From: Geothrix limicola
GTDB lineage: Bacteria; Acidobacteriota; Holophagae; Holophagales; Holophagaceae
Direction: 5' to 3'
Assembly: GCF_030268085.1 (NCBI RefSeq)
Contig: NZ_BSDE01000008.1
Location: 62,001 to 126,000 of the forward strand
DNA: 64,000 nucleotides
The translations under genes and the position numbers were made by a program. The notes beneath the pieces are model-generated. The model was not told the DNA's origin and did not search any database. It was given only the letters and a program-made list of their open reading frames with translations. Positions 1-64,000 of the stretch are shown here, one piece after another; the stretch's first letter is position 1; each line of letters begins with the position of its first letter.

Positions 1-2
1 TT

Positions 3-497
3 GACGCCATCCCCAACATTGTTGAGCAGGCGCATAGGGAATCACTCCGATCCCGAATCCGCTATGGATACCAATACTCTCTGAGGAAGCGTCTTGATGA
101 ATTGACCAAGCGGCTTTCGGAACCGCTTCGGACAATCATCCTCGGCGAAGGAGGCCAATTCCCTGGATCTTGGGTTGAGACCAGAAATTATTACACCCAT
201 TGGGACGTAGCTCTCCAACCTACTATTCTTGAACCCCCAAAAATGTACGAAGCTAGCTTCCGGATTAGCATTTTTGCTAGGGTGCTATTCCTTCAATTGA
301 TGGGAATTTCTGATGAAGTTGTAATCCAAGCGTTAGGAGGCAGTTGTCACTTAGCCCAGTACCTTATCCAGCTCAATGCTCGTGAGCACCGAAAGCGCTT
401 CCCGGATAGCACAGCTGGAGCCTTGATGTATGTTTCTGAGGCCTCCGCACCAATACAAGAAGTAGCTGATCCCGACTCGAAAGAGCCTGAAGTGTAG
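3..497 (+). CDS. HEPN-domain protein, ApeA-like C-terminal part (5' end outside window)
   Basis: The reading frame is open from the first complete codon, so the gene starts upstream of the window; a TTG at 102 is only an internal candidate. The visible 164 codons end at TAG 495-497. The motif RNYYTH is an RX4H signature of HEPN ribonuclease domains, in the context VETRNYYTHWD followed by a long helix, which resembles the C-terminal HEPN half of ApeA-type anti-phage proteins. HEPN domains of this class usually cut RNA upon infection. The gene is next to DUF3768 genes and an integrase-bearing island, which fits a defence role. The HEPN call is seen in the sequence; the ApeA assignment and defence role are inference because the N-terminal half is missing. 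Confidence 0.6.
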   Translation, partial: DAIPNIVEQAHRESLRSRIRYGYQYSLRKRLDELTKRLSEPLRTIILGEGGQFPGSWVETRNYYTHWDVALQPTILEPPKMYEASFRISIFARVLFLQLMGISDEVVIQALGGSCHLAQYLIQLNAREHRKRFPDSTAGALMYVSEASAPIQEVADPDSKEPEV

Positions 498-500
498 GCT

Positions 501-854
501 TCAATACTCGCCTGCCAGCATGCAGGTGTAGACGCGGGTTGTCATTTCATCGTTGGCGGGGTCCTCGCTGGCTTCGTTTGGCCCCCAGCTTCGGGCGTAG
601 CAGTCCACCTTGAGATAGAACGTGTCGCCATCCAGAACCACCTTGAGCATGTCGCAATCGCCCCAGGGGTTGATGCCATCATCAGTCTGGGTCGGGCACG
701 TTAACAGCCAGCGGAGAGCTTCGTATCCCCGTGGGTGATGGTGAACACCCCTCGTCACATATAGGCGGGCATACAGCGGCGAGACCGGATGCTCCTGTGA
801 GAGCAAGCGTCGCCACCGTTCATTCTGGATACCGGCGCGGGTGATCATGACCAT
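501..854 (-). CDS. DUF3768 family protein, copy 1
   Basis: A 117-aa protein of unknown function. The C-terminal half carries the DUF3768 pattern: NPWGDCD, then a WKID-like strand (YLKVDCYA), then SEDPANDEMTTRVYTCML near the end. An ATG at 890 also opens the frame, but the ATG at 854 is preferred: a GGGAGG Shine-Dalgarno lies 5 bases upstream of it, and the resulting N-terminus MVMITRAG aligns with MVQITPTG of the neighbouring paralogue. The two copies lie head to tail on the minus strand about 50 bp apart. DUF3768 proteins are frequent on plasmids and islands of proteobacteria, and no biochemical role is known to me. Confidence 0.7.
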   Translation of the reverse strand: MVMITRAGIQNERWRRLLSQEHPVSPLYARLYVTRGVHHHPRGYEALRWLLTCPTQTDDGINPWGDCDMLKVVLDGDTFYLKVDCYARSWGPNEASEDPANDEMTTRVYTCMLAGEY

Positions 855-905
855 CGGTGCCTCCCGCGACACCTTCGGCGCGGGCCGCACACTGGAACAA
901 CGGCA

Positions 906-1283
906 TCACTCCGGACTGGAGCGAGACTCGCTGTATTCTTCCGTCAGCATGCAGCTGTAGATACGGGTCGTCAGGTCGTCATCCGAGGGGTCGTCGCTTC
1001 CGCGCCTCCGTCCCTCGCCTTGGGCAAAGCAGCTCACTAACAGATCGAATGACTCCCCGGCCACGACAACCCGGAGCCAGTCGCAATCACCCTCGGCATT
1101 GACCACTGGATCCAGTTGAGCCGGGCCCGTGAGGAGTCGGGCCAGTGCTTCCTGGCCGTGTGGGTGGCTCTGCATCTCATCTGAAACGATCACCCTGGCG
1201 TAACGCTCCGGCACCATGAGGCCGCACAGGAGCCGCCTTCGCCAGTATTCGTTCCGCATGCCGGTTGGTGTGATTTGGACCAT
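906..1283 (-). CDS. DUF3768 family protein, copy 2
   Basis: A 125-aa paralogue of the downstream gene. It shares the N-terminal pattern (MVQITPTGMRNEYWRRRLL), the NAEGDCD turn, the strand FDLLVSCFA and the ending SDDPSDDDLTTRIYSCML that define DUF3768. The start ATG is at 1283 with GGAG about 8 bases upstream. It is probably co-transcribed with copy 1. Divergence between the copies is substantial, so this is an old duplication or two independent acquisitions. Function unknown; the location in accessory DNA suggests a mobile-element or defence-related role, which is inference. Confidence 0.68.
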   Translation of the reverse strand: MVQITPTGMRNEYWRRRLLCGLMVPERYARVIVSDEMQSHPHGQEALARLLTGPAQLDPVVNAEGDCDWLRVVVAGESFDLLVSCFAQGEGRRRGSDDPSDDDLTTRIYSCMLTEEYSESRSSPE

Positions 1284-2009
1284 GGTGCTGTCTCCAGATC
1301 CAGCATCCGTGAGGCTTTCACTGAGGGGTACGGCTGGATTTGAAGCAGTTGATTGCTACGTCGAGAAGCCTGCCTGAGCCGTGTCTACGCAATGAATCCG
1401 TCGAAGACGCAGATCCGAATCGACTGCTCAAAAATCCAGCATCGGATGCAGGGAAGGATCACCCGTTCAAGCACTGATGCGGCTTTTGCTCTCCCCGCCA
1501 ATTCTGGAATCAAAGGAACGAAATCCATCAGGCCAGCGTCAAGGCAGAAAATCAAACCATGCGCAACAAAAAATGTTTGACTTTTCAGTGGTTTCATGAT
1601 CAAATTATGTTCTCGTAATTGTGCCCTGCATCGAACAAGCAGCCTCGGAGCCTTTTTATTAAGTTGCCTTAAACCACCTTTCACCAGGGGTCGGACATGT
1701 GCGCTCATTTTTCGATTTTTCAAGGCTACAGGCCCATTCAGTGGTTGATTCCCGGCCATTTCATAGGTCCGGATTCGACGTAGACCCCAAAATTACCCAG
1801 CTACATAAACCGGGAATGAAAATAGGTCACCGCCCAAAGGGCTGACCCTCTCATTCAAATTCTCTCGGTTGATTCAAAGCAGGCCAAATGCTGGCCACCG
1901 GCGTTAGCTCTGCCTGCGAGTGCGGGCACCCCTTCCACCTCAACCGCGACACCCGAGTCCACCCGGCCTCCTGGGGAACCTCTGTCGCAAAACCACCAAA
2001 GGAGCCTTC
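1284..2009. other. Intergenic region without a convincing gene
   Basis: About 725 bp with lower G+C between roughly 1390 and 1830 than around it. Open frames exist on both strands (1353-1580 +, 1385-1759 -), but they lack ribosome-binding sites and recognisable motifs, so I do not call them. The stretch about 1750-1830, read on the minus strand, has repeated G/T-rich blocks (GGTGACCTATTTTCATTCC and GGGTAATTTTGGGGTC) that recall the multiple terminal repeats of IS21-type elements. It may be a decayed insertion-sequence end. Confidence 0.4.
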
Positions 2010-2414
2010 ATGGCCACCATGTCCGGCACCCAGATCCTCTCGATCAGCCGTGATGCGATCGTCACCTACACCCAGTCCGGCACCTATAAGCGGGACCAGA
2101 CCATCTACCACCCTCGATTCGGCTTCGGCACGGTCATCCGGGTTCGCTACGGAAAGGTCGAGGTCCGCTTCGGCTCCGAGAAGCGGAATCGCACACTCCT
2201 CTGCGGAATGATGACCCACGATCAGCGAAACGAGGCTAACGGAATCTCTGCAGAAGAAACTCCCCGCATGAAGTCTTCTAAGCGCCAAGCGGTCCTGGTG
2301 GAGGGCGCTCTGCTGCAGGAGGGATCTCGCAAGATCGCGGCTGATGACATCCCCTTCTCGATGGAGTCCTTCATGAACCAGCTCCTGGACTGCTCCTTCG
2401 ACGAAGCCAGCTAG
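2010..2414 (+). CDS. Small PKFG-type (tudor/SH3-like) domain protein
   Basis: A 134-aa protein with start ATG at 2010 and AAAGGAG 5 bases upstream; the longer frame from 1920 is disfavoured. Residues about 20-60 contain YHPRFGFGTV followed by VRYGKVEVRFGSEKR. This is the short beta-barrel motif (hPKFGxGxV...KVxVxFxxxxR) found at the C-terminus of UvrD/PcrA helicases and in many stand-alone small proteins, where it is thought to bind protein or nucleic acid. The C-terminus is polar and has no second domain. It is the first plus-strand gene of the island and is followed by a strong terminator, so it is probably transcribed alone. Exact role unknown. Confidence 0.5.
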   Translation: MATMSGTQILSISRDAIVTYTQSGTYKRDQTIYHPRFGFGTVIRVRYGKVEVRFGSEKRNRTLLCGMMTHDQRNEANGISAEETPRMKSSKRQAVLVEGALLQEGSRKIAADDIPFSMESFMNQLLDCSFDEAS

Positions 2415-2442
2415 GATGTCACGGACCTAGGCTGAACCATGG

Positions 2443-2477
2443 TGGCGGAGGGACTCACCATCCCTCCGCCATTTTTT
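2443..2477 (+). terminator. Rho-independent terminator
   Basis: A perfect 11-bp inverted repeat (TGGCGGAGGGA / TCCCTCCGCCA) with a 7-base loop is followed by six T. It lies 28 bases after the stop of the PKFG-domain gene and ends its transcript. Confidence 0.9.
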
Positions 2478-2485
2478 CATTTATC

Positions 2486-2564
2486 GAAACCTCGGAAACA
2501 AGGGAAACGTCGGTCATGGGTCCATCAGACAATGGAAAGACCGTTTCCATGTTTCCCTCGTTTC
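2486..2564. repeat. Phased GAAAC / GTTTC inverted array
   Basis: Three GAAAC pentamers start at 2486, 2495 and 2504 (exact 9-bp period). Three inverted copies, GTTTC, start at 2543, 2551 and 2560. The two half-arrays face each other across about 34 bp. The array lies between a terminator and the 3' end of the transposase-like gene. It could be a protein-binding array or a decayed element end; function unknown. Confidence 0.5.
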
Positions 2565-2634
2565 CCAGAAATCCCTTAATTTCAAAAATGACTCAGTCCT
2601 TGAGGGAACCAGGCGGGCGGGCATCCACACCCGA

Positions 2635-3558
2635 TTAGGCCTCACCCCGCACCACGTCCTGGAATGTTTTTGGCTCCCCGTGCAGAGCCCGTTGAACCAG
2701 ATCGTCGAACACTTCTTTCGGAGTGGACTTCCGGCATCGGTGATTGAAGCGGAACACGAATTCATCGAGATAGGCGCCGAGGTGTTTCTCGCTCATTTCC
2801 CCCCAATGTGTGCCGACCTGCCAGACCCGTAGCTCCCCGAGAACACGATTGACGCTTAGCAGTCCCAATTCCGTGGCCGTTCGATGTCGATACTCCGCCT
2901 CCCCCAGCCAGTCGAACTCGCTCCCAGGGCTGGACCAGATCTCTTCGCGCATAACACCCCCAAGGGCCTCCATGAGGCACCGCTGCAAGGTCTCCGGTTC
3001 ACGGTCGCGAATTTGTCGGAGGCAGGCCCATTCGGTAGACCCATCTGCTCTTTCCTTAACCACCACCAGCACTTGGACAGCCTTCTTCCCCTGGCGCCCG
3101 AACTGGTTCAACTCCACCACCTCAAGGTTTTCAATACTGACCTCGACCCGACCATATGTTGGCGGCCCCGGAATTTGCTGCATCACGCCTCGGATCTTAT
3201 GGAGCAGGAGCCAAGCCGTCTTGTAGCTCACAAGGTTCCGTTCGTCTTCATCCGGATCCGGCAGTTTCGCCAGGCCCGACGCGCTGATGCCGGATGGTGT
3301 TTCTGACATGACCCATAGGACTGAGAACCAAGTAACCAGGGAAACACGGCCTCCAGCGAGAGCCGTCCCGCTCAATTCGGAAGCCTGCTTCTGGCAGTCC
3401 TGACAACGGAACAATCCCCGTGCGTTGAGCCGAGCCCTATTGCTTCCACAACCTGGGCAACGGAACCCTCCCGGCCAACGAAGCTCTCGAATCGAGGCCC
3501 GGCACTGGTCCTCAGTGGAGAACCGTTTGAGGAACCAGGAGGGAAGAGGAGATGCCAT
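2635..3558 (-). CDS. IS1595-family transposase homologue lacking the DDE motif
   Basis: A 307-aa protein. Residues 34-55 form a zinc ribbon (CPGC...CQDC) like the N-terminal domain of IS1595/ISXO2 transposases, and the next helix-rich part (TWFSVLWVMSETPSGISA, KTAWLLLHKIR) follows the family closely. The C-terminal part MSEKHLGAYLDEFVFRFNHR is also typical. The expected first catalytic motif VEVDE is VEVSIE (Ser142 for Asp), and the expected TDG...Y motif is not recognisable (EIWSSPGSEFDW). It therefore looks inactive as a transposase although the frame is intact. Start ATG 3558 has GGAG 9 bases upstream; frames extending to 3573 or 3645 are possible. It is divergent from the primase-helicase gene. 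It may be a domesticated DNA-binding protein. Confidence 0.72.
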   Translation of the reverse strand: MASPLPSWFLKRFSTEDQCRASIRELRWPGGFRCPGCGSNRARLNARGLFRCQDCQKQASELSGTALAGGRVSLVTWFSVLWVMSETPSGISASGLAKLPDPDEDERNLVSYKTAWLLLHKIRGVMQQIPGPPTYGRVEVSIENLEVVELNQFGRQGKKAVQVLVVVKERADGSTEWACLRQIRDREPETLQRCLMEALGGVMREEIWSSPGSEFDWLGEAEYRHRTATELGLLSVNRVLGELRVWQVGTHWGEMSEKHLGAYLDEFVFRFNHRCRKSTPKEVFDDLVQRALHGEPKTFQDVVRGEA

Positions 3559-3659
3559 CCCTCGATTCTCCATATCCGAGAGCGAAGTAAACAGGGAGAT
3601 CCTCGCATCGCCTCTTAAGGGTTTTGGCGCAACAACGCGCCCCACCTCATGGAGGCCTA

Positions 3660-6299
3660 ATGGCCCAGTTCACCACCCCCCTCGATACCCCGGAGAACAC
3701 TCCGGTCTCTTCCCCCCTCATCCGCTGCAGCCGCTTCACCAACTGCCGCGACAACACGCCCAAGAACCTGAACGCGAGCTGGGAGGAGTTGACTTCCCCG
3801 GCCTTCTTGGGCCGTGCCTACGAGGTCCAGGGCGCCACGAAGGAGGAGGCCAAGCTGAACCTCTACGCCTTCAGCCCTGCCGCCTACCCTCCTGGTGGGA
3901 TCCGTGGGGACCGCGACATCGAAAGCATCCAGATCTTCATGCTGGACTTCGATAACAAGGCCGAACAGCCCACGGGAGAATTCAAGGAAAACGGGGAACC
4001 CGTGTTCCGCAAAGTCCCCATCGAGGGCGCCCCGACCCTGCAGGAAGTGCATGAGCACCTCACACGGCTTGGAGTCACGCACTTCGGCTACCACAGCTAT
4101 TCCAGCACGCCGGAGTGCGAGCGATTTCGCATCATGCTTCTAATGGATCGCCCCTCCAATGGCAAGAATTGGAAGCTGACCTCCGAGTGGCTGCTGTCCC
4201 AGCTCATGCTGGATCGGTGGCGGGCCATGGGCTGCCTGGACCTGGGCGCCATGCACCGTGCGGCCTGCCTCTACTTCCCGGCCGGAAACTGGGCTCAGGA
4301 ACCCGAAGCCAAGGACCGCATCCAGTTCGTGTCCTATAACGGAGCCCCCCTGGCGCTCCCGACCGAAGAAGATCTGGCCGACATGACGATCGCCCCCGTC
4401 ACCGTCCACCCCCTGCTTCAGGAATGGCAGGCGAAGCGTGCTGCGACTCGTGTCAGCACCATGTCCAGCGATCCCGACAAGTGGCAGGAAGCCTACAACG
4501 TGGACTTCAAGACCCTGGATATGGTGGGACTTCTGCGTGAGATGGGCTCCACAGTTCAGGAGCCCGTCCCCTACGGCAGCGGCACCAAGGCCCGCTGCAC
4601 CTGCCCCTTCGCGCACGAGCACTCCAATCCGATGGATGCCGAGGGTGCCGCGGTCTTCATGGAACCCGGCTCCTGGCCCGGCTTCACCTGCCTTCATGAC
4701 ACCCACAAGGACGTTCACCTTCGCGAGGTTTGCCACGAAGCAGGCGAAGAGATACTCCTCCGGCACGCCCAGCCCTTTCGCAGCACCACTGGGCGACTGG
4801 TTTCAACCCGGCGCGAGGAGGCCAAGCATGCCGTGGATTCCGAGGGCGCTGATGCCATCGAGGCAGAAGTGATGAATCAGGGCGAGGGGGATCCGGACGA
4901 GGCCAAGCGCAACGCGGCGATCCAGCGCTGGAAGGAACTGCTCGAAGAAGACGGAATCCCCACCGAAGAAATCCGCTTCACCAGCAAGGGCGGCATCGCC
5001 AAGTCCCCCTTGAACCTCGAAATCATCCTGACGAATGGCCACGCCTACCGGGATTCCATCCGCTGGAATGAGCTGAAAATGATCACGGAACTGCAGGTCG
5101 CCGATTATGCCCACCTGGATATCGACGATCTGGACAACGGCGTCACGGGCCTCCAGAACCATCTGGATCGCCGTTGGGGCGTGTCGTGGCCTCAATCGAC
5201 CATCATCCTGGCCCTCAATCTGGCCGCGTCCTCGGCGAAGTACCACCCCGTGAAGGTCTGGCTTGCAGCCCTGCCTGAATGGGACGGCGTGGACCGCATG
5301 CCCCTGGTTCGCGATGAAATCCTGGGCGCCACCCAGACCCTCGACTACGACAAATACGCCGCCCTCTATGCCGAGTACCTCAAGTGCACCCTCATCGGCG
5401 CCGTGCGGCGCGTCATGGAACCCGGCTGCAAGATGGACACGGTCACGATCCTCTACGGCGATCAGGCTGCGCGGAAGTCGACCTTCTGGAAGACGCTGTG
5501 CGCCGACCCCGGCTGGTTCAACGATTCCAAGATCCACATCGACAGCGCCGAAGGGCAGAAGGTGCTGCAGGGCTCGTGGATCCACGAGCTGAGCGAGATC
5601 GACGACATGACCTCCGTGAAATCGGCCGAGGCCATCAAGGCCTTCGTGTCCTCGGCCACGGACAAGTTCCGCCCCTCCTACGGCCGGATTCCCCGTGATT
5701 TCCCCCGCCGCTGCATCATGGTCGGCTCCACGAACAAGGAGCAGGTCCTGAACGATCCCACCGGCTCCCGCCGTTTCTGGGTGATTCCCACCGCCACGAA
5801 GATCAACATCGAGCTGCTGCAGGAGAACCTGGCTCAGCTTTGGGCCCAGGCTCTCCACAGCTACAACCAGGGGGAGCCGAACTATCTCACCGACGACATG
5901 GAAGCCCTCCGGGTCGGCCAGAGCCACCGCCACCAGATGGAAAGCCGTTACGCCGACCTGATGCCCAAGATCACCCAGTTCTACCAGGAGCACGCTGGGC
6001 CAAACGGCATCACCCTCAGCGCGATCTTTGGGTTCCTCGAAGGGAAGGTCGAGGACGGTAAGGGCTTCGCCAAGCCAACGCTCGCTGAACGCCGGGATCT
6101 CGCAGCCTGCCTCCGCAGCAACGGCTGGACCGTCAAGCAGGGCTACTTCAACGGCGTCAGCGCCAAGTGTTTCATGGCGCCCGAGCAGTTCCCGCTCACG
6201 GTTCCCAAGAAGGCACCTGCCGCCACAGGATTCGAATTCCCCGGCGTGGACCTGAGCGGGGATCCGTTTAAGGTTCCGGAGCAGGGCCCGCTCTTTTGA
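3660..6299 (+). CDS. Primase-zinc-helicase protein, VapE/VirE superfamily
   Basis: An 879-aa replication protein of phage or satellite type. The start ATG at 3660 follows GGAGG. The N-terminal third resembles an archaeo-eukaryotic-type primase region, with an acidic strand (FMLDFDNK) and the phrase HSYSSTPECERFRIML. The middle carries a Cys/His-rich module (CTCPFAHEH...FTCLHDTH), probably a zinc-binding domain. The C-terminal part is a VapE-type SF3-like ATPase: TILYGDQAARKST at about 597-608, then LQGSWIHELSEIDD, IKAFVSSATDKFRPSYGR and STNKEQVLNDPTGSRRFW. Walker A reads GDQAARKST, with Arg605 where Gly normally precedes Lys. A terminator follows at 6361. Such proteins start and unwind replication of integrative elements; whether this one is active is not known. 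Confidence 0.8.
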   Translation: MAQFTTPLDTPENTPVSSPLIRCSRFTNCRDNTPKNLNASWEELTSPAFLGRAYEVQGATKEEAKLNLYAFSPAAYPPGGIRGDRDIESIQIFMLDFDNKAEQPTGEFKENGEPVFRKVPIEGAPTLQEVHEHLTRLGVTHFGYHSYSSTPECERFRIMLLMDRPSNGKNWKLTSEWLLSQLMLDRWRAMGCLDLGAMHRAACLYFPAGNWAQEPEAKDRIQFVSYNGAPLALPTEEDLADMTIAPVTVHPLLQEWQAKRAATRVSTMSSDPDKWQEAYNVDFKTLDMVGLLREMGSTVQEPVPYGSGTKARCTCPFAHEHSNPMDAEGAAVFMEPGSWPGFTCLHDTHKDVHLREVCHEAGEEILLRHAQPFRSTTGRLVSTRREEAKHAVDSEGADAIEAEVMNQGEGDPDEAKRNAAIQRWKELLEEDGIPTEEIRFTSKGGIAKSPLNLEIILTNGHAYRDSIRWNELKMITELQVADYAHLDIDDLDNGVTGLQNHLDRRWGVSWPQSTIILALNLAASSAKYHPVKVWLAALPEWDGVDRMPLVRDEILGATQTLDYDKYAALYAEYLKCTLIGAVRRVMEPGCKMDTVTILYGDQAARKSTFWKTLCADPGWFNDSKIHIDSAEGQKVLQGSWIHELSEIDDMTSVKSAEAIKAFVSSATDKFRPSYGRIPRDFPRRCIMVGSTNKEQVLNDPTGSRRFWVIPTATKINIELLQENLAQLWAQALHSYNQGEPNYLTDDMEALRVGQSHRHQMESRYADLMPKITQFYQEHAGPNGITLSAIFGFLEGKVEDGKGFAKPTLAERRDLAACLRSNGWTVKQGYFNGVSAKCFMAPEQFPLTVPKKAPAATGFEFPGVDLSGDPFKVPEQGPLF

Positions 6300-6360
6300 T
6301 CGATCCGGACCGGCACGAAGCAAGCCGATGGTGTGACCGTCAGGACCGTATGACCGAACC

Positions 6361-6388
6361 AAAGGGGACCTCACCGGGTCCCCTTTTT
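6361..6388 (+). terminator. Rho-independent terminator of the primase-helicase gene
   Basis: A 10-bp stem AAAGGGGACC / GGTCCCCTTT with a 6-base loop is followed by further T residues, about 60 bp after the stop codon. Confidence 0.85.
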
Positions 6389-6453
6389 CATGTCTGCTCA
6401 GTCTGAGACCCCATGGAAACTCAGGCCACAACCCAGGCCAGGCATTGGCGGGG

Positions 6454-6476
6454 TCGATGCCGGGAATCGATGCCGG
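6454..6476. repeat. Direct decamer repeat TCGATGCCGG
   Basis: The 10-mer occurs at 6454-6463 and again at 6467-6476, with a 13-bp period. Short iterated sites of this kind occur near origins of plasmids and satellites. Seen directly; function inferred only. Confidence 0.4.
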
Positions 6477-6546
6477 TGGAGGCAACAGCCATCAAGTGTC
6501 CATGTGGGCCCGGGGCCATGAATGGAGGGGAAGCAGGGAATGGAAC

Positions 6547-6580
6547 ATAGGGGGGTGTAGAGATACTAGTGGGACTATTC
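6547..6580. repeat. 34-bp direct repeat, copy 1
   Basis: The repeat starts ATAGGGGGGTGTAGAG and ends TACTAGTGGGACTATTC. It matches 6667-6700 with a single mismatch (G at 6562, A at 6682). It contains the palindrome ACTAGT, and ATAG/CTAT lie near the ends. Confidence 0.85.
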
Positions 6581-6666
6581 ACCACGGCGGTCCTGCGGAC
6601 CTGATGTGCGGGATGCATGCAGGATCGGGATGAGGGCAGTGGAAGGAGTAAATGGGGGAAGAGGGA

Positions 6667-6700
6667 TAGGGGGGTGTAGAAATACTAGTGGGACTATTCC
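6667..6700. repeat. 34-bp direct repeat, copy 2
   Basis: The second copy lies exactly 120 bp after the first and 20 bp upstream of the ATG at 6721, so it probably overlaps the promoter or leader of the orphan gene. An operator or initiator-binding site is the simplest reading. Confidence 0.85.
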
Positions 6701-6720
6701 CCTCCCCGACAGGACCCAAC

Positions 6721-8292
6721 ATGGCTTCACTTCCCCTGAGGATTGGGGAGTCAATCATCCCTCTCTCGATCGCGATCCCGCGCAGGTGCTCGCTCCAGGG
6801 TGATGAACCGGTCCGCCCCGTGCGGTGGGTCGATACCCGGAGCCCCGTCCTACAGAAGCGGTTCCGAGACCTTGCCTACTTCATCTCGGAGCAGGCCGGG
6901 TACGACACCGCGACCACCGTACCCTCTCGGGTGAAAGGGAAACCCGGTGCTGTGCGTCGTCTCCCCGAGGGATACAAACCCCTTCAGATCCTGGTTCAGC
7001 CGGAGTGCGGGCTCTACGACGAGAACGGGACATTTCACGGGAACGAGGACGCCCTCTGCTTCTACGACATGGACCGGCTCCCCCTGGAGCGGCTGTTTGA
7101 AGCCTATGAACGGCTCCGGGTGCTCCACAATCAGGGACGTGCCTTCGTCTGGATGAATGCCGTCCACTGCCCCAAGGCTGCGTTCTGGGTGCGCCTACGA
7201 GGTTCTGGTGAATCCCACCAGGCGATGCTCCTCCAGATCCACCAGGAGGTGTTCCAGGGGGATCCGGCATGTGCCCCAGCCCTCGGCCCCTCCGACATGT
7301 GGAAGACCTTTGTCCATTCCGCAGAAGTGCTCGAAGGGATGCGAGTCTTTTTCGCCGAGGCCTATCGCCGGCATGTGCAGGCCATTCACGATGAGGCACG
7401 TAGACGCGAGCAGGCATGGCATGAGCAACGCCGAGTGGAGCTTCACGAGGCACTGGAGCGGGAAATCGAACAGCGCGTCCCCACCGAGGCCCAAGCTTTC
7501 ATTGAGCCCCCTTCCCAACCGGATTCCTGGATCAGCGATCTCCTGGGCGGTTGGCAGCCTGGAGATCCCTTCCCCGATGCCTTTAACGCCTACCTGAACC
7601 GGGAATTCGCGCCTCGGCTTGAGCACGGGATCCGGCTTCCGCTCTATGAGGAGCCGATTCCGAGGGCGTTGTTTGGACGGAAGGCTTCGCGGCTTCAGGA
7701 GCTGATCCTCCGGTTTGCCCTCTCGATGCCGGAACGGTTGCTCCACGAGGGCGTGGGAATTCCGAGTCCCCTCATCCAGAAGCTCGCGCACCAGTACTAC
7801 CCCGAGCTGTTCAATCTCAGGATTGATGTGAGCGGGAACCTCGATGCCTCAGGCGCCTCCAAGGCCATAGGTCAGTTGGTCGCACGGGGCATCCTGGAGG
7901 TCGCGGATCATGCTTTTCGTCCCGGCGGCTTCTCGAAGCTGTATCGAGCGATTCACCCGGAACTCATCCAGTTGGCCCTGGTGCGGTCCAGGAGCTTCGG
8001 TAGGAAGCGGTTTCAGGAACGCACCGTGGACGAGGTGGACCGGCGCTGGCAGGAGCTTACTGGTCAGGCTCTGGCTGACACGGCCATTGATGGTGTCAGG
8101 GATCAGATCATCTACCGGCTCACCAACCTCTGCCCGAGTTTCGAGATATTCGAGGAAGCAGCGCTCCGGATCCCCGGAATGCGGGAACGGCCGGAGCGGA
8201 TGAGGTTCCTTCCGAGTCAGTGGGCTGCCCACATGGATCGGGACCAGAGGAAGGCCCGGGCCGGTGAGGTAGACCTTCCCGGTGGTGGGTGA
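6721..8292 (+). CDS. Orphan 523-aa protein of the integrative element
   Basis: I do not recognise a family. The start ATG at 6721 follows AGGA with 6-base spacing; the frame is open upstream to 6688. The N-terminal 200 residues are mixed alpha/beta (FYDMDRLPLERLFEAYERLR, FVWMNAVHCPKAAFWVRLRG). Residues about 222-260 are a charged helix, likely coiled coil (ARRREQAWHEQRRVELHEAL). Residues about 366-415 (DASGASKAIGQLVARGILEV, then FRPGGFSKLYR) have the alternation of a winged-helix DNA-binding domain. There is no signal peptide or membrane segment. It sits between the repeat-rich spacer and the integrase, so a replication or control function for the element is plausible. That is inference. Confidence 0.6.
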   Translation: MASLPLRIGESIIPLSIAIPRRCSLQGDEPVRPVRWVDTRSPVLQKRFRDLAYFISEQAGYDTATTVPSRVKGKPGAVRRLPEGYKPLQILVQPECGLYDENGTFHGNEDALCFYDMDRLPLERLFEAYERLRVLHNQGRAFVWMNAVHCPKAAFWVRLRGSGESHQAMLLQIHQEVFQGDPACAPALGPSDMWKTFVHSAEVLEGMRVFFAEAYRRHVQAIHDEARRREQAWHEQRRVELHEALEREIEQRVPTEAQAFIEPPSQPDSWISDLLGGWQPGDPFPDAFNAYLNREFAPRLEHGIRLPLYEEPIPRALFGRKASRLQELILRFALSMPERLLHEGVGIPSPLIQKLAHQYYPELFNLRIDVSGNLDASGASKAIGQLVARGILEVADHAFRPGGFSKLYRAIHPELIQLALVRSRSFGRKRFQERTVDEVDRRWQELTGQALADTAIDGVRDQIIYRLTNLCPSFEIFEEAALRIPGMRERPERMRFLPSQWAAHMDRDQRKARAGEVDLPGGG

Positions 8293-8525
8293 CCTTCAGG
8301 GCTGAAAACCAAAAAGACGTGTGAATCCACTCTCGAAAACCACGTTTTTACGGCCTGCCATTGCGCGGGCGCTACCCCTTTGGCCGAGACAAGCGTGAAA
8401 CGCCGGAAGTGGCCTCCCAGAGGCACGCGTGGAACCTCGGCGACATCGAGTCGATGAAGCCTGCGGGCCGCACGAAGATCCGCGCATGAAACGTAGATTC
8501 GCTGTTAACGACCCGAGGTGATTTC

Positions 8526-9728
8526 TTGGGTCCCATTACTTTCCTTACTCCAACCGCAGACCAGGTCAACGGAAATCAAGTCCCAATGGTCCTTCGGCAC
8601 ACCTGGACCATCCAGGTTCCTGTGGCGGCCCCGGTGTCCAAACCTCCGATCCAGGGGAAGGTGCGCCCCAGGAGGCGGCGCGTGGAGGACGGCAAGATTC
8701 ATTTCGTTCAGAACCTGGCGAAGCATCCTGAATCTGGCGTCTTCCTCTACCGATTCTCCTATCAGGGCCGAATCTATACGGGCTCGACCGGTTGCTACCG
8801 CCTAGTTGAAGCCCGGGACTACATCAACGCGATGAAGGGTCGGCTCTCCCTGGAAGGCGTCGGCATCAAGAAGCCGAAGGCGATCACCCTTCGGCAGTGC
8901 TTCAACGCCTGGATGGAGGAGGTCGCTCCCCAGCGCAGCCACTCCTATGTCAGGACGCTGAAGGGGCTCATCACCCTTCATGCCCTGCCCCTAATCGGCG
9001 GGTTCTTGGTCAGCCAACTGGACTCGACCGCGTTGAACGGCGTCCTGAACCGCTACCTCGAAACCCACACGAAGAGTGGGGCCAACACCTTCGCGCTGCA
9101 TCTCGGGGCCCTGCTTGGGTTCGCGGTTGAAAAGGACTGGATCAAGGAGAAGCCCACCATCTCGATAATCCCAGTTCAGCGGAAGCACCGTCCCGTCGTC
9201 CCGAAGGACCTCCTGGACCAGTTCCTGGAGGCCGTGGATGCCCAGGGCAGCCTCCATGCGAGCTTTCTTGTTCGTGCCCAGATCCTCATGGGGATGCGCA
9301 ACCACGAGGCCCGTCTGATGCGATGGTCTGGGCTTCGGCTCGACCAAAAAGTGTTCATCCCGGACAAAACGAAGAACGGTGATGCCCCGGTGATGCCCAT
9401 TCCAGAGGTGATGCTGGATTGGTTTGAGAAGTTGAAGCCCCAGGGGGGCGGAACCTTTGGTCTCATCTGCCCTGGGGAGAAGGAAGGCAAGCCTCGCGGC
9501 CACGACTTCACCATCCGGTACATCCGAAGAGCGGCTGAAGCAGTTGGGCTGCCCCCTGACCTAACCGATCACCGCCTCCGTGCGAGCTTCGCCAACATTC
9601 TCAACAAGCGGGGAGTGCCACTGCCGACGATCCAGAAGCTCATGCGGCACTCGAAAGTCGAGACCACGATGATCTACATCGAGACCCGTGAAGAGGAGAT
9701 GCGCGAAGCCATCAATTTGGTGGGTTGA
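8526..9728 (+). CDS. Tyrosine recombinase / phage integrase
   Basis: A 400-aa site-specific recombinase. All catalytic residues are present: Arg258 (GMRNHEAR), Lys283 (KTKNGD), His349-x-x-Arg352 (DHRLRAS), His375 (LMRHSKVETT) and the nucleophile Tyr384 (MIYIE). The N-terminus holds an Arg/Lys-rich segment and an arm-binding-type region (FRFSYQG-like, YRFSYQGRIYTG). A SAM-like core-binding domain follows at about 120-215. The start is taken as TTG 8526 because GAGGTGA lies 5 bases upstream; ATG 8586 is the alternative. It would catalyse integration and excision of the island. No tRNA or att duplication was found nearby, and no excisionase was recognised in the 233 bp upstream. Confidence 0.93.
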   Translation: MGPITFLTPTADQVNGNQVPMVLRHTWTIQVPVAAPVSKPPIQGKVRPRRRRVEDGKIHFVQNLAKHPESGVFLYRFSYQGRIYTGSTGCYRLVEARDYINAMKGRLSLEGVGIKKPKAITLRQCFNAWMEEVAPQRSHSYVRTLKGLITLHALPLIGGFLVSQLDSTALNGVLNRYLETHTKSGANTFALHLGALLGFAVEKDWIKEKPTISIIPVQRKHRPVVPKDLLDQFLEAVDAQGSLHASFLVRAQILMGMRNHEARLMRWSGLRLDQKVFIPDKTKNGDAPVMPIPEVMLDWFEKLKPQGGGTFGLICPGEKEGKPRGHDFTIRYIRRAAEAVGLPPDLTDHRLRASFANILNKRGVPLPTIQKLMRHSKVETTMIYIETREEEMREAINLVG

Positions 9729-9779
9729 TGCTCTGTCCTAGTGAAAACGGGATTCACAATTATTTCGCTGAAGGAGCAC

Positions 9780-11276
9780 CTAGTCTTGCCGCTGTTCGTG
9801 AGGAAGGAACTCCTCAAAAGAAATCAATACTCTTTGAAGTGCCTCTGGATATGCCTGGGCCCAAATATTTGCGAAAGCAGCTGCCACCGTAGCTTCGGGG
9901 AGGAGACCAAGCTTCTCACCCACTTGAGCGAAGAGTAGATGAGCATCCATATTTGTTGTCCTCACCGAATTACATATTTGTTTGACCCGCTCAGCATTTT
10001 CGAAGCGCTGAAGAAGGGCCACTGCAAGCTTTCCTCCTATCGAATCCCATGCGGTCATTACCTCATCAAATACAAATGCCTCAGGCGATTGCCCAGGTAG
10101 TCGATAAATTGCATCGTCCTTCGATTCAGATTGTTCCGAGTCACCATCAATGAGACAAATAGATGGCACCAGAGAAGATGGATCCTTTCGATGGTAACGA
10201 TTCATGGCTACCGCAGTACCATCACCTTCCATACCGTAAACTTGAATGTGATCAACTGCGAGGTTATTAGCCTGGCGGAGGATAGCTTCAACCCAAAGTT
10301 TCGCGAATGGATCTTCAACAAAGATAACCAAGGCGGCATCAATCTGACCTGTGATTGCACGAAGTGAGTTGATATCCAGCTTTCCCTGGAAGATTCTGTC
10401 CTGAGTAGCCACCCAAATTGCTTTTGATGGAAGCGGCTTTAATGCATCGTTAGAGTGTGTCGTAAAAATCGTTTGAAGCTTTTTTCGTTCTGCAGCATCG
10501 ATGAGATATTCCACCATTCGAACTGTTGCAACGGGGTGAAGGCCGTTCTCGATCTCTTCAATCAATACCAAGGCTTGATCCTCAACGAGTTCGATTTCAG
10601 CAACCATTCGAATAATGCTCGATTCACCTGCCCCAAAATGGAATTCGGAATAGCCCTTGCCATCCTTTGTTCGCCCAGCCAACAGCGTGACTCTGCCTTT
10701 GGGGTCGACTCGCAAACTACTAAATCCTGAAATATTCTTACCAAGAATTCGAGATACAGCCTTTTGGACTGGTTCCGTTAATTCTTGAACGTGTGCCTCT
10801 GGCACTTCGAAAGAGTTGGATGCACAACGACCCAGTTCAGGGCGTTCATTAGCAGGAACTGTCCTTGAAACACCAAATACAAGCACTCTTCGATCGGGCG
10901 CTTCACGATTCCAGCGCGAGTTTCGGAAGCTGGTTGTTCTGCGAACTGCATCCTTCTTGTTCAGTTCTCGGTCTATCAACTCATATTCAATTGACCAATC
11001 CTGCATTGTTTCGTCGTATTTACCACTTTTCGCAAAAAAACGTTTGGGAGATATAGACTTATATGCACACCCAGCCGCGCCTAGAATGGTCGTTTTACCA
11101 CCTCCATTCGGGCCAATCAACGCAGTAACCGGAAAGTCAAACAAAACTGGCTCGTTATGAAAACCTCTAACATGTTTGAGGCTTAATTTCGCAAGATATT
11201 GGCCATAGTTACGATTAGCCGCTTTTTCTAAAAGTGCGTTAATAGTGCTATCACGTATTTCACTTTTAAAAACCAT
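9780..11276 (-). CDS. OLD-like ATPase with TOPRIM-type C-terminal region
   Basis: A 498-aa protein. Walker A is GPNGGGKTT (about 55-63), followed by an ABC-signature-like HFGAGESSI and Walker B LVLIEEIENGLHP, then the switch IFTTHSND. This is the AAA15/RecF-like ATPase of the OLD family. The C-terminal third has FVEDPFAKLWVEAIL and ICLIDGDSEQ, which fit the Glu and DxD motifs of a TOPRIM nuclease. OLD-type proteins include phage-defence nucleases such as GajA and the ATPases of PARIS. The gene is clearly AT-richer than its neighbours, so it was probably acquired recently. It runs convergent to the integrase with no partner gene on its strand nearby. Defence is inferred, not shown. Confidence 0.8.
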   Translation of the reverse strand: MVFKSEIRDSTINALLEKAANRNYGQYLAKLSLKHVRGFHNEPVLFDFPVTALIGPNGGGKTTILGAAGCAYKSISPKRFFAKSGKYDETMQDWSIEYELIDRELNKKDAVRRTTSFRNSRWNREAPDRRVLVFGVSRTVPANERPELGRCASNSFEVPEAHVQELTEPVQKAVSRILGKNISGFSSLRVDPKGRVTLLAGRTKDGKGYSEFHFGAGESSIIRMVAEIELVEDQALVLIEEIENGLHPVATVRMVEYLIDAAERKKLQTIFTTHSNDALKPLPSKAIWVATQDRIFQGKLDINSLRAITGQIDAALVIFVEDPFAKLWVEAILRQANNLAVDHIQVYGMEGDGTAVAMNRYHRKDPSSLVPSICLIDGDSEQSESKDDAIYRLPGQSPEAFVFDEVMTAWDSIGGKLAVALLQRFENAERVKQICNSVRTTNMDAHLLFAQVGEKLGLLPEATVAAAFANIWAQAYPEALQRVLISFEEFLPHEQRQD

Positions 11277-11381
11277 ATGTTTTCCTCTCCTTGTTTATGA
11301 CTTAAAGTTTTGAATTTCGTTTTCTGAATTGTTGACTAGGCAGGGTCGGCAAGCCAACACAAATTTCTAAGTGTCAGCCGG

Positions 11382-11699
11382 TTACTCAACGGGACTCAGG
11401 GACTCTTGGTGTACACCCTCGAAGTAGTGGCCCGCTTCGCAGTGGGTGGAGTCCTGTCGCAGCTTATGCTCGCAATGGTCTGGAGTCCCGTGAGCCTGCC
11501 TCTTGAAGTGCAGCCGCACAGCCCCTTTGCAGTGAACGCAACGAGCCTTTGGCCTGCCGGGAATATCGGACACATTTACCTCGGTCCACCGGTACACCTT
11601 TGTCTCACCCTCAATGAATTTCTTTTTGATCTCGCACCGGTACATCTGGTCATGAGACTTGGGTTGTTTCTTCGCTTTAGTAGTCGGTCCTGAACTCAT
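11382..11699 (-). CDS. Small Cys/His-rich protein, probable zinc binder
   Basis: A 105-aa protein with start ATG 11699 and AAGGAG just upstream; the frame is open to 11780, but only the inner start has a ribosome site. The C-terminal half carries RCVHCKGAVRLH, then DHCEHK and HCEAGHYFEG. This Cys/His pattern recurs in an uncharacterised family often seen in accessory DNA of proteobacteria (recognised from its RCxHCxGAVRxH and RQDSxxCxxGHYF phrases). The N-terminus is Lys-rich. Role unknown; binding of zinc and possibly nucleic acid is inferred from composition. It marks the right part of the island. Confidence 0.6.
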   Translation of the reverse strand: MSSGPTTKAKKQPKSHDQMYRCEIKKKFIEGETKVYRWTEVNVSDIPGRPKARCVHCKGAVRLHFKRQAHGTPDHCEHKLRQDSTHCEAGHYFEGVHQESLSPVE

Positions 11700-11974
11700 G
11701 CCTGCTCCTTGAGGCAAGGCTAGCAAGCGGATGAATGCTTTGGGACGACATGTGCATTGATCACTCAATTTGAGAATCAATCTCGGTTTTTAGACGACCG
11801 TGGGCACAATTCTCATCAAGGCAAATCGCGTCAATGGCGGGGTCCACAACCGTCTGGGAAAGGTCAACAGCCACCTCTCCCGGGGCACCTTAGACAGATT
11901 CAGTTACAGGCTCACCTGCTGACACATGGCCCGCCCGTGACGCTCCAAGTCCTGAACACCCTCAAAATCGAAGC

Positions 11975-12370
11975 ATGACGTTCACCCTCCGCCACCGAGC
12001 CCAGGGCATCCTCCGCGAGGCGGGCTGGGAGATCCCGCCGCCACCCTGCATCTGGTCGCCACGCATGGTTCGGTGCGCAGGGCTGTTCGTGGTCGAGAAA
12101 GATGGGCGGGGGAAGTGGCATCCGGAGATCCGCCTTTCCATCCCGCTGCTGCGGCGCCGGGATTGGCCCTGGCCGCAGCAGGTGTGCGGGATGAACTGCC
12201 ATGATCCGCTCCAGGTGCAGCAGCGCATCCTGGAGCACGAGCTCATCCACTACAAGCTCTGGATGGATCGCGAAAGGGACTGGGGGCACAGCGAGCGGTT
12301 CCGGCAGCTGGCTTGGGAGGTGTTCGGGCATCAGGCCATCACTCACGGCATCGGGTCGGAAGAGGAATGA
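11975..12370 (+). CDS. SprT-like zinc metallopeptidase
   Basis: A 131-aa protein with the zinc protease motif HELIH (His88-Glu89-His92) and a likely third ligand His105 in WGHSERFR, the arrangement of SprT/Spartan-type domains. These are small, mostly cytosolic metallopeptidase-like proteins; in eukaryotes relatives cut DNA-protein crosslinks, and the bacterial role is poorly known. There is no signal peptide. The ATG at 11975 has no clear Shine-Dalgarno sequence. It is the first gene with host-like base composition to the right of the island, 80 bp before the HAD gene, and possibly co-transcribed with it. Confidence 0.7.
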   Translation: MTFTLRHRAQGILREAGWEIPPPPCIWSPRMVRCAGLFVVEKDGRGKWHPEIRLSIPLLRRRDWPWPQQVCGMNCHDPLQVQQRILEHELIHYKLWMDRERDWGHSERFRQLAWEVFGHQAITHGIGSEEE

Positions 12371-12450
12371 GACCTCGCGCGGTTTCGGCCTGATTCGCTT
12401 CCCGTCAGGACTGATCAAAGGCGAGCTTTCTGCCGAGGTACACTTCTGCC

Positions 12451-13920
12451 ATGACCGCCTGGGATCCTGCCCTCCTCGCCGTGCCGCCCCTCACCGAGGC
12501 CGAGGAGCGGCTGCCGCCGGCCCACAAGCTCTACGCGCTGCGCACGCTGCCCATGGGTGAGATCAAGGCCATGGGCTTCGACATGGACCATACGCTGGCG
12601 CGCTACAAGACGCCGGAGATCGACGAGCTGGCCTTCAAGAAGGCGGCGCGGCTGCTGGTGCGGGATCGGGGCTACTCGCCCTGGCTGCTGGAGATCCCGT
12701 ATGATCCGGCCTTCGCCGTGCGCGGCCTGGTGCTGGACGGGCTGCGGGGCAACCTGCTGAAGCTGAACCGGGAACGCCAGGTAGTGCGAGCCAGCCATGG
12801 CAGCCGGGCCCTCACCCGCCACGAGGTGGATGCGATCTACAGCCGCCGCCGCCTGTCCACGGCCGCCAAGGGCTTCCGCAGCATCGACACGCTGTTCGAA
12901 ATCCCCGAAAGCTTCCTCTACGCCCAGATGGTGGATGGCCTGGACCGCGGCACGCTGCGGGCCGAGAACTACCTGGAACTGTTCCAGGACGTGCGCTGGG
13001 CCATCGACACCGCGCACCGCAACGGCGAGATGAAGGCCGAGATTCTCGCGCACCGGGACTTCTTCATCCAGAAGGAACCCCTGCTGGCCCTGGCCCTGGA
13101 CCGCCTGAAGCGCTCCGGCAAGAAGCTGTTCCTCCTCACCAACAGCGAGTGGAGCTTCACGGACGGCGTGCTGAGCCACCTCCTCAACGGGCAGGACGAG
13201 GCCCGGCCCAACTGGACCGACTACTTCGACCTCATCGTCGTGAGCAGCCGGAAGCCGGCCTTCTTCCTCGACGCGCCGGAGCCCAAGCCCCTGGAGGGCC
13301 ATCCCCACTGCTACAGCGGCGGCCACACGGCCTGGCTGGAATCGCTGCTGGATGCCCGGGGTGAAGAGGTGCTCTACGTCGGCGACCACATCTACGGCGA
13401 CGTGCTGCGCTCCAAGAAGAACGCTTCCTGGCGCACCCTGCTCCTGGTGCCCGAGCTGGAGCGGGAGCTGCAGCTCCTGGAGGCCAAGGCCGAGGATCTG
13501 CGCGAGGTGTTCCGCCTGGAGACGGCCCGGCGCCGAACCCAGCGGAAGGAATCCGTGTTGCTCGACCAGTGGCGGCGCAACCGGGCCCGGCGCCACATCC
13601 TCGGCCAGCGCCTGAGTTCGGATGCCACCCTGGCGCTCGATCACGAGGCCGCCCACCTGGCCACCAGCGCCGAGGCTCTGCAGCGCCGTGCGGACCTCCA
13701 GGGCCTCGAGCTCAAGGGCCTCATGGGAGCGGTGGAATCGGCCTTCAATCCCATGTGGGGGCCCATGTTCCGCGACCGCGACGAACTCACCCGCTTCGCC
13801 GATCAGATCCAGCAGTTCGCCTGCGCCTACACCGGCAAGGTCGGGAACCTCTACATGTACGACCCCCTCGCCACGCTCTACGGGCCGCGTCCCGCCCTGC
13901 CCCACGAACGCAGGACCTGA
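12451..13920 (+). CDS. HAD-superfamily 5'-nucleotidase (cN-II type)
   Basis: A 489-aa protein of the HAD-IG 5'-nucleotidase family. Motif I is GFDMDHTLARY with nucleophile Asp44 and Asp46, motif II LLTNSEWSF, and motif IV VGDHIYGDVLRSKK. The family dephosphorylates purine nucleoside 5'-monophosphates such as IMP and GMP; substrate choice here is inferred from family. The long C-terminal part (about 330-450), with a helical Arg-rich segment and NPMWGPMFRDRDE, matches the cap/tail of the family. It is cytosolic, with no signal peptide. The 3' end converges with the hybrid kinase gene 15 bp away. Confidence 0.85.
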   Translation: MTAWDPALLAVPPLTEAEERLPPAHKLYALRTLPMGEIKAMGFDMDHTLARYKTPEIDELAFKKAARLLVRDRGYSPWLLEIPYDPAFAVRGLVLDGLRGNLLKLNRERQVVRASHGSRALTRHEVDAIYSRRRLSTAAKGFRSIDTLFEIPESFLYAQMVDGLDRGTLRAENYLELFQDVRWAIDTAHRNGEMKAEILAHRDFFIQKEPLLALALDRLKRSGKKLFLLTNSEWSFTDGVLSHLLNGQDEARPNWTDYFDLIVVSSRKPAFFLDAPEPKPLEGHPHCYSGGHTAWLESLLDARGEEVLYVGDHIYGDVLRSKKNASWRTLLLVPELERELQLLEAKAEDLREVFRLETARRRTQRKESVLLDQWRRNRARRHILGQRLSSDATLALDHEAAHLATSAEALQRRADLQGLELKGLMGAVESAFNPMWGPMFRDRDELTRFADQIQQFACAYTGKVGNLYMYDPLATLYGPRPALPHERRT

Positions 13921-13934
13921 ACCTAGACCTGGGC

Positions 13935-15812
13935 CTAAATCGGCCCCAATGGCGCGCCGGCGCTGCCCTGGCGGTTGCCCATGACGCGGCCGATCAGGGC
14001 TTCCAGCTCGGCGCTGGAGAAGGGCTTCTTGAGGAAGTCCGCGAAACCCTGGGCGATGGCCTGGTCCCGCGAGACGGGCAGCGCGTAGCCGCTGCAGAGG
14101 ATGCCCGGGGTGTTGGCGCGGATCGCGCGCATGGCCCGGAAGGCCTCGACCCCGCCCATGCGGGGCATGGTGGCGTCGAGGATGACCAGGTCGAAGGCCT
14201 CGGGCCGCTGACGGAAGGCCTCCAGGGCCTCCTGCCCGTCGGAGGCTGTCACCACCTCCAGCCCGAACCAGTCCTGCAGCATCTCGGCCAGCACGGAACG
14301 CAGCTCCTCCTCGTCGTCCACGAGCAGCACCAGGTTCTTCGCCCGGGCCCCCTCCACCACTTCCGCGGGGATGGACACCTGGCCTTCGGGCGAGGGGAAG
14401 TGCACCCGGAACACGCTGCCCACGCCAGGGATGCTTTCCACCTGGATGCCGCCGCGATGGCCCCGTACGATGCCCATGGCCGCCGCCAGCCCCAGGCCCC
14501 GGCCGATGTCGCGGGTGGAGAAAAAGGGGTCGAAGATCTTGGGCAGGGTCGCCGCGTCGATGCCATGGCCCTGGTCCGAAACCTCAAGCACCGCGTAGGT
14601 GCCCGGTTCCACGGGATCGGGCCAGTGTCCGATGGCCAGGTCCCTGGGCGTCACCGCGCGCACGTAGGTCCGCACCCGGATCACGCCGCGGGCCCCGCTC
14701 GCATCCACGGCGTTGCTGACGAGCCCCTCCACCACCCGCCCCACGAGCACCGGATCCACCATGACCCGCGGCAGGTCCTCCGCCAGGTCCCGGATCACGG
14801 GCAGCCCGGTGCGGTCCAGTGCCTCGGCGATGAGGGGGGCCAGCTCCATGGATTCGGGCCGCCGCAGGTCCCCGCCCGAACAGTGCAGGATGTCCCGGCT
14901 CAGCCTTGAGGCCCGGTCGAGGCCCGCCTTCAGGCGCTGGAGGTAGATCTGTCCGCGGGAATCCTCGGGCACGGTCGCCTCGGCCATCTCCAGGTTGGCC
15001 ACCATGGTCTGGAAGATGTTGTTGAAGTCGTGGGCCAGGCCGCCCGCCAGCATGCCGAGGCTTTCCATCTTCTGGGCCTTGGACAGGGCCTCTTCGGCCC
15101 GGCGGACCTCGGTGACATCCACCATGCAGCAGACGCCGCCATGGATGCGGCCGGTCCGGTCCCTTAGAGCCGTGGCATAGGCCCTCAGGTGCCGCACGAT
15201 GCCGTCATCGAAGACGAGATCCATGGGCAGATCGCGGATTTCCGTCTCCCCCCGGGCTGCCCGCTGCATCGGCATCTCTTCCGCGCTCAGGTCGCGGCCC
15301 TCCTGCCGGAGCAGGAAATGGGTGGGCTGCTGCCCTTCCGGGGCCGACTTGGAGTGGTTCGCATGCACCGGCATCCGCAGCAGCTCGGCCGCGGCGGGAT
15401 TCCCGCGGATCACGCGGCAGTCCGGATCCTCGGCGATCCAGGTGGGCACGGGGGTGGCCGCCATGACGGCGGCGAGCTTGTCGGCCTCTGCCCGCGCATC
15501 GGCCCGCGCCTCCTCCAACCGGGCAGCGTGGGCGTCCTTGGTGCGGAACAACCCCTGGATGAGCAGGATGCCCGAAAGCATCAGGGCCGAGATGCACAGG
15601 CCCAGCAGCTCGTTGGGCAGCAACCGGCTCGGGAGGCCCTGTTCGTACAGCTCCACCAGCACGTACAGGCGCCGGCCCGCCATCAGCGCCAGGGCCAACG
15701 AGAACAGAAACCAGGCCAGGGGCCGGCCGGCCGTCCGGCTGACGCGCATCCCGAACCCCGCGGCCACGATCTGCAGCAGGATCGAGAGGAGGATGACGAC
15801 GAGGTTCAGCAC
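13935..15812 (-). CDS. Membrane hybrid histidine kinase with receiver domain
   Basis: A 625-aa protein. Three hydrophobic segments lie in the first 90 residues, followed by a short coiled coil (about 92-115) and a PAS domain (about 115-240). The HisKA motif is [14 protein letters not shown] with phospho-acceptor His261, and the ATPase domain has NAVDASG, DQGHGID and [11 protein letters not shown]. The C-terminal receiver (about 485-610) has LVDDEEE and the phospho-acceptor Asp in [11 protein letters not shown]. The HDFNN type of H-box is usual for NtrB-like hybrid kinases. The start codon is GTG at 15812. Signal and output partner are not evident from the neighbours. Confidence 0.88.
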
Positions 15813-15869
15813 CGGAGCAGGCCCTCTAAAGGCTCTATCGGCGCTTTTTAGGAACTGGGTAAATCTCGA

Positions 15870-17084
15870 TCAGACCCGGATGCGGCTGCCCGCCTTGGCC
15901 TGGGCGATGACCTGCCGGATGGCGGCCACGGTCTGGTCCTGGTCCGCCTCGCTGAGGCCTGGCCACAGGGGCAGGCTCATGAGCCGCTCGCCGCTCCATT
16001 CGCTGTGGGGCAGACCGTCCTTGGGCAGGTGTTGGGGATTCGCCGCGTAGAAGTCCCGGTACCAGGGGTGGACGTGGGCGGGGCGGTAGTGGATGCCCGT
16101 GCCGATGTTCTCGTCCTTCAGGGCCGCCACGAAGGCATCGCGGTCCAGCCCCAGCTTCTCGGGGTGGATGCGCAGCACGAAGAGGTGGAAGCAGTGGCCG
16201 TGGTCGGCGTCGCCGGCCCAGGGCAGCATCACCTCGTCGATGTCCTTCATCAGGTCGAGGTAGCGGTGGAAGAGCACGCCGCGCCGGGCGTTGAAGCCGT
16301 CCAGCTTGTCGATCTGGTGCAGCCCCATGGCCGCCTGCAGATCCATGAAGTTGGCCTTGCGGGCGGGCTCGTAGACCTCGGTATGCGGGCTGCCTTCTTT
16401 GGCGAAGCGCTTCCAGGCGTCGCGGTCGATGCCGTGGAAGCGCAGGCGCTTGATACGGCTTTCGTAGTCATCGTTGAAGAAGGCGATGGCGCCGCCTTCG
16501 CCCGTGGTCATGTTCTTGTTCGGGTGGAAGCTGTAGACGCTCATGATTGAGCGGGGATTGCCGCCGATCTTGGTGCCCTTGTAGTGAGCGCCCATGGCCT
16601 GGGCCGCGTCCTCGATCACCCAGAGGCCGTGCTTCTCGGCGATCTGCCAGATGGCCTCCATGGGGCAAGGCAGGCCCGTGAGGTGCACCGGAATGATGCC
16701 CTTGGTGCGGGGCGTGATGGCAGCCTCGATCCTGGCGGGGTCGATGTTGAGCGTCACCGGATCGATGTCCACCAGCACGGGCACGCCGCCCTGCAGCACC
16801 ACCGTGCTGAGGGTGCTCACCCAGGTCAGCGAGGTGGTGATGACCTCGTCACCGGGCTGCAGGTTCAACACCTGCATGGTGATCTCCTGGGCCGTGGTGG
16901 CGCTGTTCATGGCCAGGCAGTGGGGCACGCCGTTGTAAGCCTTCAGCCGGTCTTCGAACTTGGCCGACTTCGGCCCCGTGGTGATCCAGCCGCTGTGGAT
17001 GGTGTCGATGATCTCGGCGATCTCCTCTTCGCCCACCATGGGGCGGGTGAAGGGGAGGAAGTCGGGGCGGCGGACATAGGCCAT
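15870..17084 (-). CDS. DegT/DnrJ/EryC1/StrS-family PLP aminotransferase
   Basis: A 404-aa PLP-dependent sugar aminotransferase. The PLP Lys190 lies in SFHPNKNMTTGEGG, preceded by VIEDAAQAMGA (the Asp contacting the pyridine ring), and the end has GIHYRPAHVHPWY. This is the ArnB/WecE/PseC fold that transfers an amino group to a nucleotide-linked 4-keto sugar for surface polysaccharide or lipid A decoration. The start ATG 17084 has GGAG 5 bases upstream; the longer frame is rejected. No other sugar-modification genes adjoin it, so the exact sugar cannot be stated. Confidence 0.9.
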   Translation of the reverse strand: MAYVRRPDFLPFTRPMVGEEEIAEIIDTIHSGWITTGPKSAKFEDRLKAYNGVPHCLAMNSATTAQEITMQVLNLQPGDEVITTSLTWVSTLSTVVLQGGVPVLVDIDPVTLNIDPARIEAAITPRTKGIIPVHLTGLPCPMEAIWQIAEKHGLWVIEDAAQAMGAHYKGTKIGGNPRSIMSVYSFHPNKNMTTGEGGAIAFFNDDYESRIKRLRFHGIDRDAWKRFAKEGSPHTEVYEPARKANFMDLQAAMGLHQIDKLDGFNARRGVLFHRYLDLMKDIDEVMLPWAGDADHGHCFHLFVLRIHPEKLGLDRDAFVAALKDENIGTGIHYRPAHVHPWYRDFYAANPQHLPKDGLPHSEWSGERLMSLPLWPGLSEADQDQTVAAIRQVIAQAKAGSRIRV

Positions 17085-17148
17085 GGAAGCTCCGCGAAAA
17101 CGACCATTGTAGCCAACCGCCGGGCCGAGCCCCCGCGCAGACAACAGA

Positions 17149-17171
17149 CCGGCGGGCACGGGGCCCGCCGG
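17149..17171 (-). terminator. Hairpin terminator after the first Phi_1 gene
   Basis: The 9-bp stem CCGGCGGGC / GCCCGCCGG has a 5-base loop and lies 26 bp after the stop codon on the minus strand. Only a weak T-rich tail follows. The same stem sequence ends the second Phi_1 gene. Confidence 0.6.
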
Positions 17172-17196
17172 AGAGGTGGATTCTGGCCTGTTGGGA

Positions 17197-18141
17197 CTAC
17201 TGCATCAGGCAGTACTGGCTGCTCCCCACGAACTTCACATTGCGCTGGATGAGGTAGTTCCTCGAGCCCATGGTCACGTTGTAATAGGCCCCGTTGGACC
17301 CCAGCGTGCTGGTACCGAAGGTCCAGGCGCAGTCATCGCCATTCTCGTATCCCGTGCGGGCGTACCAGGTCTTGCCGTCGGGATCGGTGGTCGCTTCTTC
17401 CAGTTCATGGGCCAGCACGGAGACCATGCCGTCCACGCCGGCATTGCCGTTGGGGCCGACGCTCTGGGCGGCGCAGGAGGTGATGCAGCGGGCCGCGTTG
17501 CCGATGAAGGCGTAGCGGTGGTTGGAGCCGTTGATGGTGCCCCAGGAATGCCAGCCGCAGTACTGGGTGCAGAAGCCCGAGGATTCGTTCACATCCGACG
17601 AGGTCAGCACGAAGTAGATGCCTGTCGCGTCATTGGGCAGGTGCCCGCCCGTGATGGCATCCGAGACGATGGACTGGATGTTCGCGTCCGACAGGCTCGC
17701 GCCGTAGGGATAGGCCACGGAGGTGGCGCCGCCGTAGGTCACGTTGCCCGTGATGCCGGAGCCCGTGTAGGTGGAATTGATCTTGAAGTAGGGCGAGCCG
17801 CCGATGGCGTTGAAGAAATCGCTGATGATCTGCTGACCGCCGGCGGTATCCGTGCCATTGCCCTGGGCCCAGTTGCCGTACCAGATGATGTAGGCGGTGG
17901 GCGTGGTGATCACCTGCCCGCCGTGATTGGTGAGCTGCGAGCGCCGACTCAGGGGGGAAGTCGAGCCGACCGTGGGGGCGCCGTAGACGCTCGCGGAATT
18001 GCCTTCATACATGCGGTGGTGGATGATCTCGCTGCCGTTCTCGGCGAAGTGGGAACTGCGCCCTTCCTGGGCGAAGGCGGCTGGCATCGCGAGGGCTGCC
18101 AGAACCAGGCCGGTGAGGTGGAGCTTGACGAGGGTCTTCAT
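17197..18141 (-). CDS. Secreted EXORDIUM/Phi_1-family protein, copy 1
   Basis: A 314-aa protein with a Sec signal peptide (about 1-24, cleavage after AFA). The body matches the phosphate-induced protein 1 / EXORDIUM family (PF04674), best known from plant cell walls: YIIWYGNWAQGNGTD, FFNAIGGSPYFKI, VAYPYGASLSDANIQSIVSD, FVLTSSDVNESSGFC, SVLAHELEEATTDPDG. The HELEE motif is metalloprotease-like, but no activity is established for the family. Six or more Cys residues suggest disulfides. The start ATG is preceded by AAGGAG. It is paralogous to the gene at 18608-19525, each with its own leader and terminator. Location: periplasm or outside. Confidence 0.85.
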   Translation of the reverse strand: MKTLVKLHLTGLVLAALAMPAAFAQEGRSSHFAENGSEIIHHRMYEGNSASVYGAPTVGSTSPLSRRSQLTNHGGQVITTPTAYIIWYGNWAQGNGTDTAGGQQIISDFFNAIGGSPYFKINSTYTGSGITGNVTYGGATSVAYPYGASLSDANIQSIVSDAITGGHLPNDATGIYFVLTSSDVNESSGFCTQYCGWHSWGTINGSNHRYAFIGNAARCITSCAAQSVGPNGNAGVDGMVSVLAHELEEATTDPDGKTWYARTGYENGDDCAWTFGTSTLGSNGAYYNVTMGSRNYLIQRNVKFVGSSQYCLMQ

Positions 18142-18327
18142 GGTGCTCCTTGTGGGGAAGTGTGTTGGGGGGGAGATGCCGGGCGTTCCGTGGTGGAAAG
18201 CCCAGAGGAAATCCGACCGTTGGGGCCCGGGCGACGCTGCGCCGGGCCGGAAGGCTTCCGCTGGTCATGCCCGATCGTTCAACACCCAGGACACGCGACC
18301 AGACAGGAGTCCGCGATCAGTTGGCAG

Positions 18328-18351
18328 AAAGAACGTTTGGACAGGAGTCTA
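18328..18351 (-). promoter_or_regulatory. 24-bp element upstream of Phi_1 copy 1
   Basis: The minus-strand sequence TAGACTCCTGTCCAAACG continues to TTCTTT. It is identical to 19711-19734 and begins 187 bp upstream of the start codon; the other copy has 186 bp. The sequence between element and gene differs in the two loci, so the element is conserved on its own. An extra GACTCCTGTC occurs at 18301-18310. It is probably a promoter or activator site; AT-rich DNA lies just upstream (18360-18480). Confidence 0.6.
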
Positions 18352-18540
18352 GGCATTGAAATTCATTCTCACAACCATTTATTTTTTTACCAATATCAAC
18401 CGAAATATCATTTAAATCTATCATTCGCACATACATATTTTATCTTCCAAGATATCGATAACATGTAAAAAACAGTCAAAACACTTTCGCCAACGAAGAA
18501 TGTCAAAGCTGCACGGAGAAGGGTGGCCCCCGGCTTCTCT
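18352..18540. other. AT-rich intergenic island
   Basis: Bases about 18360-18480 are very AT-rich compared with the surrounding high-G+C DNA and hold no gene. The segment sits upstream of the shared 24-bp element. A second, shorter AT-rich segment lies upstream of the other copy (19735-19810). They may be UP-element-like or H-NS-type binding DNA. Confidence 0.4.
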
Positions 18541-18544
18541 GCGC

Positions 18545-18573
18545 AAAAAAAACCGGCGGGCTCGGCCCGCCGG
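18545..18573 (-). terminator. Rho-independent terminator after the second Phi_1 gene
   Basis: On the minus strand a 9-bp perfect stem CCGGCGGGC / GCCCGCCGG with a 3-base loop is followed by eight T. It lies 34 bp beyond the stop codon. Confidence 0.92.
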
Positions 18574-18607
18574 GAAGATCAGAAGATCCTGTTTTGAAAC
18601 GGGTGAC

Positions 18608-19525
18608 TTACTTCACCAGGGCGCAGTACTGGCCGGTGGAGCGGAAGGTGACGTTGCGCTGGATGAGGAAATCGCGGGTGCCGAGCTTCATGTTGGCGTA
18701 GGCGCCATTTGCGGTCAGGTACGTGGTGCCGAAGGTCCAGGCGCAGGAATCGCCGTTCTCGGCGCCGCGGCGGGTCTTCCAGGTGGCGATGTCGGGATCG
18801 GTGGTGGCTTCCTCCAGCTCATGGGCGAGCACGGAGACCATGCCGTCGACGCCGGCATTGCCGTTGGGGCCCACGCTCTGGGCGGCGCAGGAGGTGATGC
18901 AGCGGGCGGCATTGCCGATGAAGCCGTAGCGGTGGTTGGAACCGGCGATGGTGCCGTGGGTGTGCCAGCCGCAGTACTGGGAGCAGAAGCCCGAAGCCTC
19001 GTTCACGTCCGAAGAGGTGAGCACGAAGTAGAGGCCCGTGGCGTCGTTGGGCAGGTGGCCGCCGGTGATGGCGTCCGACACGATGGACTGGATGTTGGCA
19101 TCCGAAAGGCTCGCGCCGTACGGGTAGGCCACGGTGGTGGCACCGCCGTAATTGACGTTGCCCGTGATCCCGGAGCCCGGGTAGGTCTGCTGGATGTTGA
19201 AGTAGGGCGAACCACCGATGGTGTTGAAGAAGTCCGTCACGATCTGCTGGCCCGAAGCCGTGTCAGTCCCGTTGCCCTGGGCCCAGTTGCCGTACCAGAT
19301 GACGTAGACGGTCGGCGTCGTCATGACCTGGCCACCATAGTTCTTCAGGGGAGAGGTAAGCGCGCTCGTGGAACCGGCGGTGGGGGCCGCGCCAAAGGAA
19401 GCGTGGGGGCCGCCCTCGTTCCCGTTGAGCCGGTGATGAATCACCTCAGGAGCCTCGGCAAAGGCCATCATCCCGAGGGTAGCTGCCACGGTCAGCACGA
19501 GGGTGCGGTGCAAGCGGAGGTGCAT
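18608..19525 (-). CDS. Secreted EXORDIUM/Phi_1-family protein, copy 2
   Basis: A 305-aa paralogue of the preceding gene with a signal peptide (about 1-24, ending AEA). It shares long identical stretches with copy 1, for instance VAYPYGASLSDANIQSIVSD, ITSCAAQSVGPNGNAGVDG and SVLAHELEEATTDPD, while the N-terminal 60 and C-terminal 40 residues diverge. Family and location are as for copy 1. The duplication is tandem, with about 470 bp between the genes. The conserved 24-bp element and the terminator stem were duplicated as well, so both are independent transcription units under probably the same control. Confidence 0.85.
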   Translation of the reverse strand: MHLRLHRTLVLTVAATLGMMAFAEAPEVIHHRLNGNEGGPHASFGAAPTAGSTSALTSPLKNYGGQVMTTPTVYVIWYGNWAQGNGTDTASGQQIVTDFFNTIGGSPYFNIQQTYPGSGITGNVNYGGATTVAYPYGASLSDANIQSIVSDAITGGHLPNDATGLYFVLTSSDVNEASGFCSQYCGWHTHGTIAGSNHRYGFIGNAARCITSCAAQSVGPNGNAGVDGMVSVLAHELEEATTDPDIATWKTRRGAENGDSCAWTFGTTYLTANGAYANMKLGTRDFLIQRNVTFRSTGQYCALVK

Positions 19526-19609
19526 GGGGCTCCTTACGAAAAGAAAAAGTGGAGGATGAGGGAGCCCATGGATGGACCCCCGGGGGGAGAAGCAAGTGCA
19601 GCTCCGCCG

Positions 19610-19659
19610 GAAACGCCTGAGCGTTTCGAAGCGGACCTACCGGCGGGCGCACCCGCCGG
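19610..19659 (-). promoter_or_regulatory. Structured 5' leader of Phi_1 copy 2
   Basis: Two perfect hairpins lie in the leader: CCGGCGGG/CCCGCCGG with a 4-base loop (19640-19659) and GAAACGC/GCGTTTC with a 4-base loop (19610-19627), the latter bracketed by TCCGC/GCGGA. There is no T tract, so this is not a simple terminator. The copy-1 leader has a different hairpin (GGCCCGG/CCGGGCC, 18224-18248). It may act in mRNA stability or as a regulatory RNA; no known riboswitch consensus was matched. Confidence 0.4.
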
Positions 19660-19710
19660 ATCCCGGCCAAATCTCAGGTGGTGAGAGCTGACCGTGCGAT
19701 GGCTATCTGA

Positions 19711-19734
19711 AAAGAACGTTTGGACAGGAGTCTA
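19711..19734 (-). promoter_or_regulatory. 24-bp element upstream of Phi_1 copy 2
   Basis: This is identical over 24 bp to 18328-18351 and begins 186 bp upstream of its gene. Conservation of both sequence and distance between two diverged leaders argues for function. Confidence 0.6.
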
Positions 19735-19914
19735 AGAGAAATTTCAGTTTTCATGACATGTTAATTTTTGTTAATGCCAACCAATCAGTCTTTTACGTAC
19801 GCAAGAACAATCTTTGAGTTCATTTGCGAATGCAACAATCCCCCGAATCGACTCGGCTATCCTGGAGGACCCTTCAGCTTTTCCCCATGATCGAGTCCGT
19901 CGAAGGATCTCCAG

Positions 19915-20736
19915 ATGACCTTTCGCAGTTGCCTCATTCCAACGATCAGCGCGCTGGGTTTCGCCCTCCTTGTTCCAGCGCTCCAGGCGCAGACCAAGGC
20001 CCCGCGCGGGGCGAAGCCCGCGGAGGCCTCGCTGCAGGCCCAGATCGATGCCCTGCGTGAGGGCCAGGCGAAGCTGCAGAGGGACCTCGATGAACTGAAG
20101 GCCCTGCTCAAGGAACGGTCCACGCGCGTCGAATCGCCTGCGACGGCCAAACCCCAGGAAATACTCACGCTGAATGTCCACGGCGAACCATTCAAGGGAA
20201 GCCCCCTCGCGCGCGTGGCCATCCTCGAATATTCGGATTTCGACTGCTCCTTCTGTGCGAAATACGCCTCCGAAATCTACCCGTTGATCGATCACGCCTA
20301 CGTCCAGGGCGGCAAGGTGAAGTATTTCTTCCGGGACATGCCGAGCCCCGAGCACCCGAACGCCCTGTTCAAGGCCCGGGTCGCGCGGTGCGCGGGGGAG
20401 CAGGACAAGTTCTGGGAAGCCCACGACCAGCTCTTCAAGGATCAGCGCCCCTTCGACGGCGAAGGACTGGCGCGGTTCCGGCAATCACTCGGGTTGGAGG
20501 AAGCGCCGTTCACGGCCTGCATCAACAGCAACCGCTACCTCGATGCGATCCAGCGGAGCGCCATGGGCGCCTCGAGGATGCAGATCCGCGGTACGCCGGC
20601 CTTTCTCATCGGCACCCTCAGCGAGGACGGCAATATCCTCACGGCCAAGAAGGTCTTCCTCGGCGCCGAATCCTACGAGGCCTTCCGCGCGGCCCTGGAG
20701 GAGCTGCTCACCGGCAAGGCGCCGGCCCAGCCTTGA
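19915..20736 (+). CDS. DsbA-family thiol-disulfide oxidoreductase
   Basis: A 273-aa exported protein. The signal peptide is about 1-25 (ending LQAQ). A coiled-coil segment at about 38-70 (LQAQIDALREGQAKLQRDLD) is followed by a thioredoxin fold with the active site CSFC (Cys111-Cys114) in YSDFDCSFCAKY and the cis-Pro loop GTPAF. This is the DsbA/DsbG-like Thioredoxin_4 group, acting on disulfides outside the cytoplasm. The start ATG follows AAGGA. It lies just beyond the Cys-rich secreted Phi_1 genes on the opposite strand, so those could be clients (inference). The N-terminal coiled coil may mediate dimerisation. Confidence 0.85.
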   Translation: MTFRSCLIPTISALGFALLVPALQAQTKAPRGAKPAEASLQAQIDALREGQAKLQRDLDELKALLKERSTRVESPATAKPQEILTLNVHGEPFKGSPLARVAILEYSDFDCSFCAKYASEIYPLIDHAYVQGGKVKYFFRDMPSPEHPNALFKARVARCAGEQDKFWEAHDQLFKDQRPFDGEGLARFRQSLGLEEAPFTACINSNRYLDAIQRSAMGASRMQIRGTPAFLIGTLSEDGNILTAKKVFLGAESYEAFRAALEELLTGKAPAQP

Positions 20737-20755
20737 AGCCAGCCTTCATGAAGGG

Positions 20756-22273
20756 CTAGGCGATTCCCATCGTGATGCGCAGGGTGCTGCCTTTCCCGAG
20801 ACCCTCGCTGGAGAGCGCGATGGTGCCGCCCATCATTTCCATCAGGTGCTTGCAGATGACGAGGCCGAGGCCCGTGCCGCCGAATTCGCGGCTATGGCTG
20901 CCGTCCGCTTGCGCGAATTTCTGGAAGAGCCGGGCCTGGGCTTCTTGGCTCACGCCGATGCCCGTATCCACCACCAGCAGGGTGATGGTGCCCGGATGGC
21001 GTTCCACCTGGATGGCGACGCTGCCCTCCTTGGTGAACTTGAGGGCGTTGGAGAGCAGGTTGAGCAGCACCTGCTTGAGGCGGTTGGGATCCACGATCAC
21101 GTCGGGGATGTCCTGCAGGACCGGCCAGAACAGCTCCACGCCGGGCTTGCGCGGATAGGCCTCGGCGATGGGCTTCACCTCTTCCAGAAGGACCGCCAGG
21201 TTGAAGGGCTCGGGATGCACCTCCAGCTTGCCGGATTCGATCTTGGCCAAGTCGAGGATGTCGTTGAGAAGGCCCAGCAGGTGCTGCCCCGAGGTGTAGC
21301 TGTCCTGCAGCATGGACCGCATCTCCTCGGCATCGTCATAGAGGCCGTCCATGACCAGGCGCGTGAAGCCCAGGATGCCCGTGAGGGGCGTGCGCAGCTC
21401 GTGGCTCGTGAGGGCGAGGAACTCGCTCTTCAACTGGTCCGCTTCCCGCAGCGCGTCGTTGACGCGCTCCAGTTCGAGGGTCTGGCGCTGGAGGGTGTCG
21501 CGCTGCTCGGAGAGGTCGCGGAACAGCCAGGCGTTGTAGAGGGAGATGGCCGCCTGGCGCTGGAGGATGGTGATGGAATCCAGGTCCTCCTCTTCCCAGC
21601 GCCGGTCTCCCGGCATGGCGAGGATGGCAAATCCCAGCAACAGCAGCTGGTGCTCGAAGGGGATGAAGTAGAGCTGGGCGCCGTCGGTGCCCCGCAGGGT
21701 CGCCAGGGAGCCACCGTCGCTCCCGGCATCCAACCACTGGCTTTGGAAGAGGACGAGGGGCGTGCCCGGAAAGGGGTTGGGCGCGGGCAGCGCGAGGCTG
21801 GACCACTGCGGCCGGGGCAGCCCCGTGCCGTCCTTGGGGACGTAGCCCACCCCGCCATCTTCGAGGGTCCACACGACGGCCCGCTGGCAGTGGAATTCCT
21901 GGGCCAGCACGTCGAGCACGACGCTGACCACCTGGCCCCCCTTGGAGGTGGCCGCCAGGATCTCGGAGACCTGCTGGAGCACCTGCATCTGATGCGAACG
22001 GCGGCTCAGCTTGGCCCGCAGATCGCGGCTTTCGTGCATGGCCTGGGTAAGCTGGCGCTGGGTCTGCATGAGCTCGGCCAGCATCTCCGCGCCCTGGGGC
22101 CGCTGCCCCGGCGGCACGGCCACCTGTTTCGGGCCGGAACTGGAATGGGCTGAGACTGGATTCGGCTTGGGTCCAGAACCCGTCGTAGCGCCGGGCGCCG
22201 CCTTCGGACCCGAGCCCGTGTTCGCGGCGGGGAGGGACGGCTTGGGACCGGAGGACTGGTTCGCGCTGGTCAT
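20756..22273 (-). CDS. Soluble GAF-type sensor histidine kinase with SGPK-repeat N-terminus
   Basis: A 505-aa kinase. The start ATG 22273 is chosen because longer upstream frame runs into the divergent kinase gene. Residues about 7-50 are low-complexity with four SGPK repeats. A coiled coil (about 60-95) and a GAF-like domain (about 95-265) follow. The HisKA box is LTSHELRTPLTGILGF, the ATPase motifs NLLSNALKFT, DTGIGV and GGTGLGLVICKH. No membrane segment is present, so it senses inside the cell. No response regulator adjoins it. It is divergent from the membrane kinase at 22361; its 3' end faces the DsbA gene. Confidence 0.87.
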   Translation of the reverse strand: MTSANQSSGPKPSLPAANTGSGPKAAPGATTGSGPKPNPVSAHSSSGPKQVAVPPGQRPQGAEMLAELMQTQRQLTQAMHESRDLRAKLSRRSHQMQVLQQVSEILAATSKGGQVVSVVLDVLAQEFHCQRAVVWTLEDGGVGYVPKDGTGLPRPQWSSLALPAPNPFPGTPLVLFQSQWLDAGSDGGSLATLRGTDGAQLYFIPFEHQLLLLGFAILAMPGDRRWEEEDLDSITILQRQAAISLYNAWLFRDLSEQRDTLQRQTLELERVNDALREADQLKSEFLALTSHELRTPLTGILGFTRLVMDGLYDDAEEMRSMLQDSYTSGQHLLGLLNDILDLAKIESGKLEVHPEPFNLAVLLEEVKPIAEAYPRKPGVELFWPVLQDIPDVIVDPNRLKQVLLNLLSNALKFTKEGSVAIQVERHPGTITLLVVDTGIGVSQEAQARLFQKFAQADGSHSREFGGTGLGLVICKHLMEMMGGTIALSSEGLGKGSTLRITMGIA

Positions 22274-22360
22274 GGGCCTCCAGGATGGCCCTGCCCGGCC
22301 AAGCTGCCAAGGGGCCTGTCTCATAACCCTCCGGAGCTCCGTTTGCCCCAAGATAGGGAC

Positions 22361-23620
22361 ATGGCGAACCACGCCCCCACCTTCTCGCTCCAGCGCGTCA
22401 TCTTCCTTTCCGTTTCCCTGGTGCTCTGCGTCCAGGTGGGCTGGTGGATCAACGTGCAGATCCGCGAATCCGGCCGCCTGCTCGAGGCCCGCGTCGAGGC
22501 TCTCAACGCCAACCGCGCCGAAGCCTGGCAGATGGACAGCCTGAGCGTCCTCGCCTTCCTCCACGCCCGCCCCGATCCCAGCTCCCGCACCGGCGTCGTG
22601 GAAGGGCGCATCGTCACCCTGCCCAGCCTGCAGCAGCGCCGCGAGGCCATCCACCGCATGTACCCCCATGTGGTCGTCGTGCTCACGCCCACGACGCCCA
22701 GTGACCTGCCCCTGCTGGACGGCGCCGCCTTCCTCGCCCTGCGCCCCGAACCCCTCGTGGAGCTGAAGAACCAGCGCTGGCATTCGGTCTTCCGAGCCGC
22801 CTCCGAGGGCGCCTTCATGGTCTTCGCCGTGCTCAGCGGCTTCGTCGTCCTCTACCGGAAACTGGCGGAGGAACTGGATCTGAAACTGCGCCAGCGCAAC
22901 TTCACGTCGGCAGTCACCCATGAACTGAAGACCCCCATCGCCTCGCTACGCGTCTGGACCGAGACCCTCTTCACCCGCAGCCTCGCCGACGAACAGCGCC
23001 TGCGCATCCGCGGTCTCATGGAGAAGGACCTCGACCGCCTGCAGGAACTGGTGGGCAACCTCCTGGACGTGGCCCGGGCCGAATCCGGCAGCCTCGTGCT
23101 GCACCTCGCGCCACTGGAGCTGAAGCCCTGGCTCCAGGGCATCTGCGAGGCCATGGATCAGCGGCTGGGCCCTGGCGCCCTGGGCCTCCAGCTGGAGTTC
23201 GCCACCGAGCCCCTCTGGGCCAACGCCGATCCCAAGGCCCTGGGCACCGTCATCGAGAATCTGCTGTCCAACGCCTACAAGTACGCCGCCGAGCCCCGCC
23301 AGACCACGGTCACCCTGGACGGCGACGGCGACGATGTGCTCATCGTCGTCAGCGACCTGGGCCACGGCCTGTCGCCCAAGGACCTGCCCCGCGTCTTCCA
23401 CCGCTTCTTCCGGGTGGGCGACGAGATGACGCGGCAGGTCGCGGGCACGGGCCTGGGGCTCTTCCTCGTGAAGGAGATCGTGACCCGCCACGGGGGCGAC
23501 GTGCGGGCCTCCAGCCGCGGCCACGGGCTCGGATCGGCCTTCACCATCCGCCTGCCCCGCCTGGCTGAACCTTCGAACGAGTCCTCGAACGCGTCTGCGG
23601 AAGGTCCGGCCGATGCCTGA
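22361..23620 (+). CDS. Membrane sensor histidine kinase upstream of an ECF sigma factor
   Basis: A 419-aa kinase. TM1 is at about 12-30, an extracytoplasmic domain of about 120 residues follows, and TM2 is at about 148-167. The HisKA motif is AVTHELKTPIASLRVW; the ATPase domain has NLLSNAYKYA, SDLGHGLSP and GTGLGLFLVKEIV. The start ATG 22361 is preferred over TTG 22343. The last 8 bases overlap the start of the ECF sigma gene, so the kinase, sigma and anti-sigma genes form one operon. No response regulator is in the operon, which is unusual; the kinase partner is unknown. Confidence 0.87.
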   Translation: MANHAPTFSLQRVIFLSVSLVLCVQVGWWINVQIRESGRLLEARVEALNANRAEAWQMDSLSVLAFLHARPDPSSRTGVVEGRIVTLPSLQQRREAIHRMYPHVVVVLTPTTPSDLPLLDGAAFLALRPEPLVELKNQRWHSVFRAASEGAFMVFAVLSGFVVLYRKLAEELDLKLRQRNFTSAVTHELKTPIASLRVWTETLFTRSLADEQRLRIRGLMEKDLDRLQELVGNLLDVARAESGSLVLHLAPLELKPWLQGICEAMDQRLGPGALGLQLEFATEPLWANADPKALGTVIENLLSNAYKYAAEPRQTTVTLDGDGDDVLIVVSDLGHGLSPKDLPRVFHRFFRVGDEMTRQVAGTGLGLFLVKEIVTRHGGDVRASSRGHGLGSAFTIRLPRLAEPSNESSNASAEGPADA

Positions 23621-24236
23621 TCCGGGACCGGCCCGGGACCCGCGTTCCGAAGGCGCCCTCGTCCAGGCCGCCTCCGAGGGCGACGCCGGGGCCTTCGAGG
23701 CCCTCGTGCGTCCCCACCTCGGCATGCTTTTCCGGGTGATCGACCGCATTCTCGGGAACGAGGCCGAAAGCCAGGACGCCCTGCAGGACGCCCTGCTCAC
23801 CCTTCATCGGGAATTGCCGGGCTTCCAGGGCGCGAGCAAGTTCAGCACCTGGGCCTACCGCATCTGCGTCAACCAGGCCCTCATGGCCCGCCGCAAGCGG
23901 GTCCGCCGCCGGGAAGACGCCATCGAAGATCTGATGCCACGTTTCGGTGACGAAGGGCATCACATGAACGTGGACATGATCCTCGATTGGAGCGAGGACT
24001 CGGAGGCGTTGATGAAGGTCGAACAGGCAGAGCTGAAGGCCAAGGTCCGGGCGGGCCTGGACCGGCTGTCCGACGATCAGCGCGCCGTCTTCGTCCTGCG
24101 CGACCTCGAAGGCTGGAACACCGAGGAGATCGCCCAGCACCTGGGCATCACCCGCGAGCTGGTGCGCCAGCGCGTGCATCGCGCCCGCCTCGCCCTGCGC
24201 GCCATGCTGCCCGAATTCGCCCCGGAGGGACGATGA
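23613..24236 (+). CDS. ECF-family RNA polymerase sigma factor
   Basis: A 207-aa group IV sigma factor. Region 2 (about 25-95) has DALQDALLTLHRELPGF and FSTWAYRICVNQALMARR; region 4 (about 145-200) has LSDDQRAVFVLRDLEG and the helix-turn-helix NTEEIAQHLGITRELVRQRV. The linker about 100-140 is acidic (MILDWSEDSEA). It directs polymerase to a small regulon, usually including its own operon. It overlaps the kinase gene by 8 bp and the anti-sigma gene by ATGA, so translation of all three is coupled. Confidence 0.92.
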   Translation: MPDPGPARDPRSEGALVQAASEGDAGAFEALVRPHLGMLFRVIDRILGNEAESQDALQDALLTLHRELPGFQGASKFSTWAYRICVNQALMARRKRVRRREDAIEDLMPRFGDEGHHMNVDMILDWSEDSEALMKVEQAELKAKVRAGLDRLSDDQRAVFVLRDLEGWNTEEIAQHLGITRELVRQRVHRARLALRAMLPEFAPEGR

Positions 24237-25015
24237 CCATCCTCATCCCCACCTGCGAACGCGTCACCGAGCTGCTGACGGCCTATGAGGAGGGTGCCCT
24301 CGGCCCCCTCGACTGGCTGGGCCTCAAGCTCCACCTGGTGCTCTGCCCGCCCTGCCAGACCTTCCTGGATTCCTTCGAGCGCACCCCCGCCCTCCTGCGG
24401 CGGGCCTGGGACGACGAACCCACGCCCGTGGCCGAGCACGCGCTGTCGGGCGCCCTGGCGGCCCTGCGCGAAGGGCGCGTGCCCAAGGGCCCCCAGCATC
24501 ACCCGGAACCCGAGGCGTGGACGGCGCTGGAGTCCGCGGGCGATCCCCTGTTGGGGATCCTGCTGCGGTTGCACCTCGGCCACTGCGAGTCCTGCCGCGA
24601 CACCCGCGGCGCCGAAAAAGCCATTCCCCCCACGGCCGATCCGCTGGAGGCGATCCGCCCCCACCTGCCGCCCGAAACCCAGTGGCGGTGGACCCGGTAC
24701 GGGCTGGGCGGCGGGCGCGCCGCGCTGATCCAGAAGAACGCCGCCACTGGGGCCGCCCTGCACCTGACCTGCCTGCCGGGGGGACGGACCTCTCCGCGAC
24801 ACAATCACACCGGGCTCGAATGCGCCCTGATCCTCGCGGGCGCCCTGCAGGACGGGCCGGCCCACCTGCGCGCCGGGGACTGGATCACCCATCAGGCGGG
24901 GCACTTGCATGGGCCCACGGCGGATCCGGGCACGGAATGTGTGGCCCTCGTCGCCCTCGAAAAGCCCGTGCAATTCCTCGGCTGGCGCCGGGCCTTCGGG
25001 CTCTTCGGCCAGTGA
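24233..25015 (+). CDS. ChrR-type anti-sigma factor with zinc finger(s) and cupin
   Basis: A 260-aa protein. The start ATG overlaps the stop of the sigma gene (ATGA) and follows GGAGG. An HX3CX2C zinc anti-sigma motif is at His34, Cys38, Cys41. A second HX3CX2C occurs at His114, Cys118, Cys121. The C-terminal third is a cupin with metal ligands His190, His192, Glu196 and a late His (His224 or His226). ChrR of Rhodobacter holds its sigma factor through the zinc finger and releases it when the cupin senses singlet oxygen or organic peroxide. The same role is inferred here. The doubled zinc motif is not usual for ChrR. No signal peptide is present, so it is cytosolic. Confidence 0.85.
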   Translation: MTILIPTCERVTELLTAYEEGALGPLDWLGLKLHLVLCPPCQTFLDSFERTPALLRRAWDDEPTPVAEHALSGALAALREGRVPKGPQHHPEPEAWTALESAGDPLLGILLRLHLGHCESCRDTRGAEKAIPPTADPLEAIRPHLPPETQWRWTRYGLGGGRAALIQKNAATGAALHLTCLPGGRTSPRHNHTGLECALILAGALQDGPAHLRAGDWITHQAGHLHGPTADPGTECVALVALEKPVQFLGWRRAFGLFGQ

Positions 25016-25143
25016 CGGCCAGCCTCGGCATGCGAGGCGAAGGCGCAGCCCGGTTGTGACGCAGGTCCGTCCGGTGGGGGTGGCCTAAAGAGGACACGAG
25101 GGTTATGTTTTGCCTGCGGTACTCCCCCGCGGAGGTTCTTTCC

Positions 25144-26541
25144 ATGCATGGCCCATCCGAATCCTTTCCCCTGGACGAGGCGTCCATCCGCTCGGCGCTC
25201 GATGCGGCACCGATCGACGATCCCGCGCTGATCCGCGAGATCCTCACCAAGGCCCGGGCCATGAAGGGTCTGGACGATGGCGATCTCCCGCCCCTCATGG
25301 CCATTCAGGATCCGCAGCTGCTGCACGAACTGTTCGACACCGCCCGCTGGGTGAAGGATCAGATCTACGGCAACCGCATCGTGATGTTCGCGCCGCTCTA
25401 CGTCTCGAACCTCTGTGCCAACGAATGCCTCTACTGCGCCTTCCGCGCCACGAACCGCGAGCTCAAGCGCCGCGCCCTGAGCCAGGAGGAGATCGCCGCA
25501 GAGGTGACCTGCCTGCTCTCCCAGGGCCACAAGCGCGTGGTGCTCGTGGCGGGCGAGGCCTATCCGAAAGAAGGCCTCGACTACATCCTCAAGGCCATCC
25601 AGACCGTCTACAAGACGCGCCTCGGCAGCGAGAACATCCGCCGCGTGAACGTGAACATCGCGCCCCTGGACGTGGATGACTTCCGTCGCCTGAAGGACGT
25701 GGAGATCGGCACCTACCAGGTCTTCCAGGAGAGCTACCACCGCGAGACCTACAGCCGGATGCACGTCCGCGGCCTCAAGTCGGACTTCGACTGGCGCCTG
25801 GGCTGCATGGACCGGGCCATGCTCGCCGGCATCGATGACGTGGGCATCGGCGCGCTCTTCGGCCTCTACGACTGGCGCTTCGAACTGCTGGCCATCATGC
25901 ACCACGCCCGCCACCTCGAAGAGCGCTTCGGCTGCGGTCCGCACACCATCAGCGTGCCTCGCATCGAGCCCGCCGAGGGCTCCGCCACCAGCGAAGCGCC
26001 GCCCCACGCCGTGACCGACGAGGACTTCTCCAAGATCATCGCCATCCTGCGTCTGGCCGTGCCCTACACGGGCCTCATCCTCAGCACCCGCGAACGCCCC
26101 GAAGTCCGACGCGAAGCCCTCAATCTGGGCATCAGCCAGATCAGCGCCGGCAGCCGCACGAACCCCGGCGGCTACGAAGAGGAGGCCTCCGACGGCGGCG
26201 CCCAGTTCTCCCTGGGCGACCACCGCAGCCTGGACGAAGTGGTGCGCGACCTCGCCGAAAGCGGCTTCATCCCGAGCTTCTGCACGAGCTGCTACCGCAT
26301 GGGCCGGACTGGCGCCGATTTCATGGACCTGGCCAAGCCCGGCGAGATCAAGGCCCACTGCCATCCCAACGCCCTCTCCACCCTGCAGGAGTTCATCGAG
26401 GATCACGCCAGCCCCGAGACCCGCCGGGCCGCCGAGCGGCTGTTGGCGGACAGCCTGAAGGACATGGACGGCCGCGCCCGCGTGCTCGCGGAAAGCATGG
26501 TCGCCCTCGTGAAGGAAGGAGAGCGCGATGTGTTCTGCTGA
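25144..26541 (+). CDS. hydG: [FeFe]-hydrogenase maturase HydG (radical SAM tyrosine lyase)
   Basis: A 465-aa radical SAM enzyme that cleaves tyrosine to p-cresol and supplies the CO and CN ligands (as an Fe(CO)2CN synthon) of the H-cluster. The SAM-cluster Cys triad is C91-x3-C95-x2-C98 in LCANECLYCAF. The C-terminal auxiliary cluster site is FCTSCYRMGRTG with Cys380 and Cys383. Length is typical. The start ATG 25144 has GGAGG 9 bases upstream; the frame from 25105 is longer but lacks a site. It overlaps hydF by 14 bp, so the maturase genes are translationally coupled. It is cytosolic. Confidence 0.96.
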   Translation: MHGPSESFPLDEASIRSALDAAPIDDPALIREILTKARAMKGLDDGDLPPLMAIQDPQLLHELFDTARWVKDQIYGNRIVMFAPLYVSNLCANECLYCAFRATNRELKRRALSQEEIAAEVTCLLSQGHKRVVLVAGEAYPKEGLDYILKAIQTVYKTRLGSENIRRVNVNIAPLDVDDFRRLKDVEIGTYQVFQESYHRETYSRMHVRGLKSDFDWRLGCMDRAMLAGIDDVGIGALFGLYDWRFELLAIMHHARHLEERFGCGPHTISVPRIEPAEGSATSEAPPHAVTDEDFSKIIAILRLAVPYTGLILSTRERPEVRREALNLGISQISAGSRTNPGGYEEEASDGGAQFSLGDHRSLDEVVRDLAESGFIPSFCTSCYRMGRTGADFMDLAKPGEIKAHCHPNALSTLQEFIEDHASPETRRAAERLLADSLKDMDGRARVLAESMVALVKEGERDVFC

Positions 26542-27775
26542 GATGCAGCCCGCCCCCCGCAGCATCCGCCTTCACATCGGCCTCTTCGGCCGGCGCAACG
26601 TGGGCAAGTCCTCACTGCTGAACGCCCTCACGCGCCAGCAGGTGTCCATCGTCTCGCCCGAGGCCGGCACCACCACGGACCCCGTGGAGAAGCCCATGGA
26701 GCTGCTCCCCCTGGGCCCCGTACTCTTCGTGGACACGGCGGGTCTCGATGACGAAGGCGCCCTGGGCGCGGCGCGCATGAGCCGCTCCCGGGCCGTGCTC
26801 GACCGCGTGGATCTCGGCATCCTGGTGGCGGAATCGGGTGTCTGGGGCCCCTTCGAAGCGGGCCTGCTCGCCGAACTTTCGGCGCGCCGCATCCCCACCG
26901 TCGTCGCCCTGAACAAGTCGGACCTCGCCTCGCCACGCGATCTCCCAGCCACCGTCCTCCAGAACATGGACGGCACCCCCGTCATCGCCGTCTCAGCCCT
27001 GCATGGGCAGGGCATCGACCGCCTGCGGGAGGCCCTCCTGCGCGCCGCGCCCGAAGGTCATTTCGATTCGCGCCACCTGATCTCCGACCTGGTGCCGCCC
27101 GGCGAGGTCGCCGTGCTCGTCATGCCCATCGATTCGTCGGCGCCCAAGGGCCGGCTCATCCTGCCCCAGGTCATGGCCGTGCGCGACGTGCTGGATGGCG
27201 CAGGGCTGGCCCTCGTCGTGCAGGCCCGGGAGCTGCCCCAGGCCCTCTCCGCCCTGAAGGGGAATCCGGCCCTCGTCGTCACGGATTCCCAGGCCTTCCA
27301 ATCGGTGGCGCGAGATGTGCCGGACGCCGTGCCCATGACCTCCTTCAGCATCCTCATGAGCCGCTTCCAGGGTGATCTGGCGGCCCAGGTGCGCGGCACC
27401 CTCGCCATCGAGAACCTGCGCGGCGGAGACCGCGTGCTCGTGGCTGAAGGCTGCACCCACCACCCCACCGAAGAAGACATCGGCCGCGTGAAGCTGCCCC
27501 GCTGGCTGAACGAGAAGGTCGGCGCCCCCCTGCACTTTGACACCATCCAGGGCCGCGACTTCCCGAGCGACCTCTCGCCCTACAAGCTGGTGGTGCACTG
27601 CGGCAACTGCATGGGCAACCGGCGCGAGATGCTGTCCCGCATCCACCGCTGCGAAGCCGCGGGCGTGCCCATCACCAACTACGGGCTGGCCATTGCCTAT
27701 TCCTTCGGCATCTTCGACCGGGCTCTGCGACCCTTCCCCGAAGTCGAGGGGTTCCTCCATGCCTGCCGCGCCTGA
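26528..27775 (+). CDS. hydF: [FeFe]-hydrogenase maturation GTPase HydF
   Basis: A 415-aa scaffold protein that assembles the 2Fe subcluster and delivers it to apo-HydA. The GTPase domain has GRRNVGKSSLLN (about 16-27), switch TTTDPVEK, FVDTAGLDD and NKSD. The C-terminal FeS domain has the ligand pattern CTHH (Cys309, His311) and HCGNC (Cys358, Cys361). Length is that of the family. The ATG follows GGAGAG within the end of hydG, and the 3' end overlaps hydE by 17 bp. Confidence 0.96.
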   Translation: MCSAEMQPAPRSIRLHIGLFGRRNVGKSSLLNALTRQQVSIVSPEAGTTTDPVEKPMELLPLGPVLFVDTAGLDDEGALGAARMSRSRAVLDRVDLGILVAESGVWGPFEAGLLAELSARRIPTVVALNKSDLASPRDLPATVLQNMDGTPVIAVSALHGQGIDRLREALLRAAPEGHFDSRHLISDLVPPGEVAVLVMPIDSSAPKGRLILPQVMAVRDVLDGAGLALVVQARELPQALSALKGNPALVVTDSQAFQSVARDVPDAVPMTSFSILMSRFQGDLAAQVRGTLAIENLRGGDRVLVAEGCTHHPTEEDIGRVKLPRWLNEKVGAPLHFDTIQGRDFPSDLSPYKLVVHCGNCMGNRREMLSRIHRCEAAGVPITNYGLAIAYSFGIFDRALRPFPEVEGFLHACRA

Positions 27776-28871
27776 TCTCCGCCTCGCAGCCAGCCTCGAC
27801 CAGCCCGGCCTGAAGGCCTGGCTGCAGGAGACCGATCCCGCGAGCCTGAACGAACTCTGGGCCTGTGCCGACGCGGTGCGCCGCGCGCAGGTGGGCGACG
27901 AGGTGCATCTCCGCGGCCTCATCGAAGTCTCCAGCCACTGCATCCGCCACTGCCTCTACTGCGGCCTGCGCGCCCCCTCCGAAGGGTTGGAGCGCTACCG
28001 CATGAACGCCGGTGAAATCCTCGAATGCGCGCGAGAGGCCGTCCGGCTGGGCTACGGCAGTGTCGTGCTCCAGGGCGGCGAGGATCCCGGCCTCACGCAG
28101 GATTTCATCACCGAAGTGGTTCGCGCCATCAAGCGCGACACGCCGCTCGCCGTTACGCTCTCGCTCGGCGAGCGCAGCGACGCGGATCTCCAGGCCTGGC
28201 GCGAGGCAGGGGCCGACCGCTACCTGCTGCGCTTCGAGACCAGCGATCCGGTCCTCTACCGGCGCATCCACCCCAGCCTGCCGGGCACCCTGAGCGACCG
28301 CTTCGCGCAGCTCGCGCGCATGCGCGACATGGGCTACGAGATCGGCACCGGCGTGATGGTCGGCATCCCGGGTCAGACCTGGGACACGCTGGCCGGCGAC
28401 ATCCTCCGCTTCCGCGAGTTCGATATGGACATGATCGGCGTGGGCCCCTTCCTGCCGAGCCCGCGCACCCCGCTGGGCCGCCCCGAGGCCGAGGCCTTCT
28501 TCGCGCCGCCCGAGGCCCAGGTGCCCAACGACGAACTCACCACACTGAAGGTCGTGGCCCTCACGCGGCTCGTCTGCCCCGAGGCCAACATCCCCAGCAC
28601 GACCGCCCTCGCCACGCTCGACCGCGCGCAGGGCCGCGAACTCGCCCTTATGCGCGGCGCCAACGTCGTCATGCCCAACGTGACGCCCGTGTCGTACCGC
28701 GCGCGCTACGAAATCTACCCGGGAAAAGCCTGTATCAACGAAACGGCCTTGGCCTGCCAGGGATGTCTCGAAGGGCGCATCCGCTCCCTCGGGAGAAGCC
28801 TCGCCAAAGGACCCGGAGGGCGTCTTAAAGCAGACTGTAAAAATTTGATTGCAAGTGATTTCCATCACTGA
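27759..28871 (+). CDS. hydE: [FeFe]-hydrogenase maturase HydE (radical SAM)
   Basis: A 370-aa radical SAM protein acting with HydG and HydF to build the dithiomethylamine-bridged diiron site. The SAM-cluster triad is C61-x3-C65-x2-C68 (HCIRHCLYCG). Other family motifs are LQGGEDPG, RFETSDPVLYRRIHP and GVGPFLPSPRTPLG. The start is ATG 27759 inside the end of hydF; the frame is open further upstream only as a shadow of hydF. The stop overlaps a GTGA-N6-TCAC palindrome. 126 bp separate it from hydB. Confidence 0.95.
   Translation: MPAAPDLRLAASLDQPGLKAWLQETDPASLNELWACADAVRRAQVGDEVHLRGLIEVSSHCIRHCLYCGLRAPSEGLERYRMNAGEILECAREAVRLGYGSVVLQGGEDPGLTQDFITEVVRAIKRDTPLAVTLSLGERSDADLQAWREAGADRYLLRFETSDPVLYRRIHPSLPGTLSDRFAQLARMRDMGYEIGTGVMVGIPGQTWDTLAGDILRFREFDMDMIGVGPFLPSPRTPLGRPEAEAFFAPPEAQVPNDELTTLKVVALTRLVCPEANIPSTTALATLDRAQGRELALMRGANVVMPNVTPVSYRARYEIYPGKACINETALACQGCLEGRIRSLGRSLAKGPGGRLKADCKNLIASDFHH
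28854..28869. promoter_or_regulatory. CRP/FNR-type palindrome upstream of hydB
   Basis: AGTGAT-TTCC-ATCACT contains the half-site arrangement GTGA-N6-TCAC of the CRP/FNR family. A second palindrome GACC-GATT-GGTC follows at 28870-28881. The centre is about 135 bp upstream of the hydB start. The site would allow separate anaerobic or catabolite control of the structural genes. No regulator gene of this family is in the window. Confidence 0.45.
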
Positions 28872-28997
28872 CCGATTGGTCTTCAATGAGCAAACTCCTC
28901 TTGCAGCCTCGTGTCCGGTCGCGCGGTGAAATATCAGTAGCCCGCACGCTGACACATCTTTGAACCCGCCCGGATCCCCCGGCGGGTAGGAGATCCC

Positions 28998-31178
28998 ATG
29001 TCTCTTCCCGTACGCGATTTCTACCGGTCCATGGCGGACCGCGTTGGACAGACCCTCGCCGAGCGAGGTCTCGACGACAAGATCCTGATCCAGGTGGGAT
29101 CGGCGACCTGCGAACATGCCGCGGGCTCCCAGACGGTCGAAGAGGAATTCGCCCGCCACATCCGCGCCTCGGGACGGAAGGACATCGTCATCCACCGCAC
29201 CGGCTGCACAGGACGCTGCTCACGCGAGCCCATCGTCGGCATCCACGTTCCGGGCTTGATCCCCGTGAAATACGAGCGCGTGAACCGCGATCTGGTGCAC
29301 CGCATCTTCACCGAGCACATCCAGAACAGCACGCCCGTGGTGAAGCACATCCTCGACCATGACGGCGAGACGCTGCCCGAGCGCGAATTCCTCTTCTGCG
29401 AAGGCGCCCGCTGCCAGCGCTCCGGCCCCAGCCTGCGGGACCGCTTCAGCGCCCTGCTGGAGGCCCGTGGCATCGAGCCCCACCGGGTGCGCGTAGGCGC
29501 CGCCAGCTGCTTCGGCGCCTGCGGCATCTCCGGGGGCGAGCCGGCCACCTTTGTCCTCGCCCGCCCAGAGAAGGTGCTCTACCGGTTGTCGAGCGACGAG
29601 GACCTGGTGGCCCTCGTCGAAGGCCACGTCCTCGCGGGCCAGGTGGTGGAGCGGCTGAAGGCCAAGGAAGAGCCCATCGCCCTCGAATTCCTCGAGCGCT
29701 ACGGCGACGTCTCCTTCTTCAACCGCCAGAGCCGCATCGCCCTGCGCAATGCCGGCGTGGTGGATCCCGAAAGCCTGGACGAGTACATCGGCTGCGATGG
29801 CTTCAAGGCCCTGACCGATGTGCTGGCCCGGCGCGATCCCGAATGGGTGATCAACGAACTCACCAAGGCCCGCCTGCGGGGCCGCGGCGGCGGCGGTTTC
29901 ACTACCGGCGCCAAGTGGGCCCTGGCCCGCAAGCAGGCCGACACGACCCGGTTCATCATCTGCAACGGCGATGAAGGCGATCCCGGCGCCTTCATGGACC
30001 GCTCCATGCTGGAAAGCGATCCCTTCAACATCGTCGAAGGGATGATCATCGGCGGCTTCTCCATCGGCGCGCAGAAGGGCTTCTTCTACATCCGCGCCGA
30101 GTACCCGCTCGCCATCAAGCGCATTCAGCACGCCATCGACGTCTGCCGCGCCAACGGCCTGCTCGGCCAGAACATCATGGGCTCGGGCTTCGACTTCGAC
30201 ATGGAGATCCGGCTCGGCGCGGGCGCCTTCGTCTGCGGCGAGGAAACGGCCCTCATCCGTTCCATCGAAGGCGAGCGCGGCCAGCCCAAGGTGCGCCCGC
30301 CCTATCCCACGGATCGCGGCCTCTGGGGTCATCCCACCTGCATCAACAACGTGGAGACCTTCGCCAACATCTCGGCCATCCTGCGCTACAGCGGCGACTG
30401 GTACGCCCGCATCGGCACCGAGAAGAGCGGCGGCACCAAGGTCTTCGCGCTGGCCGGCAAGGTCAAGCACACGGGCCTCGTGGAAGTTCCCCTGGGCACC
30501 ACGCTTTCGCGGGTGGTGAACGACATCGGTGGCGGGGTATCGGGCGGCAAGAAACTCAAGGCCATCCAGACCGGCGGCCCCGCGGGCGGCTTCATCCCCG
30601 CAGCCATGCAGGACATGGAAGTGGATTTCGAGCCCCTGCAGAAGGCCGGCTCCATCATGGGTTCGGGCGGCATGATCGTGCTGAGCGAGGACGACTGCAT
30701 GGTCGACATCGCCAAGTTCTACATGGCCTTCAGCCAGGAGGAGAGCTGCGGCAAGTGCACGCCTTGCCGTGAGGGCACGACGCGCATCCTCGAAATTCTC
30801 GAACGCATCACCCAGGGCAAGGGCGAGCCGGAGGACCTCGACAAGCTCCACCGCCTCTCACGACTCTGCCAGCGCACCAGCCTCTGCGGCCTGGGCCGCG
30901 CCGCGCCCAACCCGGTGCTCTCCAGCCTCAAGCATTTCCGCGAGGAGTTCCTCGCCCACATCCATGACAAGCATTGTCCGGCGAAGAAGTGCGTGGCCCT
31001 GATCCGCTACGAGATCAACGCGGAGAAGTGCATCGGCTGCACCATCTGCGCCCGCAACTGCCCCGTGGAATGCATCACCGGCGCCCGCAAGGAAGCCCAC
31101 GTGATCGACCAGGAGGCCTGCGTGAAGTGCGGGAACTGTTTCGACGTCTGCAAGTTCGCCGCCATCGATCGGGTCTAG
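28998..31178 (+). CDS. hydB: Hydrogenase flavoprotein subunit HydB (NuoF-like), NADH-binding
   Basis: A 726-aa diaphorase subunit of a trimeric hydrogenase. Two N-terminal thioredoxin-like [2Fe-2S]-type domains are visible: the first with Cys38, Cys70, Cys74, the second with Cys134, Cys139, Cys171, Cys175. The NuoF core follows, with the FMN/NADH-binding stretch RLRGRGGGGFTTGAKW and GDEGDPGAFMDR, then the [4Fe-4S] site ESCGKCTPCREG. The C-terminus carries two ferredoxin-type clusters (CIGCTICARNCP and CVKCGNCFDVC). Family members couple NAD(H) and ferredoxin to H2 by flavin-based electron bifurcation. It is about 100 residues longer than usual because of the extra N-terminal domain. It is 9 bp upstream of hydA. 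Confidence 0.93.
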   Translation: MSLPVRDFYRSMADRVGQTLAERGLDDKILIQVGSATCEHAAGSQTVEEEFARHIRASGRKDIVIHRTGCTGRCSREPIVGIHVPGLIPVKYERVNRDLVHRIFTEHIQNSTPVVKHILDHDGETLPEREFLFCEGARCQRSGPSLRDRFSALLEARGIEPHRVRVGAASCFGACGISGGEPATFVLARPEKVLYRLSSDEDLVALVEGHVLAGQVVERLKAKEEPIALEFLERYGDVSFFNRQSRIALRNAGVVDPESLDEYIGCDGFKALTDVLARRDPEWVINELTKARLRGRGGGGFTTGAKWALARKQADTTRFIICNGDEGDPGAFMDRSMLESDPFNIVEGMIIGGFSIGAQKGFFYIRAEYPLAIKRIQHAIDVCRANGLLGQNIMGSGFDFDMEIRLGAGAFVCGEETALIRSIEGERGQPKVRPPYPTDRGLWGHPTCINNVETFANISAILRYSGDWYARIGTEKSGGTKVFALAGKVKHTGLVEVPLGTTLSRVVNDIGGGVSGGKKLKAIQTGGPAGGFIPAAMQDMEVDFEPLQKAGSIMGSGGMIVLSEDDCMVDIAKFYMAFSQEESCGKCTPCREGTTRILEILERITQGKGEPEDLDKLHRLSRLCQRTSLCGLGRAAPNPVLSSLKHFREEFLAHIHDKHCPAKKCVALIRYEINAEKCIGCTICARNCPVECITGARKEAHVIDQEACVKCGNCFDVCKFAAIDRV

Positions 31179-31187
31179 GAGTCCGCC

Positions 31188-32951
31188 ATGTCCCAGATGA
31201 TCAACCTCAAGATCGACGGCGAGTCCATCCTGGTGCCTGAAGGCACCACCGTGATGGACGCGGCCGAGCAGATCGGCATCCACATTCCGCGCCTCTGCTA
31301 CCACCCCGACCTCAGCCTCGAAGGCAACTGCCGCGTCTGCGTGGTGGCCGTGGAGGGCTTCGACCACGGCCTGGCCTCATGCGCCACCAAGGCCTGGGAG
31401 GGCATGGAGGTCCAGACCAACAGCCCCATGATCCGCCAGGCCCGCCGTGACATCGTGGAACTGCTCCTCGACAACCACCCGAAGGATTGCCAGACCTGCG
31501 ACCGCGACGGCCACTGCGAGCTGCAGAACCTTTCGTACCGCATGGGCGTGCGCGAGCGCCACTTCGAGGGCAAGCGCAAGCAGTTCCCCATCGACGACAG
31601 CGGCGCCTCCGTGGTGCGCAACGCCGAGAAGTGCATCCTCTGCGGTCGCTGCATCCGCGTCTGCGGCGAAGTCCAGGGCGTCTTCAACCTCAGCCAGCAC
31701 GGCCGCGGCTTCAACACGGTGGTGGGCCCGGCCAACCTCGTGCCCATGGACGAAAGCGCCTGCATCCAGTGCGGCCAGTGCGTCAGCGTATGCCCCACGG
31801 CGGCCTTCCTTGAGCAGGATCACACCGAGCGCGTCTGGAAGGCGCTCGGATACAAGCGATCCGAAAAGCATGTGGTGGTCACTACCGCGCCCGCCATCCG
31901 CGCGGCCCTGGGCGAGGCCTTCGGCCTTCCCATCGGCACCCCCACCACGGGGAAGATGATCACGGCCCTGCGCCGCATGGGCTTCGACGCCGTCCTCGAC
32001 GTCAACTTCAGCGCCGACCTCACCATCATGGAAGAGGCCCACGAGCTGCTGCACCGCCTCGAGAACGGCGGGCCCCTGCCCCTGCTGACCTCCTGCAGCC
32101 CCGGCTGGGTGAGCTTCCTGGAGAAGTTCTACCCCGAGATGATCCCCCACATGTCGACCTGCAAGAGCCCCATGCAGATGCAGTCGACCCTCATCAAGAC
32201 CTTCTACGCCAAGCAGAAGGGCATCGACCCCAAGGACATCTACGTGGTCTCGGTCATGCCCTGCGTGGCCAAGAAGTTCGAGGCCGCGCGCCCCGAGCAC
32301 ACCATCGACGGCATGCCCACCACGGACGCGGTCATCACGACCCGCGAACTGGCGCAGATGATCAAGTCCTACGGCATCGACTTCCACAAGCTGCCCGACG
32401 GCGAATTCGACCATCCCCTGGGCGCCTCCAGCGGCGCGGCGGACATCTTCGGCGCCACCGGCGGCGTCATGGAGGCCGCGCTCCGCACGGCGGCCTTCAA
32501 GCTCACCGGGCAGAACCTCGGCAACCTCGACCTCACCATGGTCCGCAGCGCCAACGGCGAGATCCGCGAGGCTTCCGTCACCCTCGCCGGCAAGACCCTC
32601 AACGTGGCGGTGGCCGACGGCCTGCAGAACGCCAAGATCCTGCTCGACGCCGTGAAGCGCGGCGAGAAGGACTACCACCTCATCGAGATCATGGCCTGCC
32701 CCGGAGGCTGCATCTGCGGCGGCGGCCAGCCCTACCCGCCCATGGGCACCTACACGCTGGACCGCAAGCTGCGGGCCTCCCGCGCCAAGGCGCTCTATGA
32801 CATTGATTCCGCCAAGGCCATCCGCTGCAGCCACGACAATCCGGAGATCCAGAAACTCTACGCCGACTTCCTCGGCGAGCCGCTGGGCCACACCTCGCAC
32901 GAACTGCTCCACACGCACTACACCGCCCGCACACCCCGGGGGATCCGATGA
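31188..32951 (+). CDS. hydA: [FeFe]-hydrogenase catalytic subunit HydA
   Basis: A 587-aa catalytic subunit. N-terminal [2Fe-2S] domain: Cys37, 48, 51, 65. His-ligated cluster: HPKDCQTCDRDGHC (His97, Cys101, 104, 110). Two ferredoxin clusters: Cys149-159 and Cys192-202. H-cluster motifs: L1 TSCSPGW (Cys303, Ser304), L2 MPCVAKKFE (Cys359), L3 EIMACPGGCICGGG (Cys504, Cys508). The second Cys of the common TSCCP motif, the proton-relay residue in model enzymes, is Ser here. No twin-arginine signal is present, so the enzyme is cytosolic, in line with NAD coupling through HydB and HydC. The stop overlaps hydC by 4 bp. Confidence 0.97.
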   Translation: MSQMINLKIDGESILVPEGTTVMDAAEQIGIHIPRLCYHPDLSLEGNCRVCVVAVEGFDHGLASCATKAWEGMEVQTNSPMIRQARRDIVELLLDNHPKDCQTCDRDGHCELQNLSYRMGVRERHFEGKRKQFPIDDSGASVVRNAEKCILCGRCIRVCGEVQGVFNLSQHGRGFNTVVGPANLVPMDESACIQCGQCVSVCPTAAFLEQDHTERVWKALGYKRSEKHVVVTTAPAIRAALGEAFGLPIGTPTTGKMITALRRMGFDAVLDVNFSADLTIMEEAHELLHRLENGGPLPLLTSCSPGWVSFLEKFYPEMIPHMSTCKSPMQMQSTLIKTFYAKQKGIDPKDIYVVSVMPCVAKKFEAARPEHTIDGMPTTDAVITTRELAQMIKSYGIDFHKLPDGEFDHPLGASSGAADIFGATGGVMEAALRTAAFKLTGQNLGNLDLTMVRSANGEIREASVTLAGKTLNVAVADGLQNAKILLDAVKRGEKDYHLIEIMACPGGCICGGGQPYPPMGTYTLDRKLRASRAKALYDIDSAKAIRCSHDNPEIQKLYADFLGEPLGHTSHELLHTHYTARTPRGIR

Positions 32952-33520
32952 GCGAATGCTGCCACTGCCAGACCGACAACTGGGAAGACCTCGAACGCGG
33001 CTACCGCACCATGCTGCCCGAGGATGTCCTCGCCTTCATCGACGCGAACCGCGAGAAGGAGCACAGCGAAAGCATGCTCATCGCGACGCTCCACATGGTG
33101 CAGGGCCATTTCGGCCACTTGGGCCCCGGACATCTGGAAGCCGTCGCCCAGCTCATGCAGGTGCCCCTCGCCAAGGTCACCGGCGTCGCCACCTTCTACC
33201 ACTACTTCCGCCTGCAGCCCCGCGGCAAGTACCTCATCAACGTCTGCCTCGGCACCGCCTGCTACGTGAAGGGCGCCGAGAAGGTCGCGCAGAAATTGAC
33301 GGAAGAACTGGGCATCCGTTTCGGCGAAACGAGCAAGGACGGCATCTTCAGCCTCGAAAGCACCCGCTGCGTCGGCACCTGCGGCCTGGCCCCCGTCGTG
33401 ATGATCGGCGATGAGGTGCACGGCCCCCTCACGCCCAATCAGGTGCCCAACCTGCTGGAAACCTACCTCGCCCGCGCCGCCGAAGATCTGGTGGGCGCCT
33501 CGACGCCCGAGCAGAAGTAA
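32948..33520 (+). CDS. hydC: Hydrogenase subunit HydC (NuoE-like [2Fe-2S])
   Basis: A 190-aa thioredoxin-like ferredoxin subunit. The [2Fe-2S] ligands are Cys100, Cys105 (CLGTACYVKG) and Cys141, Cys145 (CVGTCGLAP), the NuoE/HydC pattern. An N-terminal MSECCHC adds three Cys of unknown use. It passes electrons between NAD(H)-flavin in HydB and the cluster chain of the complex. The ATG overlaps the hydA stop (ATGA). It is the last gene of the cluster; a hairpin follows. Confidence 0.93.
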   Translation: MSECCHCQTDNWEDLERGYRTMLPEDVLAFIDANREKEHSESMLIATLHMVQGHFGHLGPGHLEAVAQLMQVPLAKVTGVATFYHYFRLQPRGKYLINVCLGTACYVKGAEKVAQKLTEELGIRFGETSKDGIFSLESTRCVGTCGLAPVVMIGDEVHGPLTPNQVPNLLETYLARAAEDLVGASTPEQK

Positions 33521-33535
33521 ATCGTTCCGATGTTC

Positions 33536-33566
33536 CGGCCGCGGGCGATGCATACGTCCGCGGCCG
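33536..33566. terminator. GC-rich hairpin between convergent hydC and DJ-1 gene
   Basis: A perfect 9-bp stem CGGCCGCGG / CCGCGGCCG with a 13-base loop lies between two converging genes. There is no T tract on either side, so the terminator role is likely but not certain. Confidence 0.5.
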
Positions 33567-33584
33567 AATCATGTAGACGGATGC

Positions 33585-34355
33585 CTAACGGCCCGGCTCG
33601 CTTCCCGCCTTCCAGGCGTATTCCTCGTAGGTCGCCACCTGGGTGGCCGCCTCGGCACCCATCAGCCTTTCGATCACGTGCAGGGCCCCATCGATGCCTG
33701 CGGAAAGCCCGGCGGCCGTGATGATCTTGCCGTTGTCGACGTAGCGGCGATCCCCCACGACCTTGACCTTGGGATGGCGCTTGGCCAGGCCCTGGAGGTT
33801 GCCCCGGGTGGTGGTGGCCGTGAGCCCGTCGAGCAGGCCCGTCTGAGCCAGGATGAAGGCGCCGTTGCACACGGAGAGCGTGTGCTGGGCCTGGGCCGCG
33901 GTGTCCTTGATGTAGCGGAGGGTGTCCGCGTGAGCACTGGCCACGTTCACGCCGCCGCCGGGGATCACCAGCACGTCCGCCCTGGGCGCATCCGCGAAGG
34001 TGTAGGCTGGCACCACCACCATGCCCATGGCGGTCTTCACGGGATGCCTGGTGGCGGCCACGGTGAAGACCTGGAAACCCGCGGCCCCGAACATCTCGTA
34101 GGGGCCCGTGTAGTCGATGATCTCGACGCCATCGAAGATCAGGATCGCCACCTTCTTCGGCGCCTGAACGAGGGCCATGCCGCAGCCGTGGCAAACCCCA
34201 GCCTTATCGTGCACGACGGCGTCGCAGGGAAGGTCGCAGGGGGGGCAGGCCCAGCCCTTGGGGGCGGCGGACTGACCCTGGGCGGCCAGGGGCCAGGAGG
34301 CGAGCAGGCAGCAGAGGGCGACGAGGCTGGCGCGCAGGCCGGAGGCGAGGTTCAC
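33585..34355 (-). CDS. Exported DJ-1/PfpI-family protein with Cys-rich metal-binding domain
   Basis: A 256-aa protein, start GTG 34355 with GGAG 6 bases upstream. A signal peptide (about 1-26, ending LAAQG) is followed by a Cys-rich module, CPPCDLPCD...GVCHGCGM, like the heavy-metal-binding (CPxC...CGM) domains of copper proteins. A DJ-1/PfpI domain follows (VAILIFDGVEIIDYTGPYEM, nucleophile elbow SVCNGAF). This domain is that of GlxA-type regulators and related amidases or hydratases, but there is no DNA-binding part here. It lies 41 bp after the GlxA-like regulator on the same strand, so they form a pair. Function unknown; an envelope metal-linked sensor or enzyme is possible. Confidence 0.75.
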   Translation of the reverse strand: MNLASGLRASLVALCCLLASWPLAAQGQSAAPKGWACPPCDLPCDAVVHDKAGVCHGCGMALVQAPKKVAILIFDGVEIIDYTGPYEMFGAAGFQVFTVAATRHPVKTAMGMVVVPAYTFADAPRADVLVIPGGGVNVASAHADTLRYIKDTAAQAQHTLSVCNGAFILAQTGLLDGLTATTTRGNLQGLAKRHPKVKVVGDRRYVDNGKIITAAGLSAGIDGALHVIERLMGAEAATQVATYEEYAWKAGSEPGR

Positions 34356-34396
34356 GGGGAACTCCGAAAAGGGGGTTGCTGGAAGCCGGGCCCGGT

Positions 34397-35428
34397 TCAG
34401 GTGCTTTGGAAGCGCGCCCGGTACTGGCCCGGCGGGATACCGAGGGTGCGGAGGAAGGCCCGGCGCATGGATTCGGGGGTGCCGAGGCCGCTGGCCTCGC
34501 AGATCCATTCGAGCGTTTCGCTGCTCTCCTCCAGCAGGCGGCGCGCGGTTTCCACGCGCACCGACGCGACGAAGCGCGCGGGCGTCTGGCCCACCTCCTC
34601 GGTGAAGCGGCGGGCGAAGTTGCGCGGGCTCATGCCCACGCGGCGGGCCAGCCGTTCCACGGAAAGGTCCGCCGAGGGATGGTCCTGGATGTAGGCCTGG
34701 AGGTCCCGCAGAGGCTCCTGTTCTGCCAGCTGCACGGACAGCTGGGCGCTGAACTGGGCCTGGCCGCCGGGGCGCTTCAGGAACATCACCAGCTCCCGGG
34801 CCACGGCCAGGGCCACCTCGCGGCCGTGATCCTCCTCCACCAGGGCCAGAGCCAGGTCCATGCCCGCCGTGACGCCGCCCGACGTGTAGATGGAACCGTC
34901 CTTCACGAAAATCGTGTCCGGCTCGAGCGCCACGTCCGGGTAGGCCCGTGCGAAGGCTTCGCAGTGGTTCCAATGGGTCGTGCCGCGCCGCCCCTTGAGC
35001 AGTCCGGCTTCAGCCAGGAGGAAGGCCCCCGTGCAGATGGAGGCCAGTCGGCGCACCTTCCCGGCCTGGGCGCGGATCCAGGCCAGCAGGGGCCGCTGGG
35101 TGCGGACCTTGGCTACGCCGACGCCCCCGGCGACAAGCAAGGTGTCGAGTCCGCCGCCCACCTCGGCGAAGGCGTGATCGGCGTGGAGGCGCAGCCCCGA
35201 GGAGGTGAGGAAGGCACCGTGCTTGAGGCCGATGATTTCGACGGTGTAGACGGGCTGCTTGGCCCGGCCCTGATCCACCAGCCAGCGGGAGGTGCGGGAG
35301 AACACCTCCAGGGGCCCCATCACGTCCAGCACCTGCACCTCGGGGAAGGCCAGCATGGCGATGCGGCGGGGCCCCCGCGCCACGGAGCGGGCCCTCGGGA
35401 CCTTGTGGGGAGTGGACCGCGTCGGCAT
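34397..35428 (-). CDS. GlxA-type AraC-family transcriptional regulator
   Basis: A 343-aa regulator: N-terminal DJ-1/PfpI-like domain (about 20-190; RRIAMLAFPEVQVLDVMGPLE and SICTGAFLLAEAGLL) and C-terminal AraC helix-turn-helix pair (about 230-335; LSVERLARRVGMSPRNFARR, then the second HTH ending GIPPGQYRARF). The start is uncertain: ATG 35428 is used, and a GTG at 35476 would add 16 residues; neither has a good ribosome site. It probably controls its own operon with the downstream exported DJ-1 protein, with which it shares the ligand-binding fold. Confidence 0.85.
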   Translation of the reverse strand: MPTRSTPHKVPRARSVARGPRRIAMLAFPEVQVLDVMGPLEVFSRTSRWLVDQGRAKQPVYTVEIIGLKHGAFLTSSGLRLHADHAFAEVGGGLDTLLVAGGVGVAKVRTQRPLLAWIRAQAGKVRRLASICTGAFLLAEAGLLKGRRGTTHWNHCEAFARAYPDVALEPDTIFVKDGSIYTSGGVTAGMDLALALVEEDHGREVALAVARELVMFLKRPGGQAQFSAQLSVQLAEQEPLRDLQAYIQDHPSADLSVERLARRVGMSPRNFARRFTEEVGQTPARFVASVRVETARRLLEESSETLEWICEASGLGTPESMRRAFLRTLGIPPGQYRARFQST

Positions 35429-35538
35429 GAAAGCAGGATCGCGATGCCAACCGATGGCAGCAAGGACAAATGACACACGTTTTCTGCCAAACCGATACCG
35501 ACGGCTCTGAGGGAAGGACCGACCAGGTAAGCAGAGAT

Positions 35539-36390
35539 TCAGATATCCGAGGCCAGCCGGTAGATCTCCGAGGCGGACATGCCCAGGTGCTTGGCCAGGG
35601 GCTTCACGGCTTCGCGCTGGGTCATGCCGCCTTCCCGCGCGGCGGCGAGGAAGGCCTTGGCCCAGTCCGGCAGCTCCTGGCCGTCGAAGGCGGGATCCAC
35701 CTCGGTCACCAGCCGTTTGGCGGCGGCTCCCGCCAGCACCAGCACCATCTCCCCGCGATCCTCGCGGCCGAGCTGGACCTTCACCTGGGCGGGTGTGCCG
35801 CGGTACCAGGTCTCGTGCAGCTTCGTCAGCTCGCGGCCCAGGGCGATCTCGCGGTCCGGCAGCAGCTCTTCCAGATCGGACAAGGTTTCGTGGATGCGGT
35901 GGGGCGTTTCGAAGACGACCACCGTTTCCTCCTCGGCGCCGAGCTTCTTCAGCATCGTGCGCCGCGGCTCGCTGCGGTTGGGCAGGTAGCCCCAGAAGCT
36001 GAAGGCGTGGCTGGGCAGGCCCGAGGCCACCACGGCCAGCAGCACCGCAGAGGCACCGGGCAGCACCGTGACCTTGGAGCCCGCGGCCCGCGCGGCCCGC
36101 GCGATCTCGAAGCCGGGATCGTTGATGCCGGGCATGCCCGCATCGCTGCAGTAGGCCACGGTGCGCCCCGACATCAGCTCCAGGCCCAGGCGCTCGAAAG
36201 CGGCGGCGCCCGCATGATCATCGAAGCGCAGCAGCGGCTTGTCGATCCCCAGGTGCTTGAGCAGCCCCCCCGTGCGGCGCGTGTCCTCGCAGGCCACCAG
36301 GTCGGCCTCGGCGAGGGCCTCCTTCGCGCGGTCCGTGAGGTCGCCGAGATTGCCGATGGGCGTGGGGACGAGGATGAGGTGGCCGGTCAT
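35539..36390 (-). CDS. rsmI: 16S rRNA (cytidine1402-2'-O)-methyltransferase RsmI
   Basis: A 283-aa SAM-dependent tetrapyrrole-methylase-fold enzyme that methylates the 2'-O of C1402 in the ribosomal P site. Family motifs: LILVPTPIGNLGDLTDRA at the N-terminus, ACEDTRRTGGLL, YCSDAGMPGINDPG and LPGASAVLLA. The C-terminal helical domain ends with SASEIYRLASDI. The start ATG 36390 has GGAAGA upstream; the frame extends to 36429. It is the last gene of a minus-strand run with typA, ydcF-like and GAF genes. Confidence 0.95.
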   Translation of the reverse strand: MTGHLILVPTPIGNLGDLTDRAKEALAEADLVACEDTRRTGGLLKHLGIDKPLLRFDDHAGAAAFERLGLELMSGRTVAYCSDAGMPGINDPGFEIARAARAAGSKVTVLPGASAVLLAVVASGLPSHAFSFWGYLPNRSEPRRTMLKKLGAEEETVVVFETPHRIHETLSDLEELLPDREIALGRELTKLHETWYRGTPAQVKVQLGREDRGEMVLVLAGAAAKRLVTEVDPAFDGQELPDWAKAFLAAAREGGMTQREAVKPLAKHLGMSASEIYRLASDI

Positions 36391-36429
36391 GATTCTTCCA
36401 GTCTGGCAGCCCTCGATCGAACGCGACAT

Positions 36430-37533
36430 TCAGGGCTTGCGCAGGACGGGCGGCTCCCAGCGTCGGGGGGCCGGCGGCTGTGCCGCGCGAACCTGATGTG
36501 GCGGTTCCACCGCCACACCCTCTGGCAGGTGCCAGACGAGGGCCGGCTGGCTCATGGCGCGGCTTTCAGCCAGGGCCGCGTCCAGCCGTCCCTGGCAGGA
36601 TTCCAGCCGCAGACCTTCAGGACCCGGCAACCAGAGCGTGGCGCCCATGGGAGCCCCATCCAGCTGCGTGCGCAGGCGCAGCAGCTGGATGTGGGCGAGG
36701 CTGCGGGGCGTGTGCTGGAAGATGAACCGGAAGCGCCCCGGGCCGGCCTGCACCACCAGGTCCCCGCCCCGCACGCCCTCCAGCACCCTGTGGATCCGCG
36801 CCACGTCCTTGCGTCCCTTCATCTGCACCTGGCAGTCGGCGACAACCAAGCTTTCGGGCCGGTGTTCGGAGCCCAGCATGGCCTTCTCCCAGATGTCGAG
36901 GTAGCGGAGATTCGGCAGGTCCGTCTCGGGATCGCGGATGGAGCTGTCCTCCATCACGGCCTGGGTGATGGCCAGCGCGTCCTCCAGACGGTTCAGGGAC
37001 TGTTTCAGATCCTCGATTTCGAGCACCCGCCCCATGAAGCCGGCCACCGCTTCCAGAAGGGCGAACTCGGTGCGGCTGAAGGCCTTCGGCCGGTCGAAGT
37101 AGGCGAAGAGCAGGGCCCGGACGCCCTCGCCGTGCCGGAGGGCGCAGGCGAGGGCGGCCCGGTGGGGAATGGCCGAGGGATCACCCAGCTCCTTCACATG
37201 AGGTCCCGTCGCCATGTCCCGGATCACGAGCATGCGTTCCGGGTTCACCAGCAGCCACTCGCAGAAGGCGGCGATGGGGACGGGCGCCGGTTCCTCGGGT
37301 CGCTCGGGGTGCCACCACCGGATCTCCGCCGCGGCCCCCGACACCATCACCAGGGCCGTTTGGGAAGCCTCCAGGCTGTCCGCCAGCAGTTCCAGGCTCT
37401 TCGACAGGAAGAAGGGATCCCCCGTTTCCCCGGCTTGCAGCAGGGTGTGGATGGCCCGTGTCAGCTGCTCGAGCGAGGCCGTACCCGAGGTCAGGCGCCT
37501 CGCATAGCGTTTGAGGAGTCGCTGATCCCGCAA
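36430..37533 (-). CDS. GAF protein with degenerate GGDEF domain
   Basis: A 367-aa cytosolic protein. The start is TTG 37533 with GGAGG 5 bases upstream; no earlier in-frame ATG exists. The N-terminal part (about 40-175) looks like a GAF domain. After a linking helix, DPETDLPNLRYLDIW resembles the DPLTGLPNRRYL start of GGDEF domains. RGGDLVVQAGPGRFRFIF stands where the catalytic loop should be, with GPGRF for GGDEF. It therefore appears unable to make c-di-GMP and may be a sensor or scaffold. The Pro-rich C-terminal tail has no match. It lies 40 bp upstream of rsmI. Confidence 0.6.
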   Translation of the reverse strand: MRDQRLLKRYARRLTSGTASLEQLTRAIHTLLQAGETGDPFFLSKSLELLADSLEASQTALVMVSGAAAEIRWWHPERPEEPAPVPIAAFCEWLLVNPERMLVIRDMATGPHVKELGDPSAIPHRAALACALRHGEGVRALLFAYFDRPKAFSRTEFALLEAVAGFMGRVLEIEDLKQSLNRLEDALAITQAVMEDSSIRDPETDLPNLRYLDIWEKAMLGSEHRPESLVVADCQVQMKGRKDVARIHRVLEGVRGGDLVVQAGPGRFRFIFQHTPRSLAHIQLLRLRTQLDGAPMGATLWLPGPEGLRLESCQGRLDAALAESRAMSQPALVWHLPEGVAVEPPHQVRAAQPPAPRRWEPPVLRKP

Positions 37534-37587
37534 ACCGTCCTCCAGCCCCTTCCTTTCGGCTGCCCGGACGTCGGAGATGAACTCAGG

Positions 37588-38283
37588 CTAGGTCACGCGC
37601 TCCAGTTGACGGCGACTCCGGATCAGTCGGCTGTAGAGCATGCCCGTGTGGTACCAGTGAAGGAGGAAGGCTTCCGCCGCGGCACGCCGCCACCAGGACA
37701 GGCTGCCGCGCCTGGGGGGCGCCTCCAGGGCCGGGCTGCAACGGACGGACAGATCCAGGCCCTGGGCCGTGGCCTTGGCGCGGGCGAGGTGGAGGGGATC
37801 CGAGACCACCAGCAGGGTCCTCCACCCCTCGTCCCGCAGGGTGGCGCGGACGTTGAAGAGGTTTTCCAGCGTGTGCTGACTGCGGTCTTCGAGCAGGATC
37901 GCCGTGTCAGGGACGCCTCGCCCCAACAGCCAGTCCCGACCCGCCTCGGCTTCGCTGCGGTTCGCGGTGCCGGTGGTGCCCCCCGCCACGAGGATGCGCG
38001 ACGCGAGCCCACGCCGCCAAAGGGACTCGGCGTGGGCAAGCCGGGCCTCGAATACGGGCGTGAGCCGGTCCTCTTCCAGGCGCCGGCCCAGCACGAGGAT
38101 GGCATCGGCGGACTGCGGCGCGTCACCGCGGGTGCCGCGCAGCACCTGGCGGAGGCGGATCAGCCAGGGAAGGCCCGCCAGCCCCAGGAAGGACAGGATC
38201 CCCAGGCCCAAAGAGGCCGCCCCGCCTGGGCCCAGCTTCTGGAGGAAGCTGGCTCGCGGCGGGGCATGGTAGGGCTGCGGCAT
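37588..38283 (-). CDS. YdcF/SanA-like DUF218 membrane protein
   Basis: A 231-aa protein with one N-terminal hydrophobic segment (about 22-43) and a DUF218 domain: DAILVLGRRLEEDRLTPVFE, RILVAGGTTGT, SEAEAGRDWLL, HTLENLFNVR and VVSDPLHLARA. Relatives (ElyC, SanA, YdcF) act in envelope integrity or peptidoglycan-precursor metabolism, but the reaction is unknown. The C-terminal part is Arg-rich. It sits 33 bp after typA on the same strand. Confidence 0.82.
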   Translation of the reverse strand: MPQPYHAPPRASFLQKLGPGGAASLGLGILSFLGLAGLPWLIRLRQVLRGTRGDAPQSADAILVLGRRLEEDRLTPVFEARLAHAESLWRRGLASRILVAGGTTGTANRSEAEAGRDWLLGRGVPDTAILLEDRSQHTLENLFNVRATLRDEGWRTLLVVSDPLHLARAKATAQGLDLSVRCSPALEAPPRRGSLSWWRRAAAEAFLLHWYHTGMLYSRLIRSRRQLERVT

Positions 38284-38316
38284 GTGTGGGAGGGCTACGC
38301 CATGGCGCGCGCTAGC

Positions 38317-40143
38317 CTAGGCTTCCGAGCGCTTTTCGGACTTCTTGCGCTCGTTGGTGTCGAGCACCCGCTTGCGCATGCGGATGAAGTTCGGGGTGAC
38401 TTCCACCAGCTCGTCGGACTCGATGTATTCGAGGGCCTGCTCGAGGGTATGCTCCCGGGGCGGCGTGAGACGCGTGGCCTCGTCGCTGCCGCTGGCGCGC
38501 ATGTTGGACAGCTTCTTGCCCTTGGCCACGTTCACCACCAGGTCGTTCTCGCGGGCGTGCTCGCCCACGATCATGCCTTCATAGCACTTGGTCTGGGGGT
38601 GGATGAAGATGATGCCGCGCTCTTCCAGGTTCATGAGCGCGAAGCCCACGGATTCGCAGGTCTCCATGCTGATGAGCACGCCGTTCTTGCGGCCCGGCAG
38701 CTCGCCCTTGTAGGGGCCGTAGTGGCTGAAGAGGCTGTGGATGATGCCTTCGCCGCGGGTATCGGTCATGAACTCGCTGCGGAAGCCGATGAGGCCGCGG
38801 CTGGGGATCTTGAAGTGGAGGCGAAGGCGGCCGCCCTCGTTGCCCATGTCCTGCATCTCGGCCTTGCGGTTGCCCATGTGCTCCATGGTCACGCCCATGT
38901 AGGCCTCGGGGATGTCGATGGTGACATCCTCGAAGGGCTCGAGCTTCTCGCCGGTGACGGGATCCGTGTGGAGGATCACTTCGGGGCGGCTCACGCAGAG
39001 CTCGAAGCCTTCGCGGCGCATGGTCTCGATGAGCACGGAGAGGTGCAGTTCGCCGCGGCCGCTCACCTTGAAGGAATCGGGGGTCTCCGTATCCTCCACG
39101 CGCAGGGCCACGTTGTGCTGCAGCTCCTTCGTGAGGCGCTCGCGGATGCGGCGGCTCTGGACGTGCTTGCCGTCCTGCCCGGCGAAGGGGCCGTTGTTCA
39201 CCATGAACATCATGGAGATGGTGGGCTCGTCGATGTCGACGTAATCGAGGGCCCGGGGGTCGGTGGCGTCCGCGATGGTCTCGCCCACGCGGATGTCGGA
39301 GATGCCGGCGATGGCGACGATCTCGCCGGCGCTGGCCTCCTGCAGCTGGACGCGGGTGAGGCCCTCGAAGCCGTAGAGCTGGGTGATCTTCTGCTGCTGG
39401 ATGCTGCCGTCGCGCTTCACGAGGGCCACGCTATCGCCCACGTGGAGGCGACCGTTCACGATGCGGCCGATGCCGATCTGGCCGACGAAGTCGCTCCAGT
39501 CCATGAGGGTGACGAGCATCTGCAGGGGGGCGTCGGGGCTGCCCTTGGGGTGAGGGCACTGCTTGACGATGGTGTCGAAGAGGGGGTCCAGGTTGTCGCT
39601 GGCGTCATTGACGTCGAGCATGGCGTAGCCCTGCTTGGCGCTGGCGAAGACGCAGGGGAAATCCAGCTGTTCTTCCGTCGCGCCCAACTCGATGAGCAGC
39701 TCGAAGACCTGATCCTGGGCCCAGACGGGGCGGGCGCCGGGGCGGTCCACCTTGTTGATGACGACGATGGGGCGCAGGCCCAGGGCCAGGGCCTTGCGGG
39801 TGACGAACTTGGTCTGGGGCATGGGGCCGTCGAAGGCGTCCACCACCAGCAGCACCGAATCGACCATGCTCAGCACGCGCTCCACCTCGCCGCCGAAATC
39901 GGCGTGGCCGGGGGTGTCCACGATGTTGAAGCGGTAGCCGCCCCAGTGCAGGGCCGTGGTCTTGGCCAGGATGGTGATGCCGCGTTCGCGCTCCTGGTCG
40001 TTGCTGTCCATGGCCCGTTCCTGGACGCGCTGGTTGTCGCGGAACATGTGGGCGCCCTTGAACAGGGCATCGACGAGGGTCGTCTTGCCATGATCGACGT
40101 GGGCGATGATGGCCAGGTTGCGGATCTTTTCGAGAGGCGTCAT
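38317..40143 (-). CDS. typA: Ribosome-associated GTPase TypA/BipA
   Basis: A 608-aa translational GTPase. G1 is AHVDHGKTT (about 14-22), then the effector region [12 protein letters not shown]3 [11 protein letters not shown] and G4 [10 protein letters not shown]. The elongation-factor-like domains follow, and the C-terminus ends in the TypA-specific part ([31 protein letters not shown]). It helps 50S assembly and growth under stress. Length is typical. It is divergent from pilT with about 145 bp between them and leads the minus-strand run through rsmI. Confidence 0.96.
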
Positions 40144-40288
40144 CAGGAGTCCTGGTGGGGCCCAGGCAAAGGCCGGGCAGAACCCTCGATTTTACCAGAG
40201 AGCCCAACCATTTCCGAGATCTATTCGCGCCCCCTTCCATTGCCGCGGCACAGGTCTAAGATAAGCGGACCCTCCTCGGGAGAACTCC

Positions 40289-41527
40289 ATGCATATCAAC
40301 GAACTGCTCACCGTGGTCTGCGAGCAGGGAGCCAGCGACCTCCACCTCAAGGTCGGCAACCACCCCATCGCGCGCATCCGCGGCAAACTCACGCCCATGA
40401 CCCAGTTCAAGCGGCTGGTGCAGGAAGACACCATCGCCATGGCCTACGCGATCATGGCCAGCGACAAGCAGAAGGCGAAGTTCAAGGAGAACATGGACCT
40501 CGACATCGCCTATTCGGTGCCGAGCCTGGGCCGCTTCCGCTGCAACATCTTCAACCAGCGCGGCACCGTGGGCCTGGTGCTCCGCGTGATCCCGCGGAAG
40601 ATCTACACCATCGACGACCTGATGCTGCCCAAGGTGCTCAAGACCATCTGCCAGGAGCAGCGCGGCCTCGTGCTGGTGACGGGCACGACGGGTTCAGGCA
40701 AGTCCACGACGCTGGCGGCCATGATCGACCTCATCAACGCCACCCGCACCGAGCACATCCTCACCATCGAGGACCCCATTGAATACCTGCACCGGGACAA
40801 CCTCAGCATCGTGAACCAGCGCGAGGTCGAGGCCGACTGCAAGACCTTCTCCTCGGCCCTGCGCGCCGCCCTGCGCCAGGATCCCGATGTCATCCTCGTG
40901 GGCGAGATGCGCGACCTGGAGACCATCGAAACGGCCCTGCACGCCGCCGAGACGGGCCACCTGGTCTTCAGCACCCTCCACACCCTCGACGCCACGGAAA
41001 CCATCAACCGCATCATCTCGGTGTTCCCGCCCCACCACCAGAAGCAGATCCGCCTCCAGATGGCCGCCGTGCTCAAGGGCGTCATCTCCCAGCGCCTCGT
41101 GCCCCGGGCGGACGGCCAGGGCCGTGTGCCCGCGGTGGAGGTCATGGTGGCCACGGAAACCGTGCGCAGCTGCATCGAGGACAAGGACAAGACCAAGATG
41201 CTGAAGGATGTCATCGCCGCCGGCACGGCCCAGTACGGCATGCAGACCTTCGACCAGAGCCTCTATTTCCTGCTGCGCCAGGGCCTCATCACCGAGGAAG
41301 AAGCCCTGCTCCGGGCCACCAATGTGGGCGAATTCAAGCTCCGGCTCGAAGGCGTCATGGCCACCGCCGACATGGCCAAGGCCAACATGGAGCGCGGCAT
41401 GGCCATCGCCCAGGGCGGCGGCCGGGAATCCGGTGGGCCGCCTGCCCCGCCCATCCTTTCCCCGGCCCCGGGGGCGCCCATGCCCATGCCCCCCACGACG
41501 GATGTGAAAATCACCCTGGCACGTTGA
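40289..41527 (+). CDS. pilT: Type IV pilus retraction ATPase PilT
   Basis: A 412-aa hexameric ATPase that depolymerises type IV pili for twitching. The N-terminal PAS-like part has ASDLHLKVGNHPIARIRGKL. Walker A is GTTGSGKSTT (132-141), the Asp box IEDPIEYLHRD, Walker B DPDVILVGEMRDLETIETAL and the His box HLVFSTLHTLDA. The C-terminal tail after about 370 is Gly/Pro-rich and longer than in most PilT. No other pil genes are near, but the chemotaxis operon further on lacks flagellar genes and could act on pili (inference). Confidence 0.95.
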   Translation: MHINELLTVVCEQGASDLHLKVGNHPIARIRGKLTPMTQFKRLVQEDTIAMAYAIMASDKQKAKFKENMDLDIAYSVPSLGRFRCNIFNQRGTVGLVLRVIPRKIYTIDDLMLPKVLKTICQEQRGLVLVTGTTGSGKSTTLAAMIDLINATRTEHILTIEDPIEYLHRDNLSIVNQREVEADCKTFSSALRAALRQDPDVILVGEMRDLETIETALHAAETGHLVFSTLHTLDATETINRIISVFPPHHQKQIRLQMAAVLKGVISQRLVPRADGQGRVPAVEVMVATETVRSCIEDKDKTKMLKDVIAAGTAQYGMQTFDQSLYFLLRQGLITEEEALLRATNVGEFKLRLEGVMATADMAKANMERGMAIAQGGGRESGGPPAPPILSPAPGAPMPMPPTTDVKITLAR

Positions 41528-41576
41528 ACGTCCTTCTCCTATTCTGGCTCTCCCACCCCAAGGCCCGAGGTCGCAG

Positions 41577-41852
41577 ATGATTAAGATCGACATCGCCAAT
41601 TCGTTGATGAAGGTTCATCCCTGCTCGCGCGCCACCGCCCTCCAGGTGGTGGACCTGCTCACCGAGCGGCTGAAGGACGCCCTTCTCAACGGCCACCGAA
41701 TCGAGATCCGCGGTTTCGGGGTCTTCGAACCACGCCCCCGCAAGCGCGGCATGGGCCGGAACATCAAGACTGGCGCCAGTGTCCAGATCCCCAAGGGCAA
41801 GAGCATCCGCTTCAAGCCCGGCAAGGACCTGCGGGAAATCGAAGTCGACTAG
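41577..41852 (+). CDS. HU/IHF-family nucleoid protein
   Basis: A 91-aa DNA-bending protein. MIKIDIANSLMKVHPCSRATA forms the N-terminal helices, HRIEIRGFGVFEPRPRKRGMGRNIKTG includes the GFG turn and the beta-arm start, and GKSIRFKPGKDLREI ends the fold. The family binds the minor groove as a dimer. Sequence does not allow a firm choice between HU and IHF, though the GRNIKTG arm is IHF-like. It follows pilT by 50 bp. Confidence 0.9.
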   Translation: MIKIDIANSLMKVHPCSRATALQVVDLLTERLKDALLNGHRIEIRGFGVFEPRPRKRGMGRNIKTGASVQIPKGKSIRFKPGKDLREIEVD

Positions 41853-41872
41853 TTCCAAGCCCTCCTTTTGAT

Positions 41873-41901
41873 GACACGCACGCCCCGGTGGCGTGCGTGT
41901 C
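41873..41901 (+). terminator. Hairpin between HU/IHF and YbeD-like genes
   Basis: A perfect 12-bp stem GACACGCACGCC / GGCGTGCGTGTC with a 5-base loop is followed by TCGTTTG. It is probably a terminator with a weak T tract, 20 bp after the HU/IHF stop. Confidence 0.6.
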
Positions 41902-41923
41902 TCGTTTGGGGCAGATTGGAAGC

Positions 41924-42193
41924 ATGTCCGAACCGGAACGTCCCGAGATCACCTATCCCACCCGCATCCCCATGAAGATCATCGGTCGCCAGGAGGAGCT
42001 GCGCCCCGACATGGTGATGGAGCTGATCCTCGCCCACCTCGGCCCCCAGCCTGAAGGCGACCAACGGCACCAGGCCAACTGCAAGGGCGCCTTCATCAGC
42101 TACACCTTCTGGGTCACCCTGCCCCACGACCGGGCCGAAACCCCGCTGCGCGAAGCCATCCAGAAGCTGCCGGGCGTGGTGATGCAGTTGTGA
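41924..42193 (+). CDS. YbeD-like DUF493 protein
   Basis: An 89-aa protein resembling the YbeD/DUF493 family, a small alpha/beta ACT-like fold of unknown function. It has YPTRIPMKIIGR at the start, then YTFWVTLP and LREAIQKLPGVVMQL at the end. In enterobacteria ybeD sits near lipoate genes, but none is here. The start ATG 41924 has GGAAG just upstream; a longer frame from 41888 would include the preceding hairpin and is rejected. Confidence 0.7.
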   Translation: MSEPERPEITYPTRIPMKIIGRQEELRPDMVMELILAHLGPQPEGDQRHQANCKGAFISYTFWVTLPHDRAETPLREAIQKLPGVVMQL

Positions 42194-42250
42194 GGGAGAG
42201 CCTTCCTGCGGAAGGCCCGTGGCGGCCCCGTCGGAGTTTTGTTAGGCACT

Positions 42251-43840
42251 CTAAGCCTGGAATTGGGCCACCGAGTGTGCCAAGTGTTCCGCCACGTGGG
42301 CCAGGTCATCGGCAGTGCGGGCCACTTCGTTAACGGTGTGGGCCAACTGTGTGGTGGCCGTGGCATTTTGGGTGGCCAGTTGGGCGCCTTCGTCGACGGA
42401 CCTGGCCACCTCGTCGCTGGTGTGGGATTGTTCCTCCGTGGCCTGGCCGATTTCGCTGACCAGGGAGGAGAGCCCGGTGACACTCTCACGGATGGAGACC
42501 AGGGCGGTCACCGTGGCAGTTACAGTCTCCCGTCCTCCAGCCACAGCCTCGTTTGAGCTGTTGATCAGTTCCGCGATCTCCTTGGCCGCGAGGCCGGATC
42601 GCTCTGCCAGTTTCCGCACCTCCTCTGCGACCACGGCAAAGCCTTTCCCCTGGGCCCCCGCCTTGGCAGCCTCAATGGCCGCGTTAAGGCTCAGGAGGTT
42701 TGTCTGCCGGGCGATCTCTTGGATGACCTGGACGGCCCGCACGATCTGCCCGCTGGTGAGCTGGATCGCCTCCATGGCGGCGGTGGTGTCGTCGCCTGCC
42801 CGGTGTCCCTGGTCCGTGGCCTGGACGGCGTTGCCGGCCTGTTGGCGGGCCTCCCGGACGTTTCCTGCCACCTGCTGAATGGAGGCAGAGAACTCCGTCA
42901 TGGCCGTGGAGAGGCGCTCGGAACTCTGGCGCTGGGACTCCGTGCTTCTCGCAATCTGATCCGTGGTTGCGGACATTTGCAGGGCACCTGCCGACAACTC
43001 CATGGATCCACTGGCCGTGCGGGCGGAGGCATCGGCCAGCCCCTTCCAGATGCCCCTGAGCTTCACCAGGAATTCATTGAAGGCGACTCCCACTCGGCCT
43101 AGTTCATCGTTGGAATGGACGGGCAGGTCCGTCCGGAGGTCCCCCTTGGCCAGGCCCTGTTCGATGGCCTGGCACATCTCCTCGGCGGGTCGTGCGATGC
43201 TGCGCGAGATGGCCACAGAGAGCCAGAGTCCGACGGCCAGCGCCCCCAATCCGAGGGACAGCAAGATGACATCCGAGCGGGTGGAGGCCATCACCGCCGC
43301 CGCGCTTCGGTCCTCGGCCTGCTTCTCCTGGAGGGCCAGGAGCTGCTCCAGCCCCTCCTGCCAGGCGTTGATGGCCTTCCGCCCGTCGCCGAATATGAGG
43401 CGGATGGCCTCCTCCTTCTTACCCTGATCCACCAGCTGAATGAACTGGGCATGGATGCCCTCGGACTGCTCACGATGAGGGGCGATGTTGCGGAGGATCG
43501 AGAGGGTGCCCGCATCCTCCGAACCCAGCAGGGCAGTCAGCTTCGCCTGCGCGTCCTCATAGGTGGCCCTGGCTGTCGCCAGCTTCCCTTTCTGGGTGGT
43601 CCGAGCCGCTTCGGATTCCTCCAAAGCGTAGGCACGGATGAACCGCCCGGTCAGGAGCATCTGACGATCCATGAGGGCACCCAGGATCAGGGCCCGCTGG
43701 TCACGTTCGACCAGGACCTTCAGAGTGGCCTGGACCCTGCGTGACTGCAGATGGGCCACGAACACGGCCAGGAGGATGAGCGCGAGGATCGCCCCGAACC
43801 CCAGGCTGAGCCGCCTTGCGATGTTCAAGCCCTTCAGCAT
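42251..43840 (-). CDS. Methyl-accepting chemotaxis protein, four-helix sensor
   Basis: A 529-aa chemoreceptor. TM1 is about 11-29, a periplasmic four-helix-bundle domain spans about 30-185, TM2 is about 187-207, HAMP follows, and the signalling domain holds the hairpin tip [21 protein letters not shown] and [13 protein letters not shown]. No CheR-binding pentapeptide ends the protein. The start ATG 43840 has AAGGAG 5 bases upstream. Three 13-bp tandem repeats lie just upstream of that site. It would signal to CheA/CheW of the operon at 45.8-51.8 kb or another array. Confidence 0.92.
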
Positions 43841-43861
43841 GGCTTCTCCTTCCGGGACCAT

Positions 43862-43900
43862 TGGCTTTCAACAATGGCTTTCAACAATGGCTTTCAACCC
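43862..43900. repeat. Three tandem 13-bp repeats upstream of the chemoreceptor gene
   Basis: The unit TGGCTTTCAACAA occurs at 43862-43874 and 43875-43887; a third copy at 43888-43900 differs in two bases (ends CCC). The array lies 22 bp upstream of the receptor start codon, next to its ribosome site, in the position of a 5' leader or promoter. Confidence 0.85.
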
Positions 43901-44327
43901 AACCTCTCGGCAGGTCGCCGTGGATCGTTATAATTGGTGGTTCTTTTAGAGGCAGTCTCACTTTTTTACTGGCCAGCAGCAGCCAGGAAGGTGCACGGGG
44001 TTTGGTCCACCCCGCACGTGAGTTCTGGCCCCCGTCAAGGTGGACCGACCATGCCTCTACCCGACTCCGACCAAGCGGTCTCCTGCGCCTCCGCCTGAGG
44101 AGAGGGAATTCAACCGTCGTTTCGAGGGGTTGCCCCCTCGAGATGGCTGCGGGCAGGGTGAGGCGGCCCTGAAGGCGAGGGGGGAAGGTCCGCCTCGCTT
44201 GAATGGGGCCTTGGACGATCAGGTCCGTCCCCGATAGTCAAAGAGCACAAACGAAGGTACCCACCTGCGCCCGGGCCCCGTCTGAGCCTCGCCCCTCAGG
44301 CCCTGCTCGGCTTCGGTCTCGTGCGAA
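43901..44327. other. Intergenic region without a supported gene
   Basis: The segment holds the chemoreceptor promoter region (AT-rich near 43925-43965) and then GC-rich DNA up to the asnS stop. A short open frame (44040-44237) has no ribosome site and no motif. A phrase near 44024-44050 (GGCCCCCGTCAAGGTGGACC) recalls insertion-sequence ends, but this is not firm. Confidence 0.35.
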
Positions 44328-45629
44328 TCACGGCCTGAGCGTCCCCATCATCCGCGGGTACGGAATGGTTTCCCGCACGTGCGGCAGCTTGCAGATCCAC
44401 GCCACGGCGCGTTCGAGGCCCATGCCGAAACCGGCGTGGGGGACGCTGCCGTATTTGCGGACATCCAGGTACCACTCGTAGTCGGCCCGGCTGAGCTGGT
44501 GGTGTTCGATCTGCTCCAGCAGGTACTGCAGGCTGGAGGCGCGCTCGCCGCCGCCGATGACCTCGCCGTAGCCTTCGGGGGCCAGCAGATCGGCGCCCAG
44601 GGCCAGGCGCGGGTCCAGGGGATCCGGCTCCATGTAGAAGGCCTTGAAGGCCTTGGGGAAGCGGTGCACCCAAAGCGGCTTGTCCGTGGCGTTCATGAGG
44701 ATGGTTTCGTCGTCGTTGCCGAAATCCTCGCCCCAGTTGATGTCGCTGCCGAGCGCCTTCAGCTTCTCCACGGCTTCCGTGTAGGTCATGCGGTCGAAGG
44801 TGGTGTTCAGGGCCGTCTCCAGCGGTGCCTGATCGCGCTCGAGGATCTTCAGCTCCTCCTGGCGGCCTTCGAGCACGCGCTGGATGAGGAACTTGGTCAT
44901 GCGCTCGCCCAGGGCCATGACGTCGTCCAGGTGGGCGAAGGCCACTTCGGGCTCGACCATCCAGAACTCCGTGAGGTGGCGGCGGGTCTTGCTCTTCTCG
45001 GCGCGGAAAGTGGGGCCGAAGCAGTAGGTCTTGCCAAAGGCGGCGATGCCGGGCTCCTGGTAGAGCTGGCCCGACTGGCTGAGGAAGGCCATGCCCTCGT
45101 GGAAGTACTCGGTGCCGAACAGCGTGCTGGTGCCCTCGCAGGCGCTGGGCGTGAGGATGGGCGCGTCCAGCAGCGTGAAGCCATCGCCGTCGAAGAAGTC
45201 GCGGATGCCTTTCACCAGGGTGTGGCGGATGCGGAGGATGGCCCACTGGCGACGGCTGCGCAACCAGAGGTGGCGGTTCTCCATGAGGAACTCAGTGCCG
45301 TGCTCCTTGGGCGTGATGGGGAAATCCGTGCTGCCGCCGATGAGTTCGAGCGCCTTCACGAGCAGCTCCGGCTGCCCGGTCTTGGGATGCTGCTGCACGA
45401 GGCCCGTCACCGTGATGGCGGCCTCCTGCGTGAGCTTGCCCGCCAGTTCGTAGCTCTCGGGATCCGCCTCGGCGGCCCCCACCACGCACTGCACGAAGCC
45501 CGAGCCGTCCCGCAGCTCGATGAAGCGCGTCTTGCTGGTGCGGGCATTGCGGACCCAGCCCCGCAGCCGGACGGTCTCGCCGACCTGGCCGGCGAGGAAT
45601 CGGACTTCGGTGAAGGGCTGGCTGCTCAC
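44328..45629 (-). CDS. asnS: Asparaginyl-tRNA synthetase
   Basis: A 433-aa class II synthetase charging tRNA-Asn. The N-terminal OB fold has [20 protein letters not shown]. Motif 2 lies in [21 protein letters not shown]-type sequence ([16 protein letters not shown]), and motif 3 is [13 protein letters not shown]. Length and the tail [15 protein letters not shown] are standard for AsnRS. The start is GTG 45629 with AGGAG 6 bases upstream; an open frame reaches 45701 without a ribosome site. Confidence 0.95.
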
Positions 45630-45699
45630 GGGGACTCCTGGGCCTAAACCTCCATTGTGCCCGGGGCGAGGCAGGCGCTCCAGCGTCGGCGTAAAAAAC

Positions 45700-45823
45700 A
45701 TGAAACCGCGAATGGCGCGGATGGGCGCGAATAGAAACGGAATGAGACAGATGGGTCATTCCGGGCCTTGGCCCCAGTCCTTCATTCGCGCGCCCGCAGC
45801 GCGATTCGCGTTATTCGCAGTTC
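45700..45823. repeat. Imperfect palindromic intergenic repeat
   Basis: The left arm GAAACCGCGAATGGCGCGG (45702 on) and the right arm GCGCGATTCGCGTTATTCGC (45800-45819) are imperfect inverted repeats of CGCGAAT-type units across about 60 bp. The form is that of dispersed host repeats, REP- or MITE-like. Other copies are not in this window. Confidence 0.45.
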
Positions 45824-45835
45824 CCGCTTTTTGAC

Positions 45836-46777
45836 TCAGCTGCCATTCTTCGACCCCCGGAACTTCCCGGAGATCGCCACCTGCATGCCCTTGAGGTGGG
45901 ACATGACCCGTTCCAGCTTCTGACGGGCGATATCCTGGAACTGCATCTGCTGGATGAGGGCGAAAACCGTGTCCTGCATGTCCTGGTTGATGCGCTCCAG
46001 TTCTGCGATGTCCCGCTCGTGCCCCTTCAGCTTGCCGAGGCCGGCCTCCTGTTTCAGGTAGCCGAGCCCGTGGAAGAACTTGTCCGTGCTGGAGAGCATC
46101 GCTTCCACCCGCTCCAGGACCTTGGCCATCTCCTGCTCGGTGTAGGAGATGGAGCTTTCGATCTGGGGCATGACCCGGTGCTCGCCCTCCTCCTTGCCCG
46201 GGGCCATCTCGATGAGGCGCCTCAGGCCTTCGTCCAGCCGCTCCTCCAGGCTGATGTTGGCGAGTATCTCCTTGCCCTGGGCTCGCGCGGCCCCCTGATT
46301 GGCCACCAGGGCCGCATCGAGCAGGGTGACCACCCGCTCGCCCTGGACGATGAAGCCTTCGACCCAGGCGCCGTCGAGACCCGCCAGCAGCGGGCTGGCA
46401 GGAACCAGATCCGACTCGGGGATGCTCACCACGGCGTCCACCGCGTCCACCAACAGGCCCGTGGCCGTTCCCGCCAGGTCGAGGACGAGGATGGTGCCCG
46501 TCTTTTCGGAATCGAGGGGCGGCAGGGACATCCGCACCCGCAGGTTCACCACCGGCACGACGCGGCCTCGGAGGTCGAGGATCCCCTCCACCGCCCGCGG
46601 CATGTGCGGCAGCTTGTTCAGCTCCCGGAAGGGCGTGATCTCCGCAACGAACCGGAGGGGGATGCCGTAGGTCCGGTCGTTGAGGAAGAAGGTCATGAAC
46701 CGGTGATGGACGGCCTCCCGGCTTTCGGCCCGAGCGCTTGGCCGGGCCTCCATCTGGGGCGCGGCGCCAAGGCTCAC
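45836..46777 (-). CDS. CheW-CheZ fusion protein
   Basis: A 313-aa protein. Residues about 24-165 are a CheW adaptor domain (FMTFFLNDRTYGIPLRFVAE, GILDLRGRVVPVVNLRVRM, GLLVDAVDAVVSIP). Residues about 205-300 form a long helical bundle ending in QQMQFQDIARQKLERVMSHL. Asp282 and Gln286 match the DxxxQ catalytic motif of the CheY-P phosphatase CheZ. It would thus place a phosphatase directly at the receptor-kinase array; this is inference from domains. The start ATG overlaps the cheA stop (ATGA). It is the last gene of the operon. Confidence 0.75.
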   Translation of the reverse strand: MSLGAAPQMEARPSARAESREAVHHRFMTFFLNDRTYGIPLRFVAEITPFRELNKLPHMPRAVEGILDLRGRVVPVVNLRVRMSLPPLDSEKTGTILVLDLAGTATGLLVDAVDAVVSIPESDLVPASPLLAGLDGAWVEGFIVQGERVVTLLDAALVANQGAARAQGKEILANISLEERLDEGLRRLIEMAPGKEEGEHRVMPQIESSISYTEQEMAKVLERVEAMLSSTDKFFHGLGYLKQEAGLGKLKGHERDIAELERINQDMQDTVFALIQQMQFQDIARQKLERVMSHLKGMQVAISGKFRGSKNGS

Positions 46778-48882
46778 ACGGCCTCCTGGACGGCGAGCTG
46801 AAGGAGTTCGGCGGGATCGAGGATCAGCACCACGCCGCCATCACCCATGATGGAAGCGCCGCTGATGCCGGGCAGGCTGGCGAGGTAGGGCGCCAGGGGC
46901 TTGATGACCACTTCCTGGCGGCGGACGAAGGCATCCACGATGATGCCCATGCGCCGTCCGGCGGCCGAAACCACCACCACGGACAGGCCGTCGGTTTCAT
47001 CAGCCTCGTTCACGGGGGCGGCAGACTTCAGCAGGTGCTTGAGGCGGCAGACGCCCAGCACCTCGCCGCGAAGGTTGATGGCCTGGCGGCTGGTGAGGTG
47101 GGACACGCTCTCCAGCGGCACGATGAGCGTCTCTTCCACGGCGGTGCCGGGCAGCGCAAAGACCTGGTTGCCGCTCTTCACCAGCAGGGCGTCGATGATG
47201 GCCAGCGTCAGCGGCAGTTTGATGGTGAAGACCGAGCCCTTGCCCACGGTGGAGCGCACGCCCACGCGGCCGTTGAGCTTGCGCACGTTGGAGCGCACCA
47301 CGTCCATGCCCACGCCGCGGCCCGAGATGTCCGTCACCTTGGCGGCGGTGCTGAAGCCCGGAGCGAAGATCATCTCGATGACTTCATCGTCGGGCATGGC
47401 GTCGGCGCGGTCCTGGGTCAGCAGGCCCTTCTCCACGGCCTTGGCGCGGATGATGGTGGGGTCGATGCCCTTGCCGTCGTCCTCGATCTCCACCACCACG
47501 CTGTCGCCCTCGTGACGGGCCCGTAGGATCACGGTGCCCACCTCGGACTTGCCCGATTTCACGCGGGCCTCGGGCATCTCGATGCCGTGGTCGGCGCTGT
47601 TGCGGATGAGGTGGATCATCGGGTCGCCCAGCTCCTCGATGATGCTCTTGTCGATCTCGGTGTCCTCGCCGACCATCTGCAGATCGATCTTCTTGCCGCT
47701 GTTCTTGGCCAGGTCGCGCAGCATGCGCGGGAACTTGGAGAAGATGGTCTTGACCGGCACCATGCGGATGCCGAGCACCGAGGCCTGGATCTCCTTGCTC
47801 ACGTGGTCGAGGTAGACGGAGGCGTGGGCCAGCTCCTTCGCCACGGTCGAGGCGGGGTGCCCGTTGACCTGGGGGATCAGGCGCTCCACGAGGTGGCTGA
47901 TCATCGTTTTGCTGATGATGAGCTCGGCCACGATGTTCATGAACTGCTCGAGCTTGGCCTGGCTCACCCGGATGGTGTCGGAGGCGCCCTTGTCATCCGT
48001 GTTGCGGCGGCCGCTCTTGCGGCGGTCCTCCGCGGCGGGCGCGCCGTCGCCGGCGGCAGTCGCGGCCGAGGCCGTCTCCAGACTCAAGGGGTAGAAGCTG
48101 ATGGTCGCGTTGGTCACGGCCCCGAAGACCTTGCGGATCTCCTCCATGGGCTCGGTGGCTTCGATGATCATCACCAGATCCAGGTGGAAGGCGCGGGCTT
48201 CGAAGCTTTCGAGATCCACCTCGGGTTCCCGAGGGATCAACTGGCGGTGCAGCAGCTTGCCCACCAGGTCGACCATCTGGAAGAGCGAGAGGGGATTGAA
48301 GGCCGTGCCGTAGATCGTGCCCGCCAGTTCCGCATGGATGCCCAGCACGGTCTTGCCCTCGGCCAGGGCCGTGGCGGCGGCGCTTCGTCCGGCCTCGCTC
48401 ACGCGGGCCAGGGGCGCCGGCAGGTTCAGGGTGCCCGTGGAGGCGGCGGCCTGGGTGGGGGCCTGGGCCTCGCCTCCCTTCTTCAGCGATTCGAGGTTGC
48501 GGATCAGCTCGCTGGGATCGGGATCCTCGGCCTCCCCCTGCTTTCGGACCTGGACGCGCACATCCTCGACCAGGACCTTGAGCATGTCCACGGTTTCGAA
48601 GAGCAGTTCCATCACGCGGTCGCTGAGTTCCATCCGGGATTTGCGGAGGTCGTCCAGCACGTTCTCGCCCACGTGGGCGACGGCCTGGACCTTCTGCAGC
48701 CCCAGAAAACCCGCGGCGCCCTTGATGGTGTGGACGCTGCGGAAGATGGCGTTCAGCAAATCCAGGTCGCCGGGCGATTCCTCAAGCGCCAGGAAGTTGG
48801 ATTCGATCTGCTCGAAATGCTCCTGCGCCTCGACGAGGAAATCCTCGTAGAAGCTGGGATCGTCGAGGGCGAAATCGCTCAT
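46774..48882 (-). CDS. cheA: Chemotaxis histidine kinase CheA
   Basis: A 702-aa kinase. HPt with phospho-acceptor His51 (SVHTIKGAAGFLG); a linker and P2-like part (about 175-275); dimerisation P3 (IRVSQAKLEQFMNIVAELII); ATPase P4 with NSADHGIE, DDGKGID and GRGVGMDVV; C-terminal CheW-like P5 with VFALPGTAVEETL and INLRGEVLGVCRL. It phosphorylates CheY in response to receptors. It overlaps the triple-CheW gene upstream (4 bp) and the CheW-CheZ gene downstream (4 bp), so translation is coupled. Confidence 0.95.
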   Translation of the reverse strand: MSDFALDDPSFYEDFLVEAQEHFEQIESNFLALEESPGDLDLLNAIFRSVHTIKGAAGFLGLQKVQAVAHVGENVLDDLRKSRMELSDRVMELLFETVDMLKVLVEDVRVQVRKQGEAEDPDPSELIRNLESLKKGGEAQAPTQAAASTGTLNLPAPLARVSEAGRSAAATALAEGKTVLGIHAELAGTIYGTAFNPLSLFQMVDLVGKLLHRQLIPREPEVDLESFEARAFHLDLVMIIEATEPMEEIRKVFGAVTNATISFYPLSLETASAATAAGDGAPAAEDRRKSGRRNTDDKGASDTIRVSQAKLEQFMNIVAELIISKTMISHLVERLIPQVNGHPASTVAKELAHASVYLDHVSKEIQASVLGIRMVPVKTIFSKFPRMLRDLAKNSGKKIDLQMVGEDTEIDKSIIEELGDPMIHLIRNSADHGIEMPEARVKSGKSEVGTVILRARHEGDSVVVEIEDDGKGIDPTIIRAKAVEKGLLTQDRADAMPDDEVIEMIFAPGFSTAAKVTDISGRGVGMDVVRSNVRKLNGRVGVRSTVGKGSVFTIKLPLTLAIIDALLVKSGNQVFALPGTAVEETLIVPLESVSHLTSRQAINLRGEVLGVCRLKHLLKSAAPVNEADETDGLSVVVVSAAGRRMGIIVDAFVRRQEVVIKPLAPYLASLPGISGASIMGDGGVVLILDPAELLQLAVQEAV

Positions 48883-50399
48883 GGCTCACCCGTCCTGTTG
48901 CGGCGCCCCTGGAGGCCCTGGAGCTGCTCGGTCTCCGCGTCGGTCAGGAGCTGCTGAAGTTCGAGCAGGAAGATCATGCCGTTGTCCAGCCGCGCCACCT
49001 TTTCGATGTAGCGGTTGGCGCCCACGGCGGTGACGGCGGGCGGGGGACCGAAGCGGTGCAGGTCCACCGGCCGCACCTCGTCCACGGCATCCACCACGAG
49101 GCCCGTGTAGACACCGCCAATGCTCGTGATGAGGATGCGCGAAATGCTGGTGGCCTCCACCCGCTCAAGCCCGAAGCGTGTGCGCAGATCCACCACTGGC
49201 ATCACCTCGCCGCGCAGGTTGAGCACGCCGTCCACGAAATGGGGTGCGCGCGGCACGGGCGTGATCTGGCCCACCATGATGATTTCGCGGACCTCGTGCA
49301 GACGCAGGCCGTAGCTTTCAGGCCCCAGGCGGAAGACCACCAGTTCCAGGCTCGGAGTCGTTTCCTGGACCCGCGTGTCGGCGAGGCCGAGGCCCTGCCC
49401 CATGGCGGCGATCTTCTCCTGGTCGTCGCCGGTGATGATCTTCAGCACGTTGATGAGGCTCACCATGCGGCCCGGCAGGAGGAGGATGCCCTCCAGATGC
49501 TCGCGCTCGGCTTCGGACAGGGTCTGGGGCGGCGGCAACATCTGGCCGTCCTGCACGCGCAGGATCTCCTGAATCTCGTCCACCACCACGCCGATCCGCG
49601 CGGTGCCGAAGGAGAGCAGCACCACCATATCCCGCTTGCGCTCGGCGCCGGCCTGCTGGATGGACAGGATCTCGGAGAGGTCCACCAGCGGCATCACCTG
49701 GTCGCGAAGGCAGATCACCCCCAGCACGTAGTCGGGAGCGTCGGGGACCTTGGTCACAGGGGGCAGCTCGACGATCTCCTCCACCTCATGCAGGGCGATG
49801 CCGAAGGATTCGGCGCCCAACCGGAAGGTGACGAAGGGCCGACCATCCTCTTCGAGTTCCTCGTCCCCCTCGCCGCCGCCCGCAAAGGTGCCGGTGACGG
49901 CCAGATCATCGAATTCGGCCCGGCGCGTCAGCTCGGCACTGTCCAGCAGCTTCTCGAGGTGGATGAGCGTGATGAGCCGCGTGCCCACCGTGACCATACC
50001 CGCCAGGTATTCGGCGCGGATGCCCGCCACAAGGGGGGGCGTCTCCCGGACGGTGTGATCCTCCAGGCGCACCACCTCGGCCACGGAATCCACCTGCAGG
50101 CCCGTGGGGCCGCTGGCCATCCGCATCACGATAATGCGGGTCTTCGTCGTGGGCTCCTGGGGGGCCAGGTGGAAACGCACCCGGCTGTCGATGACCGGGA
50201 TGATGAGCCCGCGCAGGTTGATGACGCCCAGGATGAAGCTGGGGCTGCCCGGAACGGGCGTCACATCGATGCGATGGGTGATCTCCTGCACCCGGTCGAT
50301 GTCCAGGCCGAACTCCACGCCGTCGAGCGTGAAGGTCACCAGCTGGCCCGAGGGCACCAGCTCCGTGGCGAGGAGGGCCTGGGTGGACTCGGCGGCCAT
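48879..50399 (-). CDS. Triple CheW-domain protein
   Basis: A 506-aa protein made of three CheW domains in a row. Domain 1 (about 15-165): LVTFTLDGVEFGLDIDRV, VINLRGLIIPVIDSRVRF. Domain 2 (about 187-330): FVTFRLGAESFGIALHEV, VICLRDQVMPLVDLS. Domain 3 (about 353-495): LVVFRLGPESYGLRLHEV, VLNLRGEVMPVVDLRTRF. No other domain is present. Each unit could contact a receptor or CheA P5, so the protein may cross-link the array. It is 3 bp after the CheZ-like gene and overlaps cheA. Confidence 0.9.
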   Translation of the reverse strand: MAAESTQALLATELVPSGQLVTFTLDGVEFGLDIDRVQEITHRIDVTPVPGSPSFILGVINLRGLIIPVIDSRVRFHLAPQEPTTKTRIIVMRMASGPTGLQVDSVAEVVRLEDHTVRETPPLVAGIRAEYLAGMVTVGTRLITLIHLEKLLDSAELTRRAEFDDLAVTGTFAGGGEGDEELEEDGRPFVTFRLGAESFGIALHEVEEIVELPPVTKVPDAPDYVLGVICLRDQVMPLVDLSEILSIQQAGAERKRDMVVLLSFGTARIGVVVDEIQEILRVQDGQMLPPPQTLSEAEREHLEGILLLPGRMVSLINVLKIITGDDQEKIAAMGQGLGLADTRVQETTPSLELVVFRLGPESYGLRLHEVREIIMVGQITPVPRAPHFVDGVLNLRGEVMPVVDLRTRFGLERVEATSISRILITSIGGVYTGLVVDAVDEVRPVDLHRFGPPPAVTAVGANRYIEKVARLDNGMIFLLELQQLLTDAETEQLQGLQGRRNRTGEP

Positions 50400-50402
50400 G
50401 GT

Positions 50403-51005
50403 TTACCCCTTCTTCTGGGATTTGAAGGCCTCGATCACGGCATCCGCGTGGGCCTTGTTCTCGTCGGGCGTGGTGCCCGTCTGGGCGATGGTGTGGCTAA
50501 TGGAGGGCCGTTCGGCATCGCTCTTCAGGCCCGTGCCCAGCAGATCGACGATGTAGTCGTGGATCTGGCGCAGGTGGTGGACGATGCGCTCCAGCTTCTG
50601 CCGGGTGATGTCCTGGAACTGCATCAGGTCCATGGCCTCGAAGACCTTGTCCTGGATCTCCTTGCTGGCGCTCATGACCTCGTGGATGGCCTTCTGGACG
50701 CCCTGGGCCTGGGCGCCTTCGTGGCGCATCATGTCCGTGATGAGCTGCTGCTGGCGGGATACGAGCCGGCTGATCTGGTCCAGCTGGTCCATGACCTTGT
50801 TGGACTCGCGCTCGGTCACGGCCGTGACCGTGTCCAACTCGGAGATCACGTGGCCGCTGCCATCCTTGTGGGGCTCGCCATGGGCCGCAGACTGGGGCGC
50901 GGGTGGCGCCGGGGCCGGATCCGGCTCAGAGCCCTTGCCCCCCTTGGGCTTCTTGGGTGATTTGCCACCTCCGGCGAGGAGGGCGTCGATTTCGGACTGG
51001 TCCAT
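50403..51005 (-). CDS. cheZ: CheZ-type CheY-P phosphatase with FliM-like N-terminal peptide
   Basis: A 200-aa protein. Residues 1-11, MDQSEIDALLA, match the CheY-P-binding N-terminal peptide of FliM (LSQAEIDALL). A Pro/Lys-rich linker (about 14-50) follows, then a long helix pair whose LMQFQDITRQKLERI carries the CheZ motif DxxxQ (Asp132, Gln136). Ordinary CheZ holds its CheY-binding peptide at the C-terminus; here it appears at the N-terminus. It lies 10 bp after cheY in the operon and would dephosphorylate CheY-P. Confidence 0.78.
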   Translation of the reverse strand: MDQSEIDALLAGGGKSPKKPKGGKGSEPDPAPAPPAPQSAAHGEPHKDGSGHVISELDTVTAVTERESNKVMDQLDQISRLVSRQQQLITDMMRHEGAQAQGVQKAIHEVMSASKEIQDKVFEAMDLMQFQDITRQKLERIVHHLRQIHDYIVDLLGTGLKSDAERPSISHTIAQTGTTPDENKAHADAVIEAFKSQKKG

Positions 51006-51015
51006 GGCCTGCTCC

Positions 51016-51372
51016 CTACCCGAGGAGGGATTCGATCTTTTCCTTGAGGGTCTCCGGGGTGAATGGCTTCACCACGTAGTTGTTCACGCCGGCCTGGAGC
51101 GCCTCGACGATGTCCTCCTTGGCGGCGTTGGTCGTCACCATGAGGATCGGGATGGCGGCATTCTGGCCGCGCACGGTCTTCACGAATTCGAGGCCATCCA
51201 TCTCGGGCATGTTCCAGTCGGTGATGATCATCTCCACCCCGCCCTGGCCGAGCTTTTCCAGCCCGTTCTTGCCGTTCTCACCCTCGACCACATCGGTGTA
51301 GCCGATGCGCGAAAGGGTGTTGATGATGATGCGCCGCATCGTCGAGGAATCGTCCACGATGAGGATCTTCAC
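51016..51372 (-). CDS. cheY: Chemotaxis response regulator CheY
   Basis: A 118-aa single receiver domain. The acid pocket is in ILIVDDSSTMRR (Asp7, Asp8), phospho-acceptor Asp52 in ITDWNMPEMDG, Thr in MVTTNAAKED and Lys in YVVKPFTPETL. No output domain is present. The length and the DWNMP signature are those of true CheY. Being next to cheZ and cheA, it is the direct substrate of both. The target (flagellar switch or pilus motor) is not in the window. Confidence 0.95.
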   Translation of the reverse strand: MKILIVDDSSTMRRIIINTLSRIGYTDVVEGENGKNGLEKLGQGGVEMIITDWNMPEMDGLEFVKTVRGQNAAIPILMVTTNAAKEDIVEALQAGVNNYVVKPFTPETLKEKIESLLG

Positions 51373-51405
51373 GGGGGGCCTCCTGGAAAGGATGGTGAAA
51401 CGGAA

Positions 51406-51801
51406 TCAGAGAGAGGGGGGAGGCGCGTAGGCCTCCAGGAATTTGATGAGGGCATCGAGGTCATCAGGGTAGACGTTCTGGAACTTCACGCCCAGTTCGT
51501 AGCCGCCGGAATCCAGCTGTTCGACCCGGACGACCATGCCGAGAGCCACCAGGGGGCGGGCCTCGGCGTCCTGCACAGGCCCGAAGTGGTTCTGGTAGCG
51601 GCCCCAGCCGGGCACCCGCAGCTCCAGCTTGAGCAGGGTCCCCAGGGGGTAGGCCCGGGGGGAATCCACCAGCAGGCCGCCGGCCGACACGTCCCTGTAG
51701 CTGCTCGTGGCCGGGATCTCGCCCTTGTGAAAACTCAATTCCTGGAAGCTCAGGTTGGCCTCCAGGGGGATCCGTTGGTACTGTCGCCGTTCCTGACTCA
51801 T
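51406..51801 (-). CDS. PilZ-domain protein
   Basis: A 131-aa protein with the PilZ c-di-GMP-binding signature: RRQYQRIP (RxxxR) near the N-terminus and DVSAGGLLVDSP (DxSxxG) about 30 residues later. Start ATG 51801 follows GAGGA; open frame to 51975 overlaps the pyrR promoter and is rejected. As first gene of the chemotaxis operon (34 bp before cheY) it suggests that c-di-GMP tunes the same motility output. Confidence 0.85.
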   Translation of the reverse strand: MSQERRQYQRIPLEANLSFQELSFHKGEIPATSSYRDVSAGGLLVDSPRAYPLGTLLKLELRVPGWGRYQNHFGPVQDAEARPLVALGMVVRVEQLDSGGYELGVKFQNVYPDDLDALIKFLEAYAPPPSL

Positions 51802-51905
51802 GAGTGTCCTCAGATGGGGCATCGGAGGGGCGGGTTTCCAACTTGAATCCTGCAAAAGCTGCCCCGGGGTCTCCGACCAGGGGCCCGGCTCGGCTAGACT
51901 GAAAC

Positions 51906-51934
51906 GTGCGAGCGCGCCCCGTGGGGGAGCGCAC
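51906..51934 (+). promoter_or_regulatory. Hairpin in the pyrR leader next to the ribosome site
   Basis: GTGCG...CGCAC with an inner CCCC/GGGG stem folds a hairpin that ends 3 bases before the GGAGG of pyrR. A -10-like TAGACT lies just upstream (51893). It could serve translational control by PyrR. The Bacillus-type anti-antiterminator consensus was not found. Confidence 0.35.
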
Positions 51935-51946
51935 CCCGGAGGTTCC

Positions 51947-52489
51947 ATGCCCGCTGCCCCAGGCCCCTGCCCCATGGACCCCGGTCAGATGGAGGCGACC
52001 CTCCGGCGCCTGGCCACCGATCTGGTGGCCCGCCTGAAGGCCGATGAGGAGGTCGTCCTCCTAGGCATCCGCTCCCGGGGCCTACCCCTGGCCGAGCGCC
52101 TGGCCATCCTGCTGAGGGCCGCCACCGGCGCCCAGGTGCCCGTGGGCGCCCTGGACATCACGCTCTACCGGGACGACCTCACCGAGATGGTGGGCAGCCC
52201 CATCGTCCGTCCCACGGAGATCCCCTTCACCCTGAAGGAACGGACCGTGGTCCTCGTGGATGACGTCCTCTACACAGGCCGGACGGTGCGCGCGGCCCTG
52301 GACGCCCTGCTGGACCATGGCCGGCCCCGCCGGGTGATGCTCCTCGTCATGGCCGACCGCAGCGGCCGGGAACTCCCCATCCAGGCGGATCTGGCGGGGC
52401 TGCGGGTGGAGGTGCCCCCCGGACAGCGGGTGGCGGTGCGCGTAAAGGAAGTTGACGGTGAAGACGGCGTCACCGTGGAGGCCTGTTAA
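51947..52489 (+). CDS. pyrR: PyrR pyrimidine regulator / uracil phosphoribosyltransferase
   Basis: A 180-aa type I phosphoribosyltransferase. PRPP-binding motif VVLVDDVLYTGRT (101-113), and family phrases LLGIRSRGLPLAERL and ITLYRDDLTEM. PyrR binds pyr mRNA leaders in a UMP-dependent manner and often has uracil phosphoribosyltransferase activity. The start ATG 51947 has GGAGG upstream. The stop and the pyrB start overlap (TAATG). Regulation of this operon by PyrR is likely but the RNA target is not clearly seen. Confidence 0.93.
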   Translation: MPAAPGPCPMDPGQMEATLRRLATDLVARLKADEEVVLLGIRSRGLPLAERLAILLRAATGAQVPVGALDITLYRDDLTEMVGSPIVRPTEIPFTLKERTVVLVDDVLYTGRTVRAALDALLDHGRPRRVMLLVMADRSGRELPIQADLAGLRVEVPPGQRVAVRVKEVDGEDGVTVEAC

Positions 52490-53448
52490 TGACGTCTGAA
52501 CGCTACGTCTTCCCCCACAAGCATCTGCTGGGCATCGAGCCCCTGAGCCCCCGGGACATCACGGCTCTGCTGGACCAGGCCCAGGCCTTCGAGGAGGTCT
52601 GCGAGCGCCCCAGCATCAAGATCGTCCCCGCCCTGCGCAAGAAGCTGGTGGTCAACCTCTTCTTCGAGAACAGCACCCGCACCCGCAACAGCTTCGAGAT
52701 CGCCGAAAAGCGCCTGTCGGCCGAGATCATCAACTTCGACGCCGACACCAGCAGCCTGAACAAGGGCGAGACCCTCGTCGACACGGCCATGAACCTGGAG
52801 GCCATGCACCCGGACCTCATCGTCATGCGGCACAGCGCCCCCGGGGCCCACGCCCTGCTGGCCCGGCACATGAAGGCCAGCATCGTGAACGCCGGGGACG
52901 GCGCCCACGAGCACCCCACCCAGGCCCTGCTGGACGCCTACACCCTGCGCAAGCATTTCGGCCGGCTCGAAGGCCTGCGCGTGGCCATCGTGGGCGATAT
53001 CCGCAACAGCCGCGTGGTGCGTTCCAACCTCTGGCTGCTCACCCGCATGGGCGCCAAGGTCACCCTCGTCGGCCCCCCCACCCTCCTGCCCGTGGAACTG
53101 AAGGCCACCTGGCCCTCCATCGACATCAGCTACGACTTCGACGCCATCATCCCCCAGCAGGACGCCATCATGATGCTGCGCGCCCAGTTCGAACGTGGCA
53201 CCGGCGCCTACATCCCCGGCCAGGGCGAGTACAGCCGCTACTTCCAGCTGAACCCGGCCCGCATGAAGCGCGCAAAGAAGGACGTGGTGGTGCTGCACCC
53301 CGGTCCCATCAACCGCGGCCTGGAAATCACCAGCGACGTGGCCGACGGCCCGAACAACCTCATCCTCGACCAGGTGACCAACGGCGTGCCCGTCCGCATG
53401 GCCGTGCTCTACCTGCTGTCCAATCCCCACGGCGAGCAGGTGCCGTGA
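52489..53448 (+). CDS. pyrB: Aspartate carbamoyltransferase catalytic subunit PyrB
   Basis: A 319-aa enzyme making carbamoyl-aspartate in UMP synthesis. Carbamoyl-phosphate motif FFENSTRTRNSFE (about 58-70), HPTQALLDAYTL, VGDIRNSRVVRSN and LHPGPINRG. Length is typical of the catalytic chain. No pyrI is adjacent. It overlaps pyrR by one base and the ORF6N gene by 4 bases. Confidence 0.97.
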   Translation: MTSERYVFPHKHLLGIEPLSPRDITALLDQAQAFEEVCERPSIKIVPALRKKLVVNLFFENSTRTRNSFEIAEKRLSAEIINFDADTSSLNKGETLVDTAMNLEAMHPDLIVMRHSAPGAHALLARHMKASIVNAGDGAHEHPTQALLDAYTLRKHFGRLEGLRVAIVGDIRNSRVVRSNLWLLTRMGAKVTLVGPPTLLPVELKATWPSIDISYDFDAIIPQQDAIMMLRAQFERGTGAYIPGQGEYSRYFQLNPARMKRAKKDVVVLHPGPINRGLEITSDVADGPNNLILDQVTNGVPVRMAVLYLLSNPHGEQVP

Positions 53449-53933
53449 GCGCCCCCGTCGAGGTGCTGTCGCGGCTCCTCTGGATCCGCGACACGGCCGC
53501 CCTGCCCGACCAGGCCCTGGCCGACCAGCTGGGCATGGAGACAAGTGCCCTGACGGCCCTCGTGGAGGCCCACCCCGAGCGCTTCCATGAGTCCCTCGTC
53601 TTCCCCCTCACGGCCGAGGAGCGGCAGAAAATCCCCGAAGCCCCCATCCTGGCCTTCACCGAGGCCGGCGCCGCCCTGTTGACCGGCCTGCTTCCAGAGA
53701 AGGAATCCCGGCTGCTGAGTCTGCTGCCGGCCTTCGCCGAGGCCCGCCACCTGCTCACCACCCAGGCCGAGCTGTCCGCCCGGGTATCGGCCCTGGAACA
53801 GAAACTGGAGCTGGTGCTGAAGACCCTCCAGGACGAGGAGGAGCCGGCCCACGAGGAGCACCGCATCGGATTCGTGCCCGAGGACCTGCCCAGAGGCCTC
53901 AAGGCCAAACAGCGCACCGCGAAAAAGGACTGA
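53445..53933 (+). CDS. ORF6N-like domain protein in the pyr operon
   Basis: A 162-aa protein with GTG start overlapping the pyrB stop (GTGA). Residues about 18-80 follow the ORF6N pattern: LPDQALADQLGMETSALTAL, ERFHESLVFPLTAEE, and AFTEAGAALLTGLL. The family standard is DxDLAxLYGVxTKxLNxAV, RFPxDFMFQLT and AFTExGVAML. ORF6N domains are DNA-binding parts of phage antirepressor-like proteins. The C-terminal half is a coiled coil (LSARVSALEQKLELVLKTLQ) with a Lys-rich tail. Its place in the pyrimidine operon is odd; a regulatory function is possible. Confidence 0.65.
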   Translation: MSAPVEVLSRLLWIRDTAALPDQALADQLGMETSALTALVEAHPERFHESLVFPLTAEERQKIPEAPILAFTEAGAALLTGLLPEKESRLLSLLPAFAEARHLLTTQAELSARVSALEQKLELVLKTLQDEEEPAHEEHRIGFVPEDLPRGLKAKQRTAKKD

Positions 53934-53941
53934 CCCCGCCC

Positions 53942-55465
53942 ATGATCCAAGGCCCCATCACCCTCCTCATCCTCGACGGCTTCGGCGACGGCCCCCGGAA
54001 CGCCTTCGACGCCACCTTCGTCGCTTCCATGCCGCGCTTCAACGAGCTGCGCAAGGCCTACGCCACCACCCAGCTGCTCACCAGCGGCGAGGCCGTGGGC
54101 CTGCCGGATGGCCAGTTCGGCAATTCGGAGGTGGGGCACATGAACCTGGGCGCCGGGCGCGTCGTCTGGCAGGAACTCACCCGCATCGACGCGGCCATCC
54201 GGCGCGGCACCTTCCGCGAGAACGCCGCCATCGGCGGTCTCCTGAAGGATCTGAAAACGTCGGGCAAGCGGCTCCACCTGCTGGGCCTCGTGAGCGACGG
54301 CGGCGTCCACAGCCACCAGAACCACCTCGTGGCCCTGGCCCAGTGGGCCCAGGCCGAAGGCGTGCCCACCACCATCCACGCCATCACTGACGGCCGCGAC
54401 ACGGGCCAGAAGAGCGCCGACGGCTACCTGCAGTGGCTGACCTTCCAACTGCGCGCCTGCCCCCTCGTCACCCTCGGCTCCGTCTGCGGCCGCTACACTG
54501 CCATGGACCGGGACAAGCGCTGGGAGCGCACCGAGCAGGCCTGGAAGCTCTACGTGGATGGGGATGCCGCCCAGACGGCTCCCGATGCCCTGGCCGCCAT
54601 CACCGCCGCCTACGAGCGCGGTGAAACGGATGAGTTCGTGGCCCCCACCAAGCTGGATGCCTTCCATCCCATCGCCGACGGAGACGGGGTGCTCTTCTTC
54701 AATTTCCGCGCCGACCGGGCCCGGCAGATGTGCCACGCCCTGGTGAATCCGGCTTTTGCAGGCTTCACCCAGAAAAAGCGCCCCGCCGTGAAGCTCGTGA
54801 CCTTCACGGCCTACGATGCCGAACTGGATCCTTTTCTTTCCGTCGCCTACCCGCCGCAGAGCCTCGACCACATCCTGGGCGAGCTCATCAGCGCCCAGGG
54901 CTGGAAGCAGTTCCGCACGGCCGAGACCGAGAAATACGCCCACGTCACCTACTTCTTCAACGGCGGTCGGGAAGAACCCTTCGAAGGGGAAGTGCGGCGG
55001 CTGGTGCCCTCGCCCAAGGTGGCCACCTATGATCTGCAGCCCGAGATGAGCCTGGCGGACGTGAGCCAGGGGCTCGAAGCGGCCATCCGGTCCGGCGACT
55101 ACCGGCTGCTGGTCTGCAACCTGGCCAACCCCGACATGATCGGCCACACCGGTGACCTGGCCGCCGCCGTCACCGCCTGCGAGGCCATCGACGGCGCCGT
55201 GGGTCGCATCGCCGACGCCACCCTGGCCGCAGGCGGCGCCCTGTTCATCACGGCCGACCACGGCAACTGCGAATGCATGCGCGACGAGGGCGGCAACCCC
55301 CACACCGCCCATACCCTGAATCCCGTGCCCGCCGTGCTGGTGGCCAAAGGCTTCGAGGCCCGCCAGCTCCGCAGTGGCGGTGCCCTCAGCGACGTGGCCC
55401 CCACCCTCCTGAAACTGTTCAGCCTCGCCCAGCCCGAGGCCATGGACGGCACCAGCCTGTTCTAG
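53942..55465 (+). CDS. gpmI: 2,3-bisphosphoglycerate-independent phosphoglycerate mutase
   Basis: A 507-aa alkaline-phosphatase-fold enzyme of glycolysis. LLILDGFGDGPRNAF holds the first metal Asp, then SEVGHMNLGAGRVV with the catalytic Ser region (GNSEVGHMNLG), HAITDGRDTGQKS, FFNFRADRARQ, NLANPDMIGHTGD and TADHGNCECM. Two Mn ions are bound in the family. It follows the ORF6N gene by 8 bp, so it is in the pyr transcription unit. Confidence 0.96.
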   Translation: MIQGPITLLILDGFGDGPRNAFDATFVASMPRFNELRKAYATTQLLTSGEAVGLPDGQFGNSEVGHMNLGAGRVVWQELTRIDAAIRRGTFRENAAIGGLLKDLKTSGKRLHLLGLVSDGGVHSHQNHLVALAQWAQAEGVPTTIHAITDGRDTGQKSADGYLQWLTFQLRACPLVTLGSVCGRYTAMDRDKRWERTEQAWKLYVDGDAAQTAPDALAAITAAYERGETDEFVAPTKLDAFHPIADGDGVLFFNFRADRARQMCHALVNPAFAGFTQKKRPAVKLVTFTAYDAELDPFLSVAYPPQSLDHILGELISAQGWKQFRTAETEKYAHVTYFFNGGREEPFEGEVRRLVPSPKVATYDLQPEMSLADVSQGLEAAIRSGDYRLLVCNLANPDMIGHTGDLAAAVTACEAIDGAVGRIADATLAAGGALFITADHGNCECMRDEGGNPHTAHTLNPVPAVLVAKGFEARQLRSGGALSDVAPTLLKLFSLAQPEAMDGTSLF

Positions 55466-55621
55466 CCCTTCTGCTTCCGTGATGGAGAACACAGGCCGGA
55501 GTCCCTGGTCCCCGGGGATACTGGAGGCTTGAACCCACCCGTTCATCGACGCCCCTCCTCCAGAGGAGGTCTGCGTTGGAACGCGCGGGGGCGTGGAATC
55601 ATCCCATCACCCGGAGCAGGC

Positions 55622-57259
55622 ATGAGCAGCCCCGATCCCCAGGCGCCTCGACCCGAGCGGAGCACCGCGCGGGCTCTGGCCTGGGGCGTGGCACTCTTCA
55701 ATCTGCTCATCGTGGTCTTCGCCGTGGCGACCCTGACGATCAGTCGGGCCCAGTACATCCAACGGGCGGAACAGACCACTCACAACCTGGCCCAGGTGCT
55801 CGAAGAGAACCTTCTGGCCACCATCCACCAGATCGACCTGGTCCTCCTCGCCGTCAAGGACGAGGCGGAACGCCCGGGCCCGGGGGATGGTGGAGAAAGG
55901 ATCGAAACCAGCCTGGCGACCCAGTTCCCGCGCCTCAAGTGGCTGGATGCCCTCCGCACAGCGGATGCCGATGGGTTCGTCAACCACGGCACATCCATCC
56001 TCAAAGCCCAACCTCACCTCAGCATCGCTGATCGCGGCTACTTCCAGCAGCTGAAGGCGCATCCCGAGGCCGGCCTGGTGGTGTCGCCTCCTCTCGTCAG
56101 CCGCTTCAGCGGCAAGTGGGTGATGATCCTGGCGCGGCGGCTGAACAAACCCAAGGACGGGTTCGGGGGCATCGTCTACGCGACCATCCCCCTCGACCAC
56201 CTCAACCAGCTGCTTTCCCGCGTGGATGTGGGAGGCCGGGGTTCCATCTCCCTCCGAGGGGCCGACCTGTCGCTCATCACCCGGTACCCCTCCTTCCCCG
56301 GCCTGGAGCAGCTCATCGGAGACACCCGGGTCGAGGGCGAATACCTGGACGCCGTGCGGTCCGGCCTGGCCGTGAGCCACTTCTCCACCCATTCGCGCCT
56401 GGACGGTGAGGTACGGACCTACACCTTCCGACGGCTTTCGAATCCGACCCTCTTCCTCCTCGTGTCGCTGGGCCAGGCGGACTACCTGCATCCCTGGCGC
56501 AAGGAGGCCCTGTTGGCGGGACTCGCGGTGATGGGCCTGATCGTGCTCTCCGCGGTCGTGACCTGGATGGCCAAGGCCGCCTGGCGCCGCCAGTTGGCCG
56601 CCCAGGACCGGCTGGCCCAGGAGGAGGCCAAGTACCGCCTGCTGGCCGAGAACGCCCTGGACGTCATCTGGACGGCGGACGCCGAAGGGCGGGTCACCTA
56701 CATCAGCCCCTCCATCCTGCGGCAGCGGGGCTGGACGCCGGAAGAGGCCGTCCGCCTCAGCCTGAGCGACCGCACCTTCTCCGCCCAGGGGCGGGACCAG
56801 CTCTACAAGAAGATCGCCGGCGCGCGGAACCTGCCCGCCGGATCCCAGCCCTTCGAGACCGAAGCCGTGGAAGTCAGCCTCCGCCACAAGGATGGCCGCG
56901 AGATCCAGGTGGAAGTCCGCATGCGCATCGTCTGGGGCGAGGACGGCAGCGTGCAGGGGCTCCAGGGCGTCACCCGCGACGTCACCGAGCGCAAGCGCAT
57001 GGAGGCCGAGCGGGACCGCCTCATCCTCGAGCTCACCCAGGCCCTGGCCGAGGTGAAGACCCTCAAGGGCATGCTCCCCATCTGCAGCCACTGCAAGAAG
57101 GTGCGCGGCGACCACGGCTACTGGAAACAGATCGAGACCTACCTCTCCGAGCACACCGAAGCCACCTTCACCCACGGCGTCTGCCCCGACTGCGCCGCCG
57201 CCTTCCGCGCCGAGATGCAAGCCCGCCGAGCCCAGGCAGAATCGGGAGAAGACGTTTGA
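55622..57259 (+). CDS. Membrane dCache-PAS sensor protein without kinase or cyclase domain
   Basis: A 545-aa protein. TM1 about 19-40, a periplasmic double-Cache-like domain (about 41-290; LEENLLATIHQIDLVLLA, IADRGYFQQLKAH), TM2 about 298-318 and a PAS domain (about 335-455; YRLLAENALDVIWTADAEG, VTERKRME). The end carries LPICSHCKKVRGDHGYWKQI and HGVCPDC, a Cys motif often appended to sensory proteins. No HisKA, GGDEF or receiver is present. The start ATG 55622 has GGAG 6 bases upstream. The stop overlaps the next gene. Confidence 0.8.
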   Translation: MSSPDPQAPRPERSTARALAWGVALFNLLIVVFAVATLTISRAQYIQRAEQTTHNLAQVLEENLLATIHQIDLVLLAVKDEAERPGPGDGGERIETSLATQFPRLKWLDALRTADADGFVNHGTSILKAQPHLSIADRGYFQQLKAHPEAGLVVSPPLVSRFSGKWVMILARRLNKPKDGFGGIVYATIPLDHLNQLLSRVDVGGRGSISLRGADLSLITRYPSFPGLEQLIGDTRVEGEYLDAVRSGLAVSHFSTHSRLDGEVRTYTFRRLSNPTLFLLVSLGQADYLHPWRKEALLAGLAVMGLIVLSAVVTWMAKAAWRRQLAAQDRLAQEEAKYRLLAENALDVIWTADAEGRVTYISPSILRQRGWTPEEAVRLSLSDRTFSAQGRDQLYKKIAGARNLPAGSQPFETEAVEVSLRHKDGREIQVEVRMRIVWGEDGSVQGLQGVTRDVTERKRMEAERDRLILELTQALAEVKTLKGMLPICSHCKKVRGDHGYWKQIETYLSEHTEATFTHGVCPDCAAAFRAEMQARRAQAESGEDV

Positions 57260-57804
57260 AAGTCGCATTCATCGGCACCCACGGGGTGGGCAAGACCACC
57301 CTCTGCTACGAACTGGCCGCCGTGCTCAAGCGGGAGGGCGTCCACGTGGACATCGTGAAGGAGGTGGCGCGGCTCTCCCCCCTGCCCATCAACCAGAAGA
57401 CCTCCCTGGAAGCCCAGACCTGGATCTTCCTCACCCAGATGGCCGAAGAGATCCGCTCGGGCAGCCAGCACGACGTGGTCGTCTGCGACCGTAGCGTGCT
57501 CGACAACTACGCCTACATGATGCTGGCCTTCGGCCGCCAGCTGCCCATCGAGCGGTTCATGCACCACTGGATGAAGGGCTACGACCTGCTCTTCAAGGTG
57601 CCCTTCGGCGGCACGCTGGCCGCCGACGGCATCCGCGATACGGACACCTTTTTCGCCGAGGCCATCGACCAACTCGTGGACAAGCTGCTCGACGAACGCT
57701 CCCTGCCCCATGAGCGCCTGGAACCCGGTGGCCGCGCCACCTGGATCGAGCATGTGAAGAAGGTGGTCCTCAACCATCCCCAGGGCCAGAAACGCCTCAT
57801 CTGA
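57256..57804 (+). CDS. P-loop ATPase, AAA_28 / thymidylate-kinase-like
   Basis: A 182-aa nucleotide-binding protein. Walker A GTHGVGKTTL (about 7-16), DIVKEVARLSP, and VVVCDRSVLDNYAYM with the kinase-like Asp-Arg-Ser. The fold resembles the ATPase/kinase part of NadR-type proteins and small nucleoside kinases. The substrate is unknown. TTG start overlaps the stop of the sensor gene (TTGA), so the two are coupled, though a functional link is not evident. Confidence 0.7.
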   Translation: MKVAFIGTHGVGKTTLCYELAAVLKREGVHVDIVKEVARLSPLPINQKTSLEAQTWIFLTQMAEEIRSGSQHDVVVCDRSVLDNYAYMMLAFGRQLPIERFMHHWMKGYDLLFKVPFGGTLAADGIRDTDTFFAEAIDQLVDKLLDERSLPHERLEPGGRATWIEHVKKVVLNHPQGQKRLI

Positions 57805-57895
57805 TGTGGTAACCGCCTTTTGTGACCGAGGTCTCCACAATAGGAGTGGAGCCCTTCTGACTCCAGGTAGATCATCGAGGCATCGGGAGGTTCCC

Positions 57896-59647
57896 ATGGC
57901 CTTGGTCGAGACCCAGTTGGTGCGCGGCGGCAGTTTCATGTTTCATCCCGCGGGCTCCCTGCCCCAGTTCATCGCCGAAGAGAACAGCGAAGACGCGCTG
58001 GCCATCGCCGAAGCCGCCCGCGATTTCGTGAACGGCGAGATCCTGCCCCGGGACGAGGAGATCGATCACCTCGACCTCGAGCTGAGCCGTGATCTGCTGG
58101 CCAAGGCCGGCGAGCTGGGCATCCTGGGCATCGAGATCCCCGAGGCCTACGGCGGCCTGGACCTCGACAAGAAGACGGCCCTCCTGGTCCTCGAGGAGAT
58201 GGCCAAGCAGGCCAGCTTCTCCACCAGCTACTGCGCCCACACGAGCATCGGCTCCCTGCCCATCGTCTACTTCGGGAACCACGAGCAGAAGGCGAAGTAC
58301 CTGCCCAAGCTCGCCACCGGCGAGTGGGTGGCGGCCTACGCGCTGACGGAGGCGGGCAGCGGCTCCGACGCCCTGGGTGCCAAGACGACCGCCGTGCTGC
58401 AGGATGGTCACTGGGTGCTGAACGGCACCAAGGCCTGGATCACCAATGCCGGTTTCGCCGACGTGTTCACCGTCTTCGCCAAGGTCAACGGCAGCCACCT
58501 CAGCGCCTTCATCATCGAAAAGACCGACCCCGGCATCAGCACGGGCGCCGAAGAAAAGAAGATGGGCATCAAGGGCAGCTCCACGCGCACGGTCATCCTC
58601 GACAACTGCCGCATCCCTGAAGACCGGCTGCTGGGCGGCAAGGGCAAGGGTGCCCGCATCGCCTTCGGCATCCTGAACATCGGCCGCTTCAAGCTAGGCG
58701 CGAGTTCCGTGGGCGCCGGCAAGCGGGTGCTGGAATACACCCTGAAATATGCCGGCGAGCGCACCCAGTTCGGCAAGCCCCTCACGGCCTTCGGCCTCAT
58801 CCAGCAGAAGCTTTCGAACATGGCCATGCGGATCTTCGTGGGCGAAAGCATGAGCTTCCGCACCATCGGCTACCTCGACGAGGCCCTGGCCCAGACCAGT
58901 TGGGACAGCGAGACCGGCGGCGCCGACAAGATGAAGGCCATCGACGAGTACGCCGTGGAAGCCTCCATGTCCAAGGTCTGGGGCAGCGAGGCCCTCTTCG
59001 CCACCGCCGACGACGCCGTGCAGACCTTCGGTGGCGCGGGCTTCAGCGCCGAATATCCGGCCGAGAAAATCTACCGCGACTGCCGCATCAACCGCATCTT
59101 CGAGGGCACCAACGAGATCAACCGTCTGCTCATCGCGGGCACCTTCCTCAAGCGCTGCGGCGGTGTGGATGGCCTTCCCCTGGCGGGCAGCGACGCGGCC
59201 CCGGTGGATCTGCCCCAGGACGAGCTGCTGAAGACCGTGGCCCTCGCCAAGGCCCTCGCCCTCAAGGTGATCGCCCGGGCCCAGGCCGAACATGGCCCGA
59301 AGATCCTGGACAACCAGGAGGCCACCGCCCGCATCAGCAACCTGCTGGTGGAGGTCTACGCCATGGAATCGGCCGTGGTCCGCGCGAAGAAATTGACCGA
59401 GAGCGGTCATCGCTGGGCCGGCCTGGCCCGGGATCTGGCCACCGTCTACGCCCAGGAAGCCTGGAACCGCGTGCAATCCGAGGCCCGCATGCTGGCGGCC
59501 GAACTCGCCACCGGCCCGGCCCTGGATACCCTCCTGGCCGACCTCCTGGCCATGCACGCCCCGGCCCCGATGCCCCTGTCTTCCCTGCGTGAGCGGATCG
59601 CCCAAGTCCTTGTGGATCAGGGCCGCTATCCGCTGTCGGGGATGTAA
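57896..59647 (+). CDS. Long-form acyl-CoA dehydrogenase, copy 1
   Basis: A 583-aa FAD enzyme of fatty-acid beta-oxidation. YALTEAGSGSDALGAKT and WITNAGFADVFTVFAKV bind FAD and substrate, and GERTQFGKPLTAFGLIQQKL is the third domain. The catalytic base is probably Glu403 in RIFEGTNEINRLL. A C-terminal helical extension of about 180 residues makes it longer than classical 380-aa enzymes. The start ATG 57896 follows GGGAGG. Substrate chain length is not deducible. A close paralogue starts at 62519. Confidence 0.92.
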   Translation: MALVETQLVRGGSFMFHPAGSLPQFIAEENSEDALAIAEAARDFVNGEILPRDEEIDHLDLELSRDLLAKAGELGILGIEIPEAYGGLDLDKKTALLVLEEMAKQASFSTSYCAHTSIGSLPIVYFGNHEQKAKYLPKLATGEWVAAYALTEAGSGSDALGAKTTAVLQDGHWVLNGTKAWITNAGFADVFTVFAKVNGSHLSAFIIEKTDPGISTGAEEKKMGIKGSSTRTVILDNCRIPEDRLLGGKGKGARIAFGILNIGRFKLGASSVGAGKRVLEYTLKYAGERTQFGKPLTAFGLIQQKLSNMAMRIFVGESMSFRTIGYLDEALAQTSWDSETGGADKMKAIDEYAVEASMSKVWGSEALFATADDAVQTFGGAGFSAEYPAEKIYRDCRINRIFEGTNEINRLLIAGTFLKRCGGVDGLPLAGSDAAPVDLPQDELLKTVALAKALALKVIARAQAEHGPKILDNQEATARISNLLVEVYAMESAVVRAKKLTESGHRWAGLARDLATVYAQEAWNRVQSEARMLAAELATGPALDTLLADLLAMHAPAPMPLSSLRERIAQVLVDQGRYPLSGM

Positions 59648-59720
59648 ATACCGGCCAAGCCGCCAGAACTAAGAAAGCCCTCATGAGGTGACCGATACCA
59701 CGTGGGTGGAGATCTCGCCC

Positions 59721-60242
59721 ATGAGCCTTCGGCCTCAACCAACCCAACACGAAAAAGTCCTGGGTGAAAATGATTTCATAGTGTCCAAGACGGACCTCAA
59801 GGGACTCATCACCTACGGGAACCGGGTCTTCATCGACATCTCCGGCTACTCGGAACAGGAACTGCTCGGCGCGCCGCACAACATCCTGCGCCACCCCGAC
59901 ATGCCCCGGTCCGTCTTCAAGCTGCTCTGGGACACCATCCAGGCGAAGAGCGAGATCTGCGCCTACGTGAAAAACCTGGCCAAGGATGGCAGCTTCTACT
60001 GGGTCTTCGCCAACATCACCCCTTCCTTCGATTCCCGGGGGAACCTCATCGGCTACTACTCCGTCCGGCGCAAGCCGAAACCCGAGGCCGTCCAGGCCGT
60101 CAGCGGACTCTACCGGGCCATGCTCGACGCCGAGCGGCGCGCCGGTGACGGCCAGGCGGGCATGAAGGCCTCACTGGCCGTCCTCCATCAAGCACTCGAA
60201 CAGAAGGGCATGAGCTATGAAGAATTTGTCTTTGGGCTCTAG
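59721..60242 (+). CDS. Aer-like single PAS-domain protein
   Basis: A 173-aa soluble protein with one PAS domain (about 15-115): [38 protein letters not shown] and [17 protein letters not shown]. This is the subtype at the N-terminus of Aer-like redox receptors. The C-terminus is helical. ATG 59721 is chosen (GGAG 9 bases upstream); GTG 59688 is an alternative. Its 3' end overlaps the next receptor gene by 26 bp, so the two probably work as a split redox receptor (inference). Confidence 0.8.
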
Positions 60243-61677
60243 GGTCCACTATCTGGTCGCCCTCACGCTGGGGCTGTTCCTCGTCTTCGGCTACCTCGTC
60301 GCCACGGGCTCGGGGCGGGTTTCCACCTTCGGCTGGGCGCTGTTCGCCGTGACGGCCCTCCTGCTGGGGCTGACCCTCTATACGGTCCATCGCGTCCTGC
60401 TGGCCATCAAAAACCTCACGAAGAACCTGAAGGCCGCCGCCGATGGCAACCTCGACCAGCGGATGACGGGCATCAAGAAGGGCGCGGCCACGGGTGAACT
60501 GGCCTGGGCCCTCAACGACCTGCTGGATCAGCAGGAGGCCTACTTCCGTGAAGTGTTCTCCGCCTTCGACCACGCGAGCCAGGGCAAGACCTTCCGGCTC
60601 GCCATGGACCAGGGCCTTCACGGGGCCTTCAAGGACGCCATGACCCGGGTGAACGTCTCCGTGGAAAGCCTCGGCCAGGTGCAGCACATGGCCATCAAGG
60701 AACGCCTCATCGCCCGCATCACCGATCTCAATTCCGGCAACCTCATCGAAAACCTGAAGTCCATCCAGGAATACCTGATGAGCATGACGCAGGAATTGGG
60801 CGTGGTGGGCCAGATCTCGAAGGAGACGGCCCAGGAGGCCGAGGGCAGCCGAACCACCATCGAGAACCTGGTGGCCAACCTCAACCAGGTGGCCGAGATG
60901 ATCGCCCAGACCAACGCCCAGACCACGCTGCTCCACGAGAAGGGCGACGAGATCAACCAGATCGTCCAGGTCATCACCGACGTGGCGGACCGCACCAACC
61001 TGCTGGCCCTGAATGCCGCCATCGAGGCCGCCCACGCGGGAGAGATCGGCAAGGGCTTCGCCGTCGTCGCCGAAGAGGTGCGCACCCTCTCCGAAAACAC
61101 CAAGGACGCCGCGGCCTCCATCGCGGCCACCATCGAATCCTTCGGGGAAGCCACCAGCCGGATGATCAAGGATTCAGAGCAGGTGAAGGAGATCGCCGAA
61201 GGCAGCCGGAACGCCGTGCGCGACTTCCGCTCCCAGGTGCTGAAGTTCGCCGATTCCGCCAAGACCTCCATGGTCCAGGTGGATAAGGCCCAGGACTTCA
61301 GCTTCGCCTCCCTGGTCAAGGTGGACCACTTCCTCTTCAAGCAGAACGGCTACCGCGTGCTGCACCAGGGGCCCGATTCCCCCGAAGCCCGCGCCATCCG
61401 CACCGACCACCGCGAGTGCCGGCTGGGCGCCTGGTACTACCAGGGCCAGGGGGCCGAGCAGTATTCCCACGTGCCATCCTTCCATCGGCTGGAGACCCCC
61501 CATGCGGGCGTCCACGCCAGCATTCAGGAGGCCGTCAACCTGCTGGGCACCTCCTGGGACAAGGACGAAGCGCTACAGAACCGCATCTTCAGCCACTTCG
61601 AATCCGCCGAACGCGCCAGCGAGGAAGTGGTCCACATCCTCGACCAGATGCTCGACGAGCGGCACCGCGAACTCTGA
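60217..61677 (+). CDS. Chemoreceptor with CZB zinc-binding domain
   Basis: A 486-aa methyl-accepting protein. Two TM segments (about 10-30 and 35-57) are joined by a few residues only, so there is no periplasmic sensor. A HAMP-like part (about 58-115), the signalling domain with [21 protein letters not shown] and [17 protein letters not shown], then a C-terminal CZB domain (about 365-480) follow. Its ligands are a His in [22 protein letters not shown] and [11 protein letters not shown] domains bind zinc and sense hypochlorite or zinc in other bacteria. Sensing is therefore cytosolic, perhaps with the overlapping PAS protein. Confidence 0.9.
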
Positions 61678-61678
61678 C

Positions 61679-62371
61679 CTACTTCACACCCGTGTGAAGG
61701 GCCACGATACCCCCTGTGAGGTTCGTCCAGCGGACCTCGCGGAAGCCCGCGCTTTTCAGTTCCTCCGCCAGGGAGGGCTGGTCCGGGAAGCTGCGGATGC
61801 TTTCGGGCAGGTAGGTGTAGGCCGAATCGTCGCCGCTGATCCAGGCGCCGATACGCGGCAGCACCCGCAGGCTGTACCAGTTGTAGAAGGCCTTCAGGCC
61901 CGGCCAGACCGGCGTGCTGAATTCGAGGATCGTGAGCTGGCCGCCGGGGCGCAGGACGCGCAGGAATTCGGCGTAGGCCAGGGGACGCTGCTCCACGTTG
62001 CGGATGCCGTAGCAGATGGTGAGCCCGTCGAAGCTCGCATCGCGGAAGGGCAGGCGCTGGGCGTCCGCATCGCTGGAGGCCCAGATCTTCGAGGCGAGGC
62101 CCTTGCGCGCGAACTTGGCCGGCCCCAGGCGCAGCATGGCGTGGGTGAAATCGGTGCTCACCACGTCCGCGCCCCGGCGCGCGAGGGCCAGACTGGAATC
62201 GCCGGTGCCCGCCGCCACGTCGAGGAAGCGCTTCCCCGGCGCCGCGCCACTGACCCGGGCCATGCGCCACCACCACCAGAAGTCCACGCCGCCGGACAGG
62301 ACGTGGTTCAAGACATCGTACTTTCCGGCAATGGCCGAAAACATCTGCTGCACATCACGGCCTTCCGGCAT
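61679..62371 (-). CDS. ubiE: Demethylmenaquinone methyltransferase UbiE/MenG
   Basis: A 230-aa SAM-dependent C-methyltransferase, last step of menaquinone (or ubiquinone) synthesis. MFSAIAGKYDVLNHVLSGG, the SAM motif FLDVAAGTGDSS, GIRNVEQRPLAYAEFLRVL and YLPESIRSFP are family signatures. The start ATG 62371 has AGGAGG 5 bases upstream; the frame to 62485 is rejected. It converges with the chemoreceptor gene and is divergent from the second acyl-CoA dehydrogenase. Quinone type is inferred; menaquinone fits an anaerobe. Confidence 0.93.
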   Translation of the reverse strand: MPEGRDVQQMFSAIAGKYDVLNHVLSGGVDFWWWWRMARVSGAAPGKRFLDVAAGTGDSSLALARRGADVVSTDFTHAMLRLGPAKFARKGLASKIWASSDADAQRLPFRDASFDGLTICYGIRNVEQRPLAYAEFLRVLRPGGQLTILEFSTPVWPGLKAFYNWYSLRVLPRIGAWISGDDSAYTYLPESIRSFPDQPSLAEELKSAGFREVRWTNLTGGIVALHTGVK

Positions 62372-62518
62372 CCAACCTCCTGGCACCTTCCATTGAACCA
62401 GACCAGATGGCCCCGTGGCGGTCCCCCCGGACAGCCTTATCCCCATTGACCAGAGGTAGAGGCTAGCCAAGCGGCCTCCGACCACCCATCTTGGACCCTA
62501 CCCAATCCGGAGGACCCA

Positions 62519-64000
62519 ATGAGCACCGCTGCTGCAGAGCAGGTCAAGGGAGGCAGTTTCCTGCTGACCCCCATCGGGGCGATGCCCCAGTTCACCCCTG
62601 AGGATTTCGGCGACGAGGCCAAGGAATTCGCCCGGGCCGCCAAGGATTTCATCCAGGGCGAGGTGCTGCCCAAGGACGAGGAGATCGACAAGCTCAACCT
62701 CCCCCTCACGGTCGAGCTCATGAAGAAGGCCGGCGAACTGGGCCTGCTGGGCCTGGAGGTTCCAGAAGCCTACGAGGGCATGGACGTCGACAAGCGCACG
62801 GCCATGCTCGTGCTCGAGGAGATGAGCAAGCAGGGCAGCTTCGCCGTGACCTACAGCGCCAATACGGGCATCGGCACCCTGCCCATCGTCTACTTCGGCA
62901 CCGAGGCCCAGAAGAGGACCTACCTGCCCAAGCTCGCCACCGGCGAGTGGCTGGCCGCCTACGCGCTGACCGAGGCCGGCAGCGGATCCGACGCGCTCGG
63001 GGCGAAGGCCACGGCCGTGCTCGACGGGGACAGCTGGGTGCTGAACGGCACCAAGATGTGGATCACCAACGCCGGCTTCGCCGATGTCTTCGTGATCTTC
63101 GCCAAGGTGGACGGCCAGCAGTTCAGCGCCTTCATCGTCGAAAAGACCGATCCCGGCATCAGCACCGGCGCCGAGGAAAAGAAGCTGGGCATCAAGGGCA
63201 GCTCCACCCGCACCGTCATCCTCGAGAACTGCCGCATCCCCAAGGACCGCCTGCTCGGCGAAATCGGCAAGGGCCACAAGATCGCCTTCGGCATCCTCAA
63301 CATCGGCCGCTTCAAGCTGGGTGTGGGCAGCCAGGGAGGCATGAAGCGGATCCTGGAATACGCCATCCGCTACACCACCGAGCGCCAGCAGTTCGGCAAG
63401 TCCATCAACTCCTTCGGCCTCATCCAGCAGAAGCTGGCGGACATGGCCACCAAGATCTTCGTGTGCGAGGCCATGAACTTCCGCACGGTGGGCTACATCG
63501 ACGAGGCCCTCCACGGCACCAGCTGGGACAGCCCCACGGCCGGCGCCGACAAGATGGCCGCCATCGATGAATACACCATCGAATGCAGCATCTCCAAGGT
63601 CTGGGCCAGCGAAGCCCTCTTCTTCGTGGCGGACGAGGCCGTGCAGGCCTTCGGCGGCTACGGCTTCAGCGCCGAGTACCCCCCCGAGAAGGCCCTGCGC
63701 GACTGCCGCATCAACCGCATCTTCGAGGGCACCAACGAGATCAACCGCCTCCTCATCGCCGGCACGCTGCTCAAGCGCGCCATGAAGGGCGACCTACCCC
63801 TCATGCAGTTCGGCCAGCAGGTGGCCAAGGAGATCTCGAACCCCGTCAAGGCCGAAACCTTCACGGGCCCCCTCGCCCGCCTCAAGCACGGTGTGGAACT
63901 GAGCAAGCGCCAGTGCATGCTGGCGGCGGGCCTCGCGGTGCAGGTGCTGGGCCAGAAGCTCATCGACAACCAGGAGGTCATGGCCCGCATGAGCAACATG
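62519..64000 (+). CDS. Long-form acyl-CoA dehydrogenase, copy 2 (3' end outside window)
   Basis: The 494 visible codons run to the window edge without a stop. The start ATG 62519 follows GGAGG. It is a close paralogue of the gene at 57896: the same motifs YALTEAGSGSDALGAK, WITNAGFADVFVIFAKV, TERQQFGKSINSFGLIQQKL and RIFEGTNEINRLL, with the catalytic Glu at the same residue number (403). The C-terminal extension begins (MKGDLPLMQFGQQ) but is cut. It is a FAD-dependent beta-oxidation enzyme of unknown chain-length preference. The two copies flank ubiE and the receptor pair. Confidence 0.92.
   Translation, partial: MSTAAAEQVKGGSFLLTPIGAMPQFTPEDFGDEAKEFARAAKDFIQGEVLPKDEEIDKLNLPLTVELMKKAGELGLLGLEVPEAYEGMDVDKRTAMLVLEEMSKQGSFAVTYSANTGIGTLPIVYFGTEAQKRTYLPKLATGEWLAAYALTEAGSGSDALGAKATAVLDGDSWVLNGTKMWITNAGFADVFVIFAKVDGQQFSAFIVEKTDPGISTGAEEKKLGIKGSSTRTVILENCRIPKDRLLGEIGKGHKIAFGILNIGRFKLGVGSQGGMKRILEYAIRYTTERQQFGKSINSFGLIQQKLADMATKIFVCEAMNFRTVGYIDEALHGTSWDSPTAGADKMAAIDEYTIECSISKVWASEALFFVADEAVQAFGGYGFSAEYPPEKALRDCRINRIFEGTNEINRLLIAGTLLKRAMKGDLPLMQFGQQVAKEISNPVKAETFTGPLARLKHGVELSKRQCMLAAGLAVQVLGQKLIDNQEVMARMSNM

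Follow-up and report, generated by a model that had tools for sequence, protein, structure and literature searches.

A probable gene-restoring integrative island of 27.5 kb in the SprT-like gene of a Geothrix-type bacterium, with candidate anti-phage cargo

Genes and features of the locus

The left part of the window (the whole stretch of 64,000 nucleotides that was analysed) is occupied by the genes and features listed in Table 1. A first-pass annotation had named a small PKFG-type protein, an inactive transposase homologue, a primase-helicase, a repeat-rich gap, an orphan protein and an integrase between positions 2010 and 9728, and all of these were recovered. The PKFG-type protein is the HPRFGFG protein of Table 1, the primase-helicase is of the VapE type, the repeat-rich gap holds two 37-nt direct repeats and the integrase is a tyrosine integrase. 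The HPRFGFG protein gave one match below cut-off, to AbiEi_3_N (0.12). A profile scan of genome contigs with the integrase alignment returned 7 loci, one of which (Gracilibacillus) was a weak match at 36%. The element showed no recognisable excisionase of any known family.

Table 1. Features of the element and its right junction, in window coordinates
Feature	Position	Strand	Evidence or remark
In-window portion of the element	1..12258		Junctions and empty site; the rest starts about 15.2 kb further left
ApeA-type HEPN protein (506 aa), C-terminal part	1..497 (starts left of window)	+	ApeA_NTD1 5.5e-26; HEPN_Apea 5.6e-25; PDC-S58 1.2e-43
DUF3768 protein	501..890	-	PF12599 6.8e-11; relatives in G142, G164, UBA692
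Second DUF3768-like protein	906..1283	-	PF12599 0.0057, below cut-off; about 47% identical to the first
Small HPRFGFG protein	2010..2414	+	No Pfam, PHROGs or NCBIfam family
IS1595-type transposase homologue	2635..3645	-	Zn_ribbon_IS1595 1.1e-12; DDE_Tnp_IS1595 2.8e-8
VapE-type helicase/primase protein	3660..6299	+	PF05272 1.2e-65; phrog_256 1e-74
Two 37-nt direct repeats	6547..6702 (at 6547 and 6666)		95% alike, 119 bp apart
Orphan protein	6799..8292	+	No family; missing from the otherwise collinear G164 element
Tyrosine integrase	8526..9728	+	PF00589 4e-18; phrog_1 2.8e-42
AAA ATPase scoring as HEC-04, candidate defence cargo	9780..11276	-	PDLC04149 3.4e-222
Small protein without Pfam/PHROGs family	11382..11717	-	Relatives at the same place in G175, G181
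Right-end motif	11893..11926	+	Similar stretch near the left end, C8:46830, same orientation
Element-borne SprT front, codons 1-95	11975..12258	+	PF10263 (SprT-like) 1.9e-8 for the whole frame
Exact 26-bp core, also at left junction, over HExxH	12233..12258	+	Alignment
Host SprT remainder, in frame	12259..12370	+	Alignment

The transposase homologue scored 60.2 bits against NCBIfam NF033547, below the cut-off of 75. It has lost both aspartates that its relatives keep in VDDAY and TDGW, which we take to be the catalytic residues of IS1595 transposases. The gene was collinear in the element of the related genome G164, with dN 0.12 and dS 0.63. In the same comparison, which involves one pair of elements, the values for VapE were dN 0.09 and dS 0.52, and dN was also well below dS for the integrase. 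A passing insertion sequence is not favoured, because the homologue is collinear in G164 and has dN/dS values like those of VapE. Judged by these substitutions, the homologue looks constrained despite the loss of the aspartates. Neither the G142 element nor Holophagaceae UBA692 yielded a copy of it.

The orphan protein had no family in Pfam, PHROGs, PADLOC or NCBIfam, and it matched only its own genome among 149 drawn from the phylum. No match was found in viral contigs, phages or plasmids, and a single-sequence structure model reached a mean pLDDT of 41.4 and a pTM of 0.25. The 37-nt repeat pattern likewise occurred in 1 of 47 genus genomes, its own. Our guess is that the orphan has a replication role, with the repeats as putative binding sites.

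The cargo of the element scored as Drt8, ApeA, HEC-04 and Rhs. No NCBIfam family was found for the ApeA-type protein, and NCBIfam models for the AAA ATPase remained below cut-off. Assignment to these families suggests an anti-phage role for the Drt8-, ApeA- and HEC-04-type proteins. Other cargo was found in relatives, of the NucC type in G158 and TIR in UBA692.

Junctions and borders of the island

The insertion point lies inside a SprT-like gene. At the left end the host gene is broken at codon 95. The right end carries a 95-codon SprT front of its own, which reads in frame into what remains of the host gene, so that 95 of the 131 codons are replaced, HExxH included. The two copies of the front are 92% identical and share the exact 26-bp core at both junctions. 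Between equal positions of both cores the alignment gave 27,496 bp. The island of about 27.5 kb begins near C8:46763, which is 15.2 kb to the left of the window, and ends near position 12258. Its G+C content is 0.551, against 0.666 to its right. The extent of about 8 kb first proposed was thus too small: the genes noted then make up less than one third of the element, which continues for 2.5 kb beyond 9728. Borders at 2010 and 9728 were ruled out by the junctions and by collinearity with G164 further left.

In the related genome G151, the same four left genes are followed by an intact SprT gene, which represents the empty site. The exact empty site was found in this one genome only, because the left flank differs in most other genomes. 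SprT copies broken at the same place were present in at least 5 of 47 genus genomes. The empty-site comparison placed all genes of the first-pass annotation inside one unit, although that unit is larger than noted. The integrase encoded by the element adjoins one end, and those of relatives adjoin the same end. Both junctions with the duplicated gene part and the shared core, the empty site, the element-borne gene copy and the occurrence of relatives at two sites support the view, already taken in the first-pass annotation, that the element is integrative. The locus is very likely a SprT-inserted, gene-restoring integrative genomic island of 27.5 kb in a Geothrix-type bacterium, carrying candidate anti-phage cargo.

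The right-end motif was found in 11 of 47 genomes at 12 places, 8 beside SprT and 4 beside mfd, with 0 matches in the reversed control. It was ruled out as the recombination core, since it lay at the integrase end in 12 of 12 places found, similarity to the empty SprT loci of G158, G053 and G151 begins near the start codon, and the duplication stops at codon 95.

Relatives at two sites and alternative readings

Related elements that have similar ends, and integrases of 71-83% identity, were located at SprT or at the 3' end of mfd. The left ends were similar in G106, G133, G142 and G155, and partly similar at mfd in G158, where 368 bp of mfd are duplicated. Two copies of the mfd tail were listed also in G162 (the second partial), G163, G164, G174 and G176. 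For the mfd tail displaced in G158, the 640 bp of flank on its far side had no match beside mfd in other genomes, and an empty mfd site was not found in this way. In the alignment, the sequence CTACAAGC can be read in the SprT core and also in that of mfd, the two copies pointing opposite ways with respect to the element. In the accessible parts of earlier papers, sprT is named in a table beside plasticity regions (PMC3091717), and an ICE is described in a tRNA gene near mfd (PMC4908127).

Of the 47 genus genomes, 3 have a core of the DUF3768 pair, the HPRFGFG protein, VapE and the integrase, and UBA692 has it as well. The first-noted genes thus keep together in part: this smaller core is common to relatives, while the orphan, the transposase homologue and the right-hand ATPase vary among them. 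The G164 element lacks the orphan and the ATPase. VapE is missing from the G158 element and is therefore not required by the whole family. A tentative and rather doubtful idea is that the integrase retargets by swapping a captured host-gene fragment (284-368 bp; SprT front or mfd tail) beside similar ends. The att site would then be a swappable cassette and the dead IS1595 transposase a recruited DNA-binding helper.

It is improbable, while keeping some weight, that the locus, instead of being one mobile unit, is a relic that has mostly lost its mobility or was pieced together by successive hotspot insertions. Several contigs of G142 have SprT fragments, terminal or internal, which hints at repeated insertion there, and the variable presence of the orphan and ATPase points the same way. 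Relatives in G106, G159, G163 and G169 are decayed, with decayed integrases, and the island is accordingly only putatively mobile today. However, the left end and the end repeat occur here once per end, no internal SprT fragment was seen in the element of this genome, and the three genes compared with G164 have dN well below dS.

The first-pass annotation had seen here the layout of phage satellites or small integrative elements. A phage satellite would, in a PICI- or PICMI-like manner, be induced by a helper phage, replicated by VapE and carried in helper particles. The island does have a set of genes of this kind (integrase, HTH regulators, a VapE-type protein, structural genes absent), VapE proteins are found in 602 phage records at less than 60% identity, and PICMIs are described in the available text of PMC10803314 as satellites without known packaging-redirection genes. 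The earlier statement that capsid, terminase and conjugation genes are absent also held. Pfam was run on 23 element proteins and PHROGs on 19 of these, a set that takes in few of the small ORFs, and no family of capsid, terminase, portal or relaxase proteins passed. One HTH protein matched Phage_scaffold at 15.3 bits in a coiled-coil stretch, far below the cut-off of 35. However, the satellite reading was not supported and is unlikely. At 27.5 kb the island exceeds the range of 7-20 kb given in the accessible part of PMC13376191, and no terS, capsid-remodelling or AlpA family and no PICI-type packaging or phage-interference gene was found with Pfam and PHROGs. The host genome had no match to PF04860 (portal) or PF03354 (TerL_ATPase), a scope outside which other phage types and virulent helpers lie. 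Relatives of the integrase and of the transposase homologue were not found in viral contigs, and the G158 relative does without VapE. That the island is mobilizable and travels with a conjugative plasmid or ICE is very unlikely. The gene front is rebuilt as in the dusA elements (PMC8409611, in part), but in the 23 proteins Pfam recognised neither a relaxase nor any conjugation family.

Proposed mechanism and known systems

For a gene-restoring island, the tyrosine integrase would recombine at the core inside the SprT-like gene. Integration strands the first 95 host codons at the left, and the element supplies a SprT front and new upstream DNA, giving an intact SprT frame as read in the sequence. 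Repeats near both ends may bind the integrase or a directionality factor, HTH proteins may control excision, and the island, once excised, may be replicated by VapE. By binding DNA or a polymerase, the HPRFGFG protein and the dead transposase homologue might aid in replication, excision or regulation. The candidate anti-phage genes (Drt8, ApeA, HEC-04) and the Rhs protein could favour persistence of the island.

Gene restoration at integration is already known from dusA-targeting elements and the ICE SXT at prfC, as covered in the consulted part of PMC8409611; the variant with a 95-codon SprT front is new. Like the island, those elements enter the front part of a coding gene, which thereby gains a new N-terminus and upstream DNA with the frame kept. 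The dusA elements replace about 35 codons of their target, in contrast to 95 of 131 here; no mobilization gene was found in the island, and its other relatives use the mfd tail. Helper-embedded PICIs, according to the excerpted text of PMC10111431, likewise have one integrase clade, coding genes as sites and repeated site changes. Those PICIs are satellites that occupy late genes of prophages, whereas the island family uses host housekeeping genes. PICIs and PICMIs, so far as the accessible text goes, share with the island an integrase, a regulator and replication genes and lack structural genes (PMC6092414, PMC10803314), and PICMI115 also carries defence cargo (PMC10803314). The island differs in its size and in that no AlpA, packaging or interference gene was found.

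A literature search found no paper describing this island, which agrees with the first impression of a composition that belongs to no described family. Defence islands with exchangeable cargo are a general concept. The Drt8-, ApeA- and HEC-04-type proteins resemble their cargo, whereas the island has its own core and its SprT and mfd sites.

As the replaced part of SprT is long and includes HExxH, the element may alter both the host protein and the way it is expressed. The conserved core is a possible bait for further defence cargo in Acidobacteriota. With shared ends, related integrases and unrelated target genes, the SprT and mfd elements form a natural series on the retargeting of tyrosine integrases.

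Borders of the island and its empty site

To the right of the element lie a SprT-like gene, whose HExxH motif is covered by the core, and a 5'-nucleotidase-family gene. A search of 47 genomes of the genus with these two genes located a second, partial SprT copy on the same contig, preceded on its left by an F420-dependent oxidoreductase-like gene, a DinB-family gene and two further genes that we take to be ArsR-like and AHSA1-like. Over 300 bp, the SprT fronts of the two copies share 92% identity, and they finish in 26 bp that match exactly, GAGCACGAGCTCATCCACTACAAGCT, after which they diverge; the left copy reaches a stop after 98 codons and the right copy has 131 codons. A distance of 27,496 bp separates corresponding positions in the two cores. 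The element has a G+C content of 0.551, against 0.613 for the 4.8 kb to its left and 0.666 on its right side. As shown by tblastn, the same four left genes are followed by intact SprT and nucleotidase genes at two loci of genome G151, the only such empty sites among 30 distinct SprT-region loci, some of which come from one genome. G133 and G106 have some of these left genes, followed by a truncated SprT. Within the 31 kb examined, GTTACAGGC has two occurrences, one close to each end; both have the same orientation and lie within longer similar stretches. At the level of sequence, these comparisons show a SprT gene split and rebuilt, with a shared core, similar ends and one empty site.

Coordinates of the element, its features and related loci (C8, the window's own contig including DNA left of the window; G, genome; L, locus)
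Feature	Sequence	Coordinates
Element	C8 to window	~C8:46763 to ~12258
Partial SprT copy	C8	46466-46765
DUF3768 pair	window	501-1283
Small HPRFGFG protein	window	2010-2414
IS1595-type transposase homologue	window	2635-3645
VapE	window	3660-6299
Orphan with 37-nt repeats	window	6462-8299
Orphan	window	6799-8292
Integrase	window	8526-9728
HEC-04-scoring ATPase	window	9780-11276
Right-end motif	window	11893-11926
Core	window	12233-12258
Diverged SprT fragment	G087 L019	4699-4815
Integrase pieces	G175 L013; L055	3-515; 3099-3377
mfd element	G158 L087	4152-12857
TIR-domain protein	UBA692 L105	11518-12831

Relatives at SprT and mfd

SprT copies cut at the same place were found in at least five of the 47 genomes (G000, G106, G133, G142, G155), and shorter fragments with other ends in G087 and G181, among the matches listed. 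Beyond the left junction, ~130-310 bp are similar in G106, G133, G142 and G155, and the mfd element of G158 shares 119 bp of this stretch at its left end; beyond that end, the final 368 bp of mfd are repeated at 94.8% identity. The right-end motif occurs at 12 places in 11 of the 47 genomes (up to 3 mismatches; reversed control, 0), with SprT downstream at eight and the mfd tail at four. Integrase identity to that of the window is 83% (G142) and 81% (G181) in SprT elements, and 74% (G158) and 71% (G164) in mfd elements.

SprT fragments lie at the ends of three contigs of Geothrix fermentans, G142 (L045, L046 and L061 on C27, C34 and C12), which suggests more than one element in tandem. The diverged G087 fragment (codons 57-95, 56% identity, same end codon) is possibly an old scar. 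The two integrase pieces of G175, a single MAG, show 92% and 72% identity to the integrase of the window and come either from two separate elements or from one mosaic gene.

Core genes and cargo

The first-pass annotation had proposed a satellite-like element with no structural genes, and all genes it named were recovered. Neither Pfam (23 element proteins, in sets of 9, 10 and 4) nor PHROGs (19 of these, excluding the Rhs, reverse-transcriptase, TonB_C and full-length ApeA proteins) detected a capsid, terminase, portal or conjugation family; most ORFs below ~90 aa fell outside both scans. A Phage_scaffold match in one HTH protein (15.3 bits, cut-off 35) is taken to be a chance match to coiled coil.

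The G164 element is collinear with window 501-6461 (78%) and with the integrase, and its alignment extends to genes further left. It lacks the orphan and the ATPase, and its right-end motif follows the integrase by ~90 bp. The orphan and its 37-nt repeats are exactly the stretch absent from this alignment, as if inserted as a single unit. In G142, a pair of DUF3768-type genes occurs together with the small protein, a VapE (52%) and the integrase. The Holophagaceae genome UBA692 has the same gene order (VapE 55%, integrase 66%), followed by a TIR protein in the slot held by the HEC-04 gene in the window. DUF3768, with second copies identified by BLAST, was confined to three of the 47 genomes, in the elements of the window's genome, G142 and G164. 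VapE matched in 10 of 47 (nine over cut-off) and is thus not diagnostic alone.

Relatives of the transposase homologue retain VDDAY and TDGW, whose aspartates are presumably catalytic; the window's protein has other residues at both places, as does that of G164 (dN 0.116, dS 0.632, 316 codons).

Left of the window are encoded a 1749-aa Rhs-repeat protein, a reverse transcriptase with a Drt8-type score (2.4e-157), an HTH protein, a DUF3892 protein, an XRE-type regulator, SHOCT, GYF_2 and TonB_C proteins, and the start of an ApeA-type protein, for which NCBIfam returned no family. The right-hand ATPase scores as HEC-04 (3.4e-222); the NCBIfam models for it and the reverse transcriptase were both under cut-off. 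The G158 mfd element encodes a NucC-type protein (2.8e-88) and an Rhs-repeat protein, and no VapE.

Proposed mechanism and known systems

The integrase would act at the SprT core, the end repeats may be bound by a protein, VapE would replicate the element and the HTH proteins would regulate, while the candidate defence cargo (Drt8-, ApeA- and HEC-04-type) would confer protection. According to PMC8409611, dusA elements and SXT at prfC rebuild the gene front with new upstream DNA, a property common to the SprT element. An integrase clade that changes coding-gene sites is likewise already published for helper-embedded PICIs (PMC10111431). What is new here is the SprT/mfd site pair, the replaced length, the placement of the core at HExxH and the gene core DUF3768/HPRFGFG/VapE.
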